64,000 bases of DNA from positions 62,001 to 126,000 of the forward strand of contig JAGXIT010000004.1 in NCBI GenBank assembly GCA_024635495.1, written 5' to 3'. The stretch comes from Candidatus Saccharimonadota bacterium (GTDB lineage Bacteria; Patescibacteriota; Saccharimonadia; Saccharimonadales; UBA4665). The notes beneath the pieces were generated by a model. It saw nothing but the letters and a program-made list of their open reading frames with translations, had not been told where the DNA came from and ran no database searches. Each line of letters starts with the position of its first letter. Positions within the stretch are counted from its first letter, which is position 1. A program made the translations under genes and the position numbers. Positions 1-64,000 of this stretch are shown piece after piece.

Positions 1-170
1 AACTGCATGACGATGTCGTCACCGAAGTGAAACCACTCGAGGAATTTTTCGAGGCAGAAGATTATCATCATGATTATTACAATCAAAACAATGCAGCAGG
101 CTACTGCCGTATGGTGATAGATCCAAAGCTCCATAAGCTGCAAGAATATCTACACGAAGAGTCTATCTAA
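1..170 (+). CDS. msrA: Peptide-methionine (S)-S-oxide reductase, C-terminal part (5' truncated by window edge)
   Basis: Frame from nt 3 reads ..VVTEVKPLEEFFEAEDYHHDYYNQNNAAGYCRMVIDPKLHKLQEYLHEESI*, typical MsrA C-terminus (AEDYHxxY, YCxxVIxPK). Confidence 0.8.
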   Translation, partial: LHDDVVTEVKPLEEFFEAEDYHHDYYNQNNAAGYCRMVIDPKLHKLQEYLHEESI

Positions 171-196
171 GCCTCTGTTTACGGTATACTAGAGCT

Positions 197-844
197 ATGT
201 CAGAGGAACAAACGGGTAAAACCCGGCACAGAGTTATTTTTGGCGGCATGTTTGTCGGTCTACTTTTCTTCGCCGCGATGGCATTGTGGGTGCCAACGAT
301 ATTTGTGAATGTGATGACGCGTAGCTACCGCTATGAGCTGAGCGAGACAAGCATCGCAGATATACCGAGCCGCGATACGGCGATAGTATTTGGCGCGGCA
401 CTGCGCAAGAAAGGCACCGAGCCATCTGCCTTTCTGACATGGCGGGTAAATACCGCAGTCGAACTGTACAAAGCAGGCAAGGTGAAGCACCTCTTAATGA
501 GCGGCGATGGTAGCTACTACGACCATGATGAGCCAGTCGTTATGCAAAAAGTTGCTATGGCGCAGGGAGTCCCAGAGAAGGACATTTGGCTCGATAAGTT
601 TGGCTTCGATACGTACGATTCGTGTACCCGTGCGAAGAAATACCGCCAGGTCACAAGCGCAATCGTGGTGACACAGGGTTACCACGAACCACGAGCTGTT
701 TTCACCTGTCGGTATGTCGGTATCGATACCATTGGGGTAAATGCGCAGTCGGAGCCCGGCGAGGGTTGGAGCCTGTATGCAATTGCGCGTGAATGGCTCT
801 CAACTGATAAATTATTTGTGCAGCTTCTCGTCAATAAATTTTAG
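197..844 (+). CDS. SanA/YdcF-like DUF218 membrane protein
   Basis: N-terminal TM; AIVFGAAL..GTEPSAFLTWRVNTAVELYKAGKVKHLLMSGDG pattern of the ElyC/SanA/YdcF family. Confidence 0.8.
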   Translation: MSEEQTGKTRHRVIFGGMFVGLLFFAAMALWVPTIFVNVMTRSYRYELSETSIADIPSRDTAIVFGAALRKKGTEPSAFLTWRVNTAVELYKAGKVKHLLMSGDGSYYDHDEPVVMQKVAMAQGVPEKDIWLDKFGFDTYDSCTRAKKYRQVTSAIVVTQGYHEPRAVFTCRYVGIDTIGVNAQSEPGEGWSLYAIAREWLSTDKLFVQLLVNKF

Positions 845-929
845 CAGCGACCGTTTGTAAAAATCACAAACGGTATACCAACCTCATTCTGATACAATAA
901 GATGATTATTTAGAGGGGATTATTTCATC

Positions 930-3686
930 ATGCCGACGGCTAAACGTACGACTAAAAAGACTGGGACAAAAAAAGCAGAATCACTTCGTCCACTGCAGCG
1001 CTTCGCGCTCTTTTTCTTCGATCGACCAAAGTCAACGTTTCTAATATGGATAGTGCTCGTAGTGTTTGGTGCGCTGAGCTACACGACATTCTTGAAAAGA
1101 GAAGGTTTCCCGAGCATCAATATTCCGATTGCCATCGTAAATGGCACATATTTCGCCAATGATCCAGCCAAAGTCGATAGCGATATCGCCAAACCAATAA
1201 CTGATATTGCACTGAAGCAAGACGGGGTAAGTGCGGTACAATCTCGTAGCTCGGGCAATTTCTACTCCGTTTTTATTCAATATGACTCATCGGTAGATAG
1301 CCACACGGCAGCAGTTGAACTTGAAAAGATTGTTTCTAATGAATTTAGATTGCCGCCAACCGCCACCGCCGAGTTTAACGTTCCGTACTTCGGTGTAACT
1401 GGTGGCGATGCAAAAAAGATTGACGCACTTATTTCTATATACGGTACACAAGGGCAGACAAGTGCCGAACTCGTTGCGCCAGCGCAGGCCGCGGTAGAAT
1501 ATCTCAACGCGCACAAGCCATCACTGGTGAAAGAATTCTTCCTCCGTAATTCATTTGAAACCGCCAAAAATCCGGTGAATGGTATGGATCTAACAATTCA
1601 GAAGACGTTTGACCGCTTTGCGAGTCAGACTACCAGCTCAACGCCTTCGATTACGATTGGTACAGTTGGGGTTGATAGTGTCGATGTTATCAAGCTCGAT
1701 AACCAGCTCAAGCTAGCACTTCAGGACTTGTCTAAGCAGCCGAGCCAAGCCGAAACTAGGAACATTGTCAGCGCTAGTAGTGCGCCAGCAATCAAGGGTG
1801 AAATTGGTGAACTACAGAAAGTGCTGCTCGAGGGTTTGATAGCTGTGCTTGTCATAGGATCAATCGTGATTGCCGTGCGCGCTTCTTTCATCACTGTCAT
1901 CGCTATGCTCACTGTCATCATGACTAGTCTTGGCTTCCTATTCTTGATCGGCTATTCACTGAACGTCATTACGCTATTTGCTCTCATCTTGGGGCTGAGC
2001 CTCATCGTGGACGATACAATCATCATGACAGAGGCTATCGATGCCGCCAGACGCAGAAACAAAGACAGGCGTGAAGTAATCAAGATTGCTGTACGCAAGA
2101 TTAGTCGGGCCATGATTGCTGCCACGCTTACAGCGACGCTTAGTTTTGCCCCATTGTTATTTGCCACAGGTGTGCTTGGTTCATTCATTCGCGCTATACC
2201 AGTCACAATAATCGCTTCGCTGCTTATCAGTTTGCTTGTTGCACTACTCTTCATTCCGTTTTTTGCTCGGGTATTTTTGCTCGGCAAGAAACAGCTGGGT
2301 GAAAAGGGAGTAAAAGAAATCGCTGCAACCACAGAGCAACGCATCGCACTATTCATCGCCAAGCCAATGCACTGGGCGAAAGGCTCAGCCAAACGTCTGT
2401 TGGGCGTAGGTTCGGTGGCGGTCGCAATCAGCCTCATTTTCATCGCAGCGGGTGTATTCATCTTTACGAAAGTAACCTTCAATATCTTCCCGCCGACAAA
2501 AGATACCAATACGCTCTCGATCTCACTTAACTTCGAGCCTGGTACGACCATAGCTCAATCGGAAAAGATTGCTCGGGACGCCGATACATTGGCCGCCAAG
2601 ATGCTTGGTGATGACTTTGTAGAATCATCGTACGAGGGTAATGGCAATAATACGACGGCTATCTCGTACATCGAGCTAACGCCGTATGATCAACGTGGCC
2701 CAACGTCTGTTGAGCTGGTTAAGAAATTACAGGGAGCATTTGACGCTCAGTTCACGGAGGCTGCTGCCACTGTCGCGCAGGTCGATGTCGGCCCACCAGC
2801 TTCTGGATTTACTGTTGAGATTCGCACAGAAAACACCACAAAAGCATACAAGCTTGCGAGTGCCGTGAGTGCTTTCCTCGAGAAGACGACACTGACGCGT
2901 GTCGACGGTACAACGGCAGAATTCAAAAACGTTGCCGTGAGTAGCCAAGACTTCTTAGTACGAAACGATGGTAGCCTCAGCGTGAATGTCTCTGCAGATT
3001 TCACCGACGACGACACGACGACACTCGTAACGCTCGCACAGCGTGAAGTTAATGATGAATTTACGGCCGATACGCTTGCAAGCACATATGGTTTGCCAAA
3101 AGACGCTATCAATTTCAATCTTGGCCAGGAATCTGACAACCAAGATTCATTCAAGTCACTTGCGCTAGCATTTCCAATCTTGCTCATCGCTATCTATGTA
3201 TTGCTGGTGTTTGAATTCCGTTCGTTCTTGCAGCCGTTGCTGATTTTCATCGCCATACCATTTAGCTTGTTTGGTATTACCCTCGGGCTGTACCTGACGA
3301 ATAACGCCTTTAGCTTTTTTGCGATGCTCGGCTTCTTCGCACTGATTGGCCTGAGCCTGAAGAACACTATATTGCTGACGGACTACGCTAATCAATCGCG
3401 GCGAGATGGTAATGGGCCAGTCGATGCGGCGGTAGATGCGCTCAAAGAGCGATTCCGCCCACTGATTGCGACAAGTCTGACGGCAGTGGTGTCGCTCATA
3501 CCGCTCGCGCTCACCAGCCCATTCTGGCAGGGCCTTGCTGTCGTGCTCATATTCGGCCTGATTTCCAGCACCTTCCTCGTGATTACGGTCTTCCCGTACT
3601 ATTACCTCGCCGGCGAAGCGATGCGAGCCTTTGGGCACCGCCGCATTGCCGCCCCAATTCGCCGCCGATTTGGCCGCACGAAATAA
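930..3686 (+). CDS. RND-family efflux transporter permease (AcrB/MMPL-like)
   Basis: 918 aa, two TM bundles with large loops; LSLIVDDTIIMTEAI and C-terminal duplicate typical of RND. Confidence 0.85.
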   Translation: MPTAKRTTKKTGTKKAESLRPLQRFALFFFDRPKSTFLIWIVLVVFGALSYTTFLKREGFPSINIPIAIVNGTYFANDPAKVDSDIAKPITDIALKQDGVSAVQSRSSGNFYSVFIQYDSSVDSHTAAVELEKIVSNEFRLPPTATAEFNVPYFGVTGGDAKKIDALISIYGTQGQTSAELVAPAQAAVEYLNAHKPSLVKEFFLRNSFETAKNPVNGMDLTIQKTFDRFASQTTSSTPSITIGTVGVDSVDVIKLDNQLKLALQDLSKQPSQAETRNIVSASSAPAIKGEIGELQKVLLEGLIAVLVIGSIVIAVRASFITVIAMLTVIMTSLGFLFLIGYSLNVITLFALILGLSLIVDDTIIMTEAIDAARRRNKDRREVIKIAVRKISRAMIAATLTATLSFAPLLFATGVLGSFIRAIPVTIIASLLISLLVALLFIPFFARVFLLGKKQLGEKGVKEIAATTEQRIALFIAKPMHWAKGSAKRLLGVGSVAVAISLIFIAAGVFIFTKVTFNIFPPTKDTNTLSISLNFEPGTTIAQSEKIARDADTLAAKMLGDDFVESSYEGNGNNTTAISYIELTPYDQRGPTSVELVKKLQGAFDAQFTEAAATVAQVDVGPPASGFTVEIRTENTTKAYKLASAVSAFLEKTTLTRVDGTTAEFKNVAVSSQDFLVRNDGSLSVNVSADFTDDDTTTLVTLAQREVNDEFTADTLASTYGLPKDAINFNLGQESDNQDSFKSLALAFPILLIAIYVLLVFEFRSFLQPLLIFIAIPFSLFGITLGLYLTNNAFSFFAMLGFFALIGLSLKNTILLTDYANQSRRDGNGPVDAAVDALKERFRPLIATSLTAVVSLIPLALTSPFWQGLAVVLIFGLISSTFLVITVFPYYYLAGEAMRAFGHRRIAAPIRRRFGRTK

Positions 3687-3760
3687 AACTGTCAAGATTG
3701 CATTAATTACACCATCTAGCCACTAGAGTGCGTGGGAATATTCAGATACAATAGGAACCT

Positions 3761-4771
3761 ATGGACACAGAACTAACACCCGCAATCGACGAACTTCAAA
3801 AAGAAGCCGACAACTATCAAGAAACCGACGTATTCGCCTGGGCGAACAACCTCGTACAGTACAAAGATGAGCTGAAGCTTGAGCTATTTTTCATTAGCAA
3901 GAACTACGTGCTGTATCGCACTGCACTGGCTGAGAGCATCAAGAAGCAGCTAGAGCCGCTCTTCATCGACGAGATGTTGGATTATGTACTCGACGGAGCA
4001 GACAAGGGTCTCATCGTCCGTGGTTTCGAAGAGGCGGAGGCGGAAACTGGCGTTCTACAGCGCACACAAGTATTCAAGGTAGAAAAACTGCGCGAAACCC
4101 TCGGTTGGCTCAAGACCCAAGAGCGAGAGATCGTGACATTCAAAGAAGAAGAGCACGACATCAATCATATGAAGGGCGTGCTCGTGCGTGTTTCTCACGC
4201 CGAGATGAAGAAGCCATTTTACATCGCAAAAGTACTGCCGAAGTCACAGGTCATGAAGGGCAAGCAGGGCTGGATGCTGCGCAGCGATAAGTTTGTACCA
4301 TTTGACGCTGAGGCGGCATTGCGACTTGGCGCCGACCCGCAACTGCTCGTTGTCGACCAGGACTTGTATGTCTTCAGCCAGACAAAGCTCAAGAGTCTCT
4401 TCGGCTACGATGCAAAGGAAGCAGCTATTGCTGAATCCAAAATTCGCGAAATCGAAGCTGCCTATAATCTTAGCTTTACCGAAGGTGTGGGTATGCAGGC
4501 ACTGCTCAAGGGCAAAAAAGCACTTATCAAGAAGCTACAGAAGCTCGACGTCGGCAAAGTCACGCAGGCAAAAGCACTTGAGTACGCCGAAGATATGGAT
4601 TTGGAATTGATGCCAGATGGTGATGGCAGAATCATCATCATGGACGAGAAGGACCTCTCTACTTTCGTGAATATCATCAATGAAGATTACTGGGAGTCAC
4701 CGCTGACGGGTGAACGATACGAGATATTGTCTAAGCGGCCGCTTCGACAGCGTGAAGGTGAAGAGATTTAG
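3761..4771 (+). CDS. DUF4868 / Kiwa KwaB-like protein
   Basis: 336 aa; C-terminal FVNIINEDYWESPLTGERYEILSKRPL resembles the DUF4868/KwaB C-terminal signature; no KwaA-like small multi-TM gene adjacent. Confidence 0.6.
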   Translation: MDTELTPAIDELQKEADNYQETDVFAWANNLVQYKDELKLELFFISKNYVLYRTALAESIKKQLEPLFIDEMLDYVLDGADKGLIVRGFEEAEAETGVLQRTQVFKVEKLRETLGWLKTQEREIVTFKEEEHDINHMKGVLVRVSHAEMKKPFYIAKVLPKSQVMKGKQGWMLRSDKFVPFDAEAALRLGADPQLLVVDQDLYVFSQTKLKSLFGYDAKEAAIAESKIREIEAAYNLSFTEGVGMQALLKGKKALIKKLQKLDVGKVTQAKALEYAEDMDLELMPDGDGRIIIMDEKDLSTFVNIINEDYWESPLTGERYEILSKRPLRQREGEEI

Positions 4772-4773
4772 TC

Positions 4774-5030
4774 TTACTTTTGGCATTGTAGAATCTCATT
4801 AATTCTAATAATCTTCTCTTTTTGCCGACAAAAGAGAAGCAGAAAACCTCGGTACACTTCCAGTGCCTTGGTAAAATGTTGGTAGCAAATACAATCGCCA
4901 CTCGAGAGAACGCGAGATGGCTTGATAGATTGTATGTGGCTACAACATTTTAACCAGGGCACCTCCTGAGTACCCAAACTTGCTCCCGACATTCTATCTA
5001 CCACCAACTATCTCCCATCCACCCCCGAAT
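4774..5030 (+). ncRNA. Structured intergenic RNA element, copy 1
   Basis: 40-nt block (4807-4846) identical to copy 2 at 6634-6673, containing 10-bp hairpin CTTCTCTTTT-TGCCGAC-AAAAGAGAAG; followed by a ~98-nt imperfect hairpin 4864-4961. Confidence 0.65.
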
Positions 5031-5077
5031 AAACTACAACGGACGCCACAGCGGTTTGCGGGTATAATTTCAGGTAG

Positions 5078-6592
5078 ATGAGACAGCAACAAGCATTACG
5101 AGTCATGATGGAAGGGAAATCAGTCTTTTTAACTGGTGCGCCTGGTGCAGGGAAGACCTATGTGCTGAATGAATTTATCCGACTCGTTAAAGCGCGTGGC
5201 AAAAACGTTGCCGTCACAGCCAGTACCGGCATTGCTGCAACCCATATCAACGGCACAACGATTCATAGCTGGTCGGGGCTTGGCATCATGGATGTTCTAT
5301 CGGAGCATGACCTCGCTCGCCTGAGCGGTAAGTCAGTGCTCATCAAGCGATACAATGCCACTGATATCTTGATAGTAGACGAAGTATCAATGCTCCACGG
5401 TCGCCGACTCGATATGGTGAATCTGCTCGCGAAACGTATCCGTCAAAATGACGCGCCGTTTGGCGGTATGCAAGTGGTGTTGGTCGGTGATTTATTCCAA
5501 CTTCCGCCAGTCTCACGCTATGGTGAGGTGGTTGATTTTGCCCACTTGTCCGATGCATGGGCAGAGCTCGATCCAGTTGTATGCTACCTGACAGAACAGC
5601 ACCGTGTTATGGCAGGGGACGCACTTCTCGACCTCCTACAAGCTATGCGCAAAGGTGATATAAATGAGATGCACGAGACTGCTCTACAAGAACGATTACA
5701 GCGTGAAGCCGGCGCTGACGAGGTCGTTACGCGGCTCTATTCACACAATGCCGATGTCGATGTTATCAATCAGAAGCATTTGGATGCCATAGATTCCGAA
5801 CAAAAAATGTATACAATGTTTATGACAGGGGCACAAGCTAAGCGCGAACAACTTGCCAAGAACGTCCTCGCACCAGAAGCCCTAGTACTCAAGAAGGGTG
5901 CTGAGGTGATGTTTGTTGCAAATAACTTCGCTGGGGGCTATGTGAATGGTACCCGTGGCACGGTAATTGATTTCGACGGCAGTAACCCAATCGTAGTCAC
6001 AAGTAGCGGGCGAGAGATTAAGGTCGAAGCGCATAGCTGGAAGCTCGAAGAAGATGGCCGCGTGAAAGCTGAAGTCTCACAATTACCATTACGCCTTGCG
6101 TGGGCCATCACAATTCACAAGAGTCAGGGCATGAGCCTGGATGCGGCAGTCATCGACCTCAGTCGTAGTTTCAGTCCGGGCATGGGCTACGTCGCACTCA
6201 GCCGAGTCCGCAGCATGGATGGCATTTACCTGCGCGGAGTGAATCAGATGGCTCTCACGATGCACCCACTTATTTTTGCCTATGATCAGGAGTTACACGA
6301 AGCGTCCGAGGACCTAGCAAAGCAGATCGATGACTACACCGAGGACACAGCAGCCACTGATGTCCAGCGAGCACTCAATAATGTCATACTCGACAAGCTC
6401 AAAGCCTGGCGGACTGTTGCTGCTAAATCACAGCAGATGCCACCCTATATCATTGCCCACGATACTGTGCTTACAGAGCTTGCGACTCGACGCCCGCAAA
6501 CTACACAGGGTTTGCTCGCGGTAAAAGGAATGGGGCAGGCTAAGATTGAGAAGTATGGTGATGCTCTCCTCGCAATCCTCAAAGAAGATTAG
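5078..6592 (+). CDS. Pif1/RecD2-like superfamily 1 helicase with C-terminal HRDC domain
   Basis: Walker A LTGAPGAGKTYVLNEF, DEVSMLHGRRLDMVN, AITIHKSQGMSLDAAVIDL; C-term LLAVKGMGQAKIEKYGDALLAIL (HRDC-like). Confidence 0.85.
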   Translation: MRQQQALRVMMEGKSVFLTGAPGAGKTYVLNEFIRLVKARGKNVAVTASTGIAATHINGTTIHSWSGLGIMDVLSEHDLARLSGKSVLIKRYNATDILIVDEVSMLHGRRLDMVNLLAKRIRQNDAPFGGMQVVLVGDLFQLPPVSRYGEVVDFAHLSDAWAELDPVVCYLTEQHRVMAGDALLDLLQAMRKGDINEMHETALQERLQREAGADEVVTRLYSHNADVDVINQKHLDAIDSEQKMYTMFMTGAQAKREQLAKNVLAPEALVLKKGAEVMFVANNFAGGYVNGTRGTVIDFDGSNPIVVTSSGREIKVEAHSWKLEEDGRVKAEVSQLPLRLAWAITIHKSQGMSLDAAVIDLSRSFSPGMGYVALSRVRSMDGIYLRGVNQMALTMHPLIFAYDQELHEASEDLAKQIDDYTEDTAATDVQRALNNVILDKLKAWRTVAAKSQQMPPYIIAHDTVLTELATRRPQTTQGLLAVKGMGQAKIEKYGDALLAILKED

Positions 6593-6599
6593 TACAAAT

Positions 6600-6860
6600 C
6601 TCACTTTTGGCATCGTAGAATCTCTTTACATCAAATAATCTTCTCTTTTTGCCGACAAAAGAGAAGCAGAAAAACTCGGCACACTTCCATCTGCTCGGTA
6701 AGTGTTGTGGCTCAGCACAATGCGAAAACACTGCCACGTCGCATTATCGCGGGTATTGTGCTGAGCCACAACACTCAGACCGAGCTGATTCCAGGGTACC
6801 CATCAAGACAATCTCGAAAATTCATCTACCATCTACCATCTACTATCTTCCATCTCCCTC
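6600..6860 (+). ncRNA. Structured intergenic RNA element, copy 2
   Basis: Same conserved 5' block and P1 hairpin as copy 1; perfect 20-bp stem GTGTTGTGGCTCAGCACAAT / ATTGTGCTGAGCCACAACAC (6702-6721/6755-6774) plus GCTCGGT/ACCGAGC closing helix. Confidence 0.65.
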
Positions 6861-6878
6861 CAGCTGTATACTACTGGT

Positions 6879-7496
6879 ATGAGTGAACAAAACGGTGGTG
6901 GGCAGCAAAACGGCAAGCGTTGGTATAAGCGCCGGCCACCTATTCAGCCCAAGAAGCCCAACAACTATGCATTTATAGATAGCCAAAACTTGAATCTCGG
7001 TGTCCAGAAGAATGGTTGGAAGATGGACTGGCACAAATTCCGCATCTGGCTGGCGGAAAACTACGGCGTGTCGAAGGCCTTCATGTTCATCGGCTACATG
7101 CCTGACAACGAATCGCTGTACCAGCAGATGTATGATCACGGATTTTTGGTCGTGCTCAAGCCGACACTTGAGATCAAGAACGTTACCCAACCAGATGTAC
7201 CTGGCGAAAAACCTGAAGAAAGACCACCCGTTAAGGGCAACATCGATGCCGATCTCGTACTACACGCCATGAAAGAGCTGAAGAACTATGACAAGGCCGT
7301 CATCGTATCTGGCGATGGGGACTTCTTTGGGCTCATAGAGTACCTAGCTGAGCAGAAGAAATTACTCAAGATGCTTGCGCCAAATCGTCGCTACTCAAGC
7401 TTACTCCAGGGGTTTGACCCATATATCGAAGATATTGATCAGCATCGATCAGAGCTCGCCTACCGCGACCGTCGCTATACAAACCGCAAGAAATAA
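6879..7496 (+). CDS. NYN-domain (LabA/DUF88-like, PIN-fold) protein
   Basis: AFIDSQNLNLGVQ.., NIDADLVLHAMKELKNYDKAVIVSGDGDFFGLIEYLAEQKK signature. Confidence 0.85.
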   Translation: MSEQNGGGQQNGKRWYKRRPPIQPKKPNNYAFIDSQNLNLGVQKNGWKMDWHKFRIWLAENYGVSKAFMFIGYMPDNESLYQQMYDHGFLVVLKPTLEIKNVTQPDVPGEKPEERPPVKGNIDADLVLHAMKELKNYDKAVIVSGDGDFFGLIEYLAEQKKLLKMLAPNRRYSSLLQGFDPYIEDIDQHRSELAYRDRRYTNRKK

Positions 7497-7546
7497 CCCC
7501 TTATTGAGTACCTAGAATCTGAGAATTAGATTGTTTTGACACGTAA

Positions 7547-7575
7547 TTGACAAAATGCTTATATTTTGCTATTAT
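7547..7575 (+). promoter_or_regulatory. Sigma70-type promoter TTGACA-17-TATTAT
   Basis: -35 at 7547-7552, -10 at 7570-7575, upstream of ATG 7604. Confidence 0.7.
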
Positions 7576-7603
7576 AAGGTTCGTTCGTACTAAAAATAAA
7601 AAT

Positions 7604-7855
7604 ATGACAAACAAACAAAATTCTCACCGCCGACTTCGTATGCACCCTATACATTTTCATGTGGGGATGTATGTAGCTATTGCAGCATTATTGGTCACAG
7701 CAATGAAGACCAGCGAAGGGGTCGTGGCCTCTGTCTATCAAGGATCAAGCCATTCTCCTGATATTTTATCCAGTACCCATCTGAGGGAAGCAGAGACGCA
7801 TGTTGGCCATGCCCGATTAGCATTCACTAGGCACCCCAGCATAAGTGGAGTATAG
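7604..7855 (+). CDS. Hypothetical small protein with one predicted TM/signal segment
   Basis: ORF downstream of 7547-7575 promoter; MTNKQNSHRRLRMHPIHFHVGMYVAIAALLVTAMK. Confidence 0.5.
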   Translation: MTNKQNSHRRLRMHPIHFHVGMYVAIAALLVTAMKTSEGVVASVYQGSSHSPDILSSTHLREAETHVGHARLAFTRHPSISGV

Positions 7856-7859
7856 ACAC

Positions 7860-8345
7860 ATGAAAAATGAAGGTTATAAAAAAGGCAGCAAGAATAACCG
7901 TATGTCTCGGGGGGAAATTGCTCGAAACGTGGCAATAGTAGCTGCGGGGATATTGGCAATAAGACTATTTGCCGGTCAGCCAGATAGTACTATCACAACC
8001 GAACGCGAGCCTTTCGGTAATGACATGTTCCTTTTTACTACTTCGGTAGAGCCGGGGTTGTCATTGTTACCCGCCAAAAATAAGTCGAGGATTTGTGTAT
8101 ATGGTGAAATGCCATTCCTTGGGTCAAATGATGGGTACTCTGAAGACGCAAGTTATCTTGCAAAACGCCTCGCTGTCGATGCGACACAGTCAAACCTGAC
8201 ATATATATCTGAGCACCTTAGTGCACGAAGCGGGCAAGACATGTCTGAATTAACGCTGTTAGATCCCGTGGTGGTTGAGCGGGTTTGCTCGATTAACGAC
8301 GGCTCTGAAATAACTTTACAAATAGAAAATAACATTGACAAATAA
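7860..8345 (+). CDS. Hypothetical membrane-anchored protein
   Basis: ATG 7860 preceded by GGAG; TM near N-terminus; overlaps the previous gene's vicinity. Confidence 0.55.
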   Translation: MKNEGYKKGSKNNRMSRGEIARNVAIVAAGILAIRLFAGQPDSTITTEREPFGNDMFLFTTSVEPGLSLLPAKNKSRICVYGEMPFLGSNDGYSEDASYLAKRLAVDATQSNLTYISEHLSARSGQDMSELTLLDPVVVERVCSINDGSEITLQIENNIDK

Positions 8346-8363
8346 GCATAAAAGGAATATAAT
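8335..8363 (+). promoter_or_regulatory. Perfect consensus promoter TTGACA-17-TATAAT overlapping the 3' end of the upstream ORF
   Basis: -35 8335-8340, -10 8358-8363, ATG at 8373. Confidence 0.75.
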
Positions 8364-8372
8364 ACACACATT

Positions 8373-8855
8373 ATGTCAGAAAAGCATACCCAACCAATTG
8401 CACACAAAGCACCCCGAACTTTTAAGGGTGATGTGCGCAGAGCAAAAGAAACACTTTCTAGTACGAGGGGAGCGGTAGCTCTTCTTGGTTCTTTGGCTTT
8501 AGTCGCTGGTTTTGCAAATCATGAGTTGCACGAAAATGCTGAGGCTCATAATCGTAACGAAGCTCTGACTGAACTTTTTTCTAGCAAACAGGCGATTCAA
8601 GAGAACTACGACGAAGAGACAGGTGCTGTAATGTTCACTTACGGTGGTGAAACTGTCGAAATCCCAATTGGTTCTGTTCACGCAGGCCAAGGCGACACTA
8701 TATACGCACTAGCGGGTGAAGCCGTTCAAGATGAGAATAGCGCTTTGTCGTTTGATCAGACAAAGGACGCCTTTAAGGCGCAGAATGGTGACACAACAGT
8801 AATTCACCCCAGCGACCAGTTCCTATTTCCCGTCGAACCGAATCAGGATCAGTAA
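8373..8855 (+). CDS. Hypothetical membrane-anchored protein, possibly a degenerate LysM-like C-terminus
   Basis: Single TM; GDTIYALAGEAV...NGDTTVIHPSDQFLFPV is weakly LysM-like. Confidence 0.5.
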   Translation: MSEKHTQPIAHKAPRTFKGDVRRAKETLSSTRGAVALLGSLALVAGFANHELHENAEAHNRNEALTELFSSKQAIQENYDEETGAVMFTYGGETVEIPIGSVHAGQGDTIYALAGEAVQDENSALSFDQTKDAFKAQNGDTTVIHPSDQFLFPVEPNQDQ

Positions 8856-8913
8856 TCAATCTATAGACCAGTATTAACTGGGTTGGATAGTAACAACGAA
8901 TATCTATGTGGAA

Positions 8914-8944
8914 AAGTGGTGTGTAAATCACCACCTTTTTATTG
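8914..8944 (+). terminator. Intrinsic terminator
   Basis: GTGGTG-TGTAAAT-CACCAC followed by CTTTTTATTGTTTT. Confidence 0.7.
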
Positions 8945-8957
8945 TTTTGGTATTGTA

Positions 8958-9003
8958 GTGGGTGATTGTGGGTAGTACACTGTCTGCAGTGGGTAAGAGT
9001 AGG
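8958..9003 (+). promoter_or_regulatory. MraZ-type operator repeats
   Basis: GTGGG at 8958, 8968, 8989 and GTAGG at 8999; pairs spaced exactly 10 bp, upstream of mraZ. Confidence 0.6.
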
Positions 9004-9083
9004 TAGCCCGCTTAGAATAAAAAGGCGAGTGCCTCTCATCAAAATAAAAAACAAAAAACTCACTAGTACATACACATACAACC

Positions 9084-9455
9084 ATGACACAGGTGGACTA
9101 TTTCCAAAGAAAGCTCGATGATAAACGGCGGTTGACCATACCGACCGAACTTCGTGAAGCTTTCGCTAGTGGAGCAGTCGTCACCCGTGGTTTTGGAAAA
9201 TATTTGCACCTGTACCCCAAGGCAGTTTGGGATAATCTGGTTGAGCCTCGGCTCGAAGGAGACATCCTCGATGAAAAAACTGCTGATCTGAACGTAAAAT
9301 TCAGAATGGGGAAAGTCGAGCAATCGCTCGATGGCAAGCAGGGGCGAATCACACTAGAGCAGCACCTACTCGACTATGCAGATATTGCCAGAGAAGTGTC
9401 GGCGGTAAGTGTGGGAAAATATTGGCGGCTTACAGCGGTTGAGAACGAAGCATAG
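9084..9455 (+). CDS. mraZ: Transcriptional regulator MraZ
   Basis: FQRKLDDKRRLTIPTELREAF..KYLHLYPKAVWDNL and second repeat; located upstream of rsmH. Confidence 0.9.
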   Translation: MTQVDYFQRKLDDKRRLTIPTELREAFASGAVVTRGFGKYLHLYPKAVWDNLVEPRLEGDILDEKTADLNVKFRMGKVEQSLDGKQGRITLEQHLLDYADIAREVSAVSVGKYWRLTAVENEA

Positions 9456-9539
9456 AGCTTTGCCTCAATAGATATAACGGTTCTTTCACAAATATACACA
9501 GTCAAATGCCCAAAATCAGGTATTTGCAATGTTTCATCC

Positions 9540-9830
9540 AAACACTACCGATTACTAGATAAACCTTCAATGTTATTCCTCTGACGGGGAAGAGCAGCCC
9601 GACATTAAAGCCAGGCGAAGCAGTTTGTCATCACCTATTCGGCAGTCAGCAAGTGGCTCTAAAGGCTCACCACTCTAAAAACCTTTGTACCTTCCATAAA
9701 ACACCTCCCAAAACTCCACCTCACACATAAGTCTCTCACTTCATTTGTAGGTAAGTAGGAAGTTTTAAGATTTTTTAAATCTGGCCTCTTAGGCAAATAC
9801 ACTTCCACTCATACGGACCTACAAATACAC
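9540..9830 (+). ncRNA. Putative structured leader/ncRNA between mraZ and rsmH
   Basis: ATTTGTAGGT (9743-9752) pairs ACCTACAAAT (9817-9826); nested GGAAGT (9758-9763)/ACTTCC (9801-9806). Confidence 0.35.
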
Positions 9831-9935
9831 AAAAAAACAAAAACTACACAAAACACAAAAAGCTGGCTGCTGAATAGGTGATTGCACCAAAACAAACACC
9901 AAAAACAAAATAAAAACAAAGTAGCGACATGCATT

Positions 9936-10808
9936 ATGTCCCAAACAATTCATACGCCCGTACTGCTCGACGCAGTGATGACGTATTTGGCGCCTCAGAT
10001 AAGGGAATCATATCTCGATCTGACAGCCGGATACGGTGGTCACGCAACAGCAGTGCTCAAAAGTACCAAGGCCCCACAGGCAGCGACGCTGGTAGATCGC
10101 GATCAGACTGCGATCGAAGCACTTCGCGAGCTGGAAGCCAGCGGTGCGCGTGTGATACATGCCAGTTTCGAAGAAGCCTCACGGTTGCTCGTGCAGCAAG
10201 GGGAGCACTTCGATTTAGTACTGGCGGATTTGGGCGTGTCGTCACTGCACCTTAATACTGCGTCTCGAGGTTTTGCCTTTAGCCAGGATGGTCCGCTTGA
10301 TATGCGGATGGACCAACGGTCCGAGCTCACCGCTGCGATAGTCGTCAATACGTACGGCCAAGCAGACTTAGAGCACATCTTGCGCACATATGGTGAAGAA
10401 CCGCGAGCACGCGCCGTGGCAACGGCAATAGTCGAACACCGACCGATAAGTACGACCGCAGAACTCGCCCGAGTGATTGCGAGAGTCTTACCGAAAGGCA
10501 GTAGAGCTCATCCTGCAACCCGTAGCTTCCAAGCTATCCGGATTGCCGTAAATGATGAACTGGGTCAGCTGGAGCGGAGTATACCGCTATGGCTACAACT
10601 ACTGAATCCGAAGGGTAGAATAGCTGTCATTAGCTTCCATAGCCTTGAGGATCGTATCGTCAAGCAAGCATTTGCTGAAGTAGCGGGAGATCGCTATGAT
10701 GCAGACTTTACTCAGCTCGCGAAACGCCCCGTCGTTGCAGACGACCATGAAAAAGTTACTAATCCGCGCGCACGAAGTGCTAAGCTCCGTGTGTTGCAGC
10801 GAAAATAA
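9936..10808 (+). CDS. rsmH: 16S rRNA (cytosine1402-N4)-methyltransferase
   Basis: MSQTIHTPVLLDAVMTYLAP..YLDLTAGYGGHATAVL..RSFQAIRIAVNDEL; start taken at 9936 within the longer ORF. Confidence 0.93.
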   Translation: MSQTIHTPVLLDAVMTYLAPQIRESYLDLTAGYGGHATAVLKSTKAPQAATLVDRDQTAIEALRELEASGARVIHASFEEASRLLVQQGEHFDLVLADLGVSSLHLNTASRGFAFSQDGPLDMRMDQRSELTAAIVVNTYGQADLEHILRTYGEEPRARAVATAIVEHRPISTTAELARVIARVLPKGSRAHPATRSFQAIRIAVNDELGQLERSIPLWLQLLNPKGRIAVISFHSLEDRIVKQAFAEVAGDRYDADFTQLAKRPVVADDHEKVTNPRARSAKLRVLQRK

Positions 10809-10830
10809 AAAAAGAAAGGGAACTACACAC

Positions 10831-10890
10831 ATGCCAATTCGTGTAAAAAGCAGCTCCCGTGCATACAAAGTCCACGTACACGTACGCTAG
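10831..10890 (+). CDS. Possible 19-aa micropeptide MPIRVKSSSRAYKVHVHVR
   Basis: AAAGAAAGGG upstream of ATG 10831, TAG at 10888-10890; followed by hairpin CCAGATAGGAGT..ACTCTTATCTGG. Confidence 0.35.
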   Translation: MPIRVKSSSRAYKVHVHVR

Positions 10891-10984
10891 AGACTAGTTA
10901 GCAAAAGCGCCAGATAGGAGTCGTCAAACACTCTTATCTGGTCCCAAAAACAAAATAAAAAACAAAATCCGAAAATATAAATCT

Positions 10985-11329
10985 ATGACGTATTCTTCAA
11001 CAATGGCGCTCGGTCGACGACAATCTGTCGGTCGAAACCAAAATTCGGTTAGTTTTCGCCCTAAAGACAAGCGTCTTGGCCCAGTGAGCAACACTATTAT
11101 TCTTATTGTGCTCGCATGTTTGCTTGGCCTTCTATACCTCACGCAGGTCACAAAGACGAATGCGTATGGCTATAGTATTGATAAGCTTCAGCGTGAGCAG
11201 TCAGCCCTGCAGAGCGAAAGTGAAGACCTAGCAGCAGCATCAGCACGTTTGCAATCTATTCAACGTGTTCAGCAGTCTGACGAAGCTAAATCTCTCGTGG
11301 CAACCATACCTGCTGGCAGTGTTCAGTAG
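10985..11329 (+). CDS. FtsL-like single-TM coiled-coil protein
   Basis: Position between rsmH and PBP, one TM followed by LQREQSALQSESEDLAAASARLQ. Confidence 0.6.
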   Translation: MTYSSTMALGRRQSVGRNQNSVSFRPKDKRLGPVSNTIILIVLACLLGLLYLTQVTKTNAYGYSIDKLQREQSALQSESEDLAAASARLQSIQRVQQSDEAKSLVATIPAGSVQ

Positions 11330-11353
11330 GCATCTGCGGTATACTAGAGCAGT

Positions 11354-13132
11354 ATGGAAAACTGGCAGAACTCCGAAACTAATCCGATATTGCGCACCCG
11401 CATACTCTATGCACTTATTCTTATAGTTTTTGGTATCTTTACGGTTCGCTTATTCTACGTCCAAATTATTCGATACGATCACTTCAAAGCGCTCGCTCAA
11501 AGCGATCAGGTACGTGAGTATGAAGTCATGCCCGAGAGAGGTGATATATTTGCTAATCTGAACGGCGAAAAGGTGGCGCTTGTGCTGAACGAAAAACTCT
11601 ACACGATATTCGGCGACCCGACTATCGTGAAAGACGCCGATAAGGCAGCGACAGGAGTCGCACCACTGCTTGGACTCAAGGTACAAGATGTGAAAGATAC
11701 GTTGACTCGTAACAATACGAGCTATGTAGTCTTACAGAAGAAAGTCAGTGAGAAGGTTAAAGATAAAATTCTCGCACTCAAATATCCAGGTATTGCATCG
11801 CAGCAGGTAAACTACCGCGTCTATCCACAAGGAACCATGGCGTCACAGCTACTCGGTTTCGTCAACGATGAAGGTATCGGCAAATATGGTATCGAACAAG
11901 CGCTCGATACGACGCTGGCTGGGCAGCGAGGGCGTCTAAAGGCGATTACTGACGTTAATGGCGTGCCATTGGCTGTCAGTAGTGAAAACCTCTTAATCGC
12001 ACCAAAAGCAGGTAGTGACGCGACATTGACGATAAATATTGGTATGCAGGCCCAACTCGAACAAATCGTGAAGGCTGCTCAGCAAAAATTTAGCTCTAAA
12101 AACGTCAGTGCTATTGTAATGGAGACTAACACGGGCGCAGTGAAGGCAATGGCAAATTACCCGACTTACGATCCCGCGAAATATCAGGAAGTGCAAGATG
12201 GCAGTTTGTTTCAGAACTACAGCGTGACGACGCCAATTGAACCTGGCTCAATCACAAAGATATTCACCGTAGCTGCGGCGCTCGATAAGGGTATAATCAC
12301 ACCCGATACAACCTATTATGACCCAGGCAGCTGGACTATAGACGGGGCCAGGATTCTGAATGTCGCCGAGGGTGAGGGTAGGGGCACGCAGAGTATTGCG
12401 AGCTTGCTCAATCTGTCGCTAAACACCGGCGCAACTTGGGTTTTTAAGCAAATGGGCGGAGGCGAAATAACAAGTAAGGGCAGGCAGCTGCTCTATGATT
12501 ACTTCGTTGACCATTATCGCTTGAGCGACCCTACCGGTATCGAGCAGGGGTATGAAGGAGTTGGCTATGTACCGGAGCCAAAAGACAATGGTGCCGGCAT
12601 CGATTTGACCTATGCGAACATGTCATTCGGACAAGCTTATTCGGCGACCGCACTCCAAATGGCGTCGGCACTGAGTGCTATCGTCAACGGGGGCACTTTC
12701 TATCAGCCGCACCTATTGGAATCCACAATGACCGTAGATGGCACCACCCAAAAAACCCAAACAAAAGTAGTCGAGAAAAATGTCGTGTCAGCCAAAACCA
12801 GCAGCGAAGTGCGGGGTCTGATGCAATATGTCACCGATAAACATGCTGTCGGTTTTTACTATATGCGTTTTCCGTCACAATATAGCGTCGGCGGTAAGAC
12901 TGGCACTGCCCAAATAACCGACACAACAACTGGTCTGTACCGCGAAGATGTCTTCAACGGGACATTTATGGGCTACGTTGGTGGGGACATGCCACAATAT
13001 ACAATCATCGTGTATAACATCCAACCGCGGGGCTATGGCGGCTTCGCCGGCTCGCAAACTGGACAGCCGGTTTTTGCTGATATTGCACACATGCTTATCA
13101 ATAACTACGGTGTGACACCCAAGACCAAATAG
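11354..13132 (+). CDS. Penicillin-binding protein 2 / FtsI-type transpeptidase
   Basis: N-term TM, PBP dimer domain, EPGSITKIFTVAAALD (SxxK), GGKTGTAQI (KTG). Confidence 0.9.
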   Translation: MENWQNSETNPILRTRILYALILIVFGIFTVRLFYVQIIRYDHFKALAQSDQVREYEVMPERGDIFANLNGEKVALVLNEKLYTIFGDPTIVKDADKAATGVAPLLGLKVQDVKDTLTRNNTSYVVLQKKVSEKVKDKILALKYPGIASQQVNYRVYPQGTMASQLLGFVNDEGIGKYGIEQALDTTLAGQRGRLKAITDVNGVPLAVSSENLLIAPKAGSDATLTINIGMQAQLEQIVKAAQQKFSSKNVSAIVMETNTGAVKAMANYPTYDPAKYQEVQDGSLFQNYSVTTPIEPGSITKIFTVAAALDKGIITPDTTYYDPGSWTIDGARILNVAEGEGRGTQSIASLLNLSLNTGATWVFKQMGGGEITSKGRQLLYDYFVDHYRLSDPTGIEQGYEGVGYVPEPKDNGAGIDLTYANMSFGQAYSATALQMASALSAIVNGGTFYQPHLLESTMTVDGTTQKTQTKVVEKNVVSAKTSSEVRGLMQYVTDKHAVGFYYMRFPSQYSVGGKTGTAQITDTTTGLYREDVFNGTFMGYVGGDMPQYTIIVYNIQPRGYGGFAGSQTGQPVFADIAHMLINNYGVTPKTK

Positions 13133-13170
13133 CGTATACTAATCTGGTATAAACAGGTAAAACGAACATT

Positions 13171-14223
13171 ATGGAACCCGCAATAACAAACGTTGTACTC
13201 GATGCCTCAAGTCTATTAAAGCTTGTATTACTGGGAACTGGAGGGTTTCTACTCTCTATGGCGCTCACGCCGCTGTATACGACGATAGCCTATCGCTGGA
13301 AGCTCTGGAAAAAGCCTCGTACCGAAACGCTGACAGGTGCTAAAGCAACGATATTCATGAAGCTGCACGGTGAGAAGCATAAGCGTCATATCCCGACGAT
13401 GGCTGGTGTGATATTTATCCTCTCTGTCACGATTATCACGATGGCAGCAAATTGGAGCAGGGCGGAGACGTGGCTACCGGTTGCGGCATTTTTCGGAGCG
13501 GCCCTAGTAGGGCTTATCGATGATATTATCAATATTCGTGGCGACGGTACCGGCAAGGCTGGCCTGCCATCTAAACTGAAGCTACTACTTATAACGCTCG
13601 TAGCAGCTGTCGGAGGTTGGTATTTCTATTATAAACTCGGGTTTGATAGTATGCAGCTACCAGGTTTCACACAGACCTCGCTTGAGCTGGGTTGGTTTAT
13701 TATCCCAGTATTTATGCTCGTAGTAGTGGCGACGGCAAACGCAGTTAATATGAGTGATGGACTGGATGGTTTGGCTGGTGGTTTAACTGCGATCGCGTTT
13801 GCCACCTATGCAATTATCGCCATACTTGAAGGAAAATATGGGATTGCCGGCTTCTGTACGGTTATGGTCGGTGCACTATTGAGCTATACGTGGTTCAATG
13901 TATTCCCGGCACGGTTCTTCATGGGGGATGTCGGCTCGTTTGCCCTGGGCACGGCGCTTGGCGTCGTCGCGATGTTTACCGACACCGTATTATTGCTACC
14001 AGTCATAGGCTTCGTGTTCGTCGCAGAGGCTGGTTCAGTTATCTTGCAGATTGCGTCGAAGAAACTACGTAACGGCAAGAAAATTTTCCGGATTTCACCA
14101 ATACATCACCATTTTGAAGCAATCGGCTGGCCTGAAGCGAAAGTTACCATGCGCTTCTGGGTTGTCGGCCAAGTTTCTGCACTTCTCGGACTTGCAATCT
14201 TCATGATGGGAAGATACATGTGA
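13171..14223 (+). CDS. mraY: Phospho-N-acetylmuramoyl-pentapeptide-transferase
   Basis: NAVNMSDGLDGLAGG, FMGDVGSFALG, SPIHHHFEAIGWPE. Confidence 0.93.
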   Translation: MEPAITNVVLDASSLLKLVLLGTGGFLLSMALTPLYTTIAYRWKLWKKPRTETLTGAKATIFMKLHGEKHKRHIPTMAGVIFILSVTIITMAANWSRAETWLPVAAFFGAALVGLIDDIINIRGDGTGKAGLPSKLKLLLITLVAAVGGWYFYYKLGFDSMQLPGFTQTSLELGWFIIPVFMLVVVATANAVNMSDGLDGLAGGLTAIAFATYAIIAILEGKYGIAGFCTVMVGALLSYTWFNVFPARFFMGDVGSFALGTALGVVAMFTDTVLLLPVIGFVFVAEAGSVILQIASKKLRNGKKIFRISPIHHHFEAIGWPEAKVTMRFWVVGQVSALLGLAIFMMGRYM

Positions 14224-15485
14224 ACCCTCGGGAGCGACAAAGCGTTGGATTAAACGGTGGTGGACGCTCTGCTGCGATAACATCTCCACGAGGGCATCGT
14301 CCAGATTACTGGCTACTCGTCATTACGTTGTTACTACTAGCAATCGGTCTTATCGTTATATATTCTATTAGCCCGGCACTCACTGAACTTCGTGGTGGCA
14401 ATTTCGTCCTAAGACAATCGGTTGCGATTGGTCTGAGTATCTTAGCATTTCTATTCTTCTCACGATTTCCAATCGAAAAAATGAAACGTACGCAATATAT
14501 CTGGCTTGCACTGGCTATACTTGGGACGTTATTTGCCCTTTTAACCCCTGAAAACGCAGCGTATCCTCAGCACCGTTGGATACGACTTGGCAGCTTTTCG
14601 TTACAGTCGGTTGAGGTTCTTAAATTTGCACTCATTATTAGCGTGAGTGGATTTTTGGCGACACAGATTAAAGTGCGAAAGATTAATGATATTAAGACGA
14701 CATTGCGCCCGCTTTTGATTGTGCTTGCGGTGGTTGCAATTGTCGTAGCACTTATCCAGAGTGATCTCGGGTCGGCAGTGGTGATTGCGGCAATGCTCGT
14801 AACGATGGCCATAGTGGCGGGGCTTTCGTGGCGACGTTTACTACCGATTATTATTGCCGGGGTGGTGGCATTTACTTTGCTTGTGGCTGTGGCCCCTTAC
14901 CGTGTTGAGCGATTGACGACATTCTTGCACCCTGAAGACAACTGTTCGACGTCAGCAGGGCATCAGGCATGCCAGGCACTCATTGCGGTTGGCACGGGCG
15001 GCATGATTGGGCTTGGTTTGGGTAATAGCGTACAGGCGTATGGCTATCTTCCAGAGGCGCAAAATGACTCAATCTTCGCGATTTACGCAGAGAAGTTTGG
15101 CTTTGTTGGGGTAATGGTCTTGCTTGGCTTGTTTGCGACATTGTTTGCTAGGCTCCGGTTGATTGCCGAACGGGCGCCAGATATGTTTAGCCGACTTGTT
15201 GTGGTTGGCGTGCTTACTTGGCTCAGCGTACAGTCGATTATCAACATCGGTGCTATGATAGGGTTATTGCCCCTGAAGGGTATTACCTTGCCGCTTATCA
15301 GCTATGGCGGCACAAGTGTGCTTTTCGTTGGGGCTGCACTGGGACTCGTTTTCCAGATATCACGATATACTAGTTTTACCTCAAGATATGTTGGCAAAAA
15401 AGAACAAAGGAGCAGCTATGCGGATAGTGCTGACAGGCGGCGGATCAGGCGGCCACATCACACCAATCCTCGCCACCGCGCATGA
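14220..15485 (+). CDS. ftsW: Cell-cycle/peptidoglycan polymerase FtsW (SEDS)
   Basis: Multi-TM; AQNDSIFAIYAEKFGFVG, LPLKGITLPLISYGGTS. Confidence 0.9.
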   Translation: MNPRERQSVGLNGGGRSAAITSPRGHRPDYWLLVITLLLLAIGLIVIYSISPALTELRGGNFVLRQSVAIGLSILAFLFFSRFPIEKMKRTQYIWLALAILGTLFALLTPENAAYPQHRWIRLGSFSLQSVEVLKFALIISVSGFLATQIKVRKINDIKTTLRPLLIVLAVVAIVVALIQSDLGSAVVIAAMLVTMAIVAGLSWRRLLPIIIAGVVAFTLLVAVAPYRVERLTTFLHPEDNCSTSAGHQACQALIAVGTGGMIGLGLGNSVQAYGYLPEAQNDSIFAIYAEKFGFVGVMVLLGLFATLFARLRLIAERAPDMFSRLVVVGVLTWLSVQSIINIGAMIGLLPLKGITLPLISYGGTSVLFVGAALGLVFQISRYTSFTSRYVGKKEQRSSYADSADRRRIRRPHHTNPRHRA

Positions 15486-16581
15486 ACTCAAGCGCCAGGT
15501 GCCTGATTGCGTTATAACGTACGTTGGTCAACGAGGCGACGGACTGCTTGATATTGTGCATGCGAATAAAGATATCGACGAGATTGAGACCATCTATGCG
15601 GGCAAATTACGCCGGTATAGTGATGAAGGCTGGAAACAGTTGCTCGATGTACGTTCGCAACTTCTGAATATTCGCGACATGTTTCGTACTCTCATAGGGG
15701 TTTGGCAGAGTGCGTGGCTTATGCGGCGGCTGAAACCCGCCGTCGTTTTCACTCGAGGTGGATTTGTGAGTGTGCCTGTGGCGCTCGGCGCCAAGCTTAA
15801 TCGTGTACCTTACATTACGCATGACTCCGATAGCACGCCAAGCCTCGCAAATCGGATTATTGCGCGCTGGGCTGCGTTACACGCAGTTGCACTGCCCGAG
15901 GAACTTTATCCATACCCTATCGAAAAGACTATTACGGTTGGTGTACCCGTGGCGCATAACTTTCAAGTAGTCGATGCAAGCCAAAAAGAAGCGTTTCGAA
16001 CCCAAGTTGGTCTAAGTGAGTATAATCAGGTTATCTTAGTAACGGGCGGCGGCAATGGAGCTCGTAAGCTCAATGTGGCGGTTGCGCAAAATAGTCGCTA
16101 CCTACTGAGCACTTTCCCGGATCTTGTGATCGTACATATAGCTGGGCGTGGTCTAGTTGACGAGACGAATGCTATCTATGATGAATTGCAGCTTGGTAAT
16201 GCGAGGCAACGTGTCTCAGTACATGGGTTCTTAACAGATATACACATTTATAGTGGTGCGGCAGATATCATCGTAGCGAGGGGTGGGGCTACTAATCTGG
16301 CGGAATTTGCCCTGCAGCATAAACCTGTTGTGCTGGTGCCTTCTCCGCAACTTGCTTGGAACGTCAAAAATAGCACTGCGCTCGCCGAGCGAGGTGCTGT
16401 CCTTGAGTTGAGTGAAGAACAAGCTGAGCAGTCAGAGCGACTTGGTCGTTTGCTTGGTGATTTACTGCGCGATTCAACCCATCAACTTGCGCTGAGCCAG
16501 GAATTAGCAAAACTCGCAAAACCTGCAGCTGCAAAAAATCTTGCCGAAATTTTGCTGCGAATCGCGAACGAGGGGGTATAG
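15418..16581 (+). CDS. murG: UDP-GlcNAc: undecaprenyl-pyrophosphoryl-MurNAc-pentapeptide GlcNAc transferase
   Basis: MRIVLTGGGSGGHITPILATAHELK; IIVARGGATNLAEF; start 15418 overlaps the ftsW 3' end. Confidence 0.92.
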   Translation: MRIVLTGGGSGGHITPILATAHELKRQVPDCVITYVGQRGDGLLDIVHANKDIDEIETIYAGKLRRYSDEGWKQLLDVRSQLLNIRDMFRTLIGVWQSAWLMRRLKPAVVFTRGGFVSVPVALGAKLNRVPYITHDSDSTPSLANRIIARWAALHAVALPEELYPYPIEKTITVGVPVAHNFQVVDASQKEAFRTQVGLSEYNQVILVTGGGNGARKLNVAVAQNSRYLLSTFPDLVIVHIAGRGLVDETNAIYDELQLGNARQRVSVHGFLTDIHIYSGAADIIVARGGATNLAEFALQHKPVVLVPSPQLAWNVKNSTALAERGAVLELSEEQAEQSERLGRLLGDLLRDSTHQLALSQELAKLAKPAAAKNLAEILLRIANEGV

Positions 16582-16585
16582 GGAA

Positions 16586-17512
16586 GTGGGGTGGTCACTA
16601 TTTAGAAGAAATAAACAGGCAAAGCCATTGGTCCCCGGCCGAGATAGAGCTTCAGCTTCTTCGAAGCGACAAGTGTATTCCTATTATTCGGCTCGTCCGG
16701 CGAGTAATAACCGCCCTGCTGCAAACAAACAGGGGAGAGGCGATAAGGGGCACGCCAAACAGCAACGGCTACCTCGACCAAGCGTCTATGCACTGGTGCT
16801 TGGCGTCTGTACGATACTCGTCCTGTTTTCTCTAGGAAAAGTATTGATAGTATCTCCCGAGAGTAAAATTGTTGTCGCGAACTCTGGTGAGAATGCAACT
16901 ATCGATACAACACAGCTCTATCAAACCGAAGCCGATAATTTACTGGGCTCGAGTGTATTGAACCGATTTAAGCCCACTATCGACACAAATGGAATTGCTG
17001 CCGATCTGCAGAAACAGTTCCCCGAGCTCTCGAGTGTCATTATATCAATACCAATTCTTGGTAATCGCCCAGTGATTTATGTTTCACCTACTCCAGCGAC
17101 ATTTACACTCGAAACACCTAGGGGCTATTACTCGATGGATGCTAAGGGCTACATATTGCAGAAATTACCAAATCAAGATACCTCTCTTATACTCATTAAA
17201 GATACGACAAATCGTACACCAGAGCCTGGAGCACAGTATTTAGCCACCTCTATTACGACCTTCGCAAACACCGTGAATTTCGAGCTCGAACAAGGGGGCA
17301 TTGGTACTGTCGACTATCTCGATTTGCCAGTATCGGCTCCATATGAGCTTGTCGCACACTTGAAGGGCAAGTCGTTCTATATACGCTTTAATTTACGCGC
17401 AGATGCTACCCAACAGGGCGGGGCAGTAATCGCGACACTCAAATATCTGGGTGGTAAGACGCCGAGCAGTTATATTGATGCCCGCACACCGGAGCGTATT
17501 TACTATAGGTAA
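16586..17512 (+). CDS. FtsQ/DivIB-like (POTRA) division protein
   Basis: Basic N-term, one TM, DLQKQFPELSSVIISIPILGNRPVIYVSPTPATFTLETPRGYYSMDAKGYIL; likely GTG start 16586. Confidence 0.65.
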   Translation: MGWSLFRRNKQAKPLVPGRDRASASSKRQVYSYYSARPASNNRPAANKQGRGDKGHAKQQRLPRPSVYALVLGVCTILVLFSLGKVLIVSPESKIVVANSGENATIDTTQLYQTEADNLLGSSVLNRFKPTIDTNGIAADLQKQFPELSSVIISIPILGNRPVIYVSPTPATFTLETPRGYYSMDAKGYILQKLPNQDTSLILIKDTTNRTPEPGAQYLATSITTFANTVNFELEQGGIGTVDYLDLPVSAPYELVAHLKGKSFYIRFNLRADATQQGGAVIATLKYLGGKTPSSYIDARTPERIYYR

Positions 17513-18197
17513 GAATAGAAAACTATGTGCACTACCCCCACTGCGCTTCCCCTTAGTTCGCAAAATGTTCATATAAGTTAAAATTTACAAAAATATAAAA
17601 AACATACAAATGTCATAGAGCAGGGCAATTGTCAAAAAATATATAAAAATGAACAAGGTAGGGGATTACTATATAAAAAATTCAAATGGGTGAAAAAGCA
17701 AATGATTTCACAAGAAGGCTGTGGAAAAGTCAAATTAGTATATAACAATAGCGTTTTGTCAAAAAAGCAAACACCAGAGGGTTTTACCAACTGTAATACA
17801 GCCGTCACGTAAGGGTTGATGATGCGCAGCTCTACATGCGAGGGACGCGCATTAAAATTGGACCAACATGGCTCCATTGCGGTAAAGTCCCCTGTAGAGG
17901 GGGGTATCACTAATCAACTTATGGTTATATATTCGTGTCGCAAAATATACATTGTGCGACATATACTCACTATCCAAATATAAACTCGAGTTTGCTCTAC
18001 TCTACCGTCATGTTCAAAAATATTTTAGGTCGCTACTGCTTTTGTACTTATTTTATTACACGTGCCTGCTCTATGGCGTCATGAATATAAATGCACCGTG
18101 CTGCTAGCGGTCTTGTCGTTCTCACTTGTTTGCTAATTGTTCGGTTTCAATTACGAGCAAAGTGTTCGCAAAGTGTTCACTTGTTGTCTGCTGCGAT

Positions 18198-19229
18198 TTA
18201 TTCTTCGGCGAGTGTGTAAGTAGCTTTGGCTACTCGCTTGAACTGCGCTTTGCTCTGAAGGTTCAGTAGGATGGTTGTTTCCTTGACGAAGCGACTCTTG
18301 AGTACGAGCTTGACGATCTCATCACGATGCAGTGGCTCACCAGCTTGTCGTAGTACGTCTGAGATGATATCAGCGACAGTACCCTTACTGTAGCCCCATT
18401 CACGTAGTGCGTAGATGCCGCGCCCAATGAGCACGAAGCGTTTGTCCTTGATGAGTTCGTTGTGGATTGCTTGGGTGGTTACATCTTTTCGTTTGAAATC
18501 ACTATCTTTGATAGCTTCGGCGATTTCATTGAAGTGCATATGTTGCTTGTTTTCACTTAGGATGACGTAGATTTTGTCGCGGATGTTCTTTGGGTTCACG
18601 GTAGGCCATTTGATAAGACCCCAACGGTTATTCAGGGTTGCAAGTTGCTTACTGATGCTCGCAAGGCCGGTTGCAAACTTCTCATTGCTCATTTCGGCGA
18701 TCTTGTTGACGTCTTTTGCACCGACTGGGCTGCCAGCCTTCTTGATAGCCTCTACGATTTTAGCAACTTCTTTCTTTATGCTAGCAGTATCATGGATCTT
18801 ACTGTTCCCTGCTGCCTGGAAATAGGTGTCGTCTTCATTGACGACTGCAATATTTGGACAAAGTTCAGTAAGAAATGCAAGACGAGATTGGTCTGTGCGG
18901 GTATTCTCGGAGGTAAGTGCTGCTGAAATAGAGGTAATACGAGCGGTCTCCCCCACCTCGCTCAACACAGTTAAGACGTGCTGTTCAACCTCTGCTACGT
19001 TTGGTAGGCTCGCACCAGTGCTACGGAGCTTTGTCATGACCGACTTCTCAAGCTGACGTACACGCTCTCTTGTGATGCCAAGGAGCTCGCCGATCTGTTC
19101 TAGGGTTTCCTTACGATCAAAAAGACCATAGCGTCGAGCTATGATTTCTCGCTCTCGCTCACGATCTATACTGTTCAAAATGTCTTGAACGATAGCTTCG
19201 GTGTCTAGGACGGCATTCTCTGTACTCAT
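18198..19229 (-). CDS. Sigma-70 region 4-like HTH protein fused to HARE-HTH (RpoE delta-like) domain
   Basis: EREREIIARRYGLFDRKETLEQIGELLGITRERVRQLEKSVMTKLR plus C-term HFNEIAEAIKDSDFKRKDVTTQAIHNELIKDKRFVLIGRGIYAL. Confidence 0.75.
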   Translation of the reverse strand: MSTENAVLDTEAIVQDILNSIDREREREIIARRYGLFDRKETLEQIGELLGITRERVRQLEKSVMTKLRSTGASLPNVAEVEQHVLTVLSEVGETARITSISAALTSENTRTDQSRLAFLTELCPNIAVVNEDDTYFQAAGNSKIHDTASIKKEVAKIVEAIKKAGSPVGAKDVNKIAEMSNEKFATGLASISKQLATLNNRWGLIKWPTVNPKNIRDKIYVILSENKQHMHFNEIAEAIKDSDFKRKDVTTQAIHNELIKDKRFVLIGRGIYALREWGYSKGTVADIISDVLRQAGEPLHRDEIVKLVLKSRFVKETTILLNLQSKAQFKRVAKATYTLAEE

Positions 19230-19402
19230 AAGTTCCTCTTATTTTATAACTTTTGTTGAATTTAGTCAATCACTTTGTCTAATAATCTTATTGTAGCATA
19301 AAATGGCAGCACAAGCGTTATATGTGTTGTAAAAAGTCATTAGAAAATAACTTGATATCCTTACAAATTGTGGAAAAGCTCTTTTTTAAATAATGTGTTC
19401 GT

Positions 19403-21718
19403 TTAGCGACGGGTTCGACGGGGTTTTTTGCTCTTGGCGGGTGCGTCGGCTAGTAGTTTGAGAGCCTTTTCTTGAGTAATAGTTGTCGGGTCGATGTTCT
19501 TGGCTATGCGAGCGTTCTTTGTGCCATCGGTGACATATGGGCCCCAGCGCCCCTTCAATACTTTTACTCCATCGTCGAATTCTGCAATGTTTTTCTCTGC
19601 TTCAGTTTGTAGCTTCGTGGTATAGAGTTCAAGCGCAGTCTCAAGGCTAATATCGTGTGGATCATGTGGCTTGATGCTGACAAATAACTTGCCTATTAGG
19701 ATATAGGGGCCAAAACGACCGATGTTTGCACGAATATCTTGCCCGTCTTCGGTCTGGCCGACAAGGCGAGGTAGCTCGAAGGCTTTGAGGGCCTGCTCGA
19801 GGGTGACTGTCTCAACACTTGCGCCCTTGGGCATTGGGGCAAATGTTGGCTTTTCTTCTTTGTCGCCACCATCACCGAGCTGTAATAATGGTCCAAATTT
19901 CCCGAATCTAGTTAAAATTGGCTTGCCGCTCTTGGGGTCTTTGCCGATTTCTCTTGCTTGTGAGACACTGCTTCGTTCAATATCACCTGATTTCTCGATG
20001 AGTTCACGGAATGGCCCGTAAAAGTCGCTCAGCATGCTATTACGGTCCATCTGATTGGCCGCAATCTCATCGAAATGCTTTTCTACGCTGGCAGTAAAGC
20101 CATAATCGACAATCTTATCGAAGTAGTCGGTTAAGAAATCGCTAATTAGTAGTCCGCTTGGAGTTGGCACGAGCTTGCCTTTGTCGGCTCCAGTTTTCTC
20201 CTGGACGATCTGACGCCCTGTCTGACCGTTTTTGTAGGTTAATTCGATAAGGTCACGGGGTTCGCCTTCTCCATCGCCTCGTTCAGCATAGCCACGAGCC
20301 TGAATAGTGCCAATAATCGTCGCATAGGTGCTTGGGCGGCCAATACCGAGTTCTTCGAGTTTCTTTACCAGGCTACCTTCTGTATAGCGGGCCGGTGGTC
20401 GGGCGAATAATTGTCGGGCAGTTACTTGGGTAATGTCGAGGACGCTTCCCTCTTCTACGTTCGGAAGGATGGCATCGTCTTTGCTACGGCCATAGACACG
20501 CATAAAGCCATCAAATACTAAGACTTCACCTTTAGCCTCGAAACTCAATTCATCTGTCTGCCCAGATGCATGCTCAATCTTGACACTAATTACGGTCTTT
20601 TCGAGTTTTGCGGGGGCCATCTGGCTTGCTAGGGTGCGTCGACGGATAAGTTCATAGATCTTCTGGTCGCCAGCTTCACTTGCGCCGAACTCTGCTGAAA
20701 TATCTGTCGGTCGAATTGCCTCATGAGCTTCTTGAGCATTAGCAGACTTGGTTTTGAAAGCTCGAACCTGTGAATATGACTCGCCGTACTCCTTCGTGAT
20801 ATAACTGGCAGCGCTAGCCATTGCTTGCTTGCTTAGACTGACAGAGTCAGTTCGCATATAGGTAATCTTACCGGCCTGGTAGAGTTTCTGGGCAGCACTC
20901 ATAGTCGCCCGAGAGCCATAGCCGAGTTTGGAATTGGCGTCTTGCTGGAGGGTACTCGTCGTAAATGGTGCTGCTGGATTTCGGGTGCCAGGACTTTTAG
21001 TAATGCTCTGGACCATAAAGCTTGCATCGTTAAGCTTGTCGAGAAAGGCTTGAGCGTCCCTCTCTGTCGAGAAGCGTTCGCTTAACTCTGCCGTAAACGT
21101 CTCGTCGCTGCGGGTGAATTCGGCAATAACCTTGAATTGATAACTGCTCTCAAATGCATTGATCTCACGCTCTCGCTCGACGAGCAGCCGTACAGCTGGG
21201 CTCTGGACGCGTCCAGCGCTCTTGCCTCCAGGGACTTTCTTCCAGACAACTGGACTGAGTTCAAAGCCAACGATTCGATCGAGGATTTGGCGGGCCTGTT
21301 GGGCGTGTACGAGATGCATATCAACAGTGCGAGGGCTTTTTATAGCCTCTTCTATGGCACTCTTGGTAATTTCATGGAAGACAATGCGCTTAGTCTTAGC
21401 GGTATCAAGCCCGAGGACTTCACAAAGGTGCCAGGCTATTGCCTCTCCTTCGCGGTCTTCATCGGTAGCGAGCCAGACGGTCTCAGCGGTTTTGACGGCG
21501 CTTTTTAGCTCTGCGATAACCTTCTTCTTCTCGGTGTCAACTTCGTAGGTAGTAGCAAAATTGTTCTTCGTATCGATGGGTGGCGTACCATCCTTGGTCT
21601 TTTTTGCGATAGATCGAATGTGGCCCACGCTTGAAAGCACCTTGAAATCTTTACCTAAGTATTTCTCGATGGTTTTGGCTTTTGCCGGCGACTCTACTAT
21701 TACGAGATTTTTTGCCAT
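19403..21718 (-). CDS. topA: DNA topoisomerase I
   Basis: MAKNLVIVESPAKAKTIEKYLGKDFKVLSSVGHIR; ITYMRTDSVSLS; C-terminal topo repeats. Confidence 0.95.
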   Translation of the reverse strand: MAKNLVIVESPAKAKTIEKYLGKDFKVLSSVGHIRSIAKKTKDGTPPIDTKNNFATTYEVDTEKKKVIAELKSAVKTAETVWLATDEDREGEAIAWHLCEVLGLDTAKTKRIVFHEITKSAIEEAIKSPRTVDMHLVHAQQARQILDRIVGFELSPVVWKKVPGGKSAGRVQSPAVRLLVEREREINAFESSYQFKVIAEFTRSDETFTAELSERFSTERDAQAFLDKLNDASFMVQSITKSPGTRNPAAPFTTSTLQQDANSKLGYGSRATMSAAQKLYQAGKITYMRTDSVSLSKQAMASAASYITKEYGESYSQVRAFKTKSANAQEAHEAIRPTDISAEFGASEAGDQKIYELIRRRTLASQMAPAKLEKTVISVKIEHASGQTDELSFEAKGEVLVFDGFMRVYGRSKDDAILPNVEEGSVLDITQVTARQLFARPPARYTEGSLVKKLEELGIGRPSTYATIIGTIQARGYAERGDGEGEPRDLIELTYKNGQTGRQIVQEKTGADKGKLVPTPSGLLISDFLTDYFDKIVDYGFTASVEKHFDEIAANQMDRNSMLSDFYGPFRELIEKSGDIERSSVSQAREIGKDPKSGKPILTRFGKFGPLLQLGDGGDKEEKPTFAPMPKGASVETVTLEQALKAFELPRLVGQTEDGQDIRANIGRFGPYILIGKLFVSIKPHDPHDISLETALELYTTKLQTEAEKNIAEFDDGVKVLKGRWGPYVTDGTKNARIAKNIDPTTITQEKALKLLADAPAKSKKPRRTRR

Positions 21719-21793
21719 GCTTGTCATATAAGTATACGTATCGTTCTAGTTGACACAAGGGTTAAGCCTACAACATGTCAAAATTGATTGCAA

Positions 21794-21967
21794 CTACTCC
21801 ATATAATTTTGTGCGAATTTGTAGCCAGCCCATATGCCGATCAGGCTTCCTATTGTGCCGCCGATGATTCCCCATGCTCTAAAGAAATTGCCTCCGTCGA
21901 GCAAAGAACCGAGCCAACTGCCAAGGATACTTCCCATGGTTAACCCGATCCAAATCATAAGCTTCAT
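21794..21967 (-). CDS. Small glycine-rich membrane protein (57 aa; below the ORF-track cutoff)
   Basis: MKLMIWIGLTMGSILGSWLGSLLDGGNFFRAWGIIGGTIGSLIGIWAGYKFAQNYME*. Confidence 0.5.
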   Translation of the reverse strand: MKLMIWIGLTMGSILGSWLGSLLDGGNFFRAWGIIGGTIGSLIGIWAGYKFAQNYME

Positions 21968-21976
21968 GTCTCTAGT

Positions 21977-22840
21977 TTAGCACGGCGCCCAGTGGTTATT
22001 GCCCAGCGGGCGAATTTTGCCACTGAGCTCAAGCATCGTAAGTGTTTGCGAGTAGAGGTCTGAACTGAGCTGAGTCTTTTGTAGAAGTTCATGCCCATCC
22101 GAGAGCCCGGTATAGAGCAGATCAAGAATTGCCTGTTCTGCCGGGTTGTCGCCCTTATGTATGTAGGATGTCTCCGTGAGGTTGCCCGCCCCGAGTACTT
22201 GGAGGATATCTGCTACTGATGTCACCGGTAGAGCACCAGATTTAATAAGATTATTGCAACCGACTGAGTTTGGACTTGTGATATTCCCGGGCACGACTAG
22301 GACGTCAATACCCTGCTCGAGAGCAAATCGAGCTGTATGTAGCGTGCCACTTTTCTCGCTGGCCTCTGTTATGAGTAGTGCGTCAGCAAGTCCAGCGACG
22401 ATTCGATTTCGTGCCACGAAGTGTTGCTTGAAGCTCGGCGTCCCCTCTGGGTACTCACTTATCAGCGCACCGCCTGATTCAAGAATGCGTTTAGCTAGCT
22501 GAGTATTGTTTGCTGGGTATATCTTGTCGAGGCCATTTGCTAGGACCGCGATATGAAGCCCACCTGCCCGCACGGCTGCTTCGTGAGCGATAGTGTCAAC
22601 ACCGAGAGCTAGGCCGCTGACAATCGTAATGCCCCGTTCTGCGAGCGCTGTTGCTAGCTGATCGGTAATAGTGTGTCCGTACGGTGTCACCGCCCTGCTA
22701 CCCACGATAGCCACTCGAGGCCTCTTGAGCCATAAAGTGGGCTCAGCGCCGATGTAATAGAGCTCCTTCGGTGGCGATGCAATCTCACGGAGGGGCGCTG
22801 GGTAGGATTTAGCCTGTAATAATACTTTGTTTACTTTCAT
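21977..22840 (-). CDS. dprA: DNA-processing protein DprA
   Basis: PRVAIVGSRAVTPYGHTITDQLATALAERGITIVSGLALGVDTIAHEAAV. Confidence 0.92.
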   Translation of the reverse strand: MKVNKVLLQAKSYPAPLREIASPPKELYYIGAEPTLWLKRPRVAIVGSRAVTPYGHTITDQLATALAERGITIVSGLALGVDTIAHEAAVRAGGLHIAVLANGLDKIYPANNTQLAKRILESGGALISEYPEGTPSFKQHFVARNRIVAGLADALLITEASEKSGTLHTARFALEQGIDVLVVPGNITSPNSVGCNNLIKSGALPVTSVADILQVLGAGNLTETSYIHKGDNPAEQAILDLLYTGLSDGHELLQKTQLSSDLYSQTLTMLELSGKIRPLGNNHWAPC

Positions 22841-22859
22841 ACAAAATAGTTTATAAGTA

Positions 22860-22888
22860 TTGACATATTGACACTTTTTTGCTAGAAT
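22860..22888 (+). promoter_or_regulatory. Near-consensus promoter TTGACA-17-TAGAAT for the ncRNA locus
   Basis: -35 22860-22865, 17-nt spacer, -10 22883-22888. Confidence 0.7.
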
Positions 22889-22962
22889 TACAAATTGTAA
22901 GTGGTCGTACGTTTTATGGTCACATTAAGTACCTTATATCCCCATTCTAACATTTTGTTAGA

Positions 22963-23070
22963 TTGTTTTAGAACGTGCCATATGGGCCCAAAAGCTCATC
23001 AGAACAGTTGTTACCCTCCACTTTTCTTTTCTGGCAAGGTCCCCTCGGGGGCTATTGCGTTCTAAAACAA
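22963..23070 (+). ncRNA. Unassigned structured RNA domain closed by a perfect 13-bp stem
   Basis: TTGTTTTAGAACG (22963-22975) / CGTTCTAAAACAA (23058-23070); internal CCCC-TCGG-GGGC-type hairpin. Confidence 0.5.
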
Positions 23071-23167
23071 ACTAACCCCTTTAACTGGACCTTTCGTGCT
23101 TTTGCAGGTCAGGTCCCCTTAGAAGGAAGCAACGAGCCTAAACGGTTTCTGATATTTCGGTATTAGG
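23071..23167 (+). ncRNA. ffs: Probable signal recognition particle RNA (SRP/4.5S-like)
   Basis: GCAGGTCAGGTCCCCTTAGAAGGAAGCAACGAGCC matches the SRP domain IV motif (AGGTCAGGTCC..GGAAGCA); flanking arms ACTAACCCC..GGTATTAGG roughly complementary. Confidence 0.7.
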
Positions 23168-23251
23168 AGGCACACCACAATTTGATTAGTGAGTGATGCT
23201 TCGTTCCTATCAAGGTGGGTTGAAGGGTGGACGGAGGCGACGTGTTCGCCT

Positions 23252-23302
23252 CCACAAAAGGTCCGTGAGCGGTGCCCACCCCCTCTCACGGACCTTTTGT
23301 GG
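23252..23302 (+). terminator. Strong 18-bp hairpin at the 3' side of the ncRNA locus (terminator or regulatory)
   Basis: CCACAAAAGGTCCGTGAG - 15 nt - CTCACGGACCTTTTGTGG, perfect stem. Confidence 0.5.
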
Positions 23303-23320
23303 TTAAATAGAACAATACTT

Positions 23321-23605
23321 ATGGAACGACACGGCGAAAACATATATTTCGATGAGAAAGAGCAGGAACGATTCAACGTCCCCGTTCGCTTAGGCTCGGG
23401 TGCTGCACGCTGTGAGTCGATTGCTAGGATGCGAGATGCAGAAGATCGTAGTGCGGCCGCTTTAGTAATCAGGCTGGTGAGTAGTAACCGCGACTGGATG
23501 TCTCAAGCCGTTGGCGCTCGTCGTCAGATGGCCGCAGAGCTGGACTTGGAATTTGCTAATAATCTGTACGCTGCTTGCCCCTCGTATACTACTGAGGATT
23601 TATAA
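23321..23605 (+). CDS. Hypothetical protein (94 aa)
   Basis: ATG 23321 MERHGENIYFDEKEQERFNVPVRLGSG.. in frame with the longer ORF 23189-23605. Confidence 0.5.
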   Translation: MERHGENIYFDEKEQERFNVPVRLGSGAARCESIARMRDAEDRSAAALVIRLVSSNRDWMSQAVGARRQMAAELDLEFANNLYAACPSYTTEDL

Positions 23606-24175
23606 AAAGTTGCGGGTTTCGGCTGCTACCGGAGCACCGTAGGCATATTCACTCATGATTGAGCTGGTCTCTCGTAAGAGCTTCGGTATATTCTCTCGCT
23701 GGTCTGCACTGAATTTTTGTAGTACAAAATCGGCAGAATCGATTTGCTCGGGCATCTTTGGCCCAATGCCAATCCGGATACGGCCATAGCCCTCCCCGAG
23801 GTGCTGGGTGATGGATTTAACACCTTTGTGTCCGGCACTGCTGCCACCTACTCGCATGCGAATCTGCCCGAAATCAACATCGAGTTCATCGTGTATCACG
23901 ATGATATCATCGAGTGGAATCTTATAAAAATGCGCAATCGCCTGCACGGCATCTCCGCTCAAGTTCATAAAGGTTTGCGGCTTGCAGAGCAAAACTCGAG
24001 TGTCATTCATAGTAGCTTGTGTGACGTGACATTTCAGGTCTTTTTTGTCTGTCCATGGCTCAAAATTGTTTTTTACGGCGAATTCATCCAGGCACATAAA
24101 ACCGATATTGTGTCGTGTCATATCGTATTCACCACCTGGGTTACCTAGGCCGACAAAGAGTATCGTCTTGTTCAT
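23600..24175 (-). CDS. pth: Peptidyl-tRNA hydrolase
   Basis: MNKTILFVGLGNPGGEYDMTRHNIGFMCLDEFA..KPQTFMNLSGDAV..VIHDELDVDFGQIR. Confidence 0.93.
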   Translation of the reverse strand: MNKTILFVGLGNPGGEYDMTRHNIGFMCLDEFAVKNNFEPWTDKKDLKCHVTQATMNDTRVLLCKPQTFMNLSGDAVQAIAHFYKIPLDDIIVIHDELDVDFGQIRMRVGGSSAGHKGVKSITQHLGEGYGRIRIGIGPKMPEQIDSADFVLQKFSADQRENIPKLLRETSSIMSEYAYGAPVAAETRNFL

Positions 24176-24236
24176 GCCGTACGTCGTAAAGCTGATGCGA
24201 CTACCGATATCAGGGCGCTTTACAAACAGTGCCATA

Positions 24237-25643
24237 TTACTTCTGCCTTGCTCGATTTTTTATGTTTTTGCGCTGGATGCCGCTGCGCTCTGGCTTGGTT
24301 GGGCTATTGCCATGCTTGTGGCGGTCAGCCTTTTCGATGAACCAGAATTGTACAGCTGTACCTTCGAAGTCGAATTTGTAGCGAAGCTCACGCTCCATGA
24401 ATCGTTTGTAGCTCCAGTGGAGGAACTTTGTGTGCGAACCGAACACCTTGAAGGCTGGTATCGGGTTGTCGTCTTCCTGAACCATGTAATTGAGCTTTGG
24501 TGCACGGTTTTTGAGCCCGGCTGGTGGGTGCTTGGCTATGACGCTGCCGAGCCAAACATTGAGTGTGCGGGTGGTGATACGGGTCTTGCGGCGTTCCGCG
24601 ATCTGCAAGACTAGATCAAATAACTTAGAGACGTTCTGACCAGTGACACTACTGGTGAAAATCAGTGGCGCCCAAGGTACAAAATCAAAAATGTGTGCAA
24701 TCTCTGGTGCGAGTGAATCTCTGGTATATGCATCTTTGCCTTCGACAGAATCCCATTTGCTGACGACAAGTACGAGGCCCTTGCCCGCTTCCTTAACCAT
24801 GCCAGCGATTTTTTGGTCGAGACCAGTATTCATCTCATTTACATCCATTAGCAAGAAACACACATCGGCTTGTTCGATAGCCGCGAGGCTTCGTATGACG
24901 CTAAAGTGCTCGATGCCCACACCGATTTTGCCAGGGCGTCTGATACCGGCAGTATCCATAATCTCAAGCTCACGACCTCTGTAGCGGACAACTGCACGAT
25001 TGATGTCCCTTGTGGTGCCGGCGCGGTCTGCGACGATGGCTTGCTGTTTCTTCGCTAGGGAGTTGAATAGCGCGCTTTTGCCAACATTTGGGCGGCCTAG
25101 GAGCGCGACACGGAGACGATCGTTATCTTCTATCTCTGAGGCTTGCGGAATATGTGTGATGAGGCTATCGAGTAGCTCGTCGACGCCCCTGCGCTGGGTG
25201 GTGCTGGTCGGGAAGATGGCGCTGATGCCGAGTCGTTTGAAGTCATCGAGGTCGCTGCCTCGGGCTCTATCTACCTTGTTGAGGATTAAGAATACAGGCT
25301 TTTTGCTCTTAAGTGCGATGCGGGCGATGCGGCGGTCTTCTTCATTGATGGCGACGTTCGCCTCGACCACAACCCAGATGATATCGGCACTATCTGCTGC
25401 CTGCGTGATTTGCTCTTGGATAGTAAACTCGAAGTCATCGGCCGCATCCTTCATACCAGCGGTATCGATGAGCCAGAATTGGTGCTCGTGCCACTGTGCC
25501 TTTGATGCAATACTGTCACGTGTCGTACCGGCCTCGCGTGCGACGATGGCTTCGCGGCGTTCGAGGATAGCATTAAAAAGGCTGCTTTTTCCCACATTAG
25601 CACGCCCGACAATTGCGACGATCGGTAGTTTTTTACTAATCAT
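24237..25643 (-). CDS. der: GTPase Der (EngA)
   Basis: Two GTPase domains: GRANVGKSSLFNAI and GRPNVGKSALFNSL; C-terminal KH-like domain. Confidence 0.95.
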   Translation of the reverse strand: MISKKLPIVAIVGRANVGKSSLFNAILERREAIVAREAGTTRDSIASKAQWHEHQFWLIDTAGMKDAADDFEFTIQEQITQAADSADIIWVVVEANVAINEEDRRIARIALKSKKPVFLILNKVDRARGSDLDDFKRLGISAIFPTSTTQRRGVDELLDSLITHIPQASEIEDNDRLRVALLGRPNVGKSALFNSLAKKQQAIVADRAGTTRDINRAVVRYRGRELEIMDTAGIRRPGKIGVGIEHFSVIRSLAAIEQADVCFLLMDVNEMNTGLDQKIAGMVKEAGKGLVLVVSKWDSVEGKDAYTRDSLAPEIAHIFDFVPWAPLIFTSSVTGQNVSKLFDLVLQIAERRKTRITTRTLNVWLGSVIAKHPPAGLKNRAPKLNYMVQEDDNPIPAFKVFGSHTKFLHWSYKRFMERELRYKFDFEGTAVQFWFIEKADRHKHGNSPTKPERSGIQRKNIKNRARQK

Positions 25644-25730
25644 TTGTTGTCATTATAACAGATATGAACACAAAATGACACCCCTAGAAGGCCTCTGAAT
25701 TGCGCGTAGGGATTATTGGCGATTATGGAT

Positions 25731-26399
25731 TTAAGTAGTAGTCACAGACTTGGTTTTACCTAAAGCAAGTGTGTTGAGCGAGTATGGACCGAAGGTTGTA
25801 CGGTTGAGCTCTGGGACACCGTAGCCGAGGGCAGAAAACGTGCGGCGTATCTGTCGATTACGGCCTTCTCGCATCGTGACACGGATACGTGAGCGGCGGG
25901 GATTCAGTATTTCAATCTGGAATGTACTGTTGCCGTCTTCGAGCATGACGCCATGGTCAGATATCATCTGTTGGTGCAGTGGCTCTAGCGGCTGGCTGAG
26001 TCTTGCCTCGTACACTTTAACCTTTTGGTATTTCGGGTGCGTTAGCTCGTTGGCAAGGTCACCATCGTCTGTCAAAAGAAGCAGACCTGAAGAAAACTTG
26101 TCGAGTCTTCCGACTGGTTGCAGGCGCTCATACGCTTTTGGCAAGATGTCATAAATTGTTTCACTGCCCTGCCCATCCCTGGAGCAAACATAGCCGACAG
26201 GCTTATTAAACATAATAGTCGTATGATTCATGACAGGCCGTACGCGAACATCATCTAGTAATACGATGTCTGTATCCCCTACGTCAGCTCCCGGTCCCGG
26301 AACATTGTCATTGATAGTTACACGACCATTGGCTATAGCTTCGTCGGCTGCCCGACGACTAAGGGGTGTGCTAGCTGCGATGTATTTGTTGATTCTCAC
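25731..26399 (-). CDS. RsuA/RluB-family pseudouridine synthase
   Basis: S4-like N-term, PVGRLDKFSSGLLLLTDDGDL, EGRNRQIRRTFSALG. Confidence 0.9.
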   Translation of the reverse strand: MRINKYIAASTPLSRRAADEAIANGRVTINDNVPGPGADVGDTDIVLLDDVRVRPVMNHTTIMFNKPVGYVCSRDGQGSETIYDILPKAYERLQPVGRLDKFSSGLLLLTDDGDLANELTHPKYQKVKVYEARLSQPLEPLHQQMISDHGVMLEDGNSTFQIEILNPRRSRIRVTMREGRNRQIRRTFSALGYGVPELNRTTFGPYSLNTLALGKTKSVTTT

Positions 26400-26423
26400 G
26401 GTTTAAGCGTACACCAAATGGGC

Positions 26424-27887
26424 CTAGAGAGCGATGCTATTTGGATCGACGCCCGATCCTGTTTTTTGCTCGGCTTGTGGTTGCTGTGGTTGTTCTGGCT
26501 GTTGTGCTACATCTCCAACTTCTGGTGCTGGAGCCTCGGTACCCGCTGTTGCTTCTTCCCTGGCGAGTAATTCATCGAGGTTTGGCCTGGTATTTTCGCC
26601 ACTGATTGGCTGAATTACTTTTTTGCCCGAGACTTGCTGAAACTCATTATCTGGTGTCGTTGTCTCTGGGCTCGTTGGAGCCCCTGGTGTGGGCGGTGGT
26701 GTGACTGACTCAGCTGGTGTGGGTGGAACAGTCTCGGCTGCTACGGGCGCAGGTGGCATGGAGACGGGCTCGCTAGTGTTTACTGCCGGGCCATCGTTTG
26801 GTGGCATCTGAGGGGTAATGATCTGCGGTTCAGTAGGACTGCTAGCAGGCGTTTCTGGCATTTCGGGTGCGGGGGTCTCTGCAAGCGCTGGGTCACTATC
26901 CGGAGCTGGCTTTTGGCTCGGTGGCAATGCTGGCTCTGGCGGTGCATTGACTGCTTGGGTCAAATCTTTCACTGCTTCGTTTATGAGGTTTTCTTGATTT
27001 GTGGATACCGTAGATTCTGGGTTAGCAGATGGTACTGGTTGAGTTGTCGTTTCCTGAGAAGTAGGGTCTGCTGGTTCGACTGGAGCCGTATTCGCAAAGG
27101 TGTTAATCTGGTCTTCAACCGTCGCTTCCTCTGAGGCCATAGTTTGAGCCTCTGGAGCGACGATCACTGGTTCGGTGGGTGCTTCTGCCGGTGCTGCTGG
27201 CTCAACTGGAGTAGGCTCTGGTGCTTCTGGGGCTGGTGTTTCAGCTACAGGCATCTCTGGGGTGGCTAAAGCTTCTTGTGGAGCGGGCGCTTCGACTGTT
27301 TCAGCTGGAGTATCTACGCTTGGCGTGCTGGCGATTTGTGTTTCTGGTGCGGTCTCTGGCGCTGGCGTTACTTCGGCTGGCGCTGGCACAACTTCTGGCA
27401 TGCTTGACTCGGGCGCAGCTGGCGTAGCAACAACTGCTTGTGGCTCTTCGGCTGGTGTTGTCGCTTCTACGCTGGCAGTTTCCGGCGCTTCAGGTGTTGC
27501 GGGTGTCTCTGTGGCTGCCCCTTCGCCTAGAAGTTCCTTGGCGGCATTGACGATATCCTCGAGTGTTACCTGTGATTTTACGAGGTATTTATTTGCACCA
27601 AGCTTGTCAGCTCTAGCTTGATCATCAGACTGGCCGAGAGCGGTCAGCATAATGACCTTTATATCTCGAAGCTCATCGGTATTTCGTAAGATATCCAGCA
27701 TCTCAAAGCCACTAATCCGTGGCATCATTACATCCGAAATTACGAGATCTGGTTTATTTTGCTTCGCAACAACGAGGGCTTCCTCGCCGTTCTGGGCTGT
27801 CACTATATCGTAGCCTTCGGCAGCCAGACGGGCTTCATATATCTCTCGGAGGTTGTTGTCGTCTTCTACAAGGAGTATTTTTGCCAC
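26424..27887 (-). CDS. Response regulator with ~350-aa P/A/E/T-rich C-terminal tail
   Basis: Receiver domain KILLVEDDNNLREIYEARL..DLVISDVMMPRISGFEML..; then low-complexity tail, no DNA-binding output domain seen. Confidence 0.85.
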   Translation of the reverse strand: MAKILLVEDDNNLREIYEARLAAEGYDIVTAQNGEEALVVAKQNKPDLVISDVMMPRISGFEMLDILRNTDELRDIKVIMLTALGQSDDQARADKLGANKYLVKSQVTLEDIVNAAKELLGEGAATETPATPEAPETASVEATTPAEEPQAVVATPAAPESSMPEVVPAPAEVTPAPETAPETQIASTPSVDTPAETVEAPAPQEALATPEMPVAETPAPEAPEPTPVEPAAPAEAPTEPVIVAPEAQTMASEEATVEDQINTFANTAPVEPADPTSQETTTQPVPSANPESTVSTNQENLINEAVKDLTQAVNAPPEPALPPSQKPAPDSDPALAETPAPEMPETPASSPTEPQIITPQMPPNDGPAVNTSEPVSMPPAPVAAETVPPTPAESVTPPPTPGAPTSPETTTPDNEFQQVSGKKVIQPISGENTRPNLDELLAREEATAGTEAPAPEVGDVAQQPEQPQQPQAEQKTGSGVDPNSIAL

Positions 27888-27939
27888 TTTTGTTACGCCT
27901 TTTCTTGCGTATTACGCTTATGTTTATAGATGTAGTATA

Positions 27940-29322
27940 TCATGCTGTTGCTCCAGGTTGTGTGGTGGGTGTTACGAGGTTTTCTGGTTTTGCGGCAGTT
28001 GTGTTTGCGCTGCCAGTTACCTGGGCGTTTGACTCGGCTGCCATAAGTTGTTCGGCGCGCTGCAAGCTTAAACGGGGTAGGTTTATATAAAAGGTACTTC
28101 CTTTACCCACTTCGCTCTCTACCCAGATACGCCCCTTATATAACTCAACAATCTTTCGACAGATAAATAGGCCAAGACCGGTACCGCCGATGGTACGGGT
28201 GGCGCTATTGTCTACTCGGTAGAACTTCTGAAACAAATGAGGTAAATCTTCGGCAGGAATACCCTGACCGGTGTCCCGAACATACACCTGTACTACGCCA
28301 TCATTGCCGGTAAGTCCGAGACTAACCTTGCCCTCAGCGGTGTATTTACAAGCATTGTCAAAGATATTTGTGACAACTTCACGAACCCTGTCAGCATCTA
28401 CATTGACATAGTAGAGAGGGCGAACAACCTTGTTGCCTTCAGTAGAAGTTGCGCTATGGCTTGCATCTTTTATCTCACTATTACCGAAGAGAAACTCGGT
28501 AAATAGACCTTTCTTCTCCGCAGAAAAACGTAGATCTTCTGCAAGTTGTTCTATAAATGAGCCCATCTCGACAACGCTTGGGTGGCTAACCAGGCGTCCG
28601 TCTTCTGCTTTTGCGCTCGTGAGGAGATCTTGGAAGAGTTGGCCAAGATGCTGTGTGCTCGAATGGGCTTTTTCTAAGTATCCCTTCGCGCGGCCATCGA
28701 TGGTCGCGACTTTGTCATTTAGAGCTAAACTTAGGTACCCTTCTATTGCCGCAACGGGGGTACGCATCTCATGGCTTGCGGTGCTAATGAACTCAGCTCG
28801 CTGATTCTCTTGGGCTCTCTCTTCGCTCACATCACGAAAGACAGCGACAAGCCCCGTAGTGTGTTCTGCTGAATCAGCTAGTGGCGACACACTGAAGCTA
28901 GTAGAAATGCTTGTGCCGGATTTGATGAGCATGTTTGCACTATCGTTTCTGGTCTGCTTGCCAGAGCTAAAAACCTTGGCAATAGGAGTTTCCTCTGCGG
29001 GTAGCTCCTCACCCTTTGTATCTGTAAATTTGAGTACTGAGCGCCAATCGAGACCTTCAGCCTCGTTCCTCGCCCAACCAGTGGTCGTGACAGCTCCTTG
29101 ATTGAAATGACGAATGATTTGTTGATCATCAATCAGCACGACGCCGTCTTGAATGGCACCAAGTATGATGGCTGATTTTTCCTTCTCATTTTGCAGGCTG
29201 CTCGCAAGGCGATTAGTGCTATTGGCACCCTTGTTGGCTTTACGTTTTTTTGCCAATAGAATAACAACCGCTACAAGTACCAGTAAAACTATCCCACCAC
29301 CGATAATAAAGATTTGTTGCAT
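27940..29322 (-). CDS. PAS-containing sensor histidine kinase
   Basis: TM, PAS, STASHEMRTPVAAIEGYL (H box), NIFDNACKYTAEG, GGTGLGLFICRKIVE. Confidence 0.9.
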   Translation of the reverse strand: MQQIFIIGGGIVLLVLVAVVILLAKKRKANKGANSTNRLASSLQNEKEKSAIILGAIQDGVVLIDDQQIIRHFNQGAVTTTGWARNEAEGLDWRSVLKFTDTKGEELPAEETPIAKVFSSGKQTRNDSANMLIKSGTSISTSFSVSPLADSAEHTTGLVAVFRDVSEERAQENQRAEFISTASHEMRTPVAAIEGYLSLALNDKVATIDGRAKGYLEKAHSSTQHLGQLFQDLLTSAKAEDGRLVSHPSVVEMGSFIEQLAEDLRFSAEKKGLFTEFLFGNSEIKDASHSATSTEGNKVVRPLYYVNVDADRVREVVTNIFDNACKYTAEGKVSLGLTGNDGVVQVYVRDTGQGIPAEDLPHLFQKFYRVDNSATRTIGGTGLGLFICRKIVELYKGRIWVESEVGKGSTFYINLPRLSLQRAEQLMAAESNAQVTGSANTTAAKPENLVTPTTQPGATA

Positions 29323-29376
29323 ATACTAAACGCTTATGTATAGTATCTGTTTTTTGCCTGTTTTATGCAAGCGTCA

Positions 29377-30231
29377 CTAGAGGTTTTGTATGAGCAGGAT
29401 GAGCGTAAGCGCGAAACCGGTGAGGTAGTTTAGCCACAGGAAGCGCCGCCAAGCAGCGTTTATTGCCGCAGAGGTTCTATCGGTAATAGACAGAAAGGGG
29501 GTGAGATTCACTGCATACAGTAAGCCAAAAAGAGCGATTATCACAGTTGGCCCACCCTGGCTTACGATGATACCTGTGGTGATTAAATAAAATATACCTG
29601 ATAGCCACAACGTTGCGCGGGCGCCAATGTATGTCGCAATAGAGTGTATATGCGCTTTTCTGTCGGGTAGGATATCTTGGATCGCACCAAACGCGTGAGA
29701 GGCTATCCCCCACAAACCAAATGCTACAGTGTATTGCAGCCATGCGTCTGGCCAGCTAATAAGACTAAAGCCAAATAGCATCGGCCCAACGAAATGCAGA
29801 CTGCTGGTGAGCGAGTCAAGACCTGGGCGTTCCTTGAACCGTAGCTTTGGTACTGAATATGCGAGCGCAAGGGCCACGACCCCTAAAAGTAGCAGAGCTG
29901 AAGCCACATTACCCGCAAGCAGTAGGTATATTCCAAGCGGCAGATTTACATACCAGGTTGCTCGGATGATAGTCGGATGAAATTTGCGCTGCTCACGCAT
30001 CCCTTCAATACCGCCCTTTCGTGGGTTTTGTATGTCTGATTCGTAATCAAATACGTCATTTATGCCGTACATCATGAGGTTGTATGGAATCAAAAAATAG
30101 AGCGTGCCAATGATGAACGTGATGTCTATCCGGCCGCCAGAGGCGAGATAGGCTGCTGCAAATGGGAATGCCGTGTTTGGCCACGAGATTGGCCGTGAAA
30201 TCATGAGCAAACGAGTAATTGTGCTACGCAT
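29377..30231 (-). CDS. crtEb: UbiA-family prenyltransferase, likely lycopene elongase (CrtEb-like)
   Basis: YGINDVFDYESDIQNPRKGG motif; position at the end of the crt operon; start at MRSTITRLLMISRP. Confidence 0.75.
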   Translation of the reverse strand: MRSTITRLLMISRPISWPNTAFPFAAAYLASGGRIDITFIIGTLYFLIPYNLMMYGINDVFDYESDIQNPRKGGIEGMREQRKFHPTIIRATWYVNLPLGIYLLLAGNVASALLLLGVVALALAYSVPKLRFKERPGLDSLTSSLHFVGPMLFGFSLISWPDAWLQYTVAFGLWGIASHAFGAIQDILPDRKAHIHSIATYIGARATLWLSGIFYLITTGIIVSQGGPTVIIALFGLLYAVNLTPFLSITDRTSAAINAAWRRFLWLNYLTGFALTLILLIQNL

Positions 30232-30520
30232 GTGTTTTCTCCTTGCCAAAATGCTTCCAAACTACGGGAGTTATGAACACGGCCAAGATCGGGTAGCAAA
30301 AATCTTCAACTGGGGCTGCCCAGATACGTAAGCCGAGAATATAAGAAGAGTTGTAGTCTATGATGCTTTGGAGAACCAGTATAGAGTCAAATATGAGTGT
30401 CAACAGTAGGACCAGCCCGAGTGCAATTATATGCGCACGAGACAGTTTAAGGCTGCGTCGTCGAGAAATCAGCAGTGCGGTCGCCATGACCACGATATTT
30501 AGGAGGATGTATCGGGCCAT
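30224..30520 (-). CDS. crtYf: Heterodimeric lycopene cyclase subunit (CrtYf-like)
   Basis: MARYILLNIVVMATALL..FDSILVLQSIIDYNSSYILGLRIWAAPVEDFCYPILAVFITPVVW; start 30520. Confidence 0.7.
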   Translation of the reverse strand: MARYILLNIVVMATALLISRRRSLKLSRAHIIALGLVLLLTLIFDSILVLQSIIDYNSSYILGLRIWAAPVEDFCYPILAVFITPVVWKHFGKEKTHA

Positions 30521-30819
30521 CTTCGCTCCATTGTTCTTATCAGCAGCAGTGTTGTGTAGGAAAGTAATACGATGAAGAAGAGCTCTTCGATTGGAAATTC
30601 GGGTGCGAGCCGTACCGGCAGTGTGTATTGGCTGTCGCCGTGTAGGAATATACCGAGCGAAATCCCCAGTAAATCCCAAAATACAAAGATGCCCGACATG
30701 ACCGCCAGAGTTTTGAGGGTTCGTTTGCAATCATACCAAACCGCCAGCTTATATCGCCAATCCAGTACTGCCAGACCGCTAAGAGCCATAAGTAAACTCG
30801 CAAGATACACGAACTGCAT
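30499..30819 (-). CDS. crtYe: Heterodimeric lycopene cyclase subunit (CrtYe-like)
   Basis: FWDLLGISLGIFLHGDSQYTLPVRLAPEFPIEELFFIVLLSYTTLLL. Confidence 0.75.
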   Translation of the reverse strand: MQFVYLASLLMALSGLAVLDWRYKLAVWYDCKRTLKTLAVMSGIFVFWDLLGISLGIFLHGDSQYTLPVRLAPEFPIEELFFIVLLSYTTLLLIRTMERRWPDTSS

Positions 30820-30821
30820 GC

Positions 30822-32357
30822 TTACGTACTCGCCTTCTCATCAAATTTGATGTGCGAGATGGGGCCATTGCTTTTATCATCGACGATGCGTTTGTAAACC
30901 AGCTCGGCACTGATCAGGCACATCGGCATCCCAACACCGGGTATTGTGGAGCCACCAACGTAGTAGAGGTTCTTGACCTTCTTGCTGTAGTTTTGAGTGC
31001 GGAAAATAGCAGTTTGCTTAAGCGTGTGACCCGGACCAAGCATGCTGTACTGCCACGATTGAAATTGTGCTTTGAAGTCGGCTGGTCCCATGGTGTGTTT
31101 GTAGACGATTCTTGAAGTCAGGTCGGTTATGCCGGCCATTCGTTCTATCTGCGAAATAGTCTGTGACTCGAGGTTTTTTTGCATTTTGGCAGTGAGTGTG
31201 ACCCCGGCGGGCAATGGTACTAAAACCACCAGAGCCTCGTGTCCTTTAGGTGCAAGCTCCGGTTCTGTCTCGGTTGTCTTACTGATGTATAAAGACGCAG
31301 GGTTCGGGATGGTCTTGGTCTCGTAAATTGCCTCAAAGTTTTCTCTCCAGCTGTCGACGAACAGCAAATCGTGATGAGCGAGCTCAGGCAATTTACCCTT
31401 CACGCCCAGGTAGAGCAGTAATGCGCTCGGTCCACTGACTTTCTTGTCCCAGTACGCCTCTGGATAACTTTGCTGTGCTGACGGCAACATGGCAGTTTCA
31501 GTGTGGTGCAAATCTGCATTTGATATGACTAGGTCGGCAGAAGCGCTTTTTCCAGAAGCAAGCTGAATGCCGGTAACGTGACCTGCCTGCGTGATAATTT
31601 TCTTTACAGTACTACTGTAGTGATACGTAACTCCTGCTTCCTCGCTGAGCTTGGCCATTTTTTCGATAAGCTTGTATATCCCCCCACGCGGATAGTAGAC
31701 TCCCTGGTCGAAATCGAGCGCACCCATCAGGGTGTAGAGGGCGGGAGTTTTGTACGGCGAGGCGCCCAAAAATACACTGCTATATTCGAGTATCATTTTG
31801 AGATGCGGGTGCGTGAAATAGTGACTGACTTCTTGATCAAACGAGCGCCCGAGTAGTCTCAAGAACTTCGGGGCATTACGCAGCACTTCGAGACTAAAAA
31901 TTCCGCGAATTGATTGAAAGTTCGTGTAGAGAAAATGCTTCATCGATAGCTTGTACAGCAACGATGCCTGCGCGGTGTAGCGCCTGAGCTGTTTGCCCGC
32001 CCCTGGCTCAGTTATCTCAAATTTTGCTTGGTTTTCAACCTGGTCTGCGCCAATAGTTATCGGGGCGCCATTCTCAAAAAATACTTTATAGGCAGGGTCA
32101 AGACGAACGACATCAAGTTGAGCTGCTGTGGTCGTGTTACAGAGCGCAAAAAAATGTTCAAATACTTCGGGCATGAGATACCACGATGGACCAGTATCGA
32201 AGCTAAATCCTTCAGCTTGATGTAGGCCAGCACGACCGCCTGGTTTCGCATGCTGTTCGTATAGCTCTACTTCATAACCAGCCTTCGAAAGATATGTTGC
32301 GGTGGCGATGCCGCCTATGCCGGCACCGATGACGATCGCCTTTTTGGGTGTACTCAC
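30822..32357 (-). CDS. crtI: Phytoene desaturase
   Basis: KAIVIGAGIGGIATATYLSKAGYEVELYEQHAKPGGRAG; C-term NLYYVGGSTIPGVGMPMCLISAELV. Confidence 0.92.
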   Translation of the reverse strand: MSTPKKAIVIGAGIGGIATATYLSKAGYEVELYEQHAKPGGRAGLHQAEGFSFDTGPSWYLMPEVFEHFFALCNTTTAAQLDVVRLDPAYKVFFENGAPITIGADQVENQAKFEITEPGAGKQLRRYTAQASLLYKLSMKHFLYTNFQSIRGIFSLEVLRNAPKFLRLLGRSFDQEVSHYFTHPHLKMILEYSSVFLGASPYKTPALYTLMGALDFDQGVYYPRGGIYKLIEKMAKLSEEAGVTYHYSSTVKKIITQAGHVTGIQLASGKSASADLVISNADLHHTETAMLPSAQQSYPEAYWDKKVSGPSALLLYLGVKGKLPELAHHDLLFVDSWRENFEAIYETKTIPNPASLYISKTTETEPELAPKGHEALVVLVPLPAGVTLTAKMQKNLESQTISQIERMAGITDLTSRIVYKHTMGPADFKAQFQSWQYSMLGPGHTLKQTAIFRTQNYSKKVKNLYYVGGSTIPGVGMPMCLISAELVYKRIVDDKSNGPISHIKFDEKAST

Positions 32358-33178
32358 AGCCTGCCTCCTGACACTAGGCTACGAATAGCTAGATATACTT
32401 TGACACTCGAAGTTATCCGAATGCGTGATTTTAGGATTTCCTCTGCTGGGGTTGCGCTAAGTTTTTTTGTTAGTGCCATGTACATCGTGTAACTTGCTGC
32501 AACTGCTCTGCGCGTACTTTTCGGCAAAATTTGTATGGCTGTTTTCGCGTTGAGTAAATCGTTCTTGATATCGGCGATGATACTATCTCTGTCTGTATTT
32601 TGGAAATCATCAATTGAAATATTCGGGAAATACGCTCGACCCAATCTCTCGTAATCATCGGCGAGGTCACGGAGGAAGTTTATCTTTTGATAGGCAGCGC
32701 CGAGTGCTCGCGCACCCCGCTCAGTCTCTTTGTATAGTGAAGTATCTCCATCGCAAAATACCTTCAGACACATCAGGCCGATAACTTCAGCTGAGCCGTA
32801 AATATAAGCCTCGTAGTCGTCTGCGGTATATGCATTGCCGATATCCATACGCATGCTCGCGAAAAATGGAGCAATGAGCGATTTTTCTATGCCGTACTGT
32901 TGGGCTGTTTTTGCAAATGCGTGCACGATTGGGTTCGTGCTATAGCCGTCCGTAAGCGCGCGATATGTTTCTGACTCAAGTGTATCGAGCAGCTTGGCTT
33001 GATTGTTGCCTCGGTAGGTATCGACGATTTCGTCTGCGATTCGAACCAGTCCATAAATAGCGTAAATGTGTGGCTGTATATTTTTATCAAACAGGCGACT
33101 ACTCAAGCTGAAAGATGACGAGTAACGAATAGTGAGCGTACGACTTAGCTCTCTACTAACCTCGTCATATAGTTCCAT
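32354..33178 (-). CDS. crtB: Phytoene/squalene synthase family protein
   Basis: YSSSFSLSSRLF..IYGLVRIADEIVDT, GAAYQKINFLRDLADDYERLGRAYFP; start taken at 33178. Confidence 0.9.
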   Translation of the reverse strand: MELYDEVSRELSRTLTIRYSSSFSLSSRLFDKNIQPHIYAIYGLVRIADEIVDTYRGNNQAKLLDTLESETYRALTDGYSTNPIVHAFAKTAQQYGIEKSLIAPFFASMRMDIGNAYTADDYEAYIYGSAEVIGLMCLKVFCDGDTSLYKETERGARALGAAYQKINFLRDLADDYERLGRAYFPNISIDDFQNTDRDSIIADIKNDLLNAKTAIQILPKSTRRAVAASYTMYMALTKKLSATPAEEILKSRIRITSSVKVYLAIRSLVSGGRL

Positions 33179-33179
33179 G

Positions 33180-34262
33180 CTATGAACTCCGCTTTGTGCA
33201 TTTTGTGATAAAGGTATCGAAGGCAGCTTTAACCTGCGCTTCAAGGCGTAGATCTTCCATAGTGGCTCGTGCGGCTTGCTCAAGCTCGTGTATTTTTTCT
33301 TCTACGATAGACCTTGCCCCCGACTCTATTAGGGCGGATTTTGCGGCACCCTGTTCTGCCGGAGTGGCTGTGGAGACGCCAAAAGCGTTCGCGAAAATTT
33401 TCTGTTGAGATTCATCTGCAACCGTATGAAATTGCTCAACTAAGTAGGTGTACTTGCCTTCTCGCAGGTCACTCACGGCACTTTTACCGAGTTCTGCCTC
33501 GTCACCAAACATACCCAGTAAATCATCCTGGAGTTGAAATGCTATACCGAGTGACAATCCAAACTTCTGTAGATGTTCGATAGCCTCCTGTGACGCTCCA
33601 GCTAGCGTCGCGCCAATTGCCAGTGGCCCACAAAAAGAATATGATGCTGTTTTTTCTTGAGCAATGAGCAGTGGTGATTCACGTGGCTCCATAAACGCAG
33701 ACTCGGTATCTATGAGCTCACCTCCAGCTACGCGAAATATTGCTTCGTCGAGAAGCATCTGAGCGCTCGTAATTTTAGACCTAGATGCTGTAGTTCGTGA
33801 GAGTAAATCGTATGCTCCGGCGATTAGGAGGTCACCAGCCAGTATCGCTGCACTGTCTGCGAAATGTTGACGTTCGATATTGTCTGCGATATGCGGTGCG
33901 TACGCATCATATTGCTGTCCGCTTACGTTTCTAATGCCATATCGTATGTAGTCACGATCGATAATATCGTCGTGAACGAGAAGTGCTAAGTGCAACAATT
34001 CAACGGCAGATGCAGCATGTTTCCATGTCGACTCGTCTGCTCTGCCGGGATAGGCACTATACGCCAGATACACCATGTACGAACGGAAGCGTTTGCCTCC
34101 AGCGATTGCTAAGTTTTCTATAGATCGCCAGAGCGTAGCGTAGGCTGGCGCTATGGTGTTTGCCGCTAATTTTTTTGTACCAATATATTCTTTGAGCTCT
34201 TGTGTGACGAGCGTACGGACATCATCTATATCGAGTAGCTCACCACCGGAGGTTTTCTGCAT
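33180..34262 (-). CDS. crtE: Geranylgeranyl diphosphate synthase (polyprenyl synthetase)
   Basis: GGKRFRSYMVYLAY, LLHLALLVHDDIIDRD, FQLQDDLLGMFG; start 34262. Confidence 0.88.
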   Translation of the reverse strand: MQKTSGGELLDIDDVRTLVTQELKEYIGTKKLAANTIAPAYATLWRSIENLAIAGGKRFRSYMVYLAYSAYPGRADESTWKHAASAVELLHLALLVHDDIIDRDYIRYGIRNVSGQQYDAYAPHIADNIERQHFADSAAILAGDLLIAGAYDLLSRTTASRSKITSAQMLLDEAIFRVAGGELIDTESAFMEPRESPLLIAQEKTASYSFCGPLAIGATLAGASQEAIEHLQKFGLSLGIAFQLQDDLLGMFGDEAELGKSAVSDLREGKYTYLVEQFHTVADESQQKIFANAFGVSTATPAEQGAAKSALIESGARSIVEEKIHELEQAARATMEDLRLEAQVKAAFDTFITKCTKRSS

Positions 34263-34370
34263 CCTATAAGTATATATTACTGAGGTCAATTCACAATCTA
34301 TTCAGTTGCTCACCCTATGAATACCCCAAAGAATATGCTACGATAATGCGGCTATTTCATAGCAAAACGT

Positions 34371-34447
34371 GGCCCCGTCGTCTAGTGGTTCAGGACATCT
34401 GGTTCTCATCCAGAAGATCGCGGGTTCGAATCCCGCCGGGGTCACCA
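34371..34447 (+). tRNA. tRNA-Glu(CTC), CCA encoded
   Basis: Cloverleaf GGCCCCG...; anticodon loop TTCTCAT; GCGGG-TTCGAAT-CCCGC T-arm. Confidence 0.92.
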
Positions 34448-34483
34448 AAGAAAAAACGTCACCTTGCGGTGGCGTTTTTTCTT
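34448..34483 (+). terminator. Intrinsic terminator after tRNA-Glu
   Basis: AAGAAAAAACGTCACC-TTGC-GGTGGCGTTTTTTCTT. Confidence 0.85.
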
Positions 34484-34725
34484 TGTCTTCCTCGGGGGAT
34501 ACGAACCCACAGGGTTCGGCGAATGAGGAGCGCAGAGCAAACGTGTGTTTACATATGTTTGTCGAGCACCGCAAGAAGGAGTGCGCCGAATGGCGCGCGA
34601 TATCCCGCCGGGATTTAAGCTTGTCAAACATGGCTGCAACGAAAAGCGACGGAATCTGCCTTCTCGCCCTAAAGTAACTTGCTAAAACTTGCAAGTAATG
34701 ATTAATCGCAGGATAATCAGACACC

Positions 34726-35256
34726 ATGAGTGAAGTTATATTTTTAGACGCACCTACGCACAGAGAACGCCAAGACAATACTCAATCCCGTCGTTCAGAA
34801 ATTGAATCTTTACTGGCACAGCTTGCAAATAAAGCAATGCCTACGTATGAATTACTACGACCACACTCGAAACATATAGGATCGGCAGCACTAGGTGAAC
34901 CTTTACGTCATCAGCAAACACGGCATTTTGGCCAAAACCTTGTTAATGAGCTGTTGATAGTTTCATTTGATGAAAATCACGAATTAACACTGTTTCATAA
35001 TCATGCTGAAAAGCGATTGTTTAGCTGGCAATTCAGACGCTTGGTGACGCTTGACTATTCGACGAAAGAAAACACCACCGTGCACGTAAGGCCTCTACCT
35101 CGAAGTCCTGCTGAAGTCGCGAAAGTAGATATGAACTTCGAAAGATATGGTCGTGTTCATGAGCGAAGCCATATCAGGAATGATTATAAAAATGCAGAAA
35201 TACATATCGAGGCATTTGCAGCCGATTTAGACGAAGCTGCTACTCGTTTTTCGTAG
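34726..35256 (+). CDS. Hypothetical protein
   Basis: Intact 176-aa ORF, no recognised domain. Confidence 0.5.
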   Translation: MSEVIFLDAPTHRERQDNTQSRRSEIESLLAQLANKAMPTYELLRPHSKHIGSAALGEPLRHQQTRHFGQNLVNELLIVSFDENHELTLFHNHAEKRLFSWQFRRLVTLDYSTKENTTVHVRPLPRSPAEVAKVDMNFERYGRVHERSHIRNDYKNAEIHIEAFAADLDEAATRFS

Positions 35257-35304
35257 AAACAGTACTCAACACGAACTACGGATAGGTTTAATTTTAAAGG
35301 CTTG

Positions 35305-35736
35305 TTAATGATGATACGGCGTGCCGGCGGTGATGCTGCTGGCGCGGTAGAGTGACTCGAGCAAGATTACCATCGCAAGATCGTGTGGAAATGTCAGTTT
35401 TGAAAAGCTCAGCTTGGTCTGAGCTTTTTCTATGACGGCTTGCGGTAGTCCGTCTGGCCCACCGATGATAAAACAAAGCTCCCTACCCTCTAGTGCAGTT
35501 TTTTCGAGAAAAGCTGCCAGCTCATGACTTGAGAGCTGCGGACCGTCGATGACGAGAGCGACAAGATGTGCCGTGCCTGTGGTGGCGATGATTTTGTCGC
35601 TGTCATTTGCCCACTTATCGGCGAGGTGCGTGACGCGGACCTGATGGAATCGATTGAGGCGCTTGAGATAGTCTTCCCAGCCAAGCTGCGCATAGGCGAG
35701 CTTCGGCTTGCCAATAGTGACGAGGTGGAGTTTCAT
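35305..35736 (-). CDS. rlmH: 23S rRNA (pseudouridine1915-N3)-methyltransferase
   Basis: MKLHLVTIGKPKLAYAQLGWEDYLKRL..LCFIIGGPDGL..LSFSKLTFPHDLAMVILLESLYRA. Confidence 0.92.
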   Translation of the reverse strand: MKLHLVTIGKPKLAYAQLGWEDYLKRLNRFHQVRVTHLADKWANDSDKIIATTGTAHLVALVIDGPQLSSHELAAFLEKTALEGRELCFIIGGPDGLPQAVIEKAQTKLSFSKLTFPHDLAMVILLESLYRASSITAGTPYHH

Positions 35737-36356
35737 AGTCGAATAACTCCTAAATTGTGGCTTGTTGTGATCTTATCTTGTAGTGTGGTGGGTAGAAACT
35801 CATGCACAGCTCTTGCGGCGCCAGGCAATGCCTCGCGGGCATAGTCATCGATAACGATAATACCACCAGCGGCCATGCGCGGCAGTACGAGCTTGAGCGA
35901 ATCACGGATGCTGGTGTAGAAGTCTCCGTCCAAAAACGCAAACGCTATCTGTGGTGGCACGTCATACTCGCCGAGCGCACTGAACCAGCCCTTGTGAATC
36001 ACCGGTGGTTTGAGCTTTGCCCGTTGAAACTCGTGCAGAAACTGCTTTTTGCTGACGCTGAGTTCTCCGGCTACGAATTGGTCGCCTGCTGCCGAACCAT
36101 CTTGGGCGACTTTTTTGGGGAGACCAGCGAATGAATCATAAACATGAAACGGTCGTTCATAATCGGTTTCATTGAGGAGTCTACGGATAAAAAGACTGGT
36201 AGTACCGACGTAGCAGCCAAACTCGACGACTGCTCCACTCTGTCCTTGCTCTATGCTGCGCTTGAGCTCGCGCAAGATGACCGCCACCTGCTGTTTTGAG
36301 ACTTGTGCGGAGATAAGCGGGTGTGAATCGACGAGAGATGTTACGAAGTCAGCCAT
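35733..36356 (-). CDS. TylF/MycF-like class I SAM methyltransferase
   Basis: GAVVEFGCYVGTTSLFIRRLL; FLDGDFYTSIRDSLKLVLPRMAAGGIIVIDDY. Confidence 0.75.
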   Translation of the reverse strand: MADFVTSLVDSHPLISAQVSKQQVAVILRELKRSIEQGQSGAVVEFGCYVGTTSLFIRRLLNETDYERPFHVYDSFAGLPKKVAQDGSAAGDQFVAGELSVSKKQFLHEFQRAKLKPPVIHKGWFSALGEYDVPPQIAFAFLDGDFYTSIRDSLKLVLPRMAAGGIIVIDDYAREALPGAARAVHEFLPTTLQDKITTSHNLGVIRL

Positions 36357-37087
36357 AAGCGGTCAAAGAGTTCCTTTTGGAGTTGCGCGACGCCTGGATT
36401 ATCTATGACGATACCTGAGAGTATATTGGTATCGCTCATGGTGATAAAAGCCGTTTTATGGGCATAAATAATAGTGTAGCAATTCGGGGTATCTCCTCTC
36501 GTTGATTCGAGCCATCGACGTTCGCTCAACTCATCTTTGTTGCCACCGGAGCCAACTGCGAGAGCTTGGACGGCAATGCCGGCTGCAATTCGTCGCTGTG
36601 TGAAATTCTTGAAGTTGACATACATATGCTCTCGAACACGTTTAGTCGTGATAACTCGGTATGATTCTACTCCCTGCTCACGGCAAGTCGAGATGACATC
36701 ACGCAGGATACCCGCGACGCCCTCGATATCTTCGTAATAGGTGGCGAATGCAACTGATTGCGCTTCATCTGATGGTCTCGGCAAAGTATCGATATACGCA
36801 TAGGCAGCCTGCTCTGCTAGTTGCGCCTGGGTTTGACGCTCTCGCAGGAGCTCGACGATAGTACGCGGGTCGTTTGCAGTGTAACGCCGCTGTTTGCCGA
36901 CTTCAATTGAGCCAACTAGCCCCGCATCTGCAAGCTGCTTCATTGATTCATAGACGCTTCCGCGATTTATGCCAGTGACACTGGCGATGCTTCGCAAGCT
37001 ACTGCCGGGGTGGCCAACGAGCGTCTCGTAGACTTTTTTGTCACGGTTTTCTAGGCCAATTTCTTTGAAATCAAATAAGTGTTCCAT
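36341..37087 (-). CDS. TrmB-family HTH transcriptional regulator
   Basis: GLENRDKKVYETLVGHPGSSLRSIASVTGINRGSVYESMKQLADAGLV. Confidence 0.75.
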   Translation of the reverse strand: MEHLFDFKEIGLENRDKKVYETLVGHPGSSLRSIASVTGINRGSVYESMKQLADAGLVGSIEVGKQRRYTANDPRTIVELLRERQTQAQLAEQAAYAYIDTLPRPSDEAQSVAFATYYEDIEGVAGILRDVISTCREQGVESYRVITTKRVREHMYVNFKNFTQRRIAAGIAVQALAVGSGGNKDELSERRWLESTRGDTPNCYTIIYAHKTAFITMSDTNILSGIVIDNPGVAQLQKELFDRLWLTS

Positions 37088-37126
37088 AGAACAGATTATA
37101 TCACGCCTTTAAAACCAGAACATGTG

Positions 37127-38467
37127 TCAATAAATATCAACCATTTTGTCGGCCCGAGCCACTGGTAGCTCCGCCCAGTCACTTGTATGGCGGGGGCTCA
37201 GGAGGTTGCGGCGAGGCTCCCATGACGAGGTTAATGTTTCGGCGGCGGGTCGTATAGCATGGCTACCGTATTTGGCTCTGATTGAGTCAAATGCTTCCAT
37301 CCGGGCGTTGTCGCGGTTATGCTCCGGTAGATCAACCTCGCCAAATACATCCGTTTGTAGGTGGCTGATTTTCGTGAGACCTGTCAGTAGTACTTCGGCG
37401 GCATGATACGACTGGTGTCCAGTACTTAATCGGCTGATGGCCTGAATGAGCTGGCTGCTGATAGTACCAATGTCTGCGGTGGGGCTCGTGAAATGTACTT
37501 CAGCAAAGAGCTTAGTGTAGTTTGGTCTCGTGCGATTTGTCCGTAGCGTAACGCTCGCGTGCTGTGTGAGTTGCTGTTCACGGCGCAGCTCGGCAGTAGC
37601 CCTGCTTGCGAGTGATGTGACAGCTGCTTCGATGGCATTAAAATCTGTAGTATCCGCACCAAACTGGCGCCCTCGCATAATCATGTATTGTGGCTTCGTC
37701 TGCTGCTGCAATGGCAGACAGCGAGTACCACTTAACTCTGCCTGCAGTTGCCTCCCGTGGATACCCATGAGCTGCTGTGCCCGCTTCGGGCGCATGTGAG
37801 TGACATCGAGCGCTGTACTAATTCCCTCGGCTCTGAGCAGCGGTGCGAGCTTCCTGCCGATACCCCAGATGTCTTGCACGGGCGTTGCCGCCAGCACATC
37901 GGGCATGTCAGCTGGGGTCAGATGGTAGGCGCCGAGCAGCTCAGGATGTTTTTTTGCCTGGTCGGTTGCAATCTTGCAGAGTGTCTTCGTGGGGGCAATA
38001 CCAATACTGACTGGTATGCCAATGTCGTGGAGAATGCGCGCGCGTACTACTCTGCCCCACTCGGTATAATTGGTGATATCTAATGCTGACAAATCCAGAA
38101 AAGACTCGTCGACACTATAGAGCTCGATATGAGGTGTAATGCTGGTGACTAAGCTACTGATACGCTCGCTGATGTCGCCGTAAAGCTCAAAATTTGCGCT
38201 AAAACTTACAATGCTCTCCTGTCGGTCATTTGAAGTATGACGCGCATTCTCTCTCTGTGAAGATTTGGGCTCCAAGACCTGAAACCGTTCCTTAAGTTTG
38301 AATAATGGCTCACCCATCTTGATCCCGAGAGCCTTGGCTTCATTGCTGCGACTAATAGCACAACCGTCGTTGCTGCTCAGAACGACGACTGGTTTGCCCT
38401 CTAGGTCTGGGCGGAATAAGCGCTCACAGCTCACAAAGAAATTGTTTGCATCTATTAGTGCGTACAT
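37127..38467 (-). CDS. umuC: Y-family DNA polymerase, UmuC type
   Basis: MYALIDANNFFVSCERLFRPDLEGKPVVVLSSNDGCAISRSNEAKALGIKMGEP; YSVDESFLDLS. Confidence 0.92.
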   Translation of the reverse strand: MYALIDANNFFVSCERLFRPDLEGKPVVVLSSNDGCAISRSNEAKALGIKMGEPLFKLKERFQVLEPKSSQRENARHTSNDRQESIVSFSANFELYGDISERISSLVTSITPHIELYSVDESFLDLSALDITNYTEWGRVVRARILHDIGIPVSIGIAPTKTLCKIATDQAKKHPELLGAYHLTPADMPDVLAATPVQDIWGIGRKLAPLLRAEGISTALDVTHMRPKRAQQLMGIHGRQLQAELSGTRCLPLQQQTKPQYMIMRGRQFGADTTDFNAIEAAVTSLASRATAELRREQQLTQHASVTLRTNRTRPNYTKLFAEVHFTSPTADIGTISSQLIQAISRLSTGHQSYHAAEVLLTGLTKISHLQTDVFGEVDLPEHNRDNARMEAFDSIRAKYGSHAIRPAAETLTSSWEPRRNLLSPRHTSDWAELPVARADKMVDIY

Positions 38468-38470
38468 GAG

Positions 38471-38839
38471 CTACCAGTTGGTGTGGCGGAGTTGATGAAT
38501 AGTGGTTGTGATGACGCCCCAGTTCGCTCCAGTACTATCTGGCGACCACGTGCCGATATGGAATGTACCAGTTTCGTCCCAGCCGATGATGGTCGATTGT
38601 GCCTGGGGCTTGAGCGAGCGATCAACGATAGCAATATCACCGTCAAATATACCGACTGGCTCCCAGTCATGCCCGCGGACGCGGAAGAGGTAGGTACTAG
38701 CTGGATGAGCCACGAGGAGTTTATCGAGGCTGAGTGGTTTGTGGTTGCGATTCGCTGCCGCATTAGGAAAGCCTTTGTGAGTTGCGGCTTCTGTGCCGCT
38801 AGCGGCAAGTGACTCTTCGAATAGATTTATAGTATCCAC
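38471..38839 (-). CDS. umuD: UmuD/LexA-like S24 peptidase
   Basis: HPASTYLFRVRGHDWEPVGIFDGDIAIVDRSLKPQAQSTIIG, directly upstream of umuC. Confidence 0.8.
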   Translation of the reverse strand: MDTINLFEESLAASGTEAATHKGFPNAAANRNHKPLSLDKLLVAHPASTYLFRVRGHDWEPVGIFDGDIAIVDRSLKPQAQSTIIGWDETGTFHIGTWSPDSTGANWGVITTTIHQLRHTNW

Positions 38840-39018
38840 TGCAAAACACCCTTTCCCCAGTTCTCGTTGGGCTGCTCACTTACCTGGAGGAGGCTGATTG
38901 GTGTGCGTGGCTGCTTGGGTGTGAGGTCGAACGGCGTGACGAGTGCAACGGGCTTGGCTCCTGGAAAATAACGTCGTATTTGCGCGATGTCCTCTTGCAA
39001 GTAGTGGCGAGATTTCAT
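38827..39018 (-). CDS. Hypothetical small protein in the umuDC cassette
   Basis: MKSRHYLQEDIAQIRRYFPGAKPVALVTPFDLTPKQPRTPISLLQVSEQPNENWGKGVLQWIL; start inferred inside the longer ORF. Confidence 0.5.
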   Translation of the reverse strand: MKSRHYLQEDIAQIRRYFPGAKPVALVTPFDLTPKQPRTPISLLQVSEQPNENWGKGVLQWIL

Positions 39019-39275
39019 ATGCGTACCTCCTGAGCGGTCAGGCCGAGAAGTAGCCATTGTTCGCCATCTTGACGGAGCCGATAGGTCTGTCCATCTTCTG
39101 CGCTCATGTCGAAGAGCCGAATAGCCTCAGCACCTCGACGAACAAGGTAGCGTAGACCACTTGCGAAGGTGACGGCTTGGCCCTCATATTCAATAACTTT
39201 TGGAAAACTTCGCATTTCTCGACCGGTGAAATACAGGGCGTTTACGTTTACTTCTTGGTTGATAATTTGTGTCAT
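39015..39275 (-). CDS. Hypothetical small protein in the umuDC cassette
   Basis: 86-aa ORF overlapping the downstream start, same strand. Confidence 0.5.
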   Translation of the reverse strand: MTQIINQEVNVNALYFTGREMRSFPKVIEYEGQAVTFASGLRYLVRRGAEAIRLFDMSAEDGQTYRLRQDGEQWLLLGLTAQEVRI

Positions 39276-39310
39276 GGATCAGGACTCCTCATTACAATTT
39301 AGTAGCTTCT

Positions 39311-39334
39311 TGTCGGTAGAATTCTTGAACGACA
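39311..39334. promoter_or_regulatory. Candidate operator upstream of the umuDC cassette
   Basis: Inverted repeat TGTCG-N14-CGACA. Confidence 0.3.
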
Positions 39335-39622
39335 AAAAGCCGAAAACAGATATATTGTTTCGGCAACGGGTTTGGTCTCTTATTGGTAAGAGGATAGGTG
39401 CCTGTCACGCCGAGCGACCGTGTCTACGCTGGGGTGGATATAAGGAACCTGATCTGTAATGAGGCGTCGCAGGGGCCGGAGCGTACGAGCCTAGATTGTG
39501 TAGTAGTCCGTGCAGAGGAATCTGAGCTATCTCGACTGAGTCACCAAAGAAGCCCACACGTGGCTGTCTTTTACTATACGAGTAGCGTAGTCAAAAGACA
39601 AGCTTATGTTTATACTTTTAGC

Positions 39623-40036
39623 TTATTGAACTGAGGTTTCGAGAGTAGAGAGAAATTCGACGAGTTGGCGCGGGGTAATCTCTGCCTTAACGAGATAGCC
39701 ATCTGCCTGGCGTTCGATATCTGCACGAACGTCATCACGCTGTTCTAGATTGGTGGTGATGACAATCTTGCCATGGAAGCGTGGCGTCTTAGCCGGGTTT
39801 CGTAGTGTGCGGAGTACCTCGATGCCGGTGATATTAGGGATCATAAGGTCCAATAGGATAATGTCGTACGTATCGGCTTGAGCAGCAGCAAGACCCTTCT
39901 GGCCGTCGAGCTGTACGTCGACGTCGTATCCAGCCTTCGTGAGCGCGCGAGCATACAATTCGCTAATGAAGTGTTCGTCCTCTATGCAGAGTACTTTTTT
40001 GAGTTTCGGGGTGGTTGTTGCGGTGTCTTTATCCAT
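39623..40036 (-). CDS. Response regulator (receiver domain only)
   Basis: KKVLCIEDEHFISELYARALTKAGYDVDVQLDGQKGL..DIILLDLMIPNITGIEVL. Confidence 0.88.
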   Translation of the reverse strand: MDKDTATTTPKLKKVLCIEDEHFISELYARALTKAGYDVDVQLDGQKGLAAAQADTYDIILLDLMIPNITGIEVLRTLRNPAKTPRFHGKIVITTNLEQRDDVRADIERQADGYLVKAEITPRQLVEFLSTLETSVQ

Positions 40037-40046
40037 ATTTTTATCC

Positions 40047-41582
40047 TTAATCTCGGTAGAGTGAGTGATTTTTAATCCAGCCGTGCGCCCCACGCGTTAT
40101 GCTGGTAGTATCCCCTGATTTATCATCTTTCGCAAGTTTTGCGTATGGTAGCAGGGTGAAGGTAAACGTGCTGCCTTCATCGACTTTACTGTTGACTGAA
40201 ATTTGTCCACTGTGGGCTTGGACAATAGCATGGCTCAGATACAGACCGAGTCCGGTGCCACCTATTTGGGCGCGGTTGCGATGATTGCGATAGAACTTAT
40301 CGAAGATGTGCGGCAAAATGCTCGAGTCGATACCGAGCCCGAAATCTTTCACACTTGTTTCAACAAAACCGTCTTTATTCAGCGACGCACTGACATAAAT
40401 TTCCTTTGTACCCTTAGAATACTTGATAGCGTTATCGAGCAGATTCGCGATGACTTCGTAAATGCTATACCTGTCGACCCCGACGGTTGGTAAGTCAGTA
40501 GCGATGTCGGTTTTTATAGTAATGCCACGGACACTCGCACGGAGGCTCAAATCATTGATGGCATTCATGAGTACGTCTTCCCACTTCTCTTCGTGGAGCT
40601 GCAATGTTAGCTGGTTATCCTCAATCTTTGCGACGTTCAAGATATTATCGACAAAAGCTGATAATTGCTGGGCGGATGCATCCATCTTCTGCATAAAGCC
40701 TTTGAGCTCTGGTGTAAGGCTCGGCCCGAGCTCTTCGTCGAATACCTCAATATAGCCTCGGAGCAGCGTTAATGGTGTGCGTAGCTCATGGACGCCAAGC
40801 GCCACAAAGCTCATTGATTGGTCATCCTGACTGTAGATATCAGTGTGATCGAATAAGACAAGCAATGTCTCGTAACCCATAGGGTTTGATTTATTATAGT
40901 GAGCAGCCATATCGAATTGTTTACCGTCCTTTTGACCCGGCAGGCCAATACGGACACGTTCCCAATTGGCGTTGGCGGTGACGCTATCGTGTCGAGCTTC
41001 TTTCAGCCAGCTAGTAAGCGTTTTATCGTTGACGAAGGACATATCAAATGCGGTGTAGACGTTTTTGCCTTCTAGCTCGTCGGCAGGTATCCCGAAATAC
41101 TTTAGGGACACTTCGTTTACGTACACAATGGTTTCTTTGTCATCAAGCACGATGAGGGGCAATGGGAGCGAGTTTGCAACAAAACTCACGTGCATATCCT
41201 GAGCCTGCTTGGCATTAGTCTTCTCGATATCTTCGACCACACTAGCCAGTTGATAGATGTTATTGATCAGGTTTGAGACGAGTTCTTTGCCGATATGCAC
41301 CTCATCGGCTGACGGAGCTGTGGCAGACTCACCGTGGGGCGAAATGTGTTGGACTGCCTGCCAGATATCTTTGACTGGTTCGATAATGCGGGTAATCGCC
41401 GGCACCATGAGGGCACCTGCTAGCGTTGCCACGAAAGACATTAGTGCCAATATGGTCATCATGTTTACGCGCTGACTTACATATAACGCCCAGCCGGTAC
41501 CAAGTGTGAGAAAGATAAGTAGCGCGACGAACCCCGCGACACGTAGTGTTGCTTGATTGCGGTATTTTGTATAGAAATCCAT
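40047..41582 (-). CDS. PAS-containing sensor histidine kinase
   Basis: Two TMs, PAS, FVALGVHELRTPLTLLRGYIEV, NLLDNAIKYSKG, GGTGLGLYLSHAIV. Confidence 0.9.
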   Translation of the reverse strand: MDFYTKYRNQATLRVAGFVALLIFLTLGTGWALYVSQRVNMMTILALMSFVATLAGALMVPAITRIIEPVKDIWQAVQHISPHGESATAPSADEVHIGKELVSNLINNIYQLASVVEDIEKTNAKQAQDMHVSFVANSLPLPLIVLDDKETIVYVNEVSLKYFGIPADELEGKNVYTAFDMSFVNDKTLTSWLKEARHDSVTANANWERVRIGLPGQKDGKQFDMAAHYNKSNPMGYETLLVLFDHTDIYSQDDQSMSFVALGVHELRTPLTLLRGYIEVFDEELGPSLTPELKGFMQKMDASAQQLSAFVDNILNVAKIEDNQLTLQLHEEKWEDVLMNAINDLSLRASVRGITIKTDIATDLPTVGVDRYSIYEVIANLLDNAIKYSKGTKEIYVSASLNKDGFVETSVKDFGLGIDSSILPHIFDKFYRNHRNRAQIGGTGLGLYLSHAIVQAHSGQISVNSKVDEGSTFTFTLLPYAKLAKDDKSGDTTSITRGAHGWIKNHSLYRD

Positions 41583-41593
41583 TGTTTTATTCT

Positions 41594-42943
41594 TTACTTG
41601 TAAGTTAACCGGCCTGTGTCGCCGAGTGCTGTTATCCAGGTTTGACCCGGGTTGAGTGCGATTGGTTTATTGTCTGAGCCGATAAACTTGAGTGCAGCGC
41701 CATTACTTGATTTTGACCAGGTCCCAATCTGTACGGTGCCATCCTGGAAGATATACGCTTTGCCTGTGCCCACGGCATTGTAGTCACTGTGATAACCATC
41801 TGATTTCAAGCCGTATGGAACAATCATGGCGATGACGACTTTTGGTGTGATTTGAGTCTTGGTGCCCTTGCCGTCGGTTACGTAGTGGGGTGCACCGCCC
41901 TCACTCCTTGCATAATTATTCGTCTTTGCCTTATAGGTAAATGCGCTATTGTAAGAAGCACTGGATATGTTGAAATTTATAGTCGTTGCGTTTGGTGTTT
42001 TGCTGGCGGTTTCTTTTTTGCGTGTAAATGGAGTGTGTTTCGCTGCGCCGAAGCCCTTCTGTTTCTCGACAGCTTGGAGTTTAGAAATACTTGTGTACAT
42101 ATTGTGAGGTGCATAGCGACTACTAATACGCCAGTAGGCGCCGCTGTTCGCGAACTGGTCAAGATCTTTTACGCCCCAGGCTCTTATGGCGCTGAGCCCT
42201 TCTGGGCTACCGCCGACATGCGCGAGTGCACAGTCAAAACTTAAGCACCATTGTGCATAATATGGGCGTACACTCCTGACGGGTCCAATATAATCTGGTT
42301 GGGTATCTTGGAATAGTGCAAGAAACCTCGTAATACCCGCCTCAGCAATGGCTTCAAAAACTACACCTGCCTGGTCGAGTCCACTTTGTGGTCGAGCATC
42401 GAGACTATTTTCTATCATGACACCTGTCACTGGGCGTTCGTTTATCGCTGGGTCGACCTGAAGCCCGCTCAGGTTACTCGCCACAGTCTTCGGCTCGAAC
42501 TTGCGATGTTTAACAGCAAAGCTACCACCAGGGTTTTTTATGAAGTAATAGTTGTACGCAGCGAGACTTCCAGTTGATACTAGCGCGAGCAGCACTAATG
42601 CTAGTGCGATTGTCCATTTTCTACCGAGCCGCCAATGCCACTGCCAAAATTTGTGTTTCTTTTTGGGCACTGGTTTCTCGGGTGGCGTACTCTCGTCATC
42701 TGGACTGGGCTGCTCGTCGCTTTCGTCATTTGTCTCCATGGCTGCGATTTCTTCTGGGGTACGAAACGGTTCCTCAGTGTTAGGAATATCTGTCGTTGAA
42801 GCCGACTCATCATCAGTAGACACCTTGCCCGCTTCGGTTGCCGTATGTTCGTCATATAGCTCGTGAATAGATTTTCGCTGGTCTCGCTCAAGGGGTTCAA
42901 TACGGCGCGGCTTATCGCGCTTTGGCATGAAGTCATCAATCAT
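41594..42943 (-). CDS. DUF3048 domain-containing membrane protein (YerB-like)
   Basis: PVTGVMIENSLDARPQSGLDQAGVVFEAIAEAGITRFLALFQDTQPDYIGPVRSVRPYY. Confidence 0.85.
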   Translation of the reverse strand: MIDDFMPKRDKPRRIEPLERDQRKSIHELYDEHTATEAGKVSTDDESASTTDIPNTEEPFRTPEEIAAMETNDESDEQPSPDDESTPPEKPVPKKKHKFWQWHWRLGRKWTIALALVLLALVSTGSLAAYNYYFIKNPGGSFAVKHRKFEPKTVASNLSGLQVDPAINERPVTGVMIENSLDARPQSGLDQAGVVFEAIAEAGITRFLALFQDTQPDYIGPVRSVRPYYAQWCLSFDCALAHVGGSPEGLSAIRAWGVKDLDQFANSGAYWRISSRYAPHNMYTSISKLQAVEKQKGFGAAKHTPFTRKKETASKTPNATTINFNISSASYNSAFTYKAKTNNYARSEGGAPHYVTDGKGTKTQITPKVVIAMIVPYGLKSDGYHSDYNAVGTGKAYIFQDGTVQIGTWSKSSNGAALKFIGSDNKPIALNPGQTWITALGDTGRLTYK

Positions 42944-42993
42944 ATAGAGTATTGTAGCAAAACCACAAGCACTATGACCAGAGGGGATTCGTT

Positions 42994-44409
42994 TTAAGAC
43001 CGAAGTCGTTGCAGAGTCTTGTCTTTGCCGAGTAATGCGAGGGTGTCGTTTAGCTGAGGACTGAAAGGTGCCCAGGTGGTATAAATACGAATGAGACTAA
43101 ATAGTATGCCTGGTTTTCGGCCGGTACTCTCGAGCAGCTGGTTGAGTGCGTCCTGGATTGTGCCTGGCTGCCAGTCGTCCAGTGTTGCGAGTGCATCGTG
43201 CGCGGCATTGATGAGCGTAGTAACTTCCGACTCAGTGAGCTTCTTGAGCTGTTTGTTTTCAGTGATAAGCGTATCGTCGCGAGTCGGCTCATCGAAGAAG
43301 TAGCTTGTCAGCGCCGGTAAATCATTGAGTGTTTTTAGCCGCTCTTGAGCAATCGAGAGCACTTGTTGCTTGTAAGCCACGTCGACGGTATGTGCATTGC
43401 TTGGCCAGAATGGTTCGGCGCGCCTCATAAGCTCATCGAGGGGCAGTTCGCGAATAAAATGACCGTTTACCCAAAGCAGTCGCTTCTCGTCGAAGCGGGC
43501 ACCGCTGCGGCCCACACGATGCAGGTCAAATGTCTCGACAAGCTCATCATGAGTAAACACTTCTTTGGTAGTGCCGTCATTCCAACCTAGCGTTGCAATG
43601 AAGCTCACGAGCGCTTCTGGTAGGTAGCCATCTCGGATATAATCGAGGACATCTTTAGCACCGTCACGTTTACCAAGCTTTTTATTACCCTGTTCATTCA
43701 TGATGTGCGGCATGGTTGCAAAAATCGGGAGTTCAAGCCCAAGTGCTTCATAGAGATTGAGGTAGTTCGGCATCGAAGATAAGAACTCTTGCCCACGAAT
43801 GACGTGAGTGATCTTCATTTCGGCATCGTCAACGATATGGGCGAAGTTGTAGGTTGGGTATCCGTCCGTCTTGATAAGTATGAAATCATCGATTACTTCT
43901 GGGCCGGTCTTTAGATCGCCCATTACGACATCGTGCCACTGGTATTGCTGTGGATCAGCCTTAAAGCGTAGCGGTGTAGAACCATCCCAGACCGGTGGAT
44001 TTTCTGGACGATGGTTACGGTATAGAAATGGCTTTTTGGCTGCCGCTGCAGCTTCGCGAAATTCTTGTACTTCGGCCGGTGCATACGGGTCGGCATACGC
44101 CCTCCCTGCGTCGATGAGCTTCTGCGCCCAACGGTGGTAGGTGTCGAGTCTGTCCGATTGTCGATATGGTCCGTAGTCTCCACCGATATCAGGACCTTCG
44201 TCGTAGGAGAGCCCAAGTGTGTTGAGGCTTTCGACAAGGTGCTCGGCTGAACCGGCTACTTCCCTACTTTTGTCGGTATCTTCGAGGCGTAATATAAATT
44301 GGCCACCCGCTTGTCGTGCCACGAGGTACGCAAACAGTGCGGTGCGTATGCCGCCGACATGCAAAAAGCCAGTTGGTGAGGGAGCAAAACGAGTTCGGAT
44401 GGTTGTCAT
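42994..44409 (-). CDS. gltX: Glutamate--tRNA ligase
   Basis: TIRTRFAPSPTGFLHVGGIRTALFAYLVAR; NKKLGKRDGAKDV (KLSKR-like). Confidence 0.95.
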   Translation of the reverse strand: MTTIRTRFAPSPTGFLHVGGIRTALFAYLVARQAGGQFILRLEDTDKSREVAGSAEHLVESLNTLGLSYDEGPDIGGDYGPYRQSDRLDTYHRWAQKLIDAGRAYADPYAPAEVQEFREAAAAAKKPFLYRNHRPENPPVWDGSTPLRFKADPQQYQWHDVVMGDLKTGPEVIDDFILIKTDGYPTYNFAHIVDDAEMKITHVIRGQEFLSSMPNYLNLYEALGLELPIFATMPHIMNEQGNKKLGKRDGAKDVLDYIRDGYLPEALVSFIATLGWNDGTTKEVFTHDELVETFDLHRVGRSGARFDEKRLLWVNGHFIRELPLDELMRRAEPFWPSNAHTVDVAYKQQVLSIAQERLKTLNDLPALTSYFFDEPTRDDTLITENKQLKKLTESEVTTLINAAHDALATLDDWQPGTIQDALNQLLESTGRKPGILFSLIRIYTTWAPFSPQLNDTLALLGKDKTLQRLRS

Positions 44410-44464
44410 GTGTTCTAGTATACAGACTTCACTAGAAGTATTTAAAAAGTTCGAAGTGAAACCA

Positions 44465-45496
44465 CTAAGTGTTTTTTACTAAAGCACCCAGTTGGTTCTC
44501 GCTGAGCGCCTTGTCACCAGTCAGTTGATACCAAATACCACTCTGTATCCAGGTTGCTTCAGTTTCATCTAATTGATAGACAGTTATATCGCCGATAGTA
44601 AGTGTACGGTAGTTTGGTTGTCCGCTTGAATCAACTGACCCAACCTGTGCTATCATCTCGGTGCCATTCCAATTTGTCTCCTGTTGAGAAAGCTGGTACC
44701 TCGTACCGTCTGAGGTTAGACCAATGACCACACGGGCACCTTGTACGCTGCTGCCATTATAGGCAAATCCACTGGCAGAAAAATCTGGCGTGACGGTCGC
44801 AACTCCTGCTTTGTAGCCAGCGAATCGTAGCTGCATACTTGGTGAATTTTGGTAGAGTGCCAGGCCAGCTACTACGAGAATGGCGAGTGTGCCAGCTGTC
44901 ATGCTGAAGGCATGACGTCGAGCGTGCTTTTTGAAATGTTTTCGTTGGGTTTTGACGTCAACGAAATGAGTTGCGTTCTCGATAGCGTTTTCAAATATGT
45001 CGATAGGTTTATTTGTCTGCACCGGTGGTGGTGTCACAGGCGGTTGATTGTTCGGTGCTTTTCTGACGGGTACGTCCGCAAAGATGAAGGATGTATTACT
45101 CGGCACGTGGAATCTACCAACCCGTGGGTGGCGTTGAGTCTCGTTAGCCTTCCTCAAACGTTGAGTATCAAGTTGTAGGGCGCTGTGTTTGACGGCGACG
45201 TGTTGTGGGTGTGTATGTTCTAGAGCAGCTTGAGCTTTTGCTTGTTTTTTGAGTGAAGGTTCTGGAACCTTGACTGCTCGACGCATCAGAGTTCTGGAAG
45301 ATTGTTGCGCGTGATGTTTTGCGTGGTTCACTGTTCTTTGTCTCGCTGCTTTGGACGGCGTAGTCACAACAGGCTCAGCAGTATGTATTGGTGTGGCCAT
45401 TTTCTCGCTTTTTTGTGCAGGCGTAACATCACGTATGACCGAGCCAGTTACTGCGTCAAATGAAGTGCCTTGGAGTGTTATTATTTGTTTGTTCAT
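44465..45496 (-). CDS. Hypothetical single-TM protein with basic cytoplasmic N-terminus
   Basis: K/H/Q-rich ~180 aa, TM AFSMTAGTLAILVVAGLALY, extracytoplasmic C-domain. Confidence 0.6.
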   Translation of the reverse strand: MNKQIITLQGTSFDAVTGSVIRDVTPAQKSEKMATPIHTAEPVVTTPSKAARQRTVNHAKHHAQQSSRTLMRRAVKVPEPSLKKQAKAQAALEHTHPQHVAVKHSALQLDTQRLRKANETQRHPRVGRFHVPSNTSFIFADVPVRKAPNNQPPVTPPPVQTNKPIDIFENAIENATHFVDVKTQRKHFKKHARRHAFSMTAGTLAILVVAGLALYQNSPSMQLRFAGYKAGVATVTPDFSASGFAYNGSSVQGARVVIGLTSDGTRYQLSQQETNWNGTEMIAQVGSVDSSGQPNYRTLTIGDITVYQLDETEATWIQSGIWYQLTGDKALSENQLGALVKNT

Positions 45497-45648
45497 ACTG
45501 TTGTGGTGTTTCTCTGTCGCCTTCACGTTCTATGTATTCTCTATAATGATACCGCTTGTGTCTGTTGTCGTGCAAGTGCATATCTGTTCTGTCGGTGTAA
45601 TTTCCTGGCGAAATCATGCTATTTACGCTATACTTAGCACATAAAACT

Positions 45649-47148
45649 ATGGATTTTTTAGACACCGCCAAGGTGCGACGACACCGAACTGGACTGAAGA
45701 TAGGCTATGCGTTGATTGGCATTGCCATTGCCTTCGCCAGCATCTTATTACTCTATCAAACGGATGGCTACTGCCTCAATAGCTCGGGTGATGTCGGTAG
45801 GTGCGGTTTGGTATTTGTATCGAGCCAGCCTAAGGGCGCTTCTATGTATCTGGATGGCAAGCTTCAGGACCCACGAACAAACACTAAACTAAATCTCGAA
45901 TCAGGACAATACACACTCAAAATCACCCGAGAGGGATATCGACCATGGCAGCGCGTCATTGAATCTATCGGGGGCGATGTGCGCCGGTATGACTATCCAT
46001 TTTTGTTTCCCACTACGCTGCAGACCGACATTACGGATACGTTCAATGGGAAGCTGGCGATTGCTAGCCAGAGTCCAGACCAGCGTTGGCTACTCACCGC
46101 ACAAGAGAACAGGTCGGGGACGTTCACCGTCTATGACCTGCGAGACTCTGCTGTGGTGACCAGTGTGACCAGCGTCATACCAGCGACAGTATTTACCGCC
46201 GGAGATGGCGTGCAAAATTGGTCTGTCTCAGAATGGTCAAGGGATAATCGGCACGTCTTACTACTCCATCAATACACTGATAAAAACAAAGCAGCTCATG
46301 AATATATTATGTTCGATCGTGAGAACAGCAAGAATAGCCAAAATATCACAAATGCCTTGAGCCTGAGTGACGTAGAAGAGTTGAGCCTTTTTGATGAGCG
46401 TTCTGACCAATTCTATGTATACAACAGTACCGATAAGATGCTCGTTACTAGAGCAATAAGTGGCAATGCTTCGGCGCTTTCACTTGAGAATGTTCTGAGC
46501 TACAAAACTATTGGTGATGATACGGTGCTGTATATCACTGATACGACACCCGACGGCAAAATAACAGCCGGTAAGGTCAACGCGGTGCTTTTGCAGGGTA
46601 ACCGCTCGCAGGTAATACGTCAGCTTGATGCGGGCGCCAAGAAGTACCTTATGGAAATGGCACAATATGGGGGCTCTTGGTATATCGTCATCGGTTCATC
46701 GAGTCAGACTGGCGTTCGGGTGTATAAAAACCCACTTGATCAGCCATTAGCAGACTCGTCGAGCTTGCCGACACCCCTGCGCTTCCTACATGTCGAAAAC
46801 CCAACGCATGTTTCATTTTCTTCAAACGCACGTTTTGTGTTGACTGAGAATGGCAGTAAGTTCGCAGTCTATGATGCCGAATACGACAATACTTACCTAT
46901 ACACCGTAGCTCAAAGGGTGGAAAGTAGTACCGGCGCCGCAAGCTGGATGGACGGGCATCGATTGTATTTTGTCAGCAAAGGCTCGGCTATCGTTCGTGA
47001 CTATGATAATCAAAATGTACAAACACTACAGGCTTCATCGGGACCTTTCGGATTGTTCTTCACGAGTGATTACAGCCGGGTATTCGCTATCTCAACAGAT
47101 AGTAACGGTATGCAGATCTTGACTACCACGAATCTACGAGCTAAATAA
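45649..47148 (+). CDS. PEGA-domain extracytoplasmic protein
   Basis: TM then FVSSQPKGASMYLDGKLQDPRTNTKLNLESGQYTLKITREGYRPWQRVI (PEGA), beta-propeller-like remainder. Confidence 0.8.
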   Translation: MDFLDTAKVRRHRTGLKIGYALIGIAIAFASILLLYQTDGYCLNSSGDVGRCGLVFVSSQPKGASMYLDGKLQDPRTNTKLNLESGQYTLKITREGYRPWQRVIESIGGDVRRYDYPFLFPTTLQTDITDTFNGKLAIASQSPDQRWLLTAQENRSGTFTVYDLRDSAVVTSVTSVIPATVFTAGDGVQNWSVSEWSRDNRHVLLLHQYTDKNKAAHEYIMFDRENSKNSQNITNALSLSDVEELSLFDERSDQFYVYNSTDKMLVTRAISGNASALSLENVLSYKTIGDDTVLYITDTTPDGKITAGKVNAVLLQGNRSQVIRQLDAGAKKYLMEMAQYGGSWYIVIGSSSQTGVRVYKNPLDQPLADSSSLPTPLRFLHVENPTHVSFSSNARFVLTENGSKFAVYDAEYDNTYLYTVAQRVESSTGAASWMDGHRLYFVSKGSAIVRDYDNQNVQTLQASSGPFGLFFTSDYSRVFAISTDSNGMQILTTTNLRAK

Positions 47149-47155
47149 TAAGCAC

Positions 47156-48388
47156 TTAGTCCCAAAAGCTAATTGATCGAACGATGCGCGTCCATAGAGT
47201 TGGTCCGTTGCTCGTAATCTGCGCTGGTGGTGCGATATCCTTAGGCGCCTGGACTGTATTGGTTGATGGGCTTGGGCTGATCTGTTCACCCCAGACTACG
47301 AGTCTGTTGGTGCTAAAACCCGGAGGGTCGCAGGTGATAAGCACGGCGGTAGCCTGCTTACCTTTTGTGTCGTTCAGGACGCTCACCTGGCTCGGTGGTA
47401 CGATCTCTTTGGCGAACACTTGATAGGAGTAAACTTTGCCGTCATGGATGATACTGAAGACATCGCCTGTCGTCAGTTCTTGTAGCAGCACAAAAGCAAA
47501 CTTATATTTGCCATTATTGAATATGTTTTGGCTGGAGTGGCCGAAATATGCACCATTGCCGTTTTGTCCAGGAAGTGCAGTGTTTGGATAGTGAACGACC
47601 CCATCATTTAATGACCTTTGGACCGCCTCTTCGCTATTGGATGTCAGGTTGAAATCAATCGGAATCTGTATATTTATCTTCGGGACAATGATTGTTGGCT
47701 TAGCTGTCGCTGCCTGGATATCAGATACGATGACAGGTGTGGCGCTTACGCTACGGCTTGGTTGGATAAACGGTGCGATCACAAATTCGTTGAAAAACCC
47801 AAACAACATAACTACGATAACCAAGAACCCCATGCCGAGCCCAAATAGTATTGATTGCACGTGATGCTTAGCGTTCAGCTTGCCATTGGCGCTGACGGTT
47901 TTGCGGATGCGGCTACGAATATCTGAAGCGCTTTGTTCATCTTGTGGCGGCGAAGTATTGAGTTGTTGAGGCGTGACCTCAGGTTTCGCCGCAGCTGTGC
48001 TAGTGGTTGTTTGCACGGGTGTATCCCCCTGCATCCTTGAATAGACTGGTTGTTGTTTCTGAAAAAGTTTTTGGTATGGCGTGTGCTGATTGGCTGCGTA
48101 GAACTCTTCCCAGACTTCGCGTTTTTCTGTGTCGGGAAGCTGCGTGTAGTAGTGGTGCCATTCTGTTTGAATCTCAGCCAGGCTCTTGCCTGCTCGACTT
48201 AGTTCAACGATAAAGGTTTGGTGCTTGCTTGGCCCGCGTTTTTGCTCTGCCTTTGCTAATTCCTGAGTGACTGCCGGTTCTTCACCGAAGGCACGCGCTA
48301 CCTTATCACGAATAAGCTTCACGGCGGCATCTTCAGACACAACGGGCTGCGACGGGTTGGTATCGGGGAATAATGGATTGCTACTCAT
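47156..48388 (-). CDS. Sortase-family transpeptidase with long cytoplasmic N-terminus
   Basis: IPIDFNL..HYPNTALPGQNGNGAYFGHSSQN, AVLITCDPPGFSTNRLVVWG (TC..R motif). Confidence 0.8.
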   Translation of the reverse strand: MSSNPLFPDTNPSQPVVSEDAAVKLIRDKVARAFGEEPAVTQELAKAEQKRGPSKHQTFIVELSRAGKSLAEIQTEWHHYYTQLPDTEKREVWEEFYAANQHTPYQKLFQKQQPVYSRMQGDTPVQTTTSTAAAKPEVTPQQLNTSPPQDEQSASDIRSRIRKTVSANGKLNAKHHVQSILFGLGMGFLVIVVMLFGFFNEFVIAPFIQPSRSVSATPVIVSDIQAATAKPTIIVPKINIQIPIDFNLTSNSEEAVQRSLNDGVVHYPNTALPGQNGNGAYFGHSSQNIFNNGKYKFAFVLLQELTTGDVFSIIHDGKVYSYQVFAKEIVPPSQVSVLNDTKGKQATAVLITCDPPGFSTNRLVVWGEQISPSPSTNTVQAPKDIAPPAQITSNGPTLWTRIVRSISFWD

Positions 48389-48499
48389 AGTTGAACGTGT
48401 AACTGCCAGTGGAGCTTTGTATCTGCGTGCCCACTCGCGTTCTATCTCACAGTATAGTACAATACACCCCTGACGACCACGATATCGAGTACTTTTGAA

Positions 48500-48587
48500 G
48501 GGCGAGTGGCGGAATTGGTAGACGCGCCAGACTCAAAATCTTGTGAGCTTTACGCTCGTGAGGGTTCAAGTCCCTCCTCGCCCACCA
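48500..48587 (+). tRNA. tRNA-Leu(CAA), CCA encoded
   Basis: GGGCGAG..CTCGCCC acceptor, anticodon loop CTCAAAA, long variable arm. Confidence 0.92.
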
Positions 48588-48650
48588 AAATTACTAGATT
48601 AAGAACACGCACTTCAGCTCTTAGACTCTTCTTTTTGTTACACTACGCAT

Positions 48651-49139
48651 ATGGAAAAGTTTACGCAAAAATGGGTAATACTCTGCTTACTCGATGAGAT
48701 AGACGAAGGCTCAGAATTCTATTACACCGATTTTCCGCTCCACGTCACAATCGCTGGAGTGTTTGCTTGCGATAAAAGTGGTGGTGAAATTGCCGAGGGC
48801 CTTGCTGAAGTCGTTCGTAACATGCAAAAAGTTGAGATTGTCGGAGAACAACAAGATATGTTTGGTCTTGAGCAAGATATACCTGTGATGAGGGTCAGAA
48901 AGACCCCCGAGCTAATGGATTTATACGCGATGGTATATACATGGCTAGAAAACGAAGGTGTAGTATACAATTCTCCAGAATATCAAGCTAGCGGCTACGT
49001 GCCTCATTCAACGGTTCAAAAAACTGGCTCACTAGCTCAAGGCGAAAAGCGCGTATTGACGTCTATTTCCCTTGTCGATTTATTTCCACATAATGACGGC
49101 TTTCAGCGCAAAATAGTTAAAACTATAGTATTACATTAA
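48651..49139 (+). CDS. 2H phosphoesterase / 2'-5' RNA ligase-like protein
   Basis: Two HxT/S motifs: FPLHVTIAGVF and YVPHSTVQK. Confidence 0.65.
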   Translation: MEKFTQKWVILCLLDEIDEGSEFYYTDFPLHVTIAGVFACDKSGGEIAEGLAEVVRNMQKVEIVGEQQDMFGLEQDIPVMRVRKTPELMDLYAMVYTWLENEGVVYNSPEYQASGYVPHSTVQKTGSLAQGEKRVLTSISLVDLFPHNDGFQRKIVKTIVLH

Positions 49140-49166
49140 ACCTTTCTAGTTCACTATTCAGTAACT

Positions 49167-49958
49167 TTAATCTTTGTGGGGTAAGACCGAGCTTGTAATG
49201 GCTTCAAATGGTTTTGCGGGCGTTTGTAGCCACCAGGTTGCAGCTGTTGCGGCTACTGAGGTGAGGCTCGAAGAACTAGCTTTGAGCGGTGTGGTGCTCA
49301 CTCGCCCACCTATCGAAACGACTATGTTCTCTTCGTAGGTTGTAATGATTGGGCACGATAGATGATTGAGCGTAAACTCGTGTAGCCACTCAGCAAAGCG
49401 CACTAATCCGAGGTTAGTCGTAAGTGCCTCGGTCACTTTCAGATTTGTAGCGAGTTTTTGTAATTGGGTAGTATCAAGTACTGCCAGTGTATTTGGACGG
49501 TCCACAAAGCTCGTAGGATGCGTACAGAAGAAATCTGCCCCATCTCCCGTAACCACAAGCTGCCCGCTATATTTGCTGGCGAAATTTTCGAGTAGCGCAA
49601 TCGTTTCGCTATTCTTACCAAAATCACCAGATAGTAAAACGCTGTCAGCCCAATCGCTTTCGCTCAAAAATTCAGAGAAAGCGGTTGTGGCGAAGCCTCC
49701 GCTCGGGTTTGTTGGGGCGTATTCAGCCGCTGGGAAGAGCTTATTCACTGTTCGACTCAAACTACTTGGGAGTATAACTCGCACTGTTCCAATTCTGGCG
49801 GCCGTTGCTGCTGTATATGCTTCGGCGGGTGCAGCGAAGCTCTGGGTATGGCCACCAAGTATGAGTAGCTTGCCGGCGCCACGCTTCGTCTCGGGCCTCG
49901 ACCATACGAGATCAGGAAATAGTGGCTCAGTCGTCTGTTTTTGCCAGTATTCAGCCAC
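49167..49958 (-). CDS. NAD(P)HX dehydratase-like (YjeF C-terminal/ribokinase fold)
   Basis: KRGAGKLLILGGHTQSFAAPAEAYTAATAARIGTVRVILP; LVVTGDGAD. Confidence 0.6.
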   Translation of the reverse strand: MAEYWQKQTTEPLFPDLVWSRPETKRGAGKLLILGGHTQSFAAPAEAYTAATAARIGTVRVILPSSLSRTVNKLFPAAEYAPTNPSGGFATTAFSEFLSESDWADSVLLSGDFGKNSETIALLENFASKYSGQLVVTGDGADFFCTHPTSFVDRPNTLAVLDTTQLQKLATNLKVTEALTTNLGLVRFAEWLHEFTLNHLSCPIITTYEENIVVSIGGRVSTTPLKASSSSLTSVAATAATWWLQTPAKPFEAITSSVLPHKD

Positions 49959-50682
49959 GGTGGTTTTCCTCTTTCAGACTGTAAGAGCCAGTCTCTGCCG
50001 CTAGTCGATATATAACGTTTTTGCGCTCTACTACGATCGGCCAGCCCTTCTGGCGAGCCAACTCATACAGCTCATTCGTAGGGTTGAAAGCAATCGGCTT
50101 TTCTACTAGTTCTAGCATAGCTACGTCACTCGGACTATCTCCCACTGCAATGCTTTCATGCCAGCTTAGGTTATGTCGCTCGACAAGCTCTTGTAGGATT
50201 TCGCCCTTTCGGGTGTGAGTTAAGGCTATGTGGCCAGTAAAGGCCATATTTTTTTGTTCGTAGCGTGGACCGACAACTTCTTCGAAACCGTAATGTTTGC
50301 CAATTTTTTCCAATATAGCTTGTGGTGACCCTGATATCGCGAACAGCTGATAGCCGTCATGTCTTAGTTGTTTGATAAGATCCCTAGTGTAGGTATACAC
50401 CTGGTCTTTGTACGTTGTGAATACAGAATCAACAGCTGCTTGATACTGATCTATGGGGATATTTGGTAGCGCCTCCTGAAAAACCTCAACCATGGCGGTC
50501 TCATAGTTATGATAAGAGTCCTGACTATTGCGATTCTTCCACTCCATGCGAATCTTGTGTAACTGGTCTAGCGAACCCTCCGGTAAGTATCCGAGTTTGC
50601 CGAGTTCATGGGTTATCGCATGATAGAGCTGCCAGCGGACAAGCGTACCGTCTATATCAAAAACTGCAAATTTATTTGTCAT
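49951..50682 (-). CDS. HAD-family phosphatase (SerB/HAD-IB like)
   Basis: FAVFDIDGTLVRW..LFAISGSPQAILEKIGKHYGF..ESIAVGDSPSDVAMLELV. Confidence 0.88.
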   Translation of the reverse strand: MTNKFAVFDIDGTLVRWQLYHAITHELGKLGYLPEGSLDQLHKIRMEWKNRNSQDSYHNYETAMVEVFQEALPNIPIDQYQAAVDSVFTTYKDQVYTYTRDLIKQLRHDGYQLFAISGSPQAILEKIGKHYGFEEVVGPRYEQKNMAFTGHIALTHTRKGEILQELVERHNLSWHESIAVGDSPSDVAMLELVEKPIAFNPTNELYELARQKGWPIVVERKNVIYRLAAETGSYSLKEENHRG

Positions 50683-51157
50683 TGAACTCAGTGACTTCCT
50701 GGGCGACCTTATCCATCATATGGTCATCACTATCAAAGGTGAAACTTGTTTCTAGAAGCTTACCCTCTAGCACGAGTGGTAGCCAGTGGATGTCATCATC
50801 CCACATCTTTTCATATGGGATGGCGTCTATCTTAAACCATTGCGGAGCCATTTCTTCTGTCTCAACTGGTTCTCCTTCCCACTCCGTGACCAGATAAGCG
50901 TCTACCCATTGATGCCAAGGCTCTGCTGTATCGGCGCCGAGTATAAAATCATGGAAAGCGACCTTGCTATAAGCTTTAGGCGTTACCCCTATTTCTTCTT
51001 GGCATTCGCGCACCATAGCTTGCTCCATAGTCTCACCCTCTTCAAGTTTACCGCCGACGCCGTTCCATTTATCCGCGCCAAAACCACGTTTCTTCATGGC
51101 CAGCAGAATCTGGTCGTCTCGCAAGAGGAATGTTAGCGTGTATTTACGGTCTTTCAT
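50672..51157 (-). CDS. NUDIX hydrolase (MutT-like)
   Basis: GVGGKLEEGETMEQAMVRECQEEIGV Nudix box. Confidence 0.9.
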   Translation of the reverse strand: MKDRKYTLTFLLRDDQILLAMKKRGFGADKWNGVGGKLEEGETMEQAMVRECQEEIGVTPKAYSKVAFHDFILGADTAEPWHQWVDAYLVTEWEGEPVETEEMAPQWFKIDAIPYEKMWDDDIHWLPLVLEGKLLETSFTFDSDDHMMDKVAQEVTEFNDK

Positions 51158-51606
51158 GTGCTTTCTTTTGCTCCTGTACTACCGAAACCGCCGCTTCCAC
51201 GACCGGTTTCATTTAACGTTTCTACTTCGTTCCAAACGACGTGTTCAAACTGAGCTACAACTGCTTGTGCAATGCGATCGCCTCGCTGTACGGTGAACGT
51301 TGTCTTGCTTGTGTTGAGCAGAATGACGCCAATCTCCCCGCGATAATCAGCATCTATAGTGCCAACCCCATTTGCCGGCATGATACCAGCTTTGGCTGCT
51401 AACCCACTTCGCCCTCGGATTTGTAGCTCGTAGCCTTCTGGAAGTTCTATGTATAAACCTGTCGGGATAATGGCGCGCTCGCCCGGAGTGATGGTGACCG
51501 CTGCTCCGATGGCGGCAACGAGGTCCATACCTGCCGATTGTTCGGTTTGGTAGCTTGGTAGCGGTAGTCCGCTAGTATTGCGGATCTTTATCTCAAGGTG
51601 TTTCAT
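51154..51606 (-). CDS. dut: dUTP diphosphatase
   Basis: MKHLEIKIRNTSGLPLPSYQTEQSAGMDLVAA..GRSGLAAKAGIMPANGVGTIDADYRGEIGVILLN..GRGSGGFGSTG. Confidence 0.92.
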   Translation of the reverse strand: MKHLEIKIRNTSGLPLPSYQTEQSAGMDLVAAIGAAVTITPGERAIIPTGLYIELPEGYELQIRGRSGLAAKAGIMPANGVGTIDADYRGEIGVILLNTSKTTFTVQRGDRIAQAVVAQFEHVVWNEVETLNETGRGSGGFGSTGAKEST

Positions 51607-52403
51607 AGCTCGACCTCTATACTCACAGGACAATGATCTGAGCCCATCACATCGGCGTGAATTTGTGGATTTTTGACCCGCCCGGCAATCGCCTTGCTCG
51701 CTAACCAATAATCGATGCGCCAACCAACATTGCGTGCTCGAGCGTTTGCCCAATGCGTCCACCAGGAATATGCCTCAGTTTTTTCAGGGAAGGTAGCACG
51801 AAACGTATCGACATAACCCGCCTGCACGAAATCACTGAATCTCTCTCGTTCTTCATTAGTAAAGCCATGCTTCCCGACATTTGACTTAGGATTAGCGAGA
51901 TCGATTTCTTCGTGTGCAACATTCAAATCCCCACAGAATAGCACCGGCTTCGATGCCTCCAGCTGTTGTACGTATGCCAAGAATGCCGGATCCCACTGCT
52001 TGTATCGCAGCTGCAGCCTGCTCAAATCACCTTTGCTGTTTGGTGTGTAGACGGTGACCACCCAAAAGTTATTAAACTCTGCGGCAATTACCCTGCCCTC
52101 GAGGTTCGGGTTGCCGTATTCATCACCAGTTACCTTGTACTTTTTGACGATATCCTCTGGGAAGCCGTCTTTATACTGCAATGGCTTCTGCTTAGAAAAT
52201 ATAGCGGTGCCGCTGTAGCCTTTCTTTTGCGCGCTAAAAAAGTGCTCTTCATATTGCGGCAGATCAAACACAACTTGCCCGCGCTCTGCTTTGGTCTCCT
52301 GGAGACACAGAACATCCGGGTCATGGTCCTCGATGAATTTTTGCAAGGTTCCCTTATTGAGCACGGCACGTATGCCGTTTACATTCCAACTGTACAACTT
52401 CAT
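51603..52403 (-). CDS. xth: Exodeoxyribonuclease III
   Basis: MKLYSWNVNGIRAVLNKG..DVLCLQETKA..GWRIDYWLASKAI..MGSDHCPVSIEVEL. Confidence 0.93.
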   Translation of the reverse strand: MKLYSWNVNGIRAVLNKGTLQKFIEDHDPDVLCLQETKAERGQVVFDLPQYEEHFFSAQKKGYSGTAIFSKQKPLQYKDGFPEDIVKKYKVTGDEYGNPNLEGRVIAAEFNNFWVVTVYTPNSKGDLSRLQLRYKQWDPAFLAYVQQLEASKPVLFCGDLNVAHEEIDLANPKSNVGKHGFTNEERERFSDFVQAGYVDTFRATFPEKTEAYSWWTHWANARARNVGWRIDYWLASKAIAGRVKNPQIHADVMGSDHCPVSIEVEL

Positions 52404-52480
52404 GTGTATCAGTATACATCCCTACTGCGGCACATGTTCATGTTGTATCTATTTAACCCCGCGCGCTATACTGAGCACTA

Positions 52481-53191
52481 ATGTCATACAAACGAATTCT
52501 TCTCAAACTATCAGGTGAACAATTACAGGGCGAACATAATGGCGGTTTTGACGCCAATCGAGTGCAGTGGATTGCTGAGCAAATAAAGCCTGTCGTCGAA
52601 GCTGGTACGCAGGTTGCAATCATCGTCGGTGGCGGCAACTATGCCCGCGGCGCGCAGCTAGCTGGCAACGGTATTGCGGAAGTTACTGCCCATAATGCTG
52701 GCATGCTCGCAACTATCATGAATGCGATTACCGCAGCGGATGTGTTTAACGCTTCTGGGCTACCGACACGCGCTTTGAGCAATGTCGAAGTAAACCAATT
52801 TATCGACCAGTACACGTATCGTCGTGCTATCAGTCATCTTCAAAAAGAGCGGGTTGTCATCATAGGCGGCGGCACTGGGCGGCCGTTTGTGACGACCGAC
52901 ACTGCTGCTGTGAACCTTGCACTTGAGTTGAAGTGCGATGCACTGATTAAGACCACTAAAGTTGACGGAGTGTACGACCGCGACCCAGTGAAATTCCCCG
53001 ACGCGGTGAAATATGATCAGCTCAGCTACGACGAAGCACTATCGAATGAGAATATACAGGTGATGGATAAGGCTGCACTCGGCATGGCGGTTGAGTACAA
53101 GAAGCCACTAATCATTTGTGACCTCTTGACTGATGGCAATATTGCACGGGCAGCGCGTGGTGAGCTGGTTGGTACGACGATTCGACCGTAA
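52481..53191 (+). CDS. pyrH: UMP kinase
   Basis: YKRILLKLSGEQLQG..VAIIVGGGNYARGA..GGTGRPFVTTDTAA. Confidence 0.95.
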   Translation: MSYKRILLKLSGEQLQGEHNGGFDANRVQWIAEQIKPVVEAGTQVAIIVGGGNYARGAQLAGNGIAEVTAHNAGMLATIMNAITAADVFNASGLPTRALSNVEVNQFIDQYTYRRAISHLQKERVVIIGGGTGRPFVTTDTAAVNLALELKCDALIKTTKVDGVYDRDPVKFPDAVKYDQLSYDEALSNENIQVMDKAALGMAVEYKKPLIICDLLTDGNIARAARGELVGTTIRP

Positions 53192-53247
53192 TCAACTCTT
53201 CTTAATTATATATTATAACACAAATTTCAAATTATCGCATATGTGAA

Positions 53248-53337
53248 TGGCGGAGAGACAGGGATTCGAACCCTGGGTACCCTTGCGGGCACACACGCTT
53301 TCCAAGCGTGCCAATTAAACCACTCTTGCACCTCTCC
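53248..53337 (-). tRNA. tRNA-Ser(GGA), CCA encoded
   Basis: Reverse complement GGAGAGGTGCAAGAGTGG..CTTGGAAAG..long variable arm..GGTTCGAATCC..TCTCTCCGCCA. Confidence 0.92.
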
Positions 53338-53558
53338 TTGTCTGGGGACAAACCTCGCGGTTTTTCTCCACGCGCCGGCAAAAAGACGTGACTTTCTGTC
53401 GGGCTTTCTTTTCCTTTCGGAAAAACAAGTTTTAGTATAGCGGAAAATTGGTTACTTTGCCCGTCTGACCAGGAAGCTGGGGCTATTGTGAAAAATACGC
53501 TCAAACCGCAATGTTGTGTTGCGCCCCTGTTTCGTCGAGCGTACACTAGATTGTAGTT

Positions 53559-54434
53559 ATGTCTCTTATAGAACTACAAGACGTCAGTAAGCTCTATGGC
53601 TTCGGCGATGCTACCAGTGTAGCCCTCGACGAAGTCGCACTTACCATTGAATCCGGTGAGTGTGTTGCTGTGATGGGGCCGAGTGGCTCAGGTAAAAGTA
53701 CGCTTATGAATATGATTGGCTTGCTTGATAGGCCTACGCATGGCGATTATCTGCTGAACGGCCGTCGAGTTAGCCGGTTGTCAGTTACTCGTCGAGCGAA
53801 GATTCGTCGTGACAAGATTGGATTTATTTTTCAATCGTTCAACCTGCTTGGTCGCTTGACCGCACTAGAGAATGTTGCTCTTCCGCTGCTCTATAAGGGG
53901 CATTCGATGCCAAAGCGTAATCACGAGGCGCGCACTATTCTCGAGCGTGTTGGTCTGCATGACAAAAGTTATTTTTATCCTCGCCAGCTCTCTGGCGGGC
54001 AGACGCAATGTGTTGCTATTGCTCGTGCGCTCGTAAATAAACCTGAGCTAATTATCGCTGATGAGCCAACGGGCAATCTTGATACTGAGAGTTCACGACT
54101 AGTCATGGAGCTCCTCGGTGAAATCCACAAAAGTGGAAATACCGTAATATTCGTAACTCATAACCCAGAACTTACCCGCTATGCGACGAGAGTTGTATAC
54201 ATGCAGGACGGTGCTATCAAATACGATGAGCAGACTAAGCTTGGTGAGGTTGGTAGTTATGCTCGAAAAGTTATGTATGCAGTGCCTGATACTACTGAAG
54301 ACGACGACCTAGCCGGCGTATCAGCGCTGATGAAGATAGAAAAGCCTAACGAAAAAACTACAAAGCCCAAGAAAAAACGAGCGCGTCGTAAGGCCACGAA
54401 AAAGAAAACAACAAAACATAAGGCTACGTCATGA
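53559..54434 (+). CDS. ABC transporter ATP-binding protein (MacB/LolD type) with Lys-rich C-terminal tail
   Basis: [53 protein letters not shown]; tail [23 protein letters not shown]. Confidence 0.9.
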
Positions 54435-55642
54435 GTAGTCTCCATAAGGGTTATCTTCGCCTTGCGATGCAAAGCATTCGAGCTTCGAGAGTGCGCAGCT
54501 TCATGACGATGCTCGGGATCGTGATAAGTGTGATGGCGGTTGTCGTCGTGGTTGGTCTTAGCGAGGGGGTCAAGCAACAAGTCGGCAACCAAGCCGAGAG
54601 GTATGGTGACAATGTGCTGCTTGTTCGCCCAAATCAGCATGCAAATGCACTTACGGGCAGTGGATTACCTGGCGGGACTGGCGTGTTACTGACTCAGCGA
54701 GATGTTCAAGCTGCGAGCGCTAGTGAAGGTGTTTCGATAGTTGTGCCGATGAGCTCAATCGATGGTGACATTTTCGGTGACCAAACAATCAAGAGCGCGA
54801 CAGTGATCGCCACGACACCAGAACTAGTAGACGTGATTAATCAGGGTATTGATTACGGAGGCTTCCTGGATGCAAGCGATGGTGACCATGTTGCCGTACT
54901 TGGCTCTGATGTTGCTCTGCATCTTTTCAACGATAATGCTCCACTCGGACAGAGATTCACTTTTCGTGGTCAAAGTTTCATCATCGTCGGTGTATTCAAG
55001 CAGTTCGTGGCAGCACCATTTTCACTCGAGGCAGATTATAATCGTTCCGTATTTATCCCATTGGGATCCACGGAAAAACTACTTGGTACTGCCCCACAGA
55101 TAAATCAGCTCTTCGTAAAGACGAAAAGCGATGTGAATGTGAAACAAGTTGCAAACAACGTACAGGCAGCAATAACAGCTTCACGTGGAGGAAGTGAAGA
55201 TACAGTCACTCTCAGCCCTGGAGACAGTGGCGCAAGCTCAAATCAGGTGCTACAGCTTCTTGCACTGATGACGGTTGCAGTTGCATCAGTTGCTTTAGTC
55301 GTGGGTGGTGTTGGCATTATGAACATGATGCTCGTTAGTGTCACCGAACGCATCCATGAGATAGGTCTACGTAAAGCTATTGGAGCGACTAATCGTCAAA
55401 TTCTCCGACAATTCATGACGGAAGCCCTTGCTCTGAGCGTGATTGGTTCGATTCTTGGCTTGGTCGGAGCCGGTGTTGTTATAGCACTACTTCGCTTATA
55501 TACATCACTGCAGCCAGTGGTTGTGTGGGAATCGGTACTAGTCGCCGTGGTCGTAGCTATAACTACTGGGGTGCTGTTCGGCTCAATACCTGCACTCAAA
55601 GCCGCTCGTATGGATCCTATCGAAGCCCTCCGTCACGAGTAG
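54431..55642 (+). CDS. ABC transporter permease (MacB/FtsX family)
   Basis: SIRASRVRSFMTMLGIVISVMAVVVVVGL; GGVGIMNMMLVSVTERIHEIGLRKAIGAT. Confidence 0.9.
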   Translation: MSSLHKGYLRLAMQSIRASRVRSFMTMLGIVISVMAVVVVVGLSEGVKQQVGNQAERYGDNVLLVRPNQHANALTGSGLPGGTGVLLTQRDVQAASASEGVSIVVPMSSIDGDIFGDQTIKSATVIATTPELVDVINQGIDYGGFLDASDGDHVAVLGSDVALHLFNDNAPLGQRFTFRGQSFIIVGVFKQFVAAPFSLEADYNRSVFIPLGSTEKLLGTAPQINQLFVKTKSDVNVKQVANNVQAAITASRGGSEDTVTLSPGDSGASSNQVLQLLALMTVAVASVALVVGGVGIMNMMLVSVTERIHEIGLRKAIGATNRQILRQFMTEALALSVIGSILGLVGAGVVIALLRLYTSLQPVVVWESVLVAVVVAITTGVLFGSIPALKAARMDPIEALRHE

Positions 55643-55643
55643 T

Positions 55644-57083
55644 CTACAACATCGTGTATAGTGCTGCGGCACCAGCCAAAGCCATGATAGTGGTTGTAAT
55701 CCAACCGATAACTGTCGTTGTTTTGCGGTTTACCCAGTGCCCCATGACTTTTTTGTTGCTACTAAGTCGTACGATGAAAAATAATACAAATGGCGCTACG
55801 ATGCCATTGAATGCAGCAGAGTAAATAAGGGCCTTGATAGGGTCAATCCCGACGAAGTTTAGGCCGAGCCCAACCAACATAGACATGATGATTATGCCGT
55901 AAAAAGCATGTGCCTGCCGAAGTGTTTGATGGAGACCGCTTTTCCAACGTAAGCTCTCTGCTATAGCGTAGCTACTGCTTGCTGCGAGCACCGGGATGGC
56001 GAGTAAGCCGGTGCCGATAATGCCAATTGCGAACAAGAAGTATGTGGCATCACCCGCAAACGGACGAAGCGCTTCGGCTGCTTGGGCAGCGCTGGTGATA
56101 TTTGTGATGCCATTCGGGAATAATACCCAGCCACTAACGGCAATAATGAAGAACATCACGACATTGCTCAAGAACATACCACTCCATACATCGACGCGCA
56201 TTTTTTTAATCTGTTCTGGGGCGGTTGCACTCCGACGCATGCGGAGGGTCGTTTTGCCGTCCTTAATCTTTTCTTCAACTTCCTGACTTGTTTGCCAGAA
56301 AAAGAGATACGGGGAGATGGTCGTCCCGAGGATAGCCGCAATTAACAGGAAGCTATCCTTACCGAGGCTGATATCTGGGAAAAGGGTTTGATGTATCGCC
56401 TGCCCCCAATCGATATTCGCAAGGAGCGCAGAGATAATGTAGCTGAACAACACGAGCGCCAACCATTTTAGGTAGCGTGCGTATTTTGCATAGGGAGTAA
56501 GTACTTGCAGCATGATACTAAACACGGCAAATCCCACGACTAGCCACCAAAATTTAAGACTTGGGTTCAATAGTTGTGCTGCTTTTGCCATTGCGCCAAG
56601 GTCGGCGCCAATATTGAAAGCATTGGCGCTAAATAGCAGTAAAGTAATAAATTTCAGGAGCCTGCGTGAATAATAAATACGAATATTGCCCGCGAGACCT
56701 CTGCCTGTCACCATGCCGATGCGAGCGCACATTTCTTGAACGGTGCTCATAAGTGGGAATGTCCAAAGGCTCAGCCACAAAAAGCCGAAGCCGTGTTGGG
56801 CACCTGCTTGGCTATAGGTAGCGATGCCCGATGGGTCATCATCGCTCGCCCCTGTCGTAAGGCCAGGACCGAGGGTATGCCAATAATTCTTGGCATGTCT
56901 TGAGACCCTATTCTCGGGCAATGAATGTATAAATTGCTGACCCGCCGTCATAGTTTTGTCGAGGGCAATAGCTGGTAGTTCAACACCTTTCGTCAGAAGC
57001 TTGTCTGTATCTAGGTGATGTTTCGGTGTTGCGGCCGTTTTGAGCTCTGGCGCGGCTGGGGGTATTTCTTTTTCAGATTTCAT
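55644..57083 (-). CDS. Nramp-family divalent metal transporter
   Basis: LGPGLTTGASDDDPSGIATYSQAGAQHGFGFLW, multi-TM. Confidence 0.88.
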   Translation of the reverse strand: MKSEKEIPPAAPELKTAATPKHHLDTDKLLTKGVELPAIALDKTMTAGQQFIHSLPENRVSRHAKNYWHTLGPGLTTGASDDDPSGIATYSQAGAQHGFGFLWLSLWTFPLMSTVQEMCARIGMVTGRGLAGNIRIYYSRRLLKFITLLLFSANAFNIGADLGAMAKAAQLLNPSLKFWWLVVGFAVFSIMLQVLTPYAKYARYLKWLALVLFSYIISALLANIDWGQAIHQTLFPDISLGKDSFLLIAAILGTTISPYLFFWQTSQEVEEKIKDGKTTLRMRRSATAPEQIKKMRVDVWSGMFLSNVVMFFIIAVSGWVLFPNGITNITSAAQAAEALRPFAGDATYFLFAIGIIGTGLLAIPVLAASSSYAIAESLRWKSGLHQTLRQAHAFYGIIIMSMLVGLGLNFVGIDPIKALIYSAAFNGIVAPFVLFFIVRLSSNKKVMGHWVNRKTTTVIGWITTTIMALAGAAALYTML

Positions 57084-57146
57084 GCGTAATTAGTTAAGTA
57101 CAAGCATTATTGTACCAGCTGTCGTGCAAATCGAAGTAAAAAACTG

Positions 57147-57368
57147 CTATGAACGTCGAATTTTCTTACCACCCATGGGCAAGTTGAAAAAGGCGGCTAT
57201 GAGATAAAAATCAAACAATGCTCCGGCAACCATCGCGAGACCAATAATCATTTCATACAGCTGAAGTAGCTCACCCCAGCTTGCCATAGCTATGACGATG
57301 AGAAGAGAACCCACAATTATTTGGAGTTGTCTCCCTTTTTGACTGACCAAAAAATGCATAAATTTCAT
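57147..57368 (-). CDS. DUF2892 (YgaP-like) small membrane protein
   Basis: QKGRQLQIIVGSLLIVIAMA..LQLYEMIIGLAMVAGALFDFYLIAAFFNLP. Confidence 0.65.
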   Translation of the reverse strand: MKFMHFLVSQKGRQLQIIVGSLLIVIAMASWGELLQLYEMIIGLAMVAGALFDFYLIAAFFNLPMGGKKIRRS

Positions 57369-57407
57369 ATACCCTCCTGTATGGTTACATCATACACTAG
57401 CGGGGAT

Positions 57408-57659
57408 TTATTTTGCAGCAGACAGTGCGGTTTCGAAGCGTGTCCTGTCAAATCCGAGGATTTTTTCCATACGGCCATCTTCATATTCGATGGTCGTGAA
57501 TGGGACACCCATCTGACCACTGAGCTGCACCATGTTTTGGGCGGCATACTGATTTTGGTCTACTAAATAATCGGTGTAGCCTATCTTCTTGTGGTCAAGC
57601 CAACTTTTCAACATGACGCAGTATGGACAAGTAGTAGTGCTGTAAATAGTTATTTTCAT
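57408..57659 (-). CDS. Glutaredoxin/NrdH-like protein
   Basis: MKITIYSTTTCPYCVMLKSWLDHKKIGYTDYLVDQN (CPYC). Confidence 0.88.
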   Translation of the reverse strand: MKITIYSTTTCPYCVMLKSWLDHKKIGYTDYLVDQNQYAAQNMVQLSGQMGVPFTTIEYEDGRMEKILGFDRTRFETALSAAK

Positions 57660-57673
57660 AGTAATTCCTCCTT

Positions 57674-58078
57674 TTATTGTACGATGACCGCGCCGGTAAG
57701 CTTCGAGACATTCGACATTGCCCCTAGGTCGTTAACATTTGTATAACCTGCATTTTTTAGTATCGTTGTCGCTTGGCTTGAGCGATTGCCGCTGCGGCAA
57801 TAAACGTACAAATCCTGGTCTTTGCTTCCGGCCGGCAAGCTGCCCGCCTCTATGTCCTGAAGTGACAAGTTTACCGAGCCTTGTATGTGTGAATCGGCAT
57901 ATTCTTCGCTTGTACGTACGTCGATGAGCTGGCCTCCAGTATCAATTGCCGATTGGATTTTGCTAAAGCTGGTGTCGCTGGCGTTTGGCTGGTTTAATTC
58001 GCTTGCGGGCTTACTGGACACAAAAAATGTTCCAATAGCCACGACAAGTATAGCGATGAGTACTAAACCTTTTCTCAT
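57674..58078 (-). CDS. Membrane-anchored rhodanese-domain protein
   Basis: TM then GGQLIDVRTSEEYADSHIQGSVNLSLQDI..LYVYCRSGNRSSQA. Confidence 0.88.
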   Translation of the reverse strand: MRKGLVLIAILVVAIGTFFVSSKPASELNQPNASDTSFSKIQSAIDTGGQLIDVRTSEEYADSHIQGSVNLSLQDIEAGSLPAGSKDQDLYVYCRSGNRSSQATTILKNAGYTNVNDLGAMSNVSKLTGAVIVQ

Positions 58079-58488
58079 GCTATGTCCTTCTGTGTGGTAC
58101 ACGTCTTACAGGTACCAGATACAGTGATGCGGCTCGAGATATCACAGCCGTCAATCTCTGCCATGAGGAGTGGTCGTACTTTGTCCGCAATATCAACATC
58201 ACGGAGCAAGCCACAGTGAGTGCACATGAAATGATCATGAGGCGTAGTATTTGAGTCGTATCGCATTGCGCCTGTAGGGTCTGCTGGAGCAAGCGAGATT
58301 TCTCCCCTACTTGCTAGCCGCGCGGTTGCGCGGTGTACTGTCGTCGCGCTCACGTCCGGGAAAGTTTGATGAAGCTCGGCTAGTATTTCGGCATTTGAGG
58401 CGTGGCCAAATTCAGCAATTATACGTTCTATTTGTGTGCAGTATTTCGTCTGCCTTGTTTGCGGTGAAATTGTTTCCATAGTCAACAT
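58075..58488 (-). CDS. Fur-family transcriptional regulator
   Basis: HASNAEILAELHQTFPDVSATTVHRATARLASRGEI, HDHFMCTHCG, CKTC. Confidence 0.88.
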   Translation of the reverse strand: MLTMETISPQTRQTKYCTQIERIIAEFGHASNAEILAELHQTFPDVSATTVHRATARLASRGEISLAPADPTGAMRYDSNTTPHDHFMCTHCGLLRDVDIADKVRPLLMAEIDGCDISSRITVSGTCKTCTTQKDIA

Positions 58489-58506
58489 TATACAGAAACT
58501 ATTTGC

Positions 58507-58527
58507 TAATGTAAACAGTTTACATTA
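58507..58527. promoter_or_regulatory. Perfect palindrome, likely Fur-family operator
   Basis: TAATGTAAAC-A-GTTTACATTA between divergent fur-like and rhodanese genes. Confidence 0.75.
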
Positions 58528-58571
58528 ATATAGATACGAAGAACGAAAAGAACAAGTAAATAGGAGAATAT

Positions 58572-58829
58572 ATGGACAAAGTTATTATTGATGTGCGTGA
58601 ACCATATGAATATGCATCAGGGCATGTAGCTGGAGCAGTGAACCTGCCTCCTGCGCAACTTATGGCGGGCGCACCCCAGCTTGCGGATGTCCCCAAAGAT
58701 ACACTGCTTGTCCTCTACTGTCGTTCAGGAGCACGTTCAAATGCGAGTATGCACTATTTGCGCCAACTCGGCTTTACGAATCTACAAAACGGCATCAATC
58801 AAGGTCACGTTGAGCAGCAGTACCTGTAG
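58572..58829 (+). CDS. Rhodanese-domain protein (cytosolic)
   Basis: KVIIDVREPYEYASGHVAGAVNLPPAQL..LLVLYCRSGARSN. Confidence 0.9.
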   Translation: MDKVIIDVREPYEYASGHVAGAVNLPPAQLMAGAPQLADVPKDTLLVLYCRSGARSNASMHYLRQLGFTNLQNGINQGHVEQQYL

Positions 58830-58830
58830 A

Positions 58831-59505
58831 CTAGCCAGCGAAGTAGTACCAGAATCGGTTCAAGATGAGTGCGATTATGAGTAGAAAAACAAATGCAATG
58901 ATATCGAGGTGATGTCGCTGTGAGAAGTTACTAATGCGTTGTAACTTGCCTTTAGCCGAAATATGCCCTGCCCTGATGCCATACAAAAGCGCATACCAAA
59001 AACCAACAATGGTTGCGACCCAGCTCAGCATGCAGTATGGGCATAAGTAACCAAGTACGTAGAGGCTTTCGTAGATAAACCAAATTACAGAAAGTAGTCC
59101 AAAGCCAAGCCCGACATACATTGCCTGCCACAACCAACGTTTGAAGTTTGCGCCAGCGATAAGAACGACCCCGATGGTAAGTATCGCGCTGAACATAGCA
59201 AGCCCAAACACTTGGTTTGGTATGCCTAGGAAGACATGCCCTTGCCAAGCATCCATGGCTGCGCCGCAATTTATGACCGGGTTTAAGTCACAACCGAGTG
59301 CGACACCAGGGTTCTTGAGATGAAAAAATTCTTCGACGACGAGCATAAAAGACGCAAAAGCACCCAAGCCCCCGACCGCCAGTAAAATATGACCTATGAA
59401 TGTATCAAGCCAATTGAGATTGCTCGAAATCGCCTGGCCCGTGTCAGGTATCTTTGCGAGTTTCAGGTGCGTTTTTTGAGGTTTTGTGGTAATTCGTTTT
59501 GTCAT
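58831..59505 (-). CDS. Vitamin K epoxide reductase (VKOR) family protein
   Basis: CDLNPVINCGAAMDAWQGHVFLGIPNQVFGLAMF; YLCPYCMLSW. Confidence 0.88.
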   Translation of the reverse strand: MTKRITTKPQKTHLKLAKIPDTGQAISSNLNWLDTFIGHILLAVGGLGAFASFMLVVEEFFHLKNPGVALGCDLNPVINCGAAMDAWQGHVFLGIPNQVFGLAMFSAILTIGVVLIAGANFKRWLWQAMYVGLGFGLLSVIWFIYESLYVLGYLCPYCMLSWVATIVGFWYALLYGIRAGHISAKGKLQRISNFSQRHHLDIIAFVFLLIIALILNRFWYYFAG

Positions 59506-59518
59506 AATTTATCCATAC

Positions 59519-60691
59519 TTATTCGCTACAGTTACCTGTTCCTTGTTGGTTACTTGAAGTTTTTGCCGCGTTTAGTAGTGCGTCCACCTGATCCACTGTC
59601 AGTGCGTATCCGATGTTATTGTACGTCGTTGAGGTTGCAAAGACAATCCCGCGTACCACTCCTTTTGTATCGATGATGGGGCCCCCGGAGTTGCCGGGCA
59701 TGATAGTCGATTGCAATGTATAAACCGAACGTGTCGTGTGGGACTGTCCATATATATCTTGCCCCAATGCTGTTAGTTGGCCGATAATCACACCAGGCTG
59801 TTCTCTGTATTCACCACCGCCCGGATATCCAAGCGCAAAAATTTGTGTACCATTCGGTGCATCTGATGGTTCCAGATTGAGCGCTTTGCCGACTATGTCT
59901 TTCGAATACAGCACCGCAATATCATTTTTGGCATCAAAGAGTACGACAGTGGTATTGTGGGTGCCATTTTCATCGGTGATTTTTGGGCTATCTACACCCG
60001 CGACAACATGCGCATTCGTTACGACATGATGGTTGCTATATATAAAACCCGTGCCGTCAACGATACCGCCACACCCCAAGCCCTCGATCTTAACGACAGA
60101 GGCGCTTGCAGTGGCAAGGACCTGTCGATATTGGGCAATATTCGGTAACGTGTATCTTGCGTCTGGTGAAGGTTCTCTGCCGGAGAACACTAATGGCGAC
60201 TGGTTGGGGTCTACTAGGCTGTTAAGCGCACTTAGTAGCCGGCTTGCGGGTGGTAGCTCGTGGTTTAGATAGCTTACAATGTGAGAGTTTTTTACGGCAA
60301 TCTGTACGTTGTTGGTTGGTGCGAGCTGGAATATTGCACCGGCGAGCCAAATACCAAGAATGATAGTAGCAAGGGACAGCACAGAACCGAGAGAATTATC
60401 AACTCGCTGTACTGGTTTATTCTTGATAGCGAATTTCAATCGAACTGCGTATAGCTCAGCGATTGTCATTACAAAAAAACAAACCGTTAGGAGCATTGCT
60501 AAGCCAATCAGTGGCTTGATAGGACCATCTACTCGAGTCATCACCCAACTTGCCAGCAAGCTACCGGGATATAGACCAATCAAGAATCCGATTGTTGAGC
60601 CGAGCTGTCTAATGAAACCGATTTGGTAACCGCGTACAACCGAAGCAACCAGCAGTGCAACGATGATTATGTCAACTACTTGAATATTCAT
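59519..60691 (-). CDS. CvpA-domain / trypsin-like serine protease (MarP-like)
   Basis: N-terminal 4-TM CvpA-like; GTGFIYSNHHVVTNAHVV, NDIAVL, IMPGNSGGPIID. Confidence 0.88.
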   Translation of the reverse strand: MNIQVVDIIIVALLVASVVRGYQIGFIRQLGSTIGFLIGLYPGSLLASWVMTRVDGPIKPLIGLAMLLTVCFFVMTIAELYAVRLKFAIKNKPVQRVDNSLGSVLSLATIILGIWLAGAIFQLAPTNNVQIAVKNSHIVSYLNHELPPASRLLSALNSLVDPNQSPLVFSGREPSPDARYTLPNIAQYRQVLATASASVVKIEGLGCGGIVDGTGFIYSNHHVVTNAHVVAGVDSPKITDENGTHNTTVVLFDAKNDIAVLYSKDIVGKALNLEPSDAPNGTQIFALGYPGGGEYREQPGVIIGQLTALGQDIYGQSHTTRSVYTLQSTIMPGNSGGPIIDTKGVVRGIVFATSTTYNNIGYALTVDQVDALLNAAKTSSNQQGTGNCSE

Positions 60692-60717
60692 AAGAAGCTT
60701 CCTTTATTGTACAGGAT

Positions 60718-61716
60718 TTAGAAAAACGATTTCGGCGTTCCGTCTGTTTCGGGAGCTTCAACTTGGGGCTTTCTGAAACTGCCTATCTTCAACTTATCTT
60801 TTGCGTGCATCGAAATCGCAGCTATGAATAATACCCCCAAGAATAGCAAATAGCTCGCTCTGTCTATGATATTTGCAGTGACGATATCGCTAACGGAGAC
60901 ATGATGAAGGTTCTGGGCGAATAGCAAGAATGCTTCACGGATGCCGATGCCATCAGGTGTAAATGACACAAAAACTGCAAAATTAGCAGCTCCGGTATAG
61001 GACATAGCCTGCCCGATCGACACGTCAGCTCCGGCTGCTTGCAGCGCAAAGTAAAATCTAATACCGATAAACACCACTTGCATCAGTGTGAGGACGATAA
61101 GGCTGCTAATGAGTGTTGGCGTAAGGACAAGTAGCTTTAGCTCTTTTTTGCGCTTTGCTGCAGAGTATCGAATGACAGCAATACTAATAGCAGCTACGGC
61201 GAGGCTTGCGAGTGCTGCCTGCCACCATGGTCGAGTACCGATGAGCAAAAAGAAAGCATTAATAATCGCAAATATGGCGTAATAGAATAGTGTGACGATA
61301 AAATATGCTTTTAAGCTTACCTTATGTTTTGCCCTGAGATAGCCAGCACGAACTCCTGGGCCGCTTTGTAAGGGTCCAAAGAAATTTGCAATTGAGGAGT
61401 AGATTGTCAGGAGTAGATTTTCTTTAGAAGGTAGTCGATTCCCTGTCATGCGTACGAGCACATCATATAGAAGGTTGAGGGCGAAAAAAGCCACTAGATT
61501 TGCGCCTACAATAAGGATCAGCCATAGGGGTTGAATGTCATGCAATTGACTTAAATATTCAGGGTGAAGCCGAACATAGTTTGCAAATGCGGCTATAGTC
61601 AGGACGAATATTATCGTTGAGATAATAAGCCTTCTCGGAGGTATTCTCATAGTAGATATCGTATCATAACAGGTTTGGGATGTGGTGCTTCTAGTTTTAG
61701 GATGTAAGTCCAGCAC
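60718..61716 (-). CDS. Lysylphosphatidylglycerol synthase TM-like (UPF0104) membrane protein
   Basis: Multi-TM; NFFGPLQSGPGVRAGYLRAKHKVSLKAYF; FTPDGIGIREAFLLF. Confidence 0.75.
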   Translation of the reverse strand: MLDLHPKTRSTTSQTCYDTISTMRIPPRRLIISTIIFVLTIAAFANYVRLHPEYLSQLHDIQPLWLILIVGANLVAFFALNLLYDVLVRMTGNRLPSKENLLLTIYSSIANFFGPLQSGPGVRAGYLRAKHKVSLKAYFIVTLFYYAIFAIINAFFLLIGTRPWWQAALASLAVAAISIAVIRYSAAKRKKELKLLVLTPTLISSLIVLTLMQVVFIGIRFYFALQAAGADVSIGQAMSYTGAANFAVFVSFTPDGIGIREAFLLFAQNLHHVSVSDIVTANIIDRASYLLFLGVLFIAAISMHAKDKLKIGSFRKPQVEAPETDGTPKSFF

Positions 61717-61814
61717 TGTAAATATCTAGAAAACAGTACATTCCTCAGGATGCTGCCGTCGTCTCCAGCGCCTTAGAGGACGGCTGAGTATGGTACCATA
61801 AGCTACGAATACTT

Positions 61815-63218
61815 ATGGTAAAACGTATTAAAGCTAGCGAAATTTTATCTGCACTACGGCGTTTGTGGCATAGGTGGTGTGGGCTCAACCTTGGCACCAA
61901 ACTTTTTTATGGGGCATTAGTTTTATTTGTGCTCCAAGCATCAATCCTGGCTGCAATCACAAAATTTGGAATACCCCCCGATGAAACAAACCACATAACT
62001 TTTATTGATTATTACACCGATCATTCATTGAGCCCTTTTCTCAGCGATCAGCAGCCAACCTTAAACTTGGGCGATAAAACTCGAGAAGTTGATTATATCT
62101 ATCACTATGCCATGAGTCTAGTGCGTCGCGTACTACCCTTTTCGACTACAGCTGAGCACTATATCATTCGCTATATATCCGTCGCCTTCGCTGTATTGAC
62201 CTTCTTGGTCTTGCGTCGGGTTTTTCTCCGTTTGGGTTTCTCCGATGCTATAAGCGCACTTACGGTATTGCTTGCATCGTTATTTCCGATGGTACTTATG
62301 ATGAGTTCATCAGTGAACAATGATGTGCTTGTTTGGCTTATGTTTGCAGTCGGTCTATTACTTCTATTACGGCTGGCTGAGCGACCACGAGCACTCGATA
62401 TGATCTGGCTTGCATCACTTGTGACCTATGGCGGCCTGGTTAAGCGAACGTTGCTGCCTATTGGGCTGGTGTTTGCGGTAGCCGGCATAGTATTCGTATC
62501 GAAGCGTTGGAAACCTATCGCGATAGAACTACGCCGTCCAAAATGGTCAATCGTGATAGCGCTTACTATATTGATATTAGGGTTTGGACTGGTCACCGAA
62601 CGAATAGGTGGCAATCTATTGCGCTACGGACGAGTAGACCCGACATGTAGTGAAATCAAGGGTGAAGATGCCTGTGAAGTATTCTGGTGGAATATCAGAG
62701 AAAAAAATCTGGCTACATTGCCCCCCGAACCGACTATCTCGCCGCTTATTTTTGCCGTGAAATGGGCTCACGAAAGCGCATTTAATATTATTGATATCCA
62801 AACCCAAGGTTGGCGCCACGAGACAAAACCACCTTTTTGGCTGGAACCTCTAGTGTTCGTTCCTTTTGTCATCGCAATTATTTACGGCACTGGGTATGAA
62901 ATAAAGCGGCTCCATCAATACCGGCAGGCGATGCAACGATTGGTAGTCTTGGGCCTGTCGCTCATGTATATCTTCGTTTACTTACTTGTAAATTACAGTG
63001 AGTATACACACTCACATGTCTTTGGGTTGGCGCTCAACGGGCGTTATATCTTGGCCGGGTTCTTGCCGCTTATCGGCATGGCGGTTTGGTATTGGTTTAT
63101 CATGCTGCGCCGCTGGACAGGCCTACGGTATGTACTCCTTGGCGTGATAATACTGGCTATGGCAGTTACGAGTGGACTTTCTTTGCTACTACAAAACCCA
63201 CAACTAGTTACTTACTGA
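61815..63218 (+). CDS. Polytopic membrane protein, DUF2142/GT-C-like
   Basis: GIPPDETNHITFIDYYTDHSL in first loop, multiple TMs, NGRYILAGFLPLIG. Confidence 0.65.
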   Translation: MVKRIKASEILSALRRLWHRWCGLNLGTKLFYGALVLFVLQASILAAITKFGIPPDETNHITFIDYYTDHSLSPFLSDQQPTLNLGDKTREVDYIYHYAMSLVRRVLPFSTTAEHYIIRYISVAFAVLTFLVLRRVFLRLGFSDAISALTVLLASLFPMVLMMSSSVNNDVLVWLMFAVGLLLLLRLAERPRALDMIWLASLVTYGGLVKRTLLPIGLVFAVAGIVFVSKRWKPIAIELRRPKWSIVIALTILILGFGLVTERIGGNLLRYGRVDPTCSEIKGEDACEVFWWNIREKNLATLPPEPTISPLIFAVKWAHESAFNIIDIQTQGWRHETKPPFWLEPLVFVPFVIAIIYGTGYEIKRLHQYRQAMQRLVVLGLSLMYIFVYLLVNYSEYTHSHVFGLALNGRYILAGFLPLIGMAVWYWFIMLRRWTGLRYVLLGVIILAMAVTSGLSLLLQNPQLVTY

Positions 63219-63275
63219 CATACTGCGACGGGGTGAGCCCGCGACCTATAGAGCTACCCTAGTCTCGACGAACTA

Positions 63276-63992
63276 TTACGATTTAGTGTATTCTCGACGG
63301 GTTAGCTCTAGCTGTTTCTCTTGAATAATACGGTTTATGCGGGTAAGGTCTGCAATGATTCCAAGAGTGACACTTATGAGCGCGCCAATGAGGAATATGC
63401 TTCCGAAGATGAGCGATTGTATGTGCCCACCTGGTTGGCTATCGAAAACCCCCCAAAGAAAACGCCCAAATGGGATGATGCCGAGTACAAATAGGATGCC
63501 GCTGAGCGTCAAGAATAATGCATATGGGCGGTACATGACGAATGCGCGGAAAATTGCGCCACCCGATCGCATGACGTGCTCAGCGCTAGAATTAAATAGT
63601 CTTGATTCACGCGTTTTCGGGTTCACTTCTATTTTGACGCTCTCGATGGCTACACCATTATTGCCTGCCATGATAATTGTTTCCATTGCGTAACTAAATC
63701 GAGTCACAACATTTAACTTCATCGCAGTCTCGCGGCTATAAGCTCTGAAGCCGCTCGGTGCATCTGGGAGATTGGTGTGGGCGGCTTTATTTAGCGTCCA
63801 GGTGCCCAGCTTCTGAAATAGTTTTTTACCAAATGAAAAATGAGCAATTTTTTGTACCTGCCGGTCAGCGATAACCATGTCGGCTGTGCCTTTAAGCACT
63901 GGCTGAATAAGTCGTGAGATGTCTTCACTTGGGTACTGGTTGTCTCCGTCGGTATTGACGATAATGTCAGCTCCATGCTTGAGCGAGTACAA
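63276..63992 (-). CDS. Family 2 glycosyltransferase (DPM1-like) with C-terminal TMs; 5' end probably beyond window
   Basis: GADIIVNTDGDNQYPSEDISRLIQPVLKGTADMVIADR; two TM helices near the C-terminus. Confidence 0.85.
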   Translation of the reverse strand: MYSLKHGADIIVNTDGDNQYPSEDISRLIQPVLKGTADMVIADRQVQKIAHFSFGKKLFQKLGTWTLNKAAHTNLPDAPSGFRAYSRETAMKLNVVTRFSYAMETIIMAGNNGVAIESVKIEVNPKTRESRLFNSSAEHVMRSGGAIFRAFVMYRPYALFLTLSGILFVLGIIPFGRFLWGVFDSQPGGHIQSLIFGSIFLIGALISVTLGIIADLTRINRIIQEKQLELTRREYTKS

Positions 63993-64000
63993 TAGGCCGT

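Follow-up and report, generated by a model that had tools for sequence, protein, structure and literature searches.

Background

The closest described systems to the elements reported here are intergenic repeats and structured RNA-like elements of bacteria. REP sequences and their BIME and REPIN arrangements (PMC3116915, PMC2817692) are multicopy, intergenic and non-autonomous, and are recognised as folded single strands that occur in inverted pairs; each REP is a palindrome of 20-40 bp, and the tagged palindrome flanks the gene for its transposase-like protein (RAYT). MITEs and the ERIC-, NEMIS- and RUP-type repeats are small, dispersed, non-coding and intergenic, with a patchy distribution across species. 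The BRE repeat of Bordetella is a betaproteobacterial repeat of ~90 bp with a GC content of 69% that is often tandem (VNTR-like), is dispersed between genes with signs of mobility and lies partly in the region of an expressed sRNA (PMC3110155). HEARO, the omegaRNA of IscB, is structured and RNA-like, is distributed much as a transposon would be and in many cases is not accompanied by an ORF; HEARO and its enzymes have been described (PMC9755519).

Many of these traits recur in the family described below, which departs from each system. The element is about 165-215 nt long and consists of several helices and a pseudoknot, compared with the 20-40 bp of a REP palindrome and the ~90 bp of BRE, the latter being compared by description and not by sequence. 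RAYT loci here carry other repeats. The two ends of the element (the 5' hairpin P1 and the 3' strand of helix P2) are unrelated, so terminal inverted repeats of the MITE kind are absent, and one fold is kept across phyla, unlike in MITEs and ERIC-, NEMIS- or RUP-type repeats. Unlike HEARO, it has no IscB, IsrB or TnpB gene among the 25 most frequent Pfam matches of each flanking protein set, and no match to the Rfam HEARO family. The element behaves as a REPIN- or MITE-like repeat that is structured and non-autonomous, yet it lacks the defining REP/RAYT, MITE terminal repeat, attC, omegaRNA and riboswitch features that were tested. In the open PMC literature, no description was identifiable with it, and an older description from a single species is possible.

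Two structured elements around a pif1 gene

The window is the whole 64,000-nt stretch that was analysed (G000:C5:62001-126000), part of an 820-kb Saccharibacteria genome in 5 contigs. Its two elements lie on the forward strand among genes for a KwaB-like ORF, a Pif1/HRDC helicase and a NYN-domain protein. Copy 1 (core at 4813-4976, apex type I) is located between the KwaB-like ORF and pif1, and copy 2 (core at 6640-6802, apex type II) between pif1 and the NYN gene. Using R1, a covariance model made from 11 sequences, the copies score 164.9 bits (copy 1, from which R1 was partly built) and 146.9 bits (copy 2). Relative to dinucleotide shuffles, the folds of copies 1 and 2 have z values of -6.1 and -6.6.

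An earlier note on this DNA had reported a 40-nt block common to both copies (4807-4846 and 6634-6673), and this was confirmed at those coordinates; the 10-bp hairpin, the common upstream and downstream blocks, and the arms that have diverged while still pairing were likewise found as it described them. The direct repeat as a whole extends over 4772-4874 and 6599-6701, with an identity of 87%.

In copy 1, the P1 hairpin (4813-4839) reads CTTCTCTTTT-TGCCGAC-AAAAGAGAAG, and its loop bases CCGA (4825-4828) pair with TCGG of the linker (4849-4852) to form a pseudoknot spanning 4825-4852, in which the linker TCGG shares its last bases with the first two bases of P2. The long hairpin that follows (4851-4974), delimited by folding and by the pair counts of P2 to P5, consists of P2 (4851-4855/4970-4974), P3 (4863-4872/4953-4962), P4 (4873-4881/4943-4951), P5 (4889-4896/4928-4935) and the apex (4897-4927). 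Read directly, the P1 hairpin of copy 2 (6640-6666) has the same sequence as that of copy 1, and its long hairpin (6678-6800) is built from P2 (6678-6682/6796-6800, one mismatch), P3 (6693-6699/6779-6785), a 21-bp stem (6701-6721/6755-6775) and the apex (6722-6754).

The stretch 5' of P1 in copy 1 (4772-4812) resembles 6599-6639. Within the copy 1 upstream stretch, TAGAAT-CTCATTA-ATTCTA forms a small hairpin and may be the counterpart of an upstream hairpin seen in other copies. A GC-rich hairpin (e.g. TTCCGGCTTTAGCCGGA) abuts the 5' side of P1 in many copies (L017, L020, L061, L069) and is possibly an additional domain; over all copies, the excess of folding upstream is moderate (mean z of -1.15, versus -0.73 downstream).

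The KwaB-like protein itself is encoded at window positions 3761-4771 (Pfam 1e-7, PADLOC 9e-12), and no adjoining KwaA-like gene was noticed. A homologue in a related genome (G005) is 86% identical and is likewise followed by an element.

Conserved fold and pseudoknot

Across copies, the parts follow one order. P1 is followed by a linker that begins with CAGAAAA or CAAAA and then by P2 (GGYAC/GTRCC, GGCCA/TGGCC). Next comes an internal loop whose two sides both carry TTCC, then P3 (CTTGG/CCAGG), P4 (GTTG/CAAC) and P5 (ACAAC/GTTGT), and finally an apex of several types. The apical motif AACTC-hairpin-TCAAACA is carried by some or many of the sibling copies; the window copies have other apex types.

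In an alignment of 58 copies fitted to the covariance model, two-sided changes occupy 434 cells versus 138±10 after shuffling, and paired cells make up 89.4%, a share that is 71.1% after shuffling and 37-47% when the alignment is slid. Every one of the 10 pairs of P1 shows two-sided changes, with 95.8% of its cells paired. Because fitting an alignment to a structure biases it in favour of that structure, the safer test is an unfitted MAFFT alignment of 11 sequences, which has 17 two-sided pairs (8.4 when shuffled) and 86.7% of cells paired (48% at most when slid). The earlier note had argued for selection on RNA structure from two copies, and the wider alignment that it named as a refuting test gave strong covariation rather than none; the conserved fold, with covariation in both the 11- and the 58-sequence alignments, supports selection on single-strand structure.

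The pairing of the P1 loop with the linker had not been noticed previously. In other copies it is formed by different bases (CTTGAA/TTCAAG, CTTGAT/ATCAAG, GACCG/CGGTC, TGGCC/GGCCA). Among the Saccharibacteria copies, loop/linker complementarity is 10.46, compared with 8.77±0.24 when loops and linkers are re-paired among copies at random; these shuffles keep the relatedness among copies, so the result is to be read as support and not as a probability. The element is defined by its folded single strand and not by its sequence, that is, by P1, a back-pairing linker, a long compound hairpin and an apical module. Such complexity resembles that of an RNA, as do the pseudoknot and the unpaired motifs that are conserved; a single-stranded DNA that folds in the manner of attC sites or IS200-type ends could give a similar pattern.

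Hairpins that conserve structure while varying in sequence, with a variable apex, are what integron attC sites would show, and copies 1 and 2 are direct repeats around pif1 as if flanking a cassette. By inspection, however, the GTTRRRY/RYYYAAC ends are absent from all 58 aligned Saccharibacteria copies, and because these defining ends are missing the attC reading is effectively excluded, which leaves it with a very small probability. The pseudoknotted 5' hairpin also speaks against it, as do the other copies, which are single or tail-to-tail, beside unrelated genes and on either strand.

Copies in the genome and in Saccharibacteria relatives

What had been taken for a duplication is larger. 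A BLAST search of its own genome with copy 1 recovered four copies beyond copy 2, and the search with R1 brought the total to at least 8, at unrelated loci, including a tail-to-tail pair at C5:9457-9880, 5' of parA. In the covariance model search of relatives that had been suggested, 93 genomes of the taxonomic family yielded 13 carriers, with 1 to ~16 copies each, and 198 genomes sampled from the order yielded 20. Carrier and non-carrier genomes are intermixed, and one member of the same genus is without any copy. Saccharibacteria copies occur on either strand, singly or tail-to-tail, between unrelated genes, which lends no support to a special role of the pif1 context.

Rfam 15, searched at gathering thresholds and at relaxed E values, gave no match over the window elements or over those of 8 Saccharibacteria loci (E ≤ 5), nor over elements from other phyla (18 and 8 loci); the earlier suggestion that no known family applies therefore holds for Rfam. 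A sub-threshold match to V_AS5 in Rheinheimera (L170:7716-7896; 30 bits, cut-off 96) was set aside, since it falls outside the element, on a different intergenic stretch of that locus that also folds.

A riboswitch or other 5' leader was rejected. The boxes TATAAT (5063-5068) and TATACT (6866-6871) closely precede the ATG codons at 5078 and 6879, as had been noted, and these -10-like sequences lie between each element and the gene downstream. Over 59 copies, the downstream gene is co-oriented in about half (29:30) and the functions are unrelated, in agreement with the earlier view that the copies are probably not 5'UTRs of pif1 or the NYN gene.

The upstream gene is co-oriented with the element in 44 of 58 Saccharibacteria cases (44:14, p = 1e-4). 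A pure parasite need not show this bias, and it counts against the reading of the elements as mobile repeats. It favours the main rival, a functional noncoding RNA family under selection, in which copies would be transcribed alone or as the processed 3'UTR of the upstream gene, the pseudoknotted fold would bind a protein or protect mRNA 3' ends, and spread would occur by duplication and horizontal transfer. The RNA-like architecture, the pseudoknot, the conserved single-stranded motifs and the strong covariation are all in keeping with it. The earlier proposal of independent RNAs gains no support from the promoter signal 5' of the P1 hairpin, which is at chance level with no enrichment over 58 copies (6.62 versus 6.62±0.13 shuffled). 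This bears on the whole noncoding RNA reading, as do the unbiased orientation in the other-phylum set described below, the patchiness, and the up to ~90 motif copies per genome, which would be odd for a housekeeping RNA. We regard a noncoding RNA family as possible, with odds clearly below even.

Occurrence in other phyla

Motifs like AACTC-hairpin-TCAAACA are familiar from other bacteria, which served as a lead only. A pattern in which the 3' arm of P1 is joined to the apical motif, with 24 fixed bases and two gaps, was run over GTDB species genomes and matched at least 119 stretches, where ~2 were expected by a rough estimate from base counts. The matches listed fall in Bacteroidota (Filimonas, Chitinophaga, Oceanihabitans, Wenyingzhuangia, Tannerella) and Pseudomonadota (Gallionella, Silvimonas, Methylophilus, Aggregatibacter, Actinobacillus, Rheinheimera), among others, and also in Desulfobacterota, Campylobacterota, Bacillota, Gastranaerophilales and Patescibacteria; named at other ranks, the carriers include Desulfobacterales, Arcobacter, Phascolarctobacterium, Chitinivibrionales and Parcubacteria. 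A Calothrix match looks like a chance match. Many carriers are MAGs, in which binning errors are possible, and several are isolates.

The folds in other phyla have their parts in the same order as in Saccharibacteria. Over 94 distinct other-phylum elements, loop/linker pairing scores 12.23 and the stem enclosing the apical motif 15.7, compared with 9.36±0.21 and 9.34±0.27, respectively, after shuffling. One Saccharibacteria element (in G050), which R1 scores at 70 bits, agrees with the cross-phylum pattern in every letter and so joins the two sets. In the other-phylum loci R1 itself gives weak scores, mostly at the pattern sites; built on Saccharibacteria, it is too narrow to count elements across phyla. 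Since the apex types of the window copies differ, their tie to other phyla runs via R1 and their siblings.

The upstream gene shows no orientation bias in the other-phylum set (57 versus 46), and divergent promoter gaps are the rarest class in the broad set (10 of 82).

In Oceanihabitans sediminis, a tandem array occupies L145:5113-7627, with units of ~550-640 bp that each hold one element and a CCCCTCTTTAGCTAAAGAGGGG hairpin. The listing of motif sites suggests that the array extends beyond this stretch.

Signs of mobility and of long residence

Copy numbers were compared with those of a reversed pattern. For the P1 motif, Filimonas has 92 sites (reversed pattern, 7), Silvimonas 16 (3) and Aggregatibacter kilianii 10 (0). 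Three dispersed copies in A. kilianii are 95-98% identical with diverging flanks, the similarity ending 5' of P1 and ~180-195 nt 3' of the motif. A tail-to-tail pair of this species is absent at the orthologous gap of a congener (Aggregatibacter G121), and copy 2 of the window is absent from the pif1-NYN gap of G005 and has a counterpart in G003. The close pairs on opposite strands that were found comprise 7 tail-to-tail and 0 head-to-head cases. In the empty orthologous gaps (G005, Aggregatibacter G121), the flanks are too diverged for the element ends to be read, and the divergence of related species' flanks likewise accounts for the lack of a clean empty site with a target duplication; the plasmid records searched held no strain-level empty sites.

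Other sites are kept. The gap adjoining atpC holds an element in G000, in G005 and in a member of a different genus (G054), and the gaps adjoining metK, a sortase gene and the kwaB-like gene also hold one in G005. Sites common to species and genera fit long-term residence and possibly function, and their persistence despite differing sequence is a further point for a noncoding RNA. At the sortase, atpC and metK gaps, one apex type is found in G000 (L004, L005, L002) and another in G005 (L014, L020, L019), and two copies from separate G000 loci share 98% identity. The uniformity of the apex within a species suggests concerted evolution or repeated insertion in the same gaps.

A phage origin was rejected, with no match in phages or E. 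coli and 0 and 1 matches in viral contigs.

The earlier note had named a MITE as an alternative. Dispersal, patchiness, identities of up to 98% and presence/absence at orthologous gaps agree with this, and the missing terminal inverted repeats do not; a mobile origin now looks more likely than it did there, in a non-classical form.

Interpretation

With a probability of roughly 0.55, we read the window elements as members of a widespread, non-autonomous and mobile family of intergenic repeats defined by structure. The family is multicopy, pseudoknotted and spread across phyla in patches, and has near-identical dispersed copies that are present or absent at orthologous gaps. The evidence speaks against a riboswitch, a classical MITE, an attC site and a RAYT/REP element.

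For such a mobile repeat, the folded strand would be either RNA or single-stranded DNA exposed at replication. An enzyme acting in trans would take this strand as its substrate and copy or move it into intergenic DNA, so that the fold would be selected during propagation of the element. Insertions into promoters would be purged, and copies already in place may, as a secondary effect, stabilise or terminate adjacent transcripts.

We would go further only tentatively, to a new class of mobile element in many phyla, a pseudoknotted unit of RNA or single-stranded DNA that carries no gene of its own and is served by an enzyme in trans; we consider this doubtful. If true, such a class would be a bacterial counterpart of the protein-less, structure-borne retroelements. 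An element that is absent from Rfam, pseudoknotted and present in many phyla would rank among the most widely shared bacterial repeat families, and it raises the question of which enzyme or RNA-binding protein reads the fold. A defined model for that question is provided by the fold, its motifs and its carriers, among them Filimonas (~90 motif copies) and the cultured Aggregatibacter, Actinobacillus and Silvimonas. A caution also follows for small genomes, where a long, structured candidate RNA between genes may belong to a dispersed repeat family.

Candidate partner enzymes

Among 206 flanking proteins (two sets of 103), judged on the 25 most frequent Pfam matches of each set, no gene family is shared as a neighbour, and none of nucleases, recombinases or reverse transcriptases appears repeatedly beside the elements. 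This bears on the idea that the element is the RNA component of a system guided or templated by RNA (HEARO/omegaRNA-, bridge-RNA- or retron-like) whose copies are mostly orphans. HEARO RNAs are of comparable size, with a multibranch fold, a pseudoknot and many copies without protein, as is the case here. Against it stand the lack of such an enzyme family among these frequent matches of the flanking proteins and the lack of any Rfam match, HEARO included, over the elements; we consider it improbable, marginally more so than a RAYT target.

RAYT genes (Y1 family) are enriched in element-positive Saccharibacteria (9 of 13 versus 5 of 80, p = 1e-6) and, outside the genus, in 3 of 7 carriers versus 4 of 79 genomes (p = 0.01). 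The element could then be a target or passenger of RAYT, an oversized REP or REPIN, and its tail-to-tail pairs resemble REPINs. The association in Saccharibacteria is confounded by ancestry, however, and of 12 carriers searched for a Y1 domain 7 lack it, namely five multicopy genomes of other phyla (Gallionella, Silvimonas, Oceanihabitans, Phascolarctobacterium, Novimethylophilus) together with G022 and G023. On inspection of 21 RAYT loci, the readable flanks hold short palindromes of their own and in no case the element. RAYT was rejected as the helper on these two grounds, its own flanking repeats and its absence from many carriers, and a RAYT target is unlikely.

The repeats flanking RAYT are short near-palindromes (e.g. 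TCTATGGGTCCGTCCTATAGA, AGGACTGTCCT) that vary by species. In the genome of the window, the RAYT (Y1_Tnp) gene (L023:1512-2129; G000:C1:63712) adjoins recA, and the setting is apparently similar in several relatives (L213-L232). The recA-adjoining RAYT is possibly domesticated, with target repeats that change fast.

Follow-up and report, generated by a model that had tools for sequence, protein, structure and literature searches.

In Corynebacterium glutamicum, decaprenoxanthin synthesis is encoded by the operon crtE-cg0722-crtBIYeYfEb (PMC3598387). The MarR-type regulator CrtR is encoded beside the operon in C. glutamicum and in many Actinobacteria, as an accessory rather than a defining component (PMC5401885). 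Among Patescibacteria, bacterioruberin-type genes (lyeJ, crtD and cruF) have been described in Lake Baikal lineages that include a Saccharibacterium (PMC9948471). Saccharibacteria bearing a type-1 rhodopsin depend on the retinal of other organisms, which is thought to be imported in finished form (PMC9296517).

We analyzed a stretch of 64,000 nucleotides, hereafter the window, that corresponds to C5:62001-126000 of a genome of 820,174 bases in 5 contigs (99.78% complete, 0.38% contaminated). This genome is that of a Saccharibacterium, a very small bacterium that depends on a host, as an earlier sequence-only reading of the window had supposed. Saccharibacteria are known for missing biosynthesis, and what the window contains is an ordinary kind of operon, for a C50 carotenoid, in an unexpected organism. 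Open reading frames together with Pfam and NCBIfam profiles delineate six intact minus-strand genes, crtE-B-I-Ye-Yf-Eb, whose frames are all open and unbroken and which are separated from their neighbours by 1-2 bp or overlap them by 4, 22 and 8 bp. Together they occupy exactly positions 29377-34262, in agreement by coordinates, families and motifs with the six tightly packed crt genes that had first been noticed there:

34269..34296, minus strand: sigma-70-like promoter TTGTGA-N16-TATACT immediately preceding the ATG of crtE, compatible with a possible leaderless start (consensus scan, 9/12 matches; with 12 against 7.8 for shuffled sequence, the scan stays close to background)
33180..34262, minus strand: crtE, geranylgeranyl diphosphate synthase, 360 aa, at the head of the conserved gene order (PF00348, polyprenyl_synt, 2.9e-48; DDIID motif)
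32354..33178, minus strand: crtB, phytoene synthase, 274 aa (PF00494, SQS_PSY, 1.6e-42; DEIVD and DLADD motifs)
30822..32357, minus strand: crtI, phytoene desaturase, 511 aa (TIGR02734, crtI_fam, 534 bits for a cut-off of 238; overlaps crtB by 4 bp)
30499..30819, minus strand: crtYe-type small lycopene/C50 cyclase subunit, 106 aa (TIGR03462, 48.0 bits for a cut-off of 39.4; PEFPIEE)
30224..30520, minus strand: crtYf-type small cyclase subunit, 98 aa (PF18916, 45 bits for a cut-off of 27; TIGR03462, 47.9 bits; APVED)
29377..30231, minus strand: crtEb, UbiA-type lycopene elongase, 284 aa (PF01040, 3e-25; NF009608, PRK13105, 360 bits for a cut-off of 217; NDVFDYESD and QDILPD)

For the lycopene cyclase domain TIGR03462, both small proteins score above the cut-off. 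Residues P76, E78 and E79 of the CrtYe PE.P.EE motif are invariant in 13 aligned sequences, as are P70, E72 and D73 of CrtYf and the metal-binding motifs NDxxDxxxD and DxxxD of CrtEb among their respective aligned relatives. A phmmer search of CrtEb against the PDB returned no match. The suspected kinship of the UbiA gene with lycopene elongases is borne out by its NF009608 score and its membership in the same prenyltransferase family as actinobacterial CrtEb; in the CrtEb tree it groups with the latter, away from haloarchaeal and LyeJ-like sequences, and is therefore of the CrtEb type and not LyeJ.

The locus shares with the C. glutamicum operon the six enzymes, their relative order and strand, a heterodimeric cyclase and a CrtEb above the NF009608 cut-off, a profile that also matches the C. 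glutamicum control genome in an output that does not give which control passed the cut-off. The proposed correspondence with the gene order of the actinobacterial C50 cluster holds for most of the sampled Actinobacteria loci. On the other hand, the window lacks a cg0722-like gene in the crtE-crtB interval and has no crtR-like gene next to the operon, whose upstream neighbour is a tRNA gene, and no regulator is common to the neighbourhoods compared. The carrier also differs, being a Saccharibacterium without any detected marker of the MEP or mevalonate pathway and with an operon in a separate clade of the tree. The bacterioruberin-type genes of Lake Baikal likewise represent a C50 elongase in the same phylum, but they belong to an acyclic LyeJ/CruF route, whereas the window contains a cyclic route in one operon; they are reported to form no operon in Baikalibacteria and to have cruF apart in the Saccharibacterium (PMC9948471), and LyeJ-like loci branch far from CrtEb in our tree. 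In the literature searched, we found bacterioruberin-type genes already reported by that study and no report of a cyclic C50 operon in Saccharibacteria. In three Patescibacteria outside the class (L247, L249 and L250), crtE, crtB and crtI lie on one strand and a LyeJ-like UbiA gene on the opposite strand, an arrangement that is perhaps of the bacterioruberin type.

We consider it quite likely that the operon in the window is functional and directs the synthesis of a cyclic C50 carotenoid of the decaprenoxanthin/sarcinaxanthin type, which would be built from scavenged C5 units, and that it belongs to an old, apparently mobile Saccharibacterial module. The enzyme activities, the product, the scavenging and the role in the membrane are what we infer from sequence, which does not tell epsilon, gamma and beta rings apart. 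CrtE would condense C5 units into GGPP (C20), two of which would be joined by CrtB to form phytoene, and the FAD enzyme CrtI would desaturate phytoene to lycopene. The genome encodes a COX1-family heme-copper oxidase subunit (482 bits), which makes the use of oxygen plausible. CrtEb would then add one C5 unit onto each end of lycopene to give a C50, flavuxanthin-like intermediate, a CrtYe/CrtYf heterodimer would close the end rings, and the pigment would span the membrane as a stabiliser and antioxidant.

The light-linked function envisaged in the sequence-only reading fared unevenly. A search for type-1 rhodopsin that evidently works, since it matches 9 of 149 relatives, came back empty for this genome, and a regex scan of 816,665 bases for short motifs of Blh and of retinal-forming carotenoid oxygenases gave no convincing match. 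The genome does encode, outside the window, a heliorhodopsin of 256 aa with an SFVAK motif:

G000 C5:149616-150341 (L069:3610-4377, minus strand): heliorhodopsin (PF18761, 303 bits)

This gene raises the alternative of a C40 product, such as beta-carotene serving as a retinal source for heliorhodopsin, with CrtEb doing something else. A cluster of C40 type does exist in a genome of the same genus (G003, L118:5350-11318), where crtI, crtB, a fused 246 aa lycopene cyclase and crtE are followed by a DNA photolyase gene. Nonetheless, CrtEb lies beside cyclase genes in the 30 genomes examined, all of which were found via CrtEb, and it keeps its metal-binding motifs; together with the lack of Blh or carotenoid oxygenase motifs, at the level of the regex scan, this makes a C40 product unlikely.

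The isoprenoid precursor genes to which the sequence-only reading had pointed were not found. Profile searches of the genome detected no IspH (matched in ten control genomes), no HMG-CoA reductase (five controls), no GHMP kinase, a family that includes IspE and the mevalonate-pathway kinases (all fourteen controls), and no type-1 IPP isomerase, Idi-1 (five controls, and 14 of 99 genomes over the cut-off). None of 40 relatives has IspH or HMG-CoA reductase over the cut-off. UppS is present, and blastp with CrtE revealed no second CrtE-like protein in the 816,665 bases, out of 820,174, that the motif scans and blastp covered; type-2 Idi and other salvage enzymes were covered at motif level at most. 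With neither known route to IPP and DMAPP turning up in the genome, scavenging is the most likely source of the C5 substrates, probably from the host or neighbouring cells, through an import for which no transporter or salvage kinase was identified. Scavenging as such is not a new idea: the IPP pathway is missing from a soil Saccharibacterium for which uptake was considered likely (PMC6031116), and freshwater CPR bacteria other than Gracilibacteria are reported to make only C10-C20 isoprenoids (PMC9166423). The part for which we found no report is a complete C50 pathway on top of it. The retinal-dependent Saccharibacteria mentioned above (PMC9296517) are comparable epibionts in relying on an isoprenoid product or precursor of others, but here the genome encodes the pigment pathway itself, misses the C5 units and has no type-1 rhodopsin. 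Idi-1 genes were observed elsewhere: one (133 bits) directly beside a crt operon in G090 (C67:7415-7891, with CrtEb at 7949-8797), and another near a LyeJ-like cluster in G119 (C9:23256-23738).

The operon lies at a clean junction between native genes, at a site that can be compared with that of a crt-less congener, G005:

34371..34447, plus strand: tRNA-Glu(CTC), which bounds the insertion site on the opposite side (ARAGORN)
29372..34308 (about), no strand: segment present here and missing from the same site in G005; the window's flanks match positions 149-206 and those from 210 on in the G005 tRNA-Glu/kinase fragment
27940..29322, minus strand: histidine kinase beside the operon, a family-wide native gene outside the pathway (HisKA, HATPase; 77% identical in G005; match in 89/89 family genomes)

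Contamination or a chimeric assembly could be suspected because a genome this reduced would not usually carry crt genes, yet both native flanks are continuous with a single intergenic region of G005, the GC content of the operon is like that of the rest of the window, and the operon also occurs in the single-contig genomes G236, G210 and G214. As far as sequence allows, this explanation is refuted, and the probability that we leave to it is negligible. The tRNA-Glu gene adjoins the kinase gene with no crt gene between them in nine inspected relatives (G005, G001, G006, G004, G050, G014, G025, G064 and G071), two of which, G064 and G071, carry crt operons elsewhere in the genome. The empty site fits either a gain by the lineage of the window or a loss by the others.

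Composition does not single out the operon as foreign, a possibility for which GC and codon usage had been put forward as indicators. The GC content of its genes (0.455-0.494) matches that of 23 other genes of the window (0.490, sd 0.019), and their codon adaptation index (0.699-0.788) is mostly within the range of the other window genes (0.731-0.844), only CrtYe falling below it, slightly. Any acquisition would hence be old or from a genome of like composition. Many genomes keep unbroken crt reading frames whose sequences are about 50% identical, with dN/dS ratios of 0.07, 0.10, 0.18 and 0.09 in the four gene comparisons that have an estimable dS, dS being saturated elsewhere.

A profile search of 393 genomes of Saccharimonadales placed CrtEb over the family cut-off in 30. 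All six genes, in the order seen in the window, were found in 24 of these; in four more (G045, G009, G153 and G137) the order agrees but the operon is cut or split by contig ends, and in G123 and G164 the crt genes are rearranged. That one six-gene order recurs in 24 genomes of the Saccharimonadales and in the majority of the Actinobacteria loci sampled goes far beyond chance. The operon is therefore widespread and old in the order, neither isolated nor a recent acquisition. Across the Saccharibacterial neighbourhoods as a whole, nothing beyond the six crt genes is widely shared and the flanks differ in nearly every genome, so that the operon resembles a self-contained cassette that sits at different sites. 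In a sample of the phylum, the sole CrtEb match over the cut-off outside the order came from G687, a member of the same class in another order, where a single frame of 684 aa joins CrtEb to a family 2 glycosyltransferase (L246:6597-8651). The fused gene, which suggests a glycosylated C50 pigment, adjoins crtYf and crtYe, and crtI there looks fragmented.

These observations bear on the host-to-epibiont transfer proposed in the sequence-only reading, which the phylogeny does not sustain. Direct acquisition from an actinobacterial host would account for the shared gene order and the CrtEb identity of about 50% with Micrococcales, and Actinobacteria are known hosts of Saccharibacteria (PMC9296517). 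Window and Actinobacteria do carry the same CrtEb family. However, in the CrtEb tree and in the six-gene concatenation the sampled Actinobacteria (the best 80 of 548 confirmed relatives) form one clade that contains no Saccharibacterial sequence, and the window is not nested in it. Its operon falls instead in a Saccharibacteria-only clade of 21 rows (support 100), otherwise made up of family f35 and named Saccharibacteria or Patescibacteria, and a reduced, careful tree agrees, with a Saccharibacteria-only clade of 10 rows (100/100). The operon is found, besides, in several families of the order, and on these grounds its direct acquisition by this epibiont from an actinobacterial host is very unlikely. 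The nearest source of the operon, judging from the tree, is another Saccharibacterium and not a sampled actinobacterial host.

Transfer between Saccharibacteria is probable because the six operons of the window's own family, f1, are split over three separate places in the tree, that of the window being with f35. Purely vertical descent from the order's ancestor, combined with many losses and no transfer into the lineage of the window, would suit operons that are old and diverged. It would also suit G214 (L106), a genome of another family, in which the kinase, regulator, RluB and Der genes that follow the operon in the window (24237-34447) also come immediately downstream of it, an exception to the variable flanks; the two operons are nevertheless not sisters in the operon tree. 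Given the scattering of the f1 operons, the absence of CrtEb from all six congeners (0/6) and flanks that differ in nearly every genome, we regard strictly vertical descent as fairly improbable, and retain transfer between Saccharibacteria as the preferred reading.

When trees were rooted with Patescibacterial and haloarchaeal outgroups, the Actinobacteria nested among Saccharibacterial sequences. For CrtI, monophyly of the Saccharibacterial C50 sequences was rejected (p-AU 5.7e-10), a result that depends on the rearranged loci L110 and L111, which are possibly mosaics; once these two are left out, the tree favours a Saccharibacterial CrtI clade (88). The six-gene concatenation rejected Saccharibacterial monophyly more weakly (p-AU 0.028). 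With outgroups confined to Patescibacteria and haloarchaea and limited actinobacterial sampling, these trees make epibiont-to-host transfer, in which the actinobacterial C50 operon would descend from Saccharibacteria or from Patescibacteria more widely, a conceivable but doubtful scenario. Two C50 operons occur under other names, one from Chloroflexi bacterium PMG_070 (L141) that groups with Saccharibacteria and one from Sporosarcina beigongshangi (L191) that groups with Actinobacteria; misbinning or contamination of the contigs is the probable explanation for both.

A complete, conserved and apparently mobile pathway for a membrane pigment, in a cell whose genome showed neither known route to its building blocks, makes the flow of isoprenoid precursors from host to epibiont directly testable, and bears on how Saccharibacteria cells build and protect their membranes.
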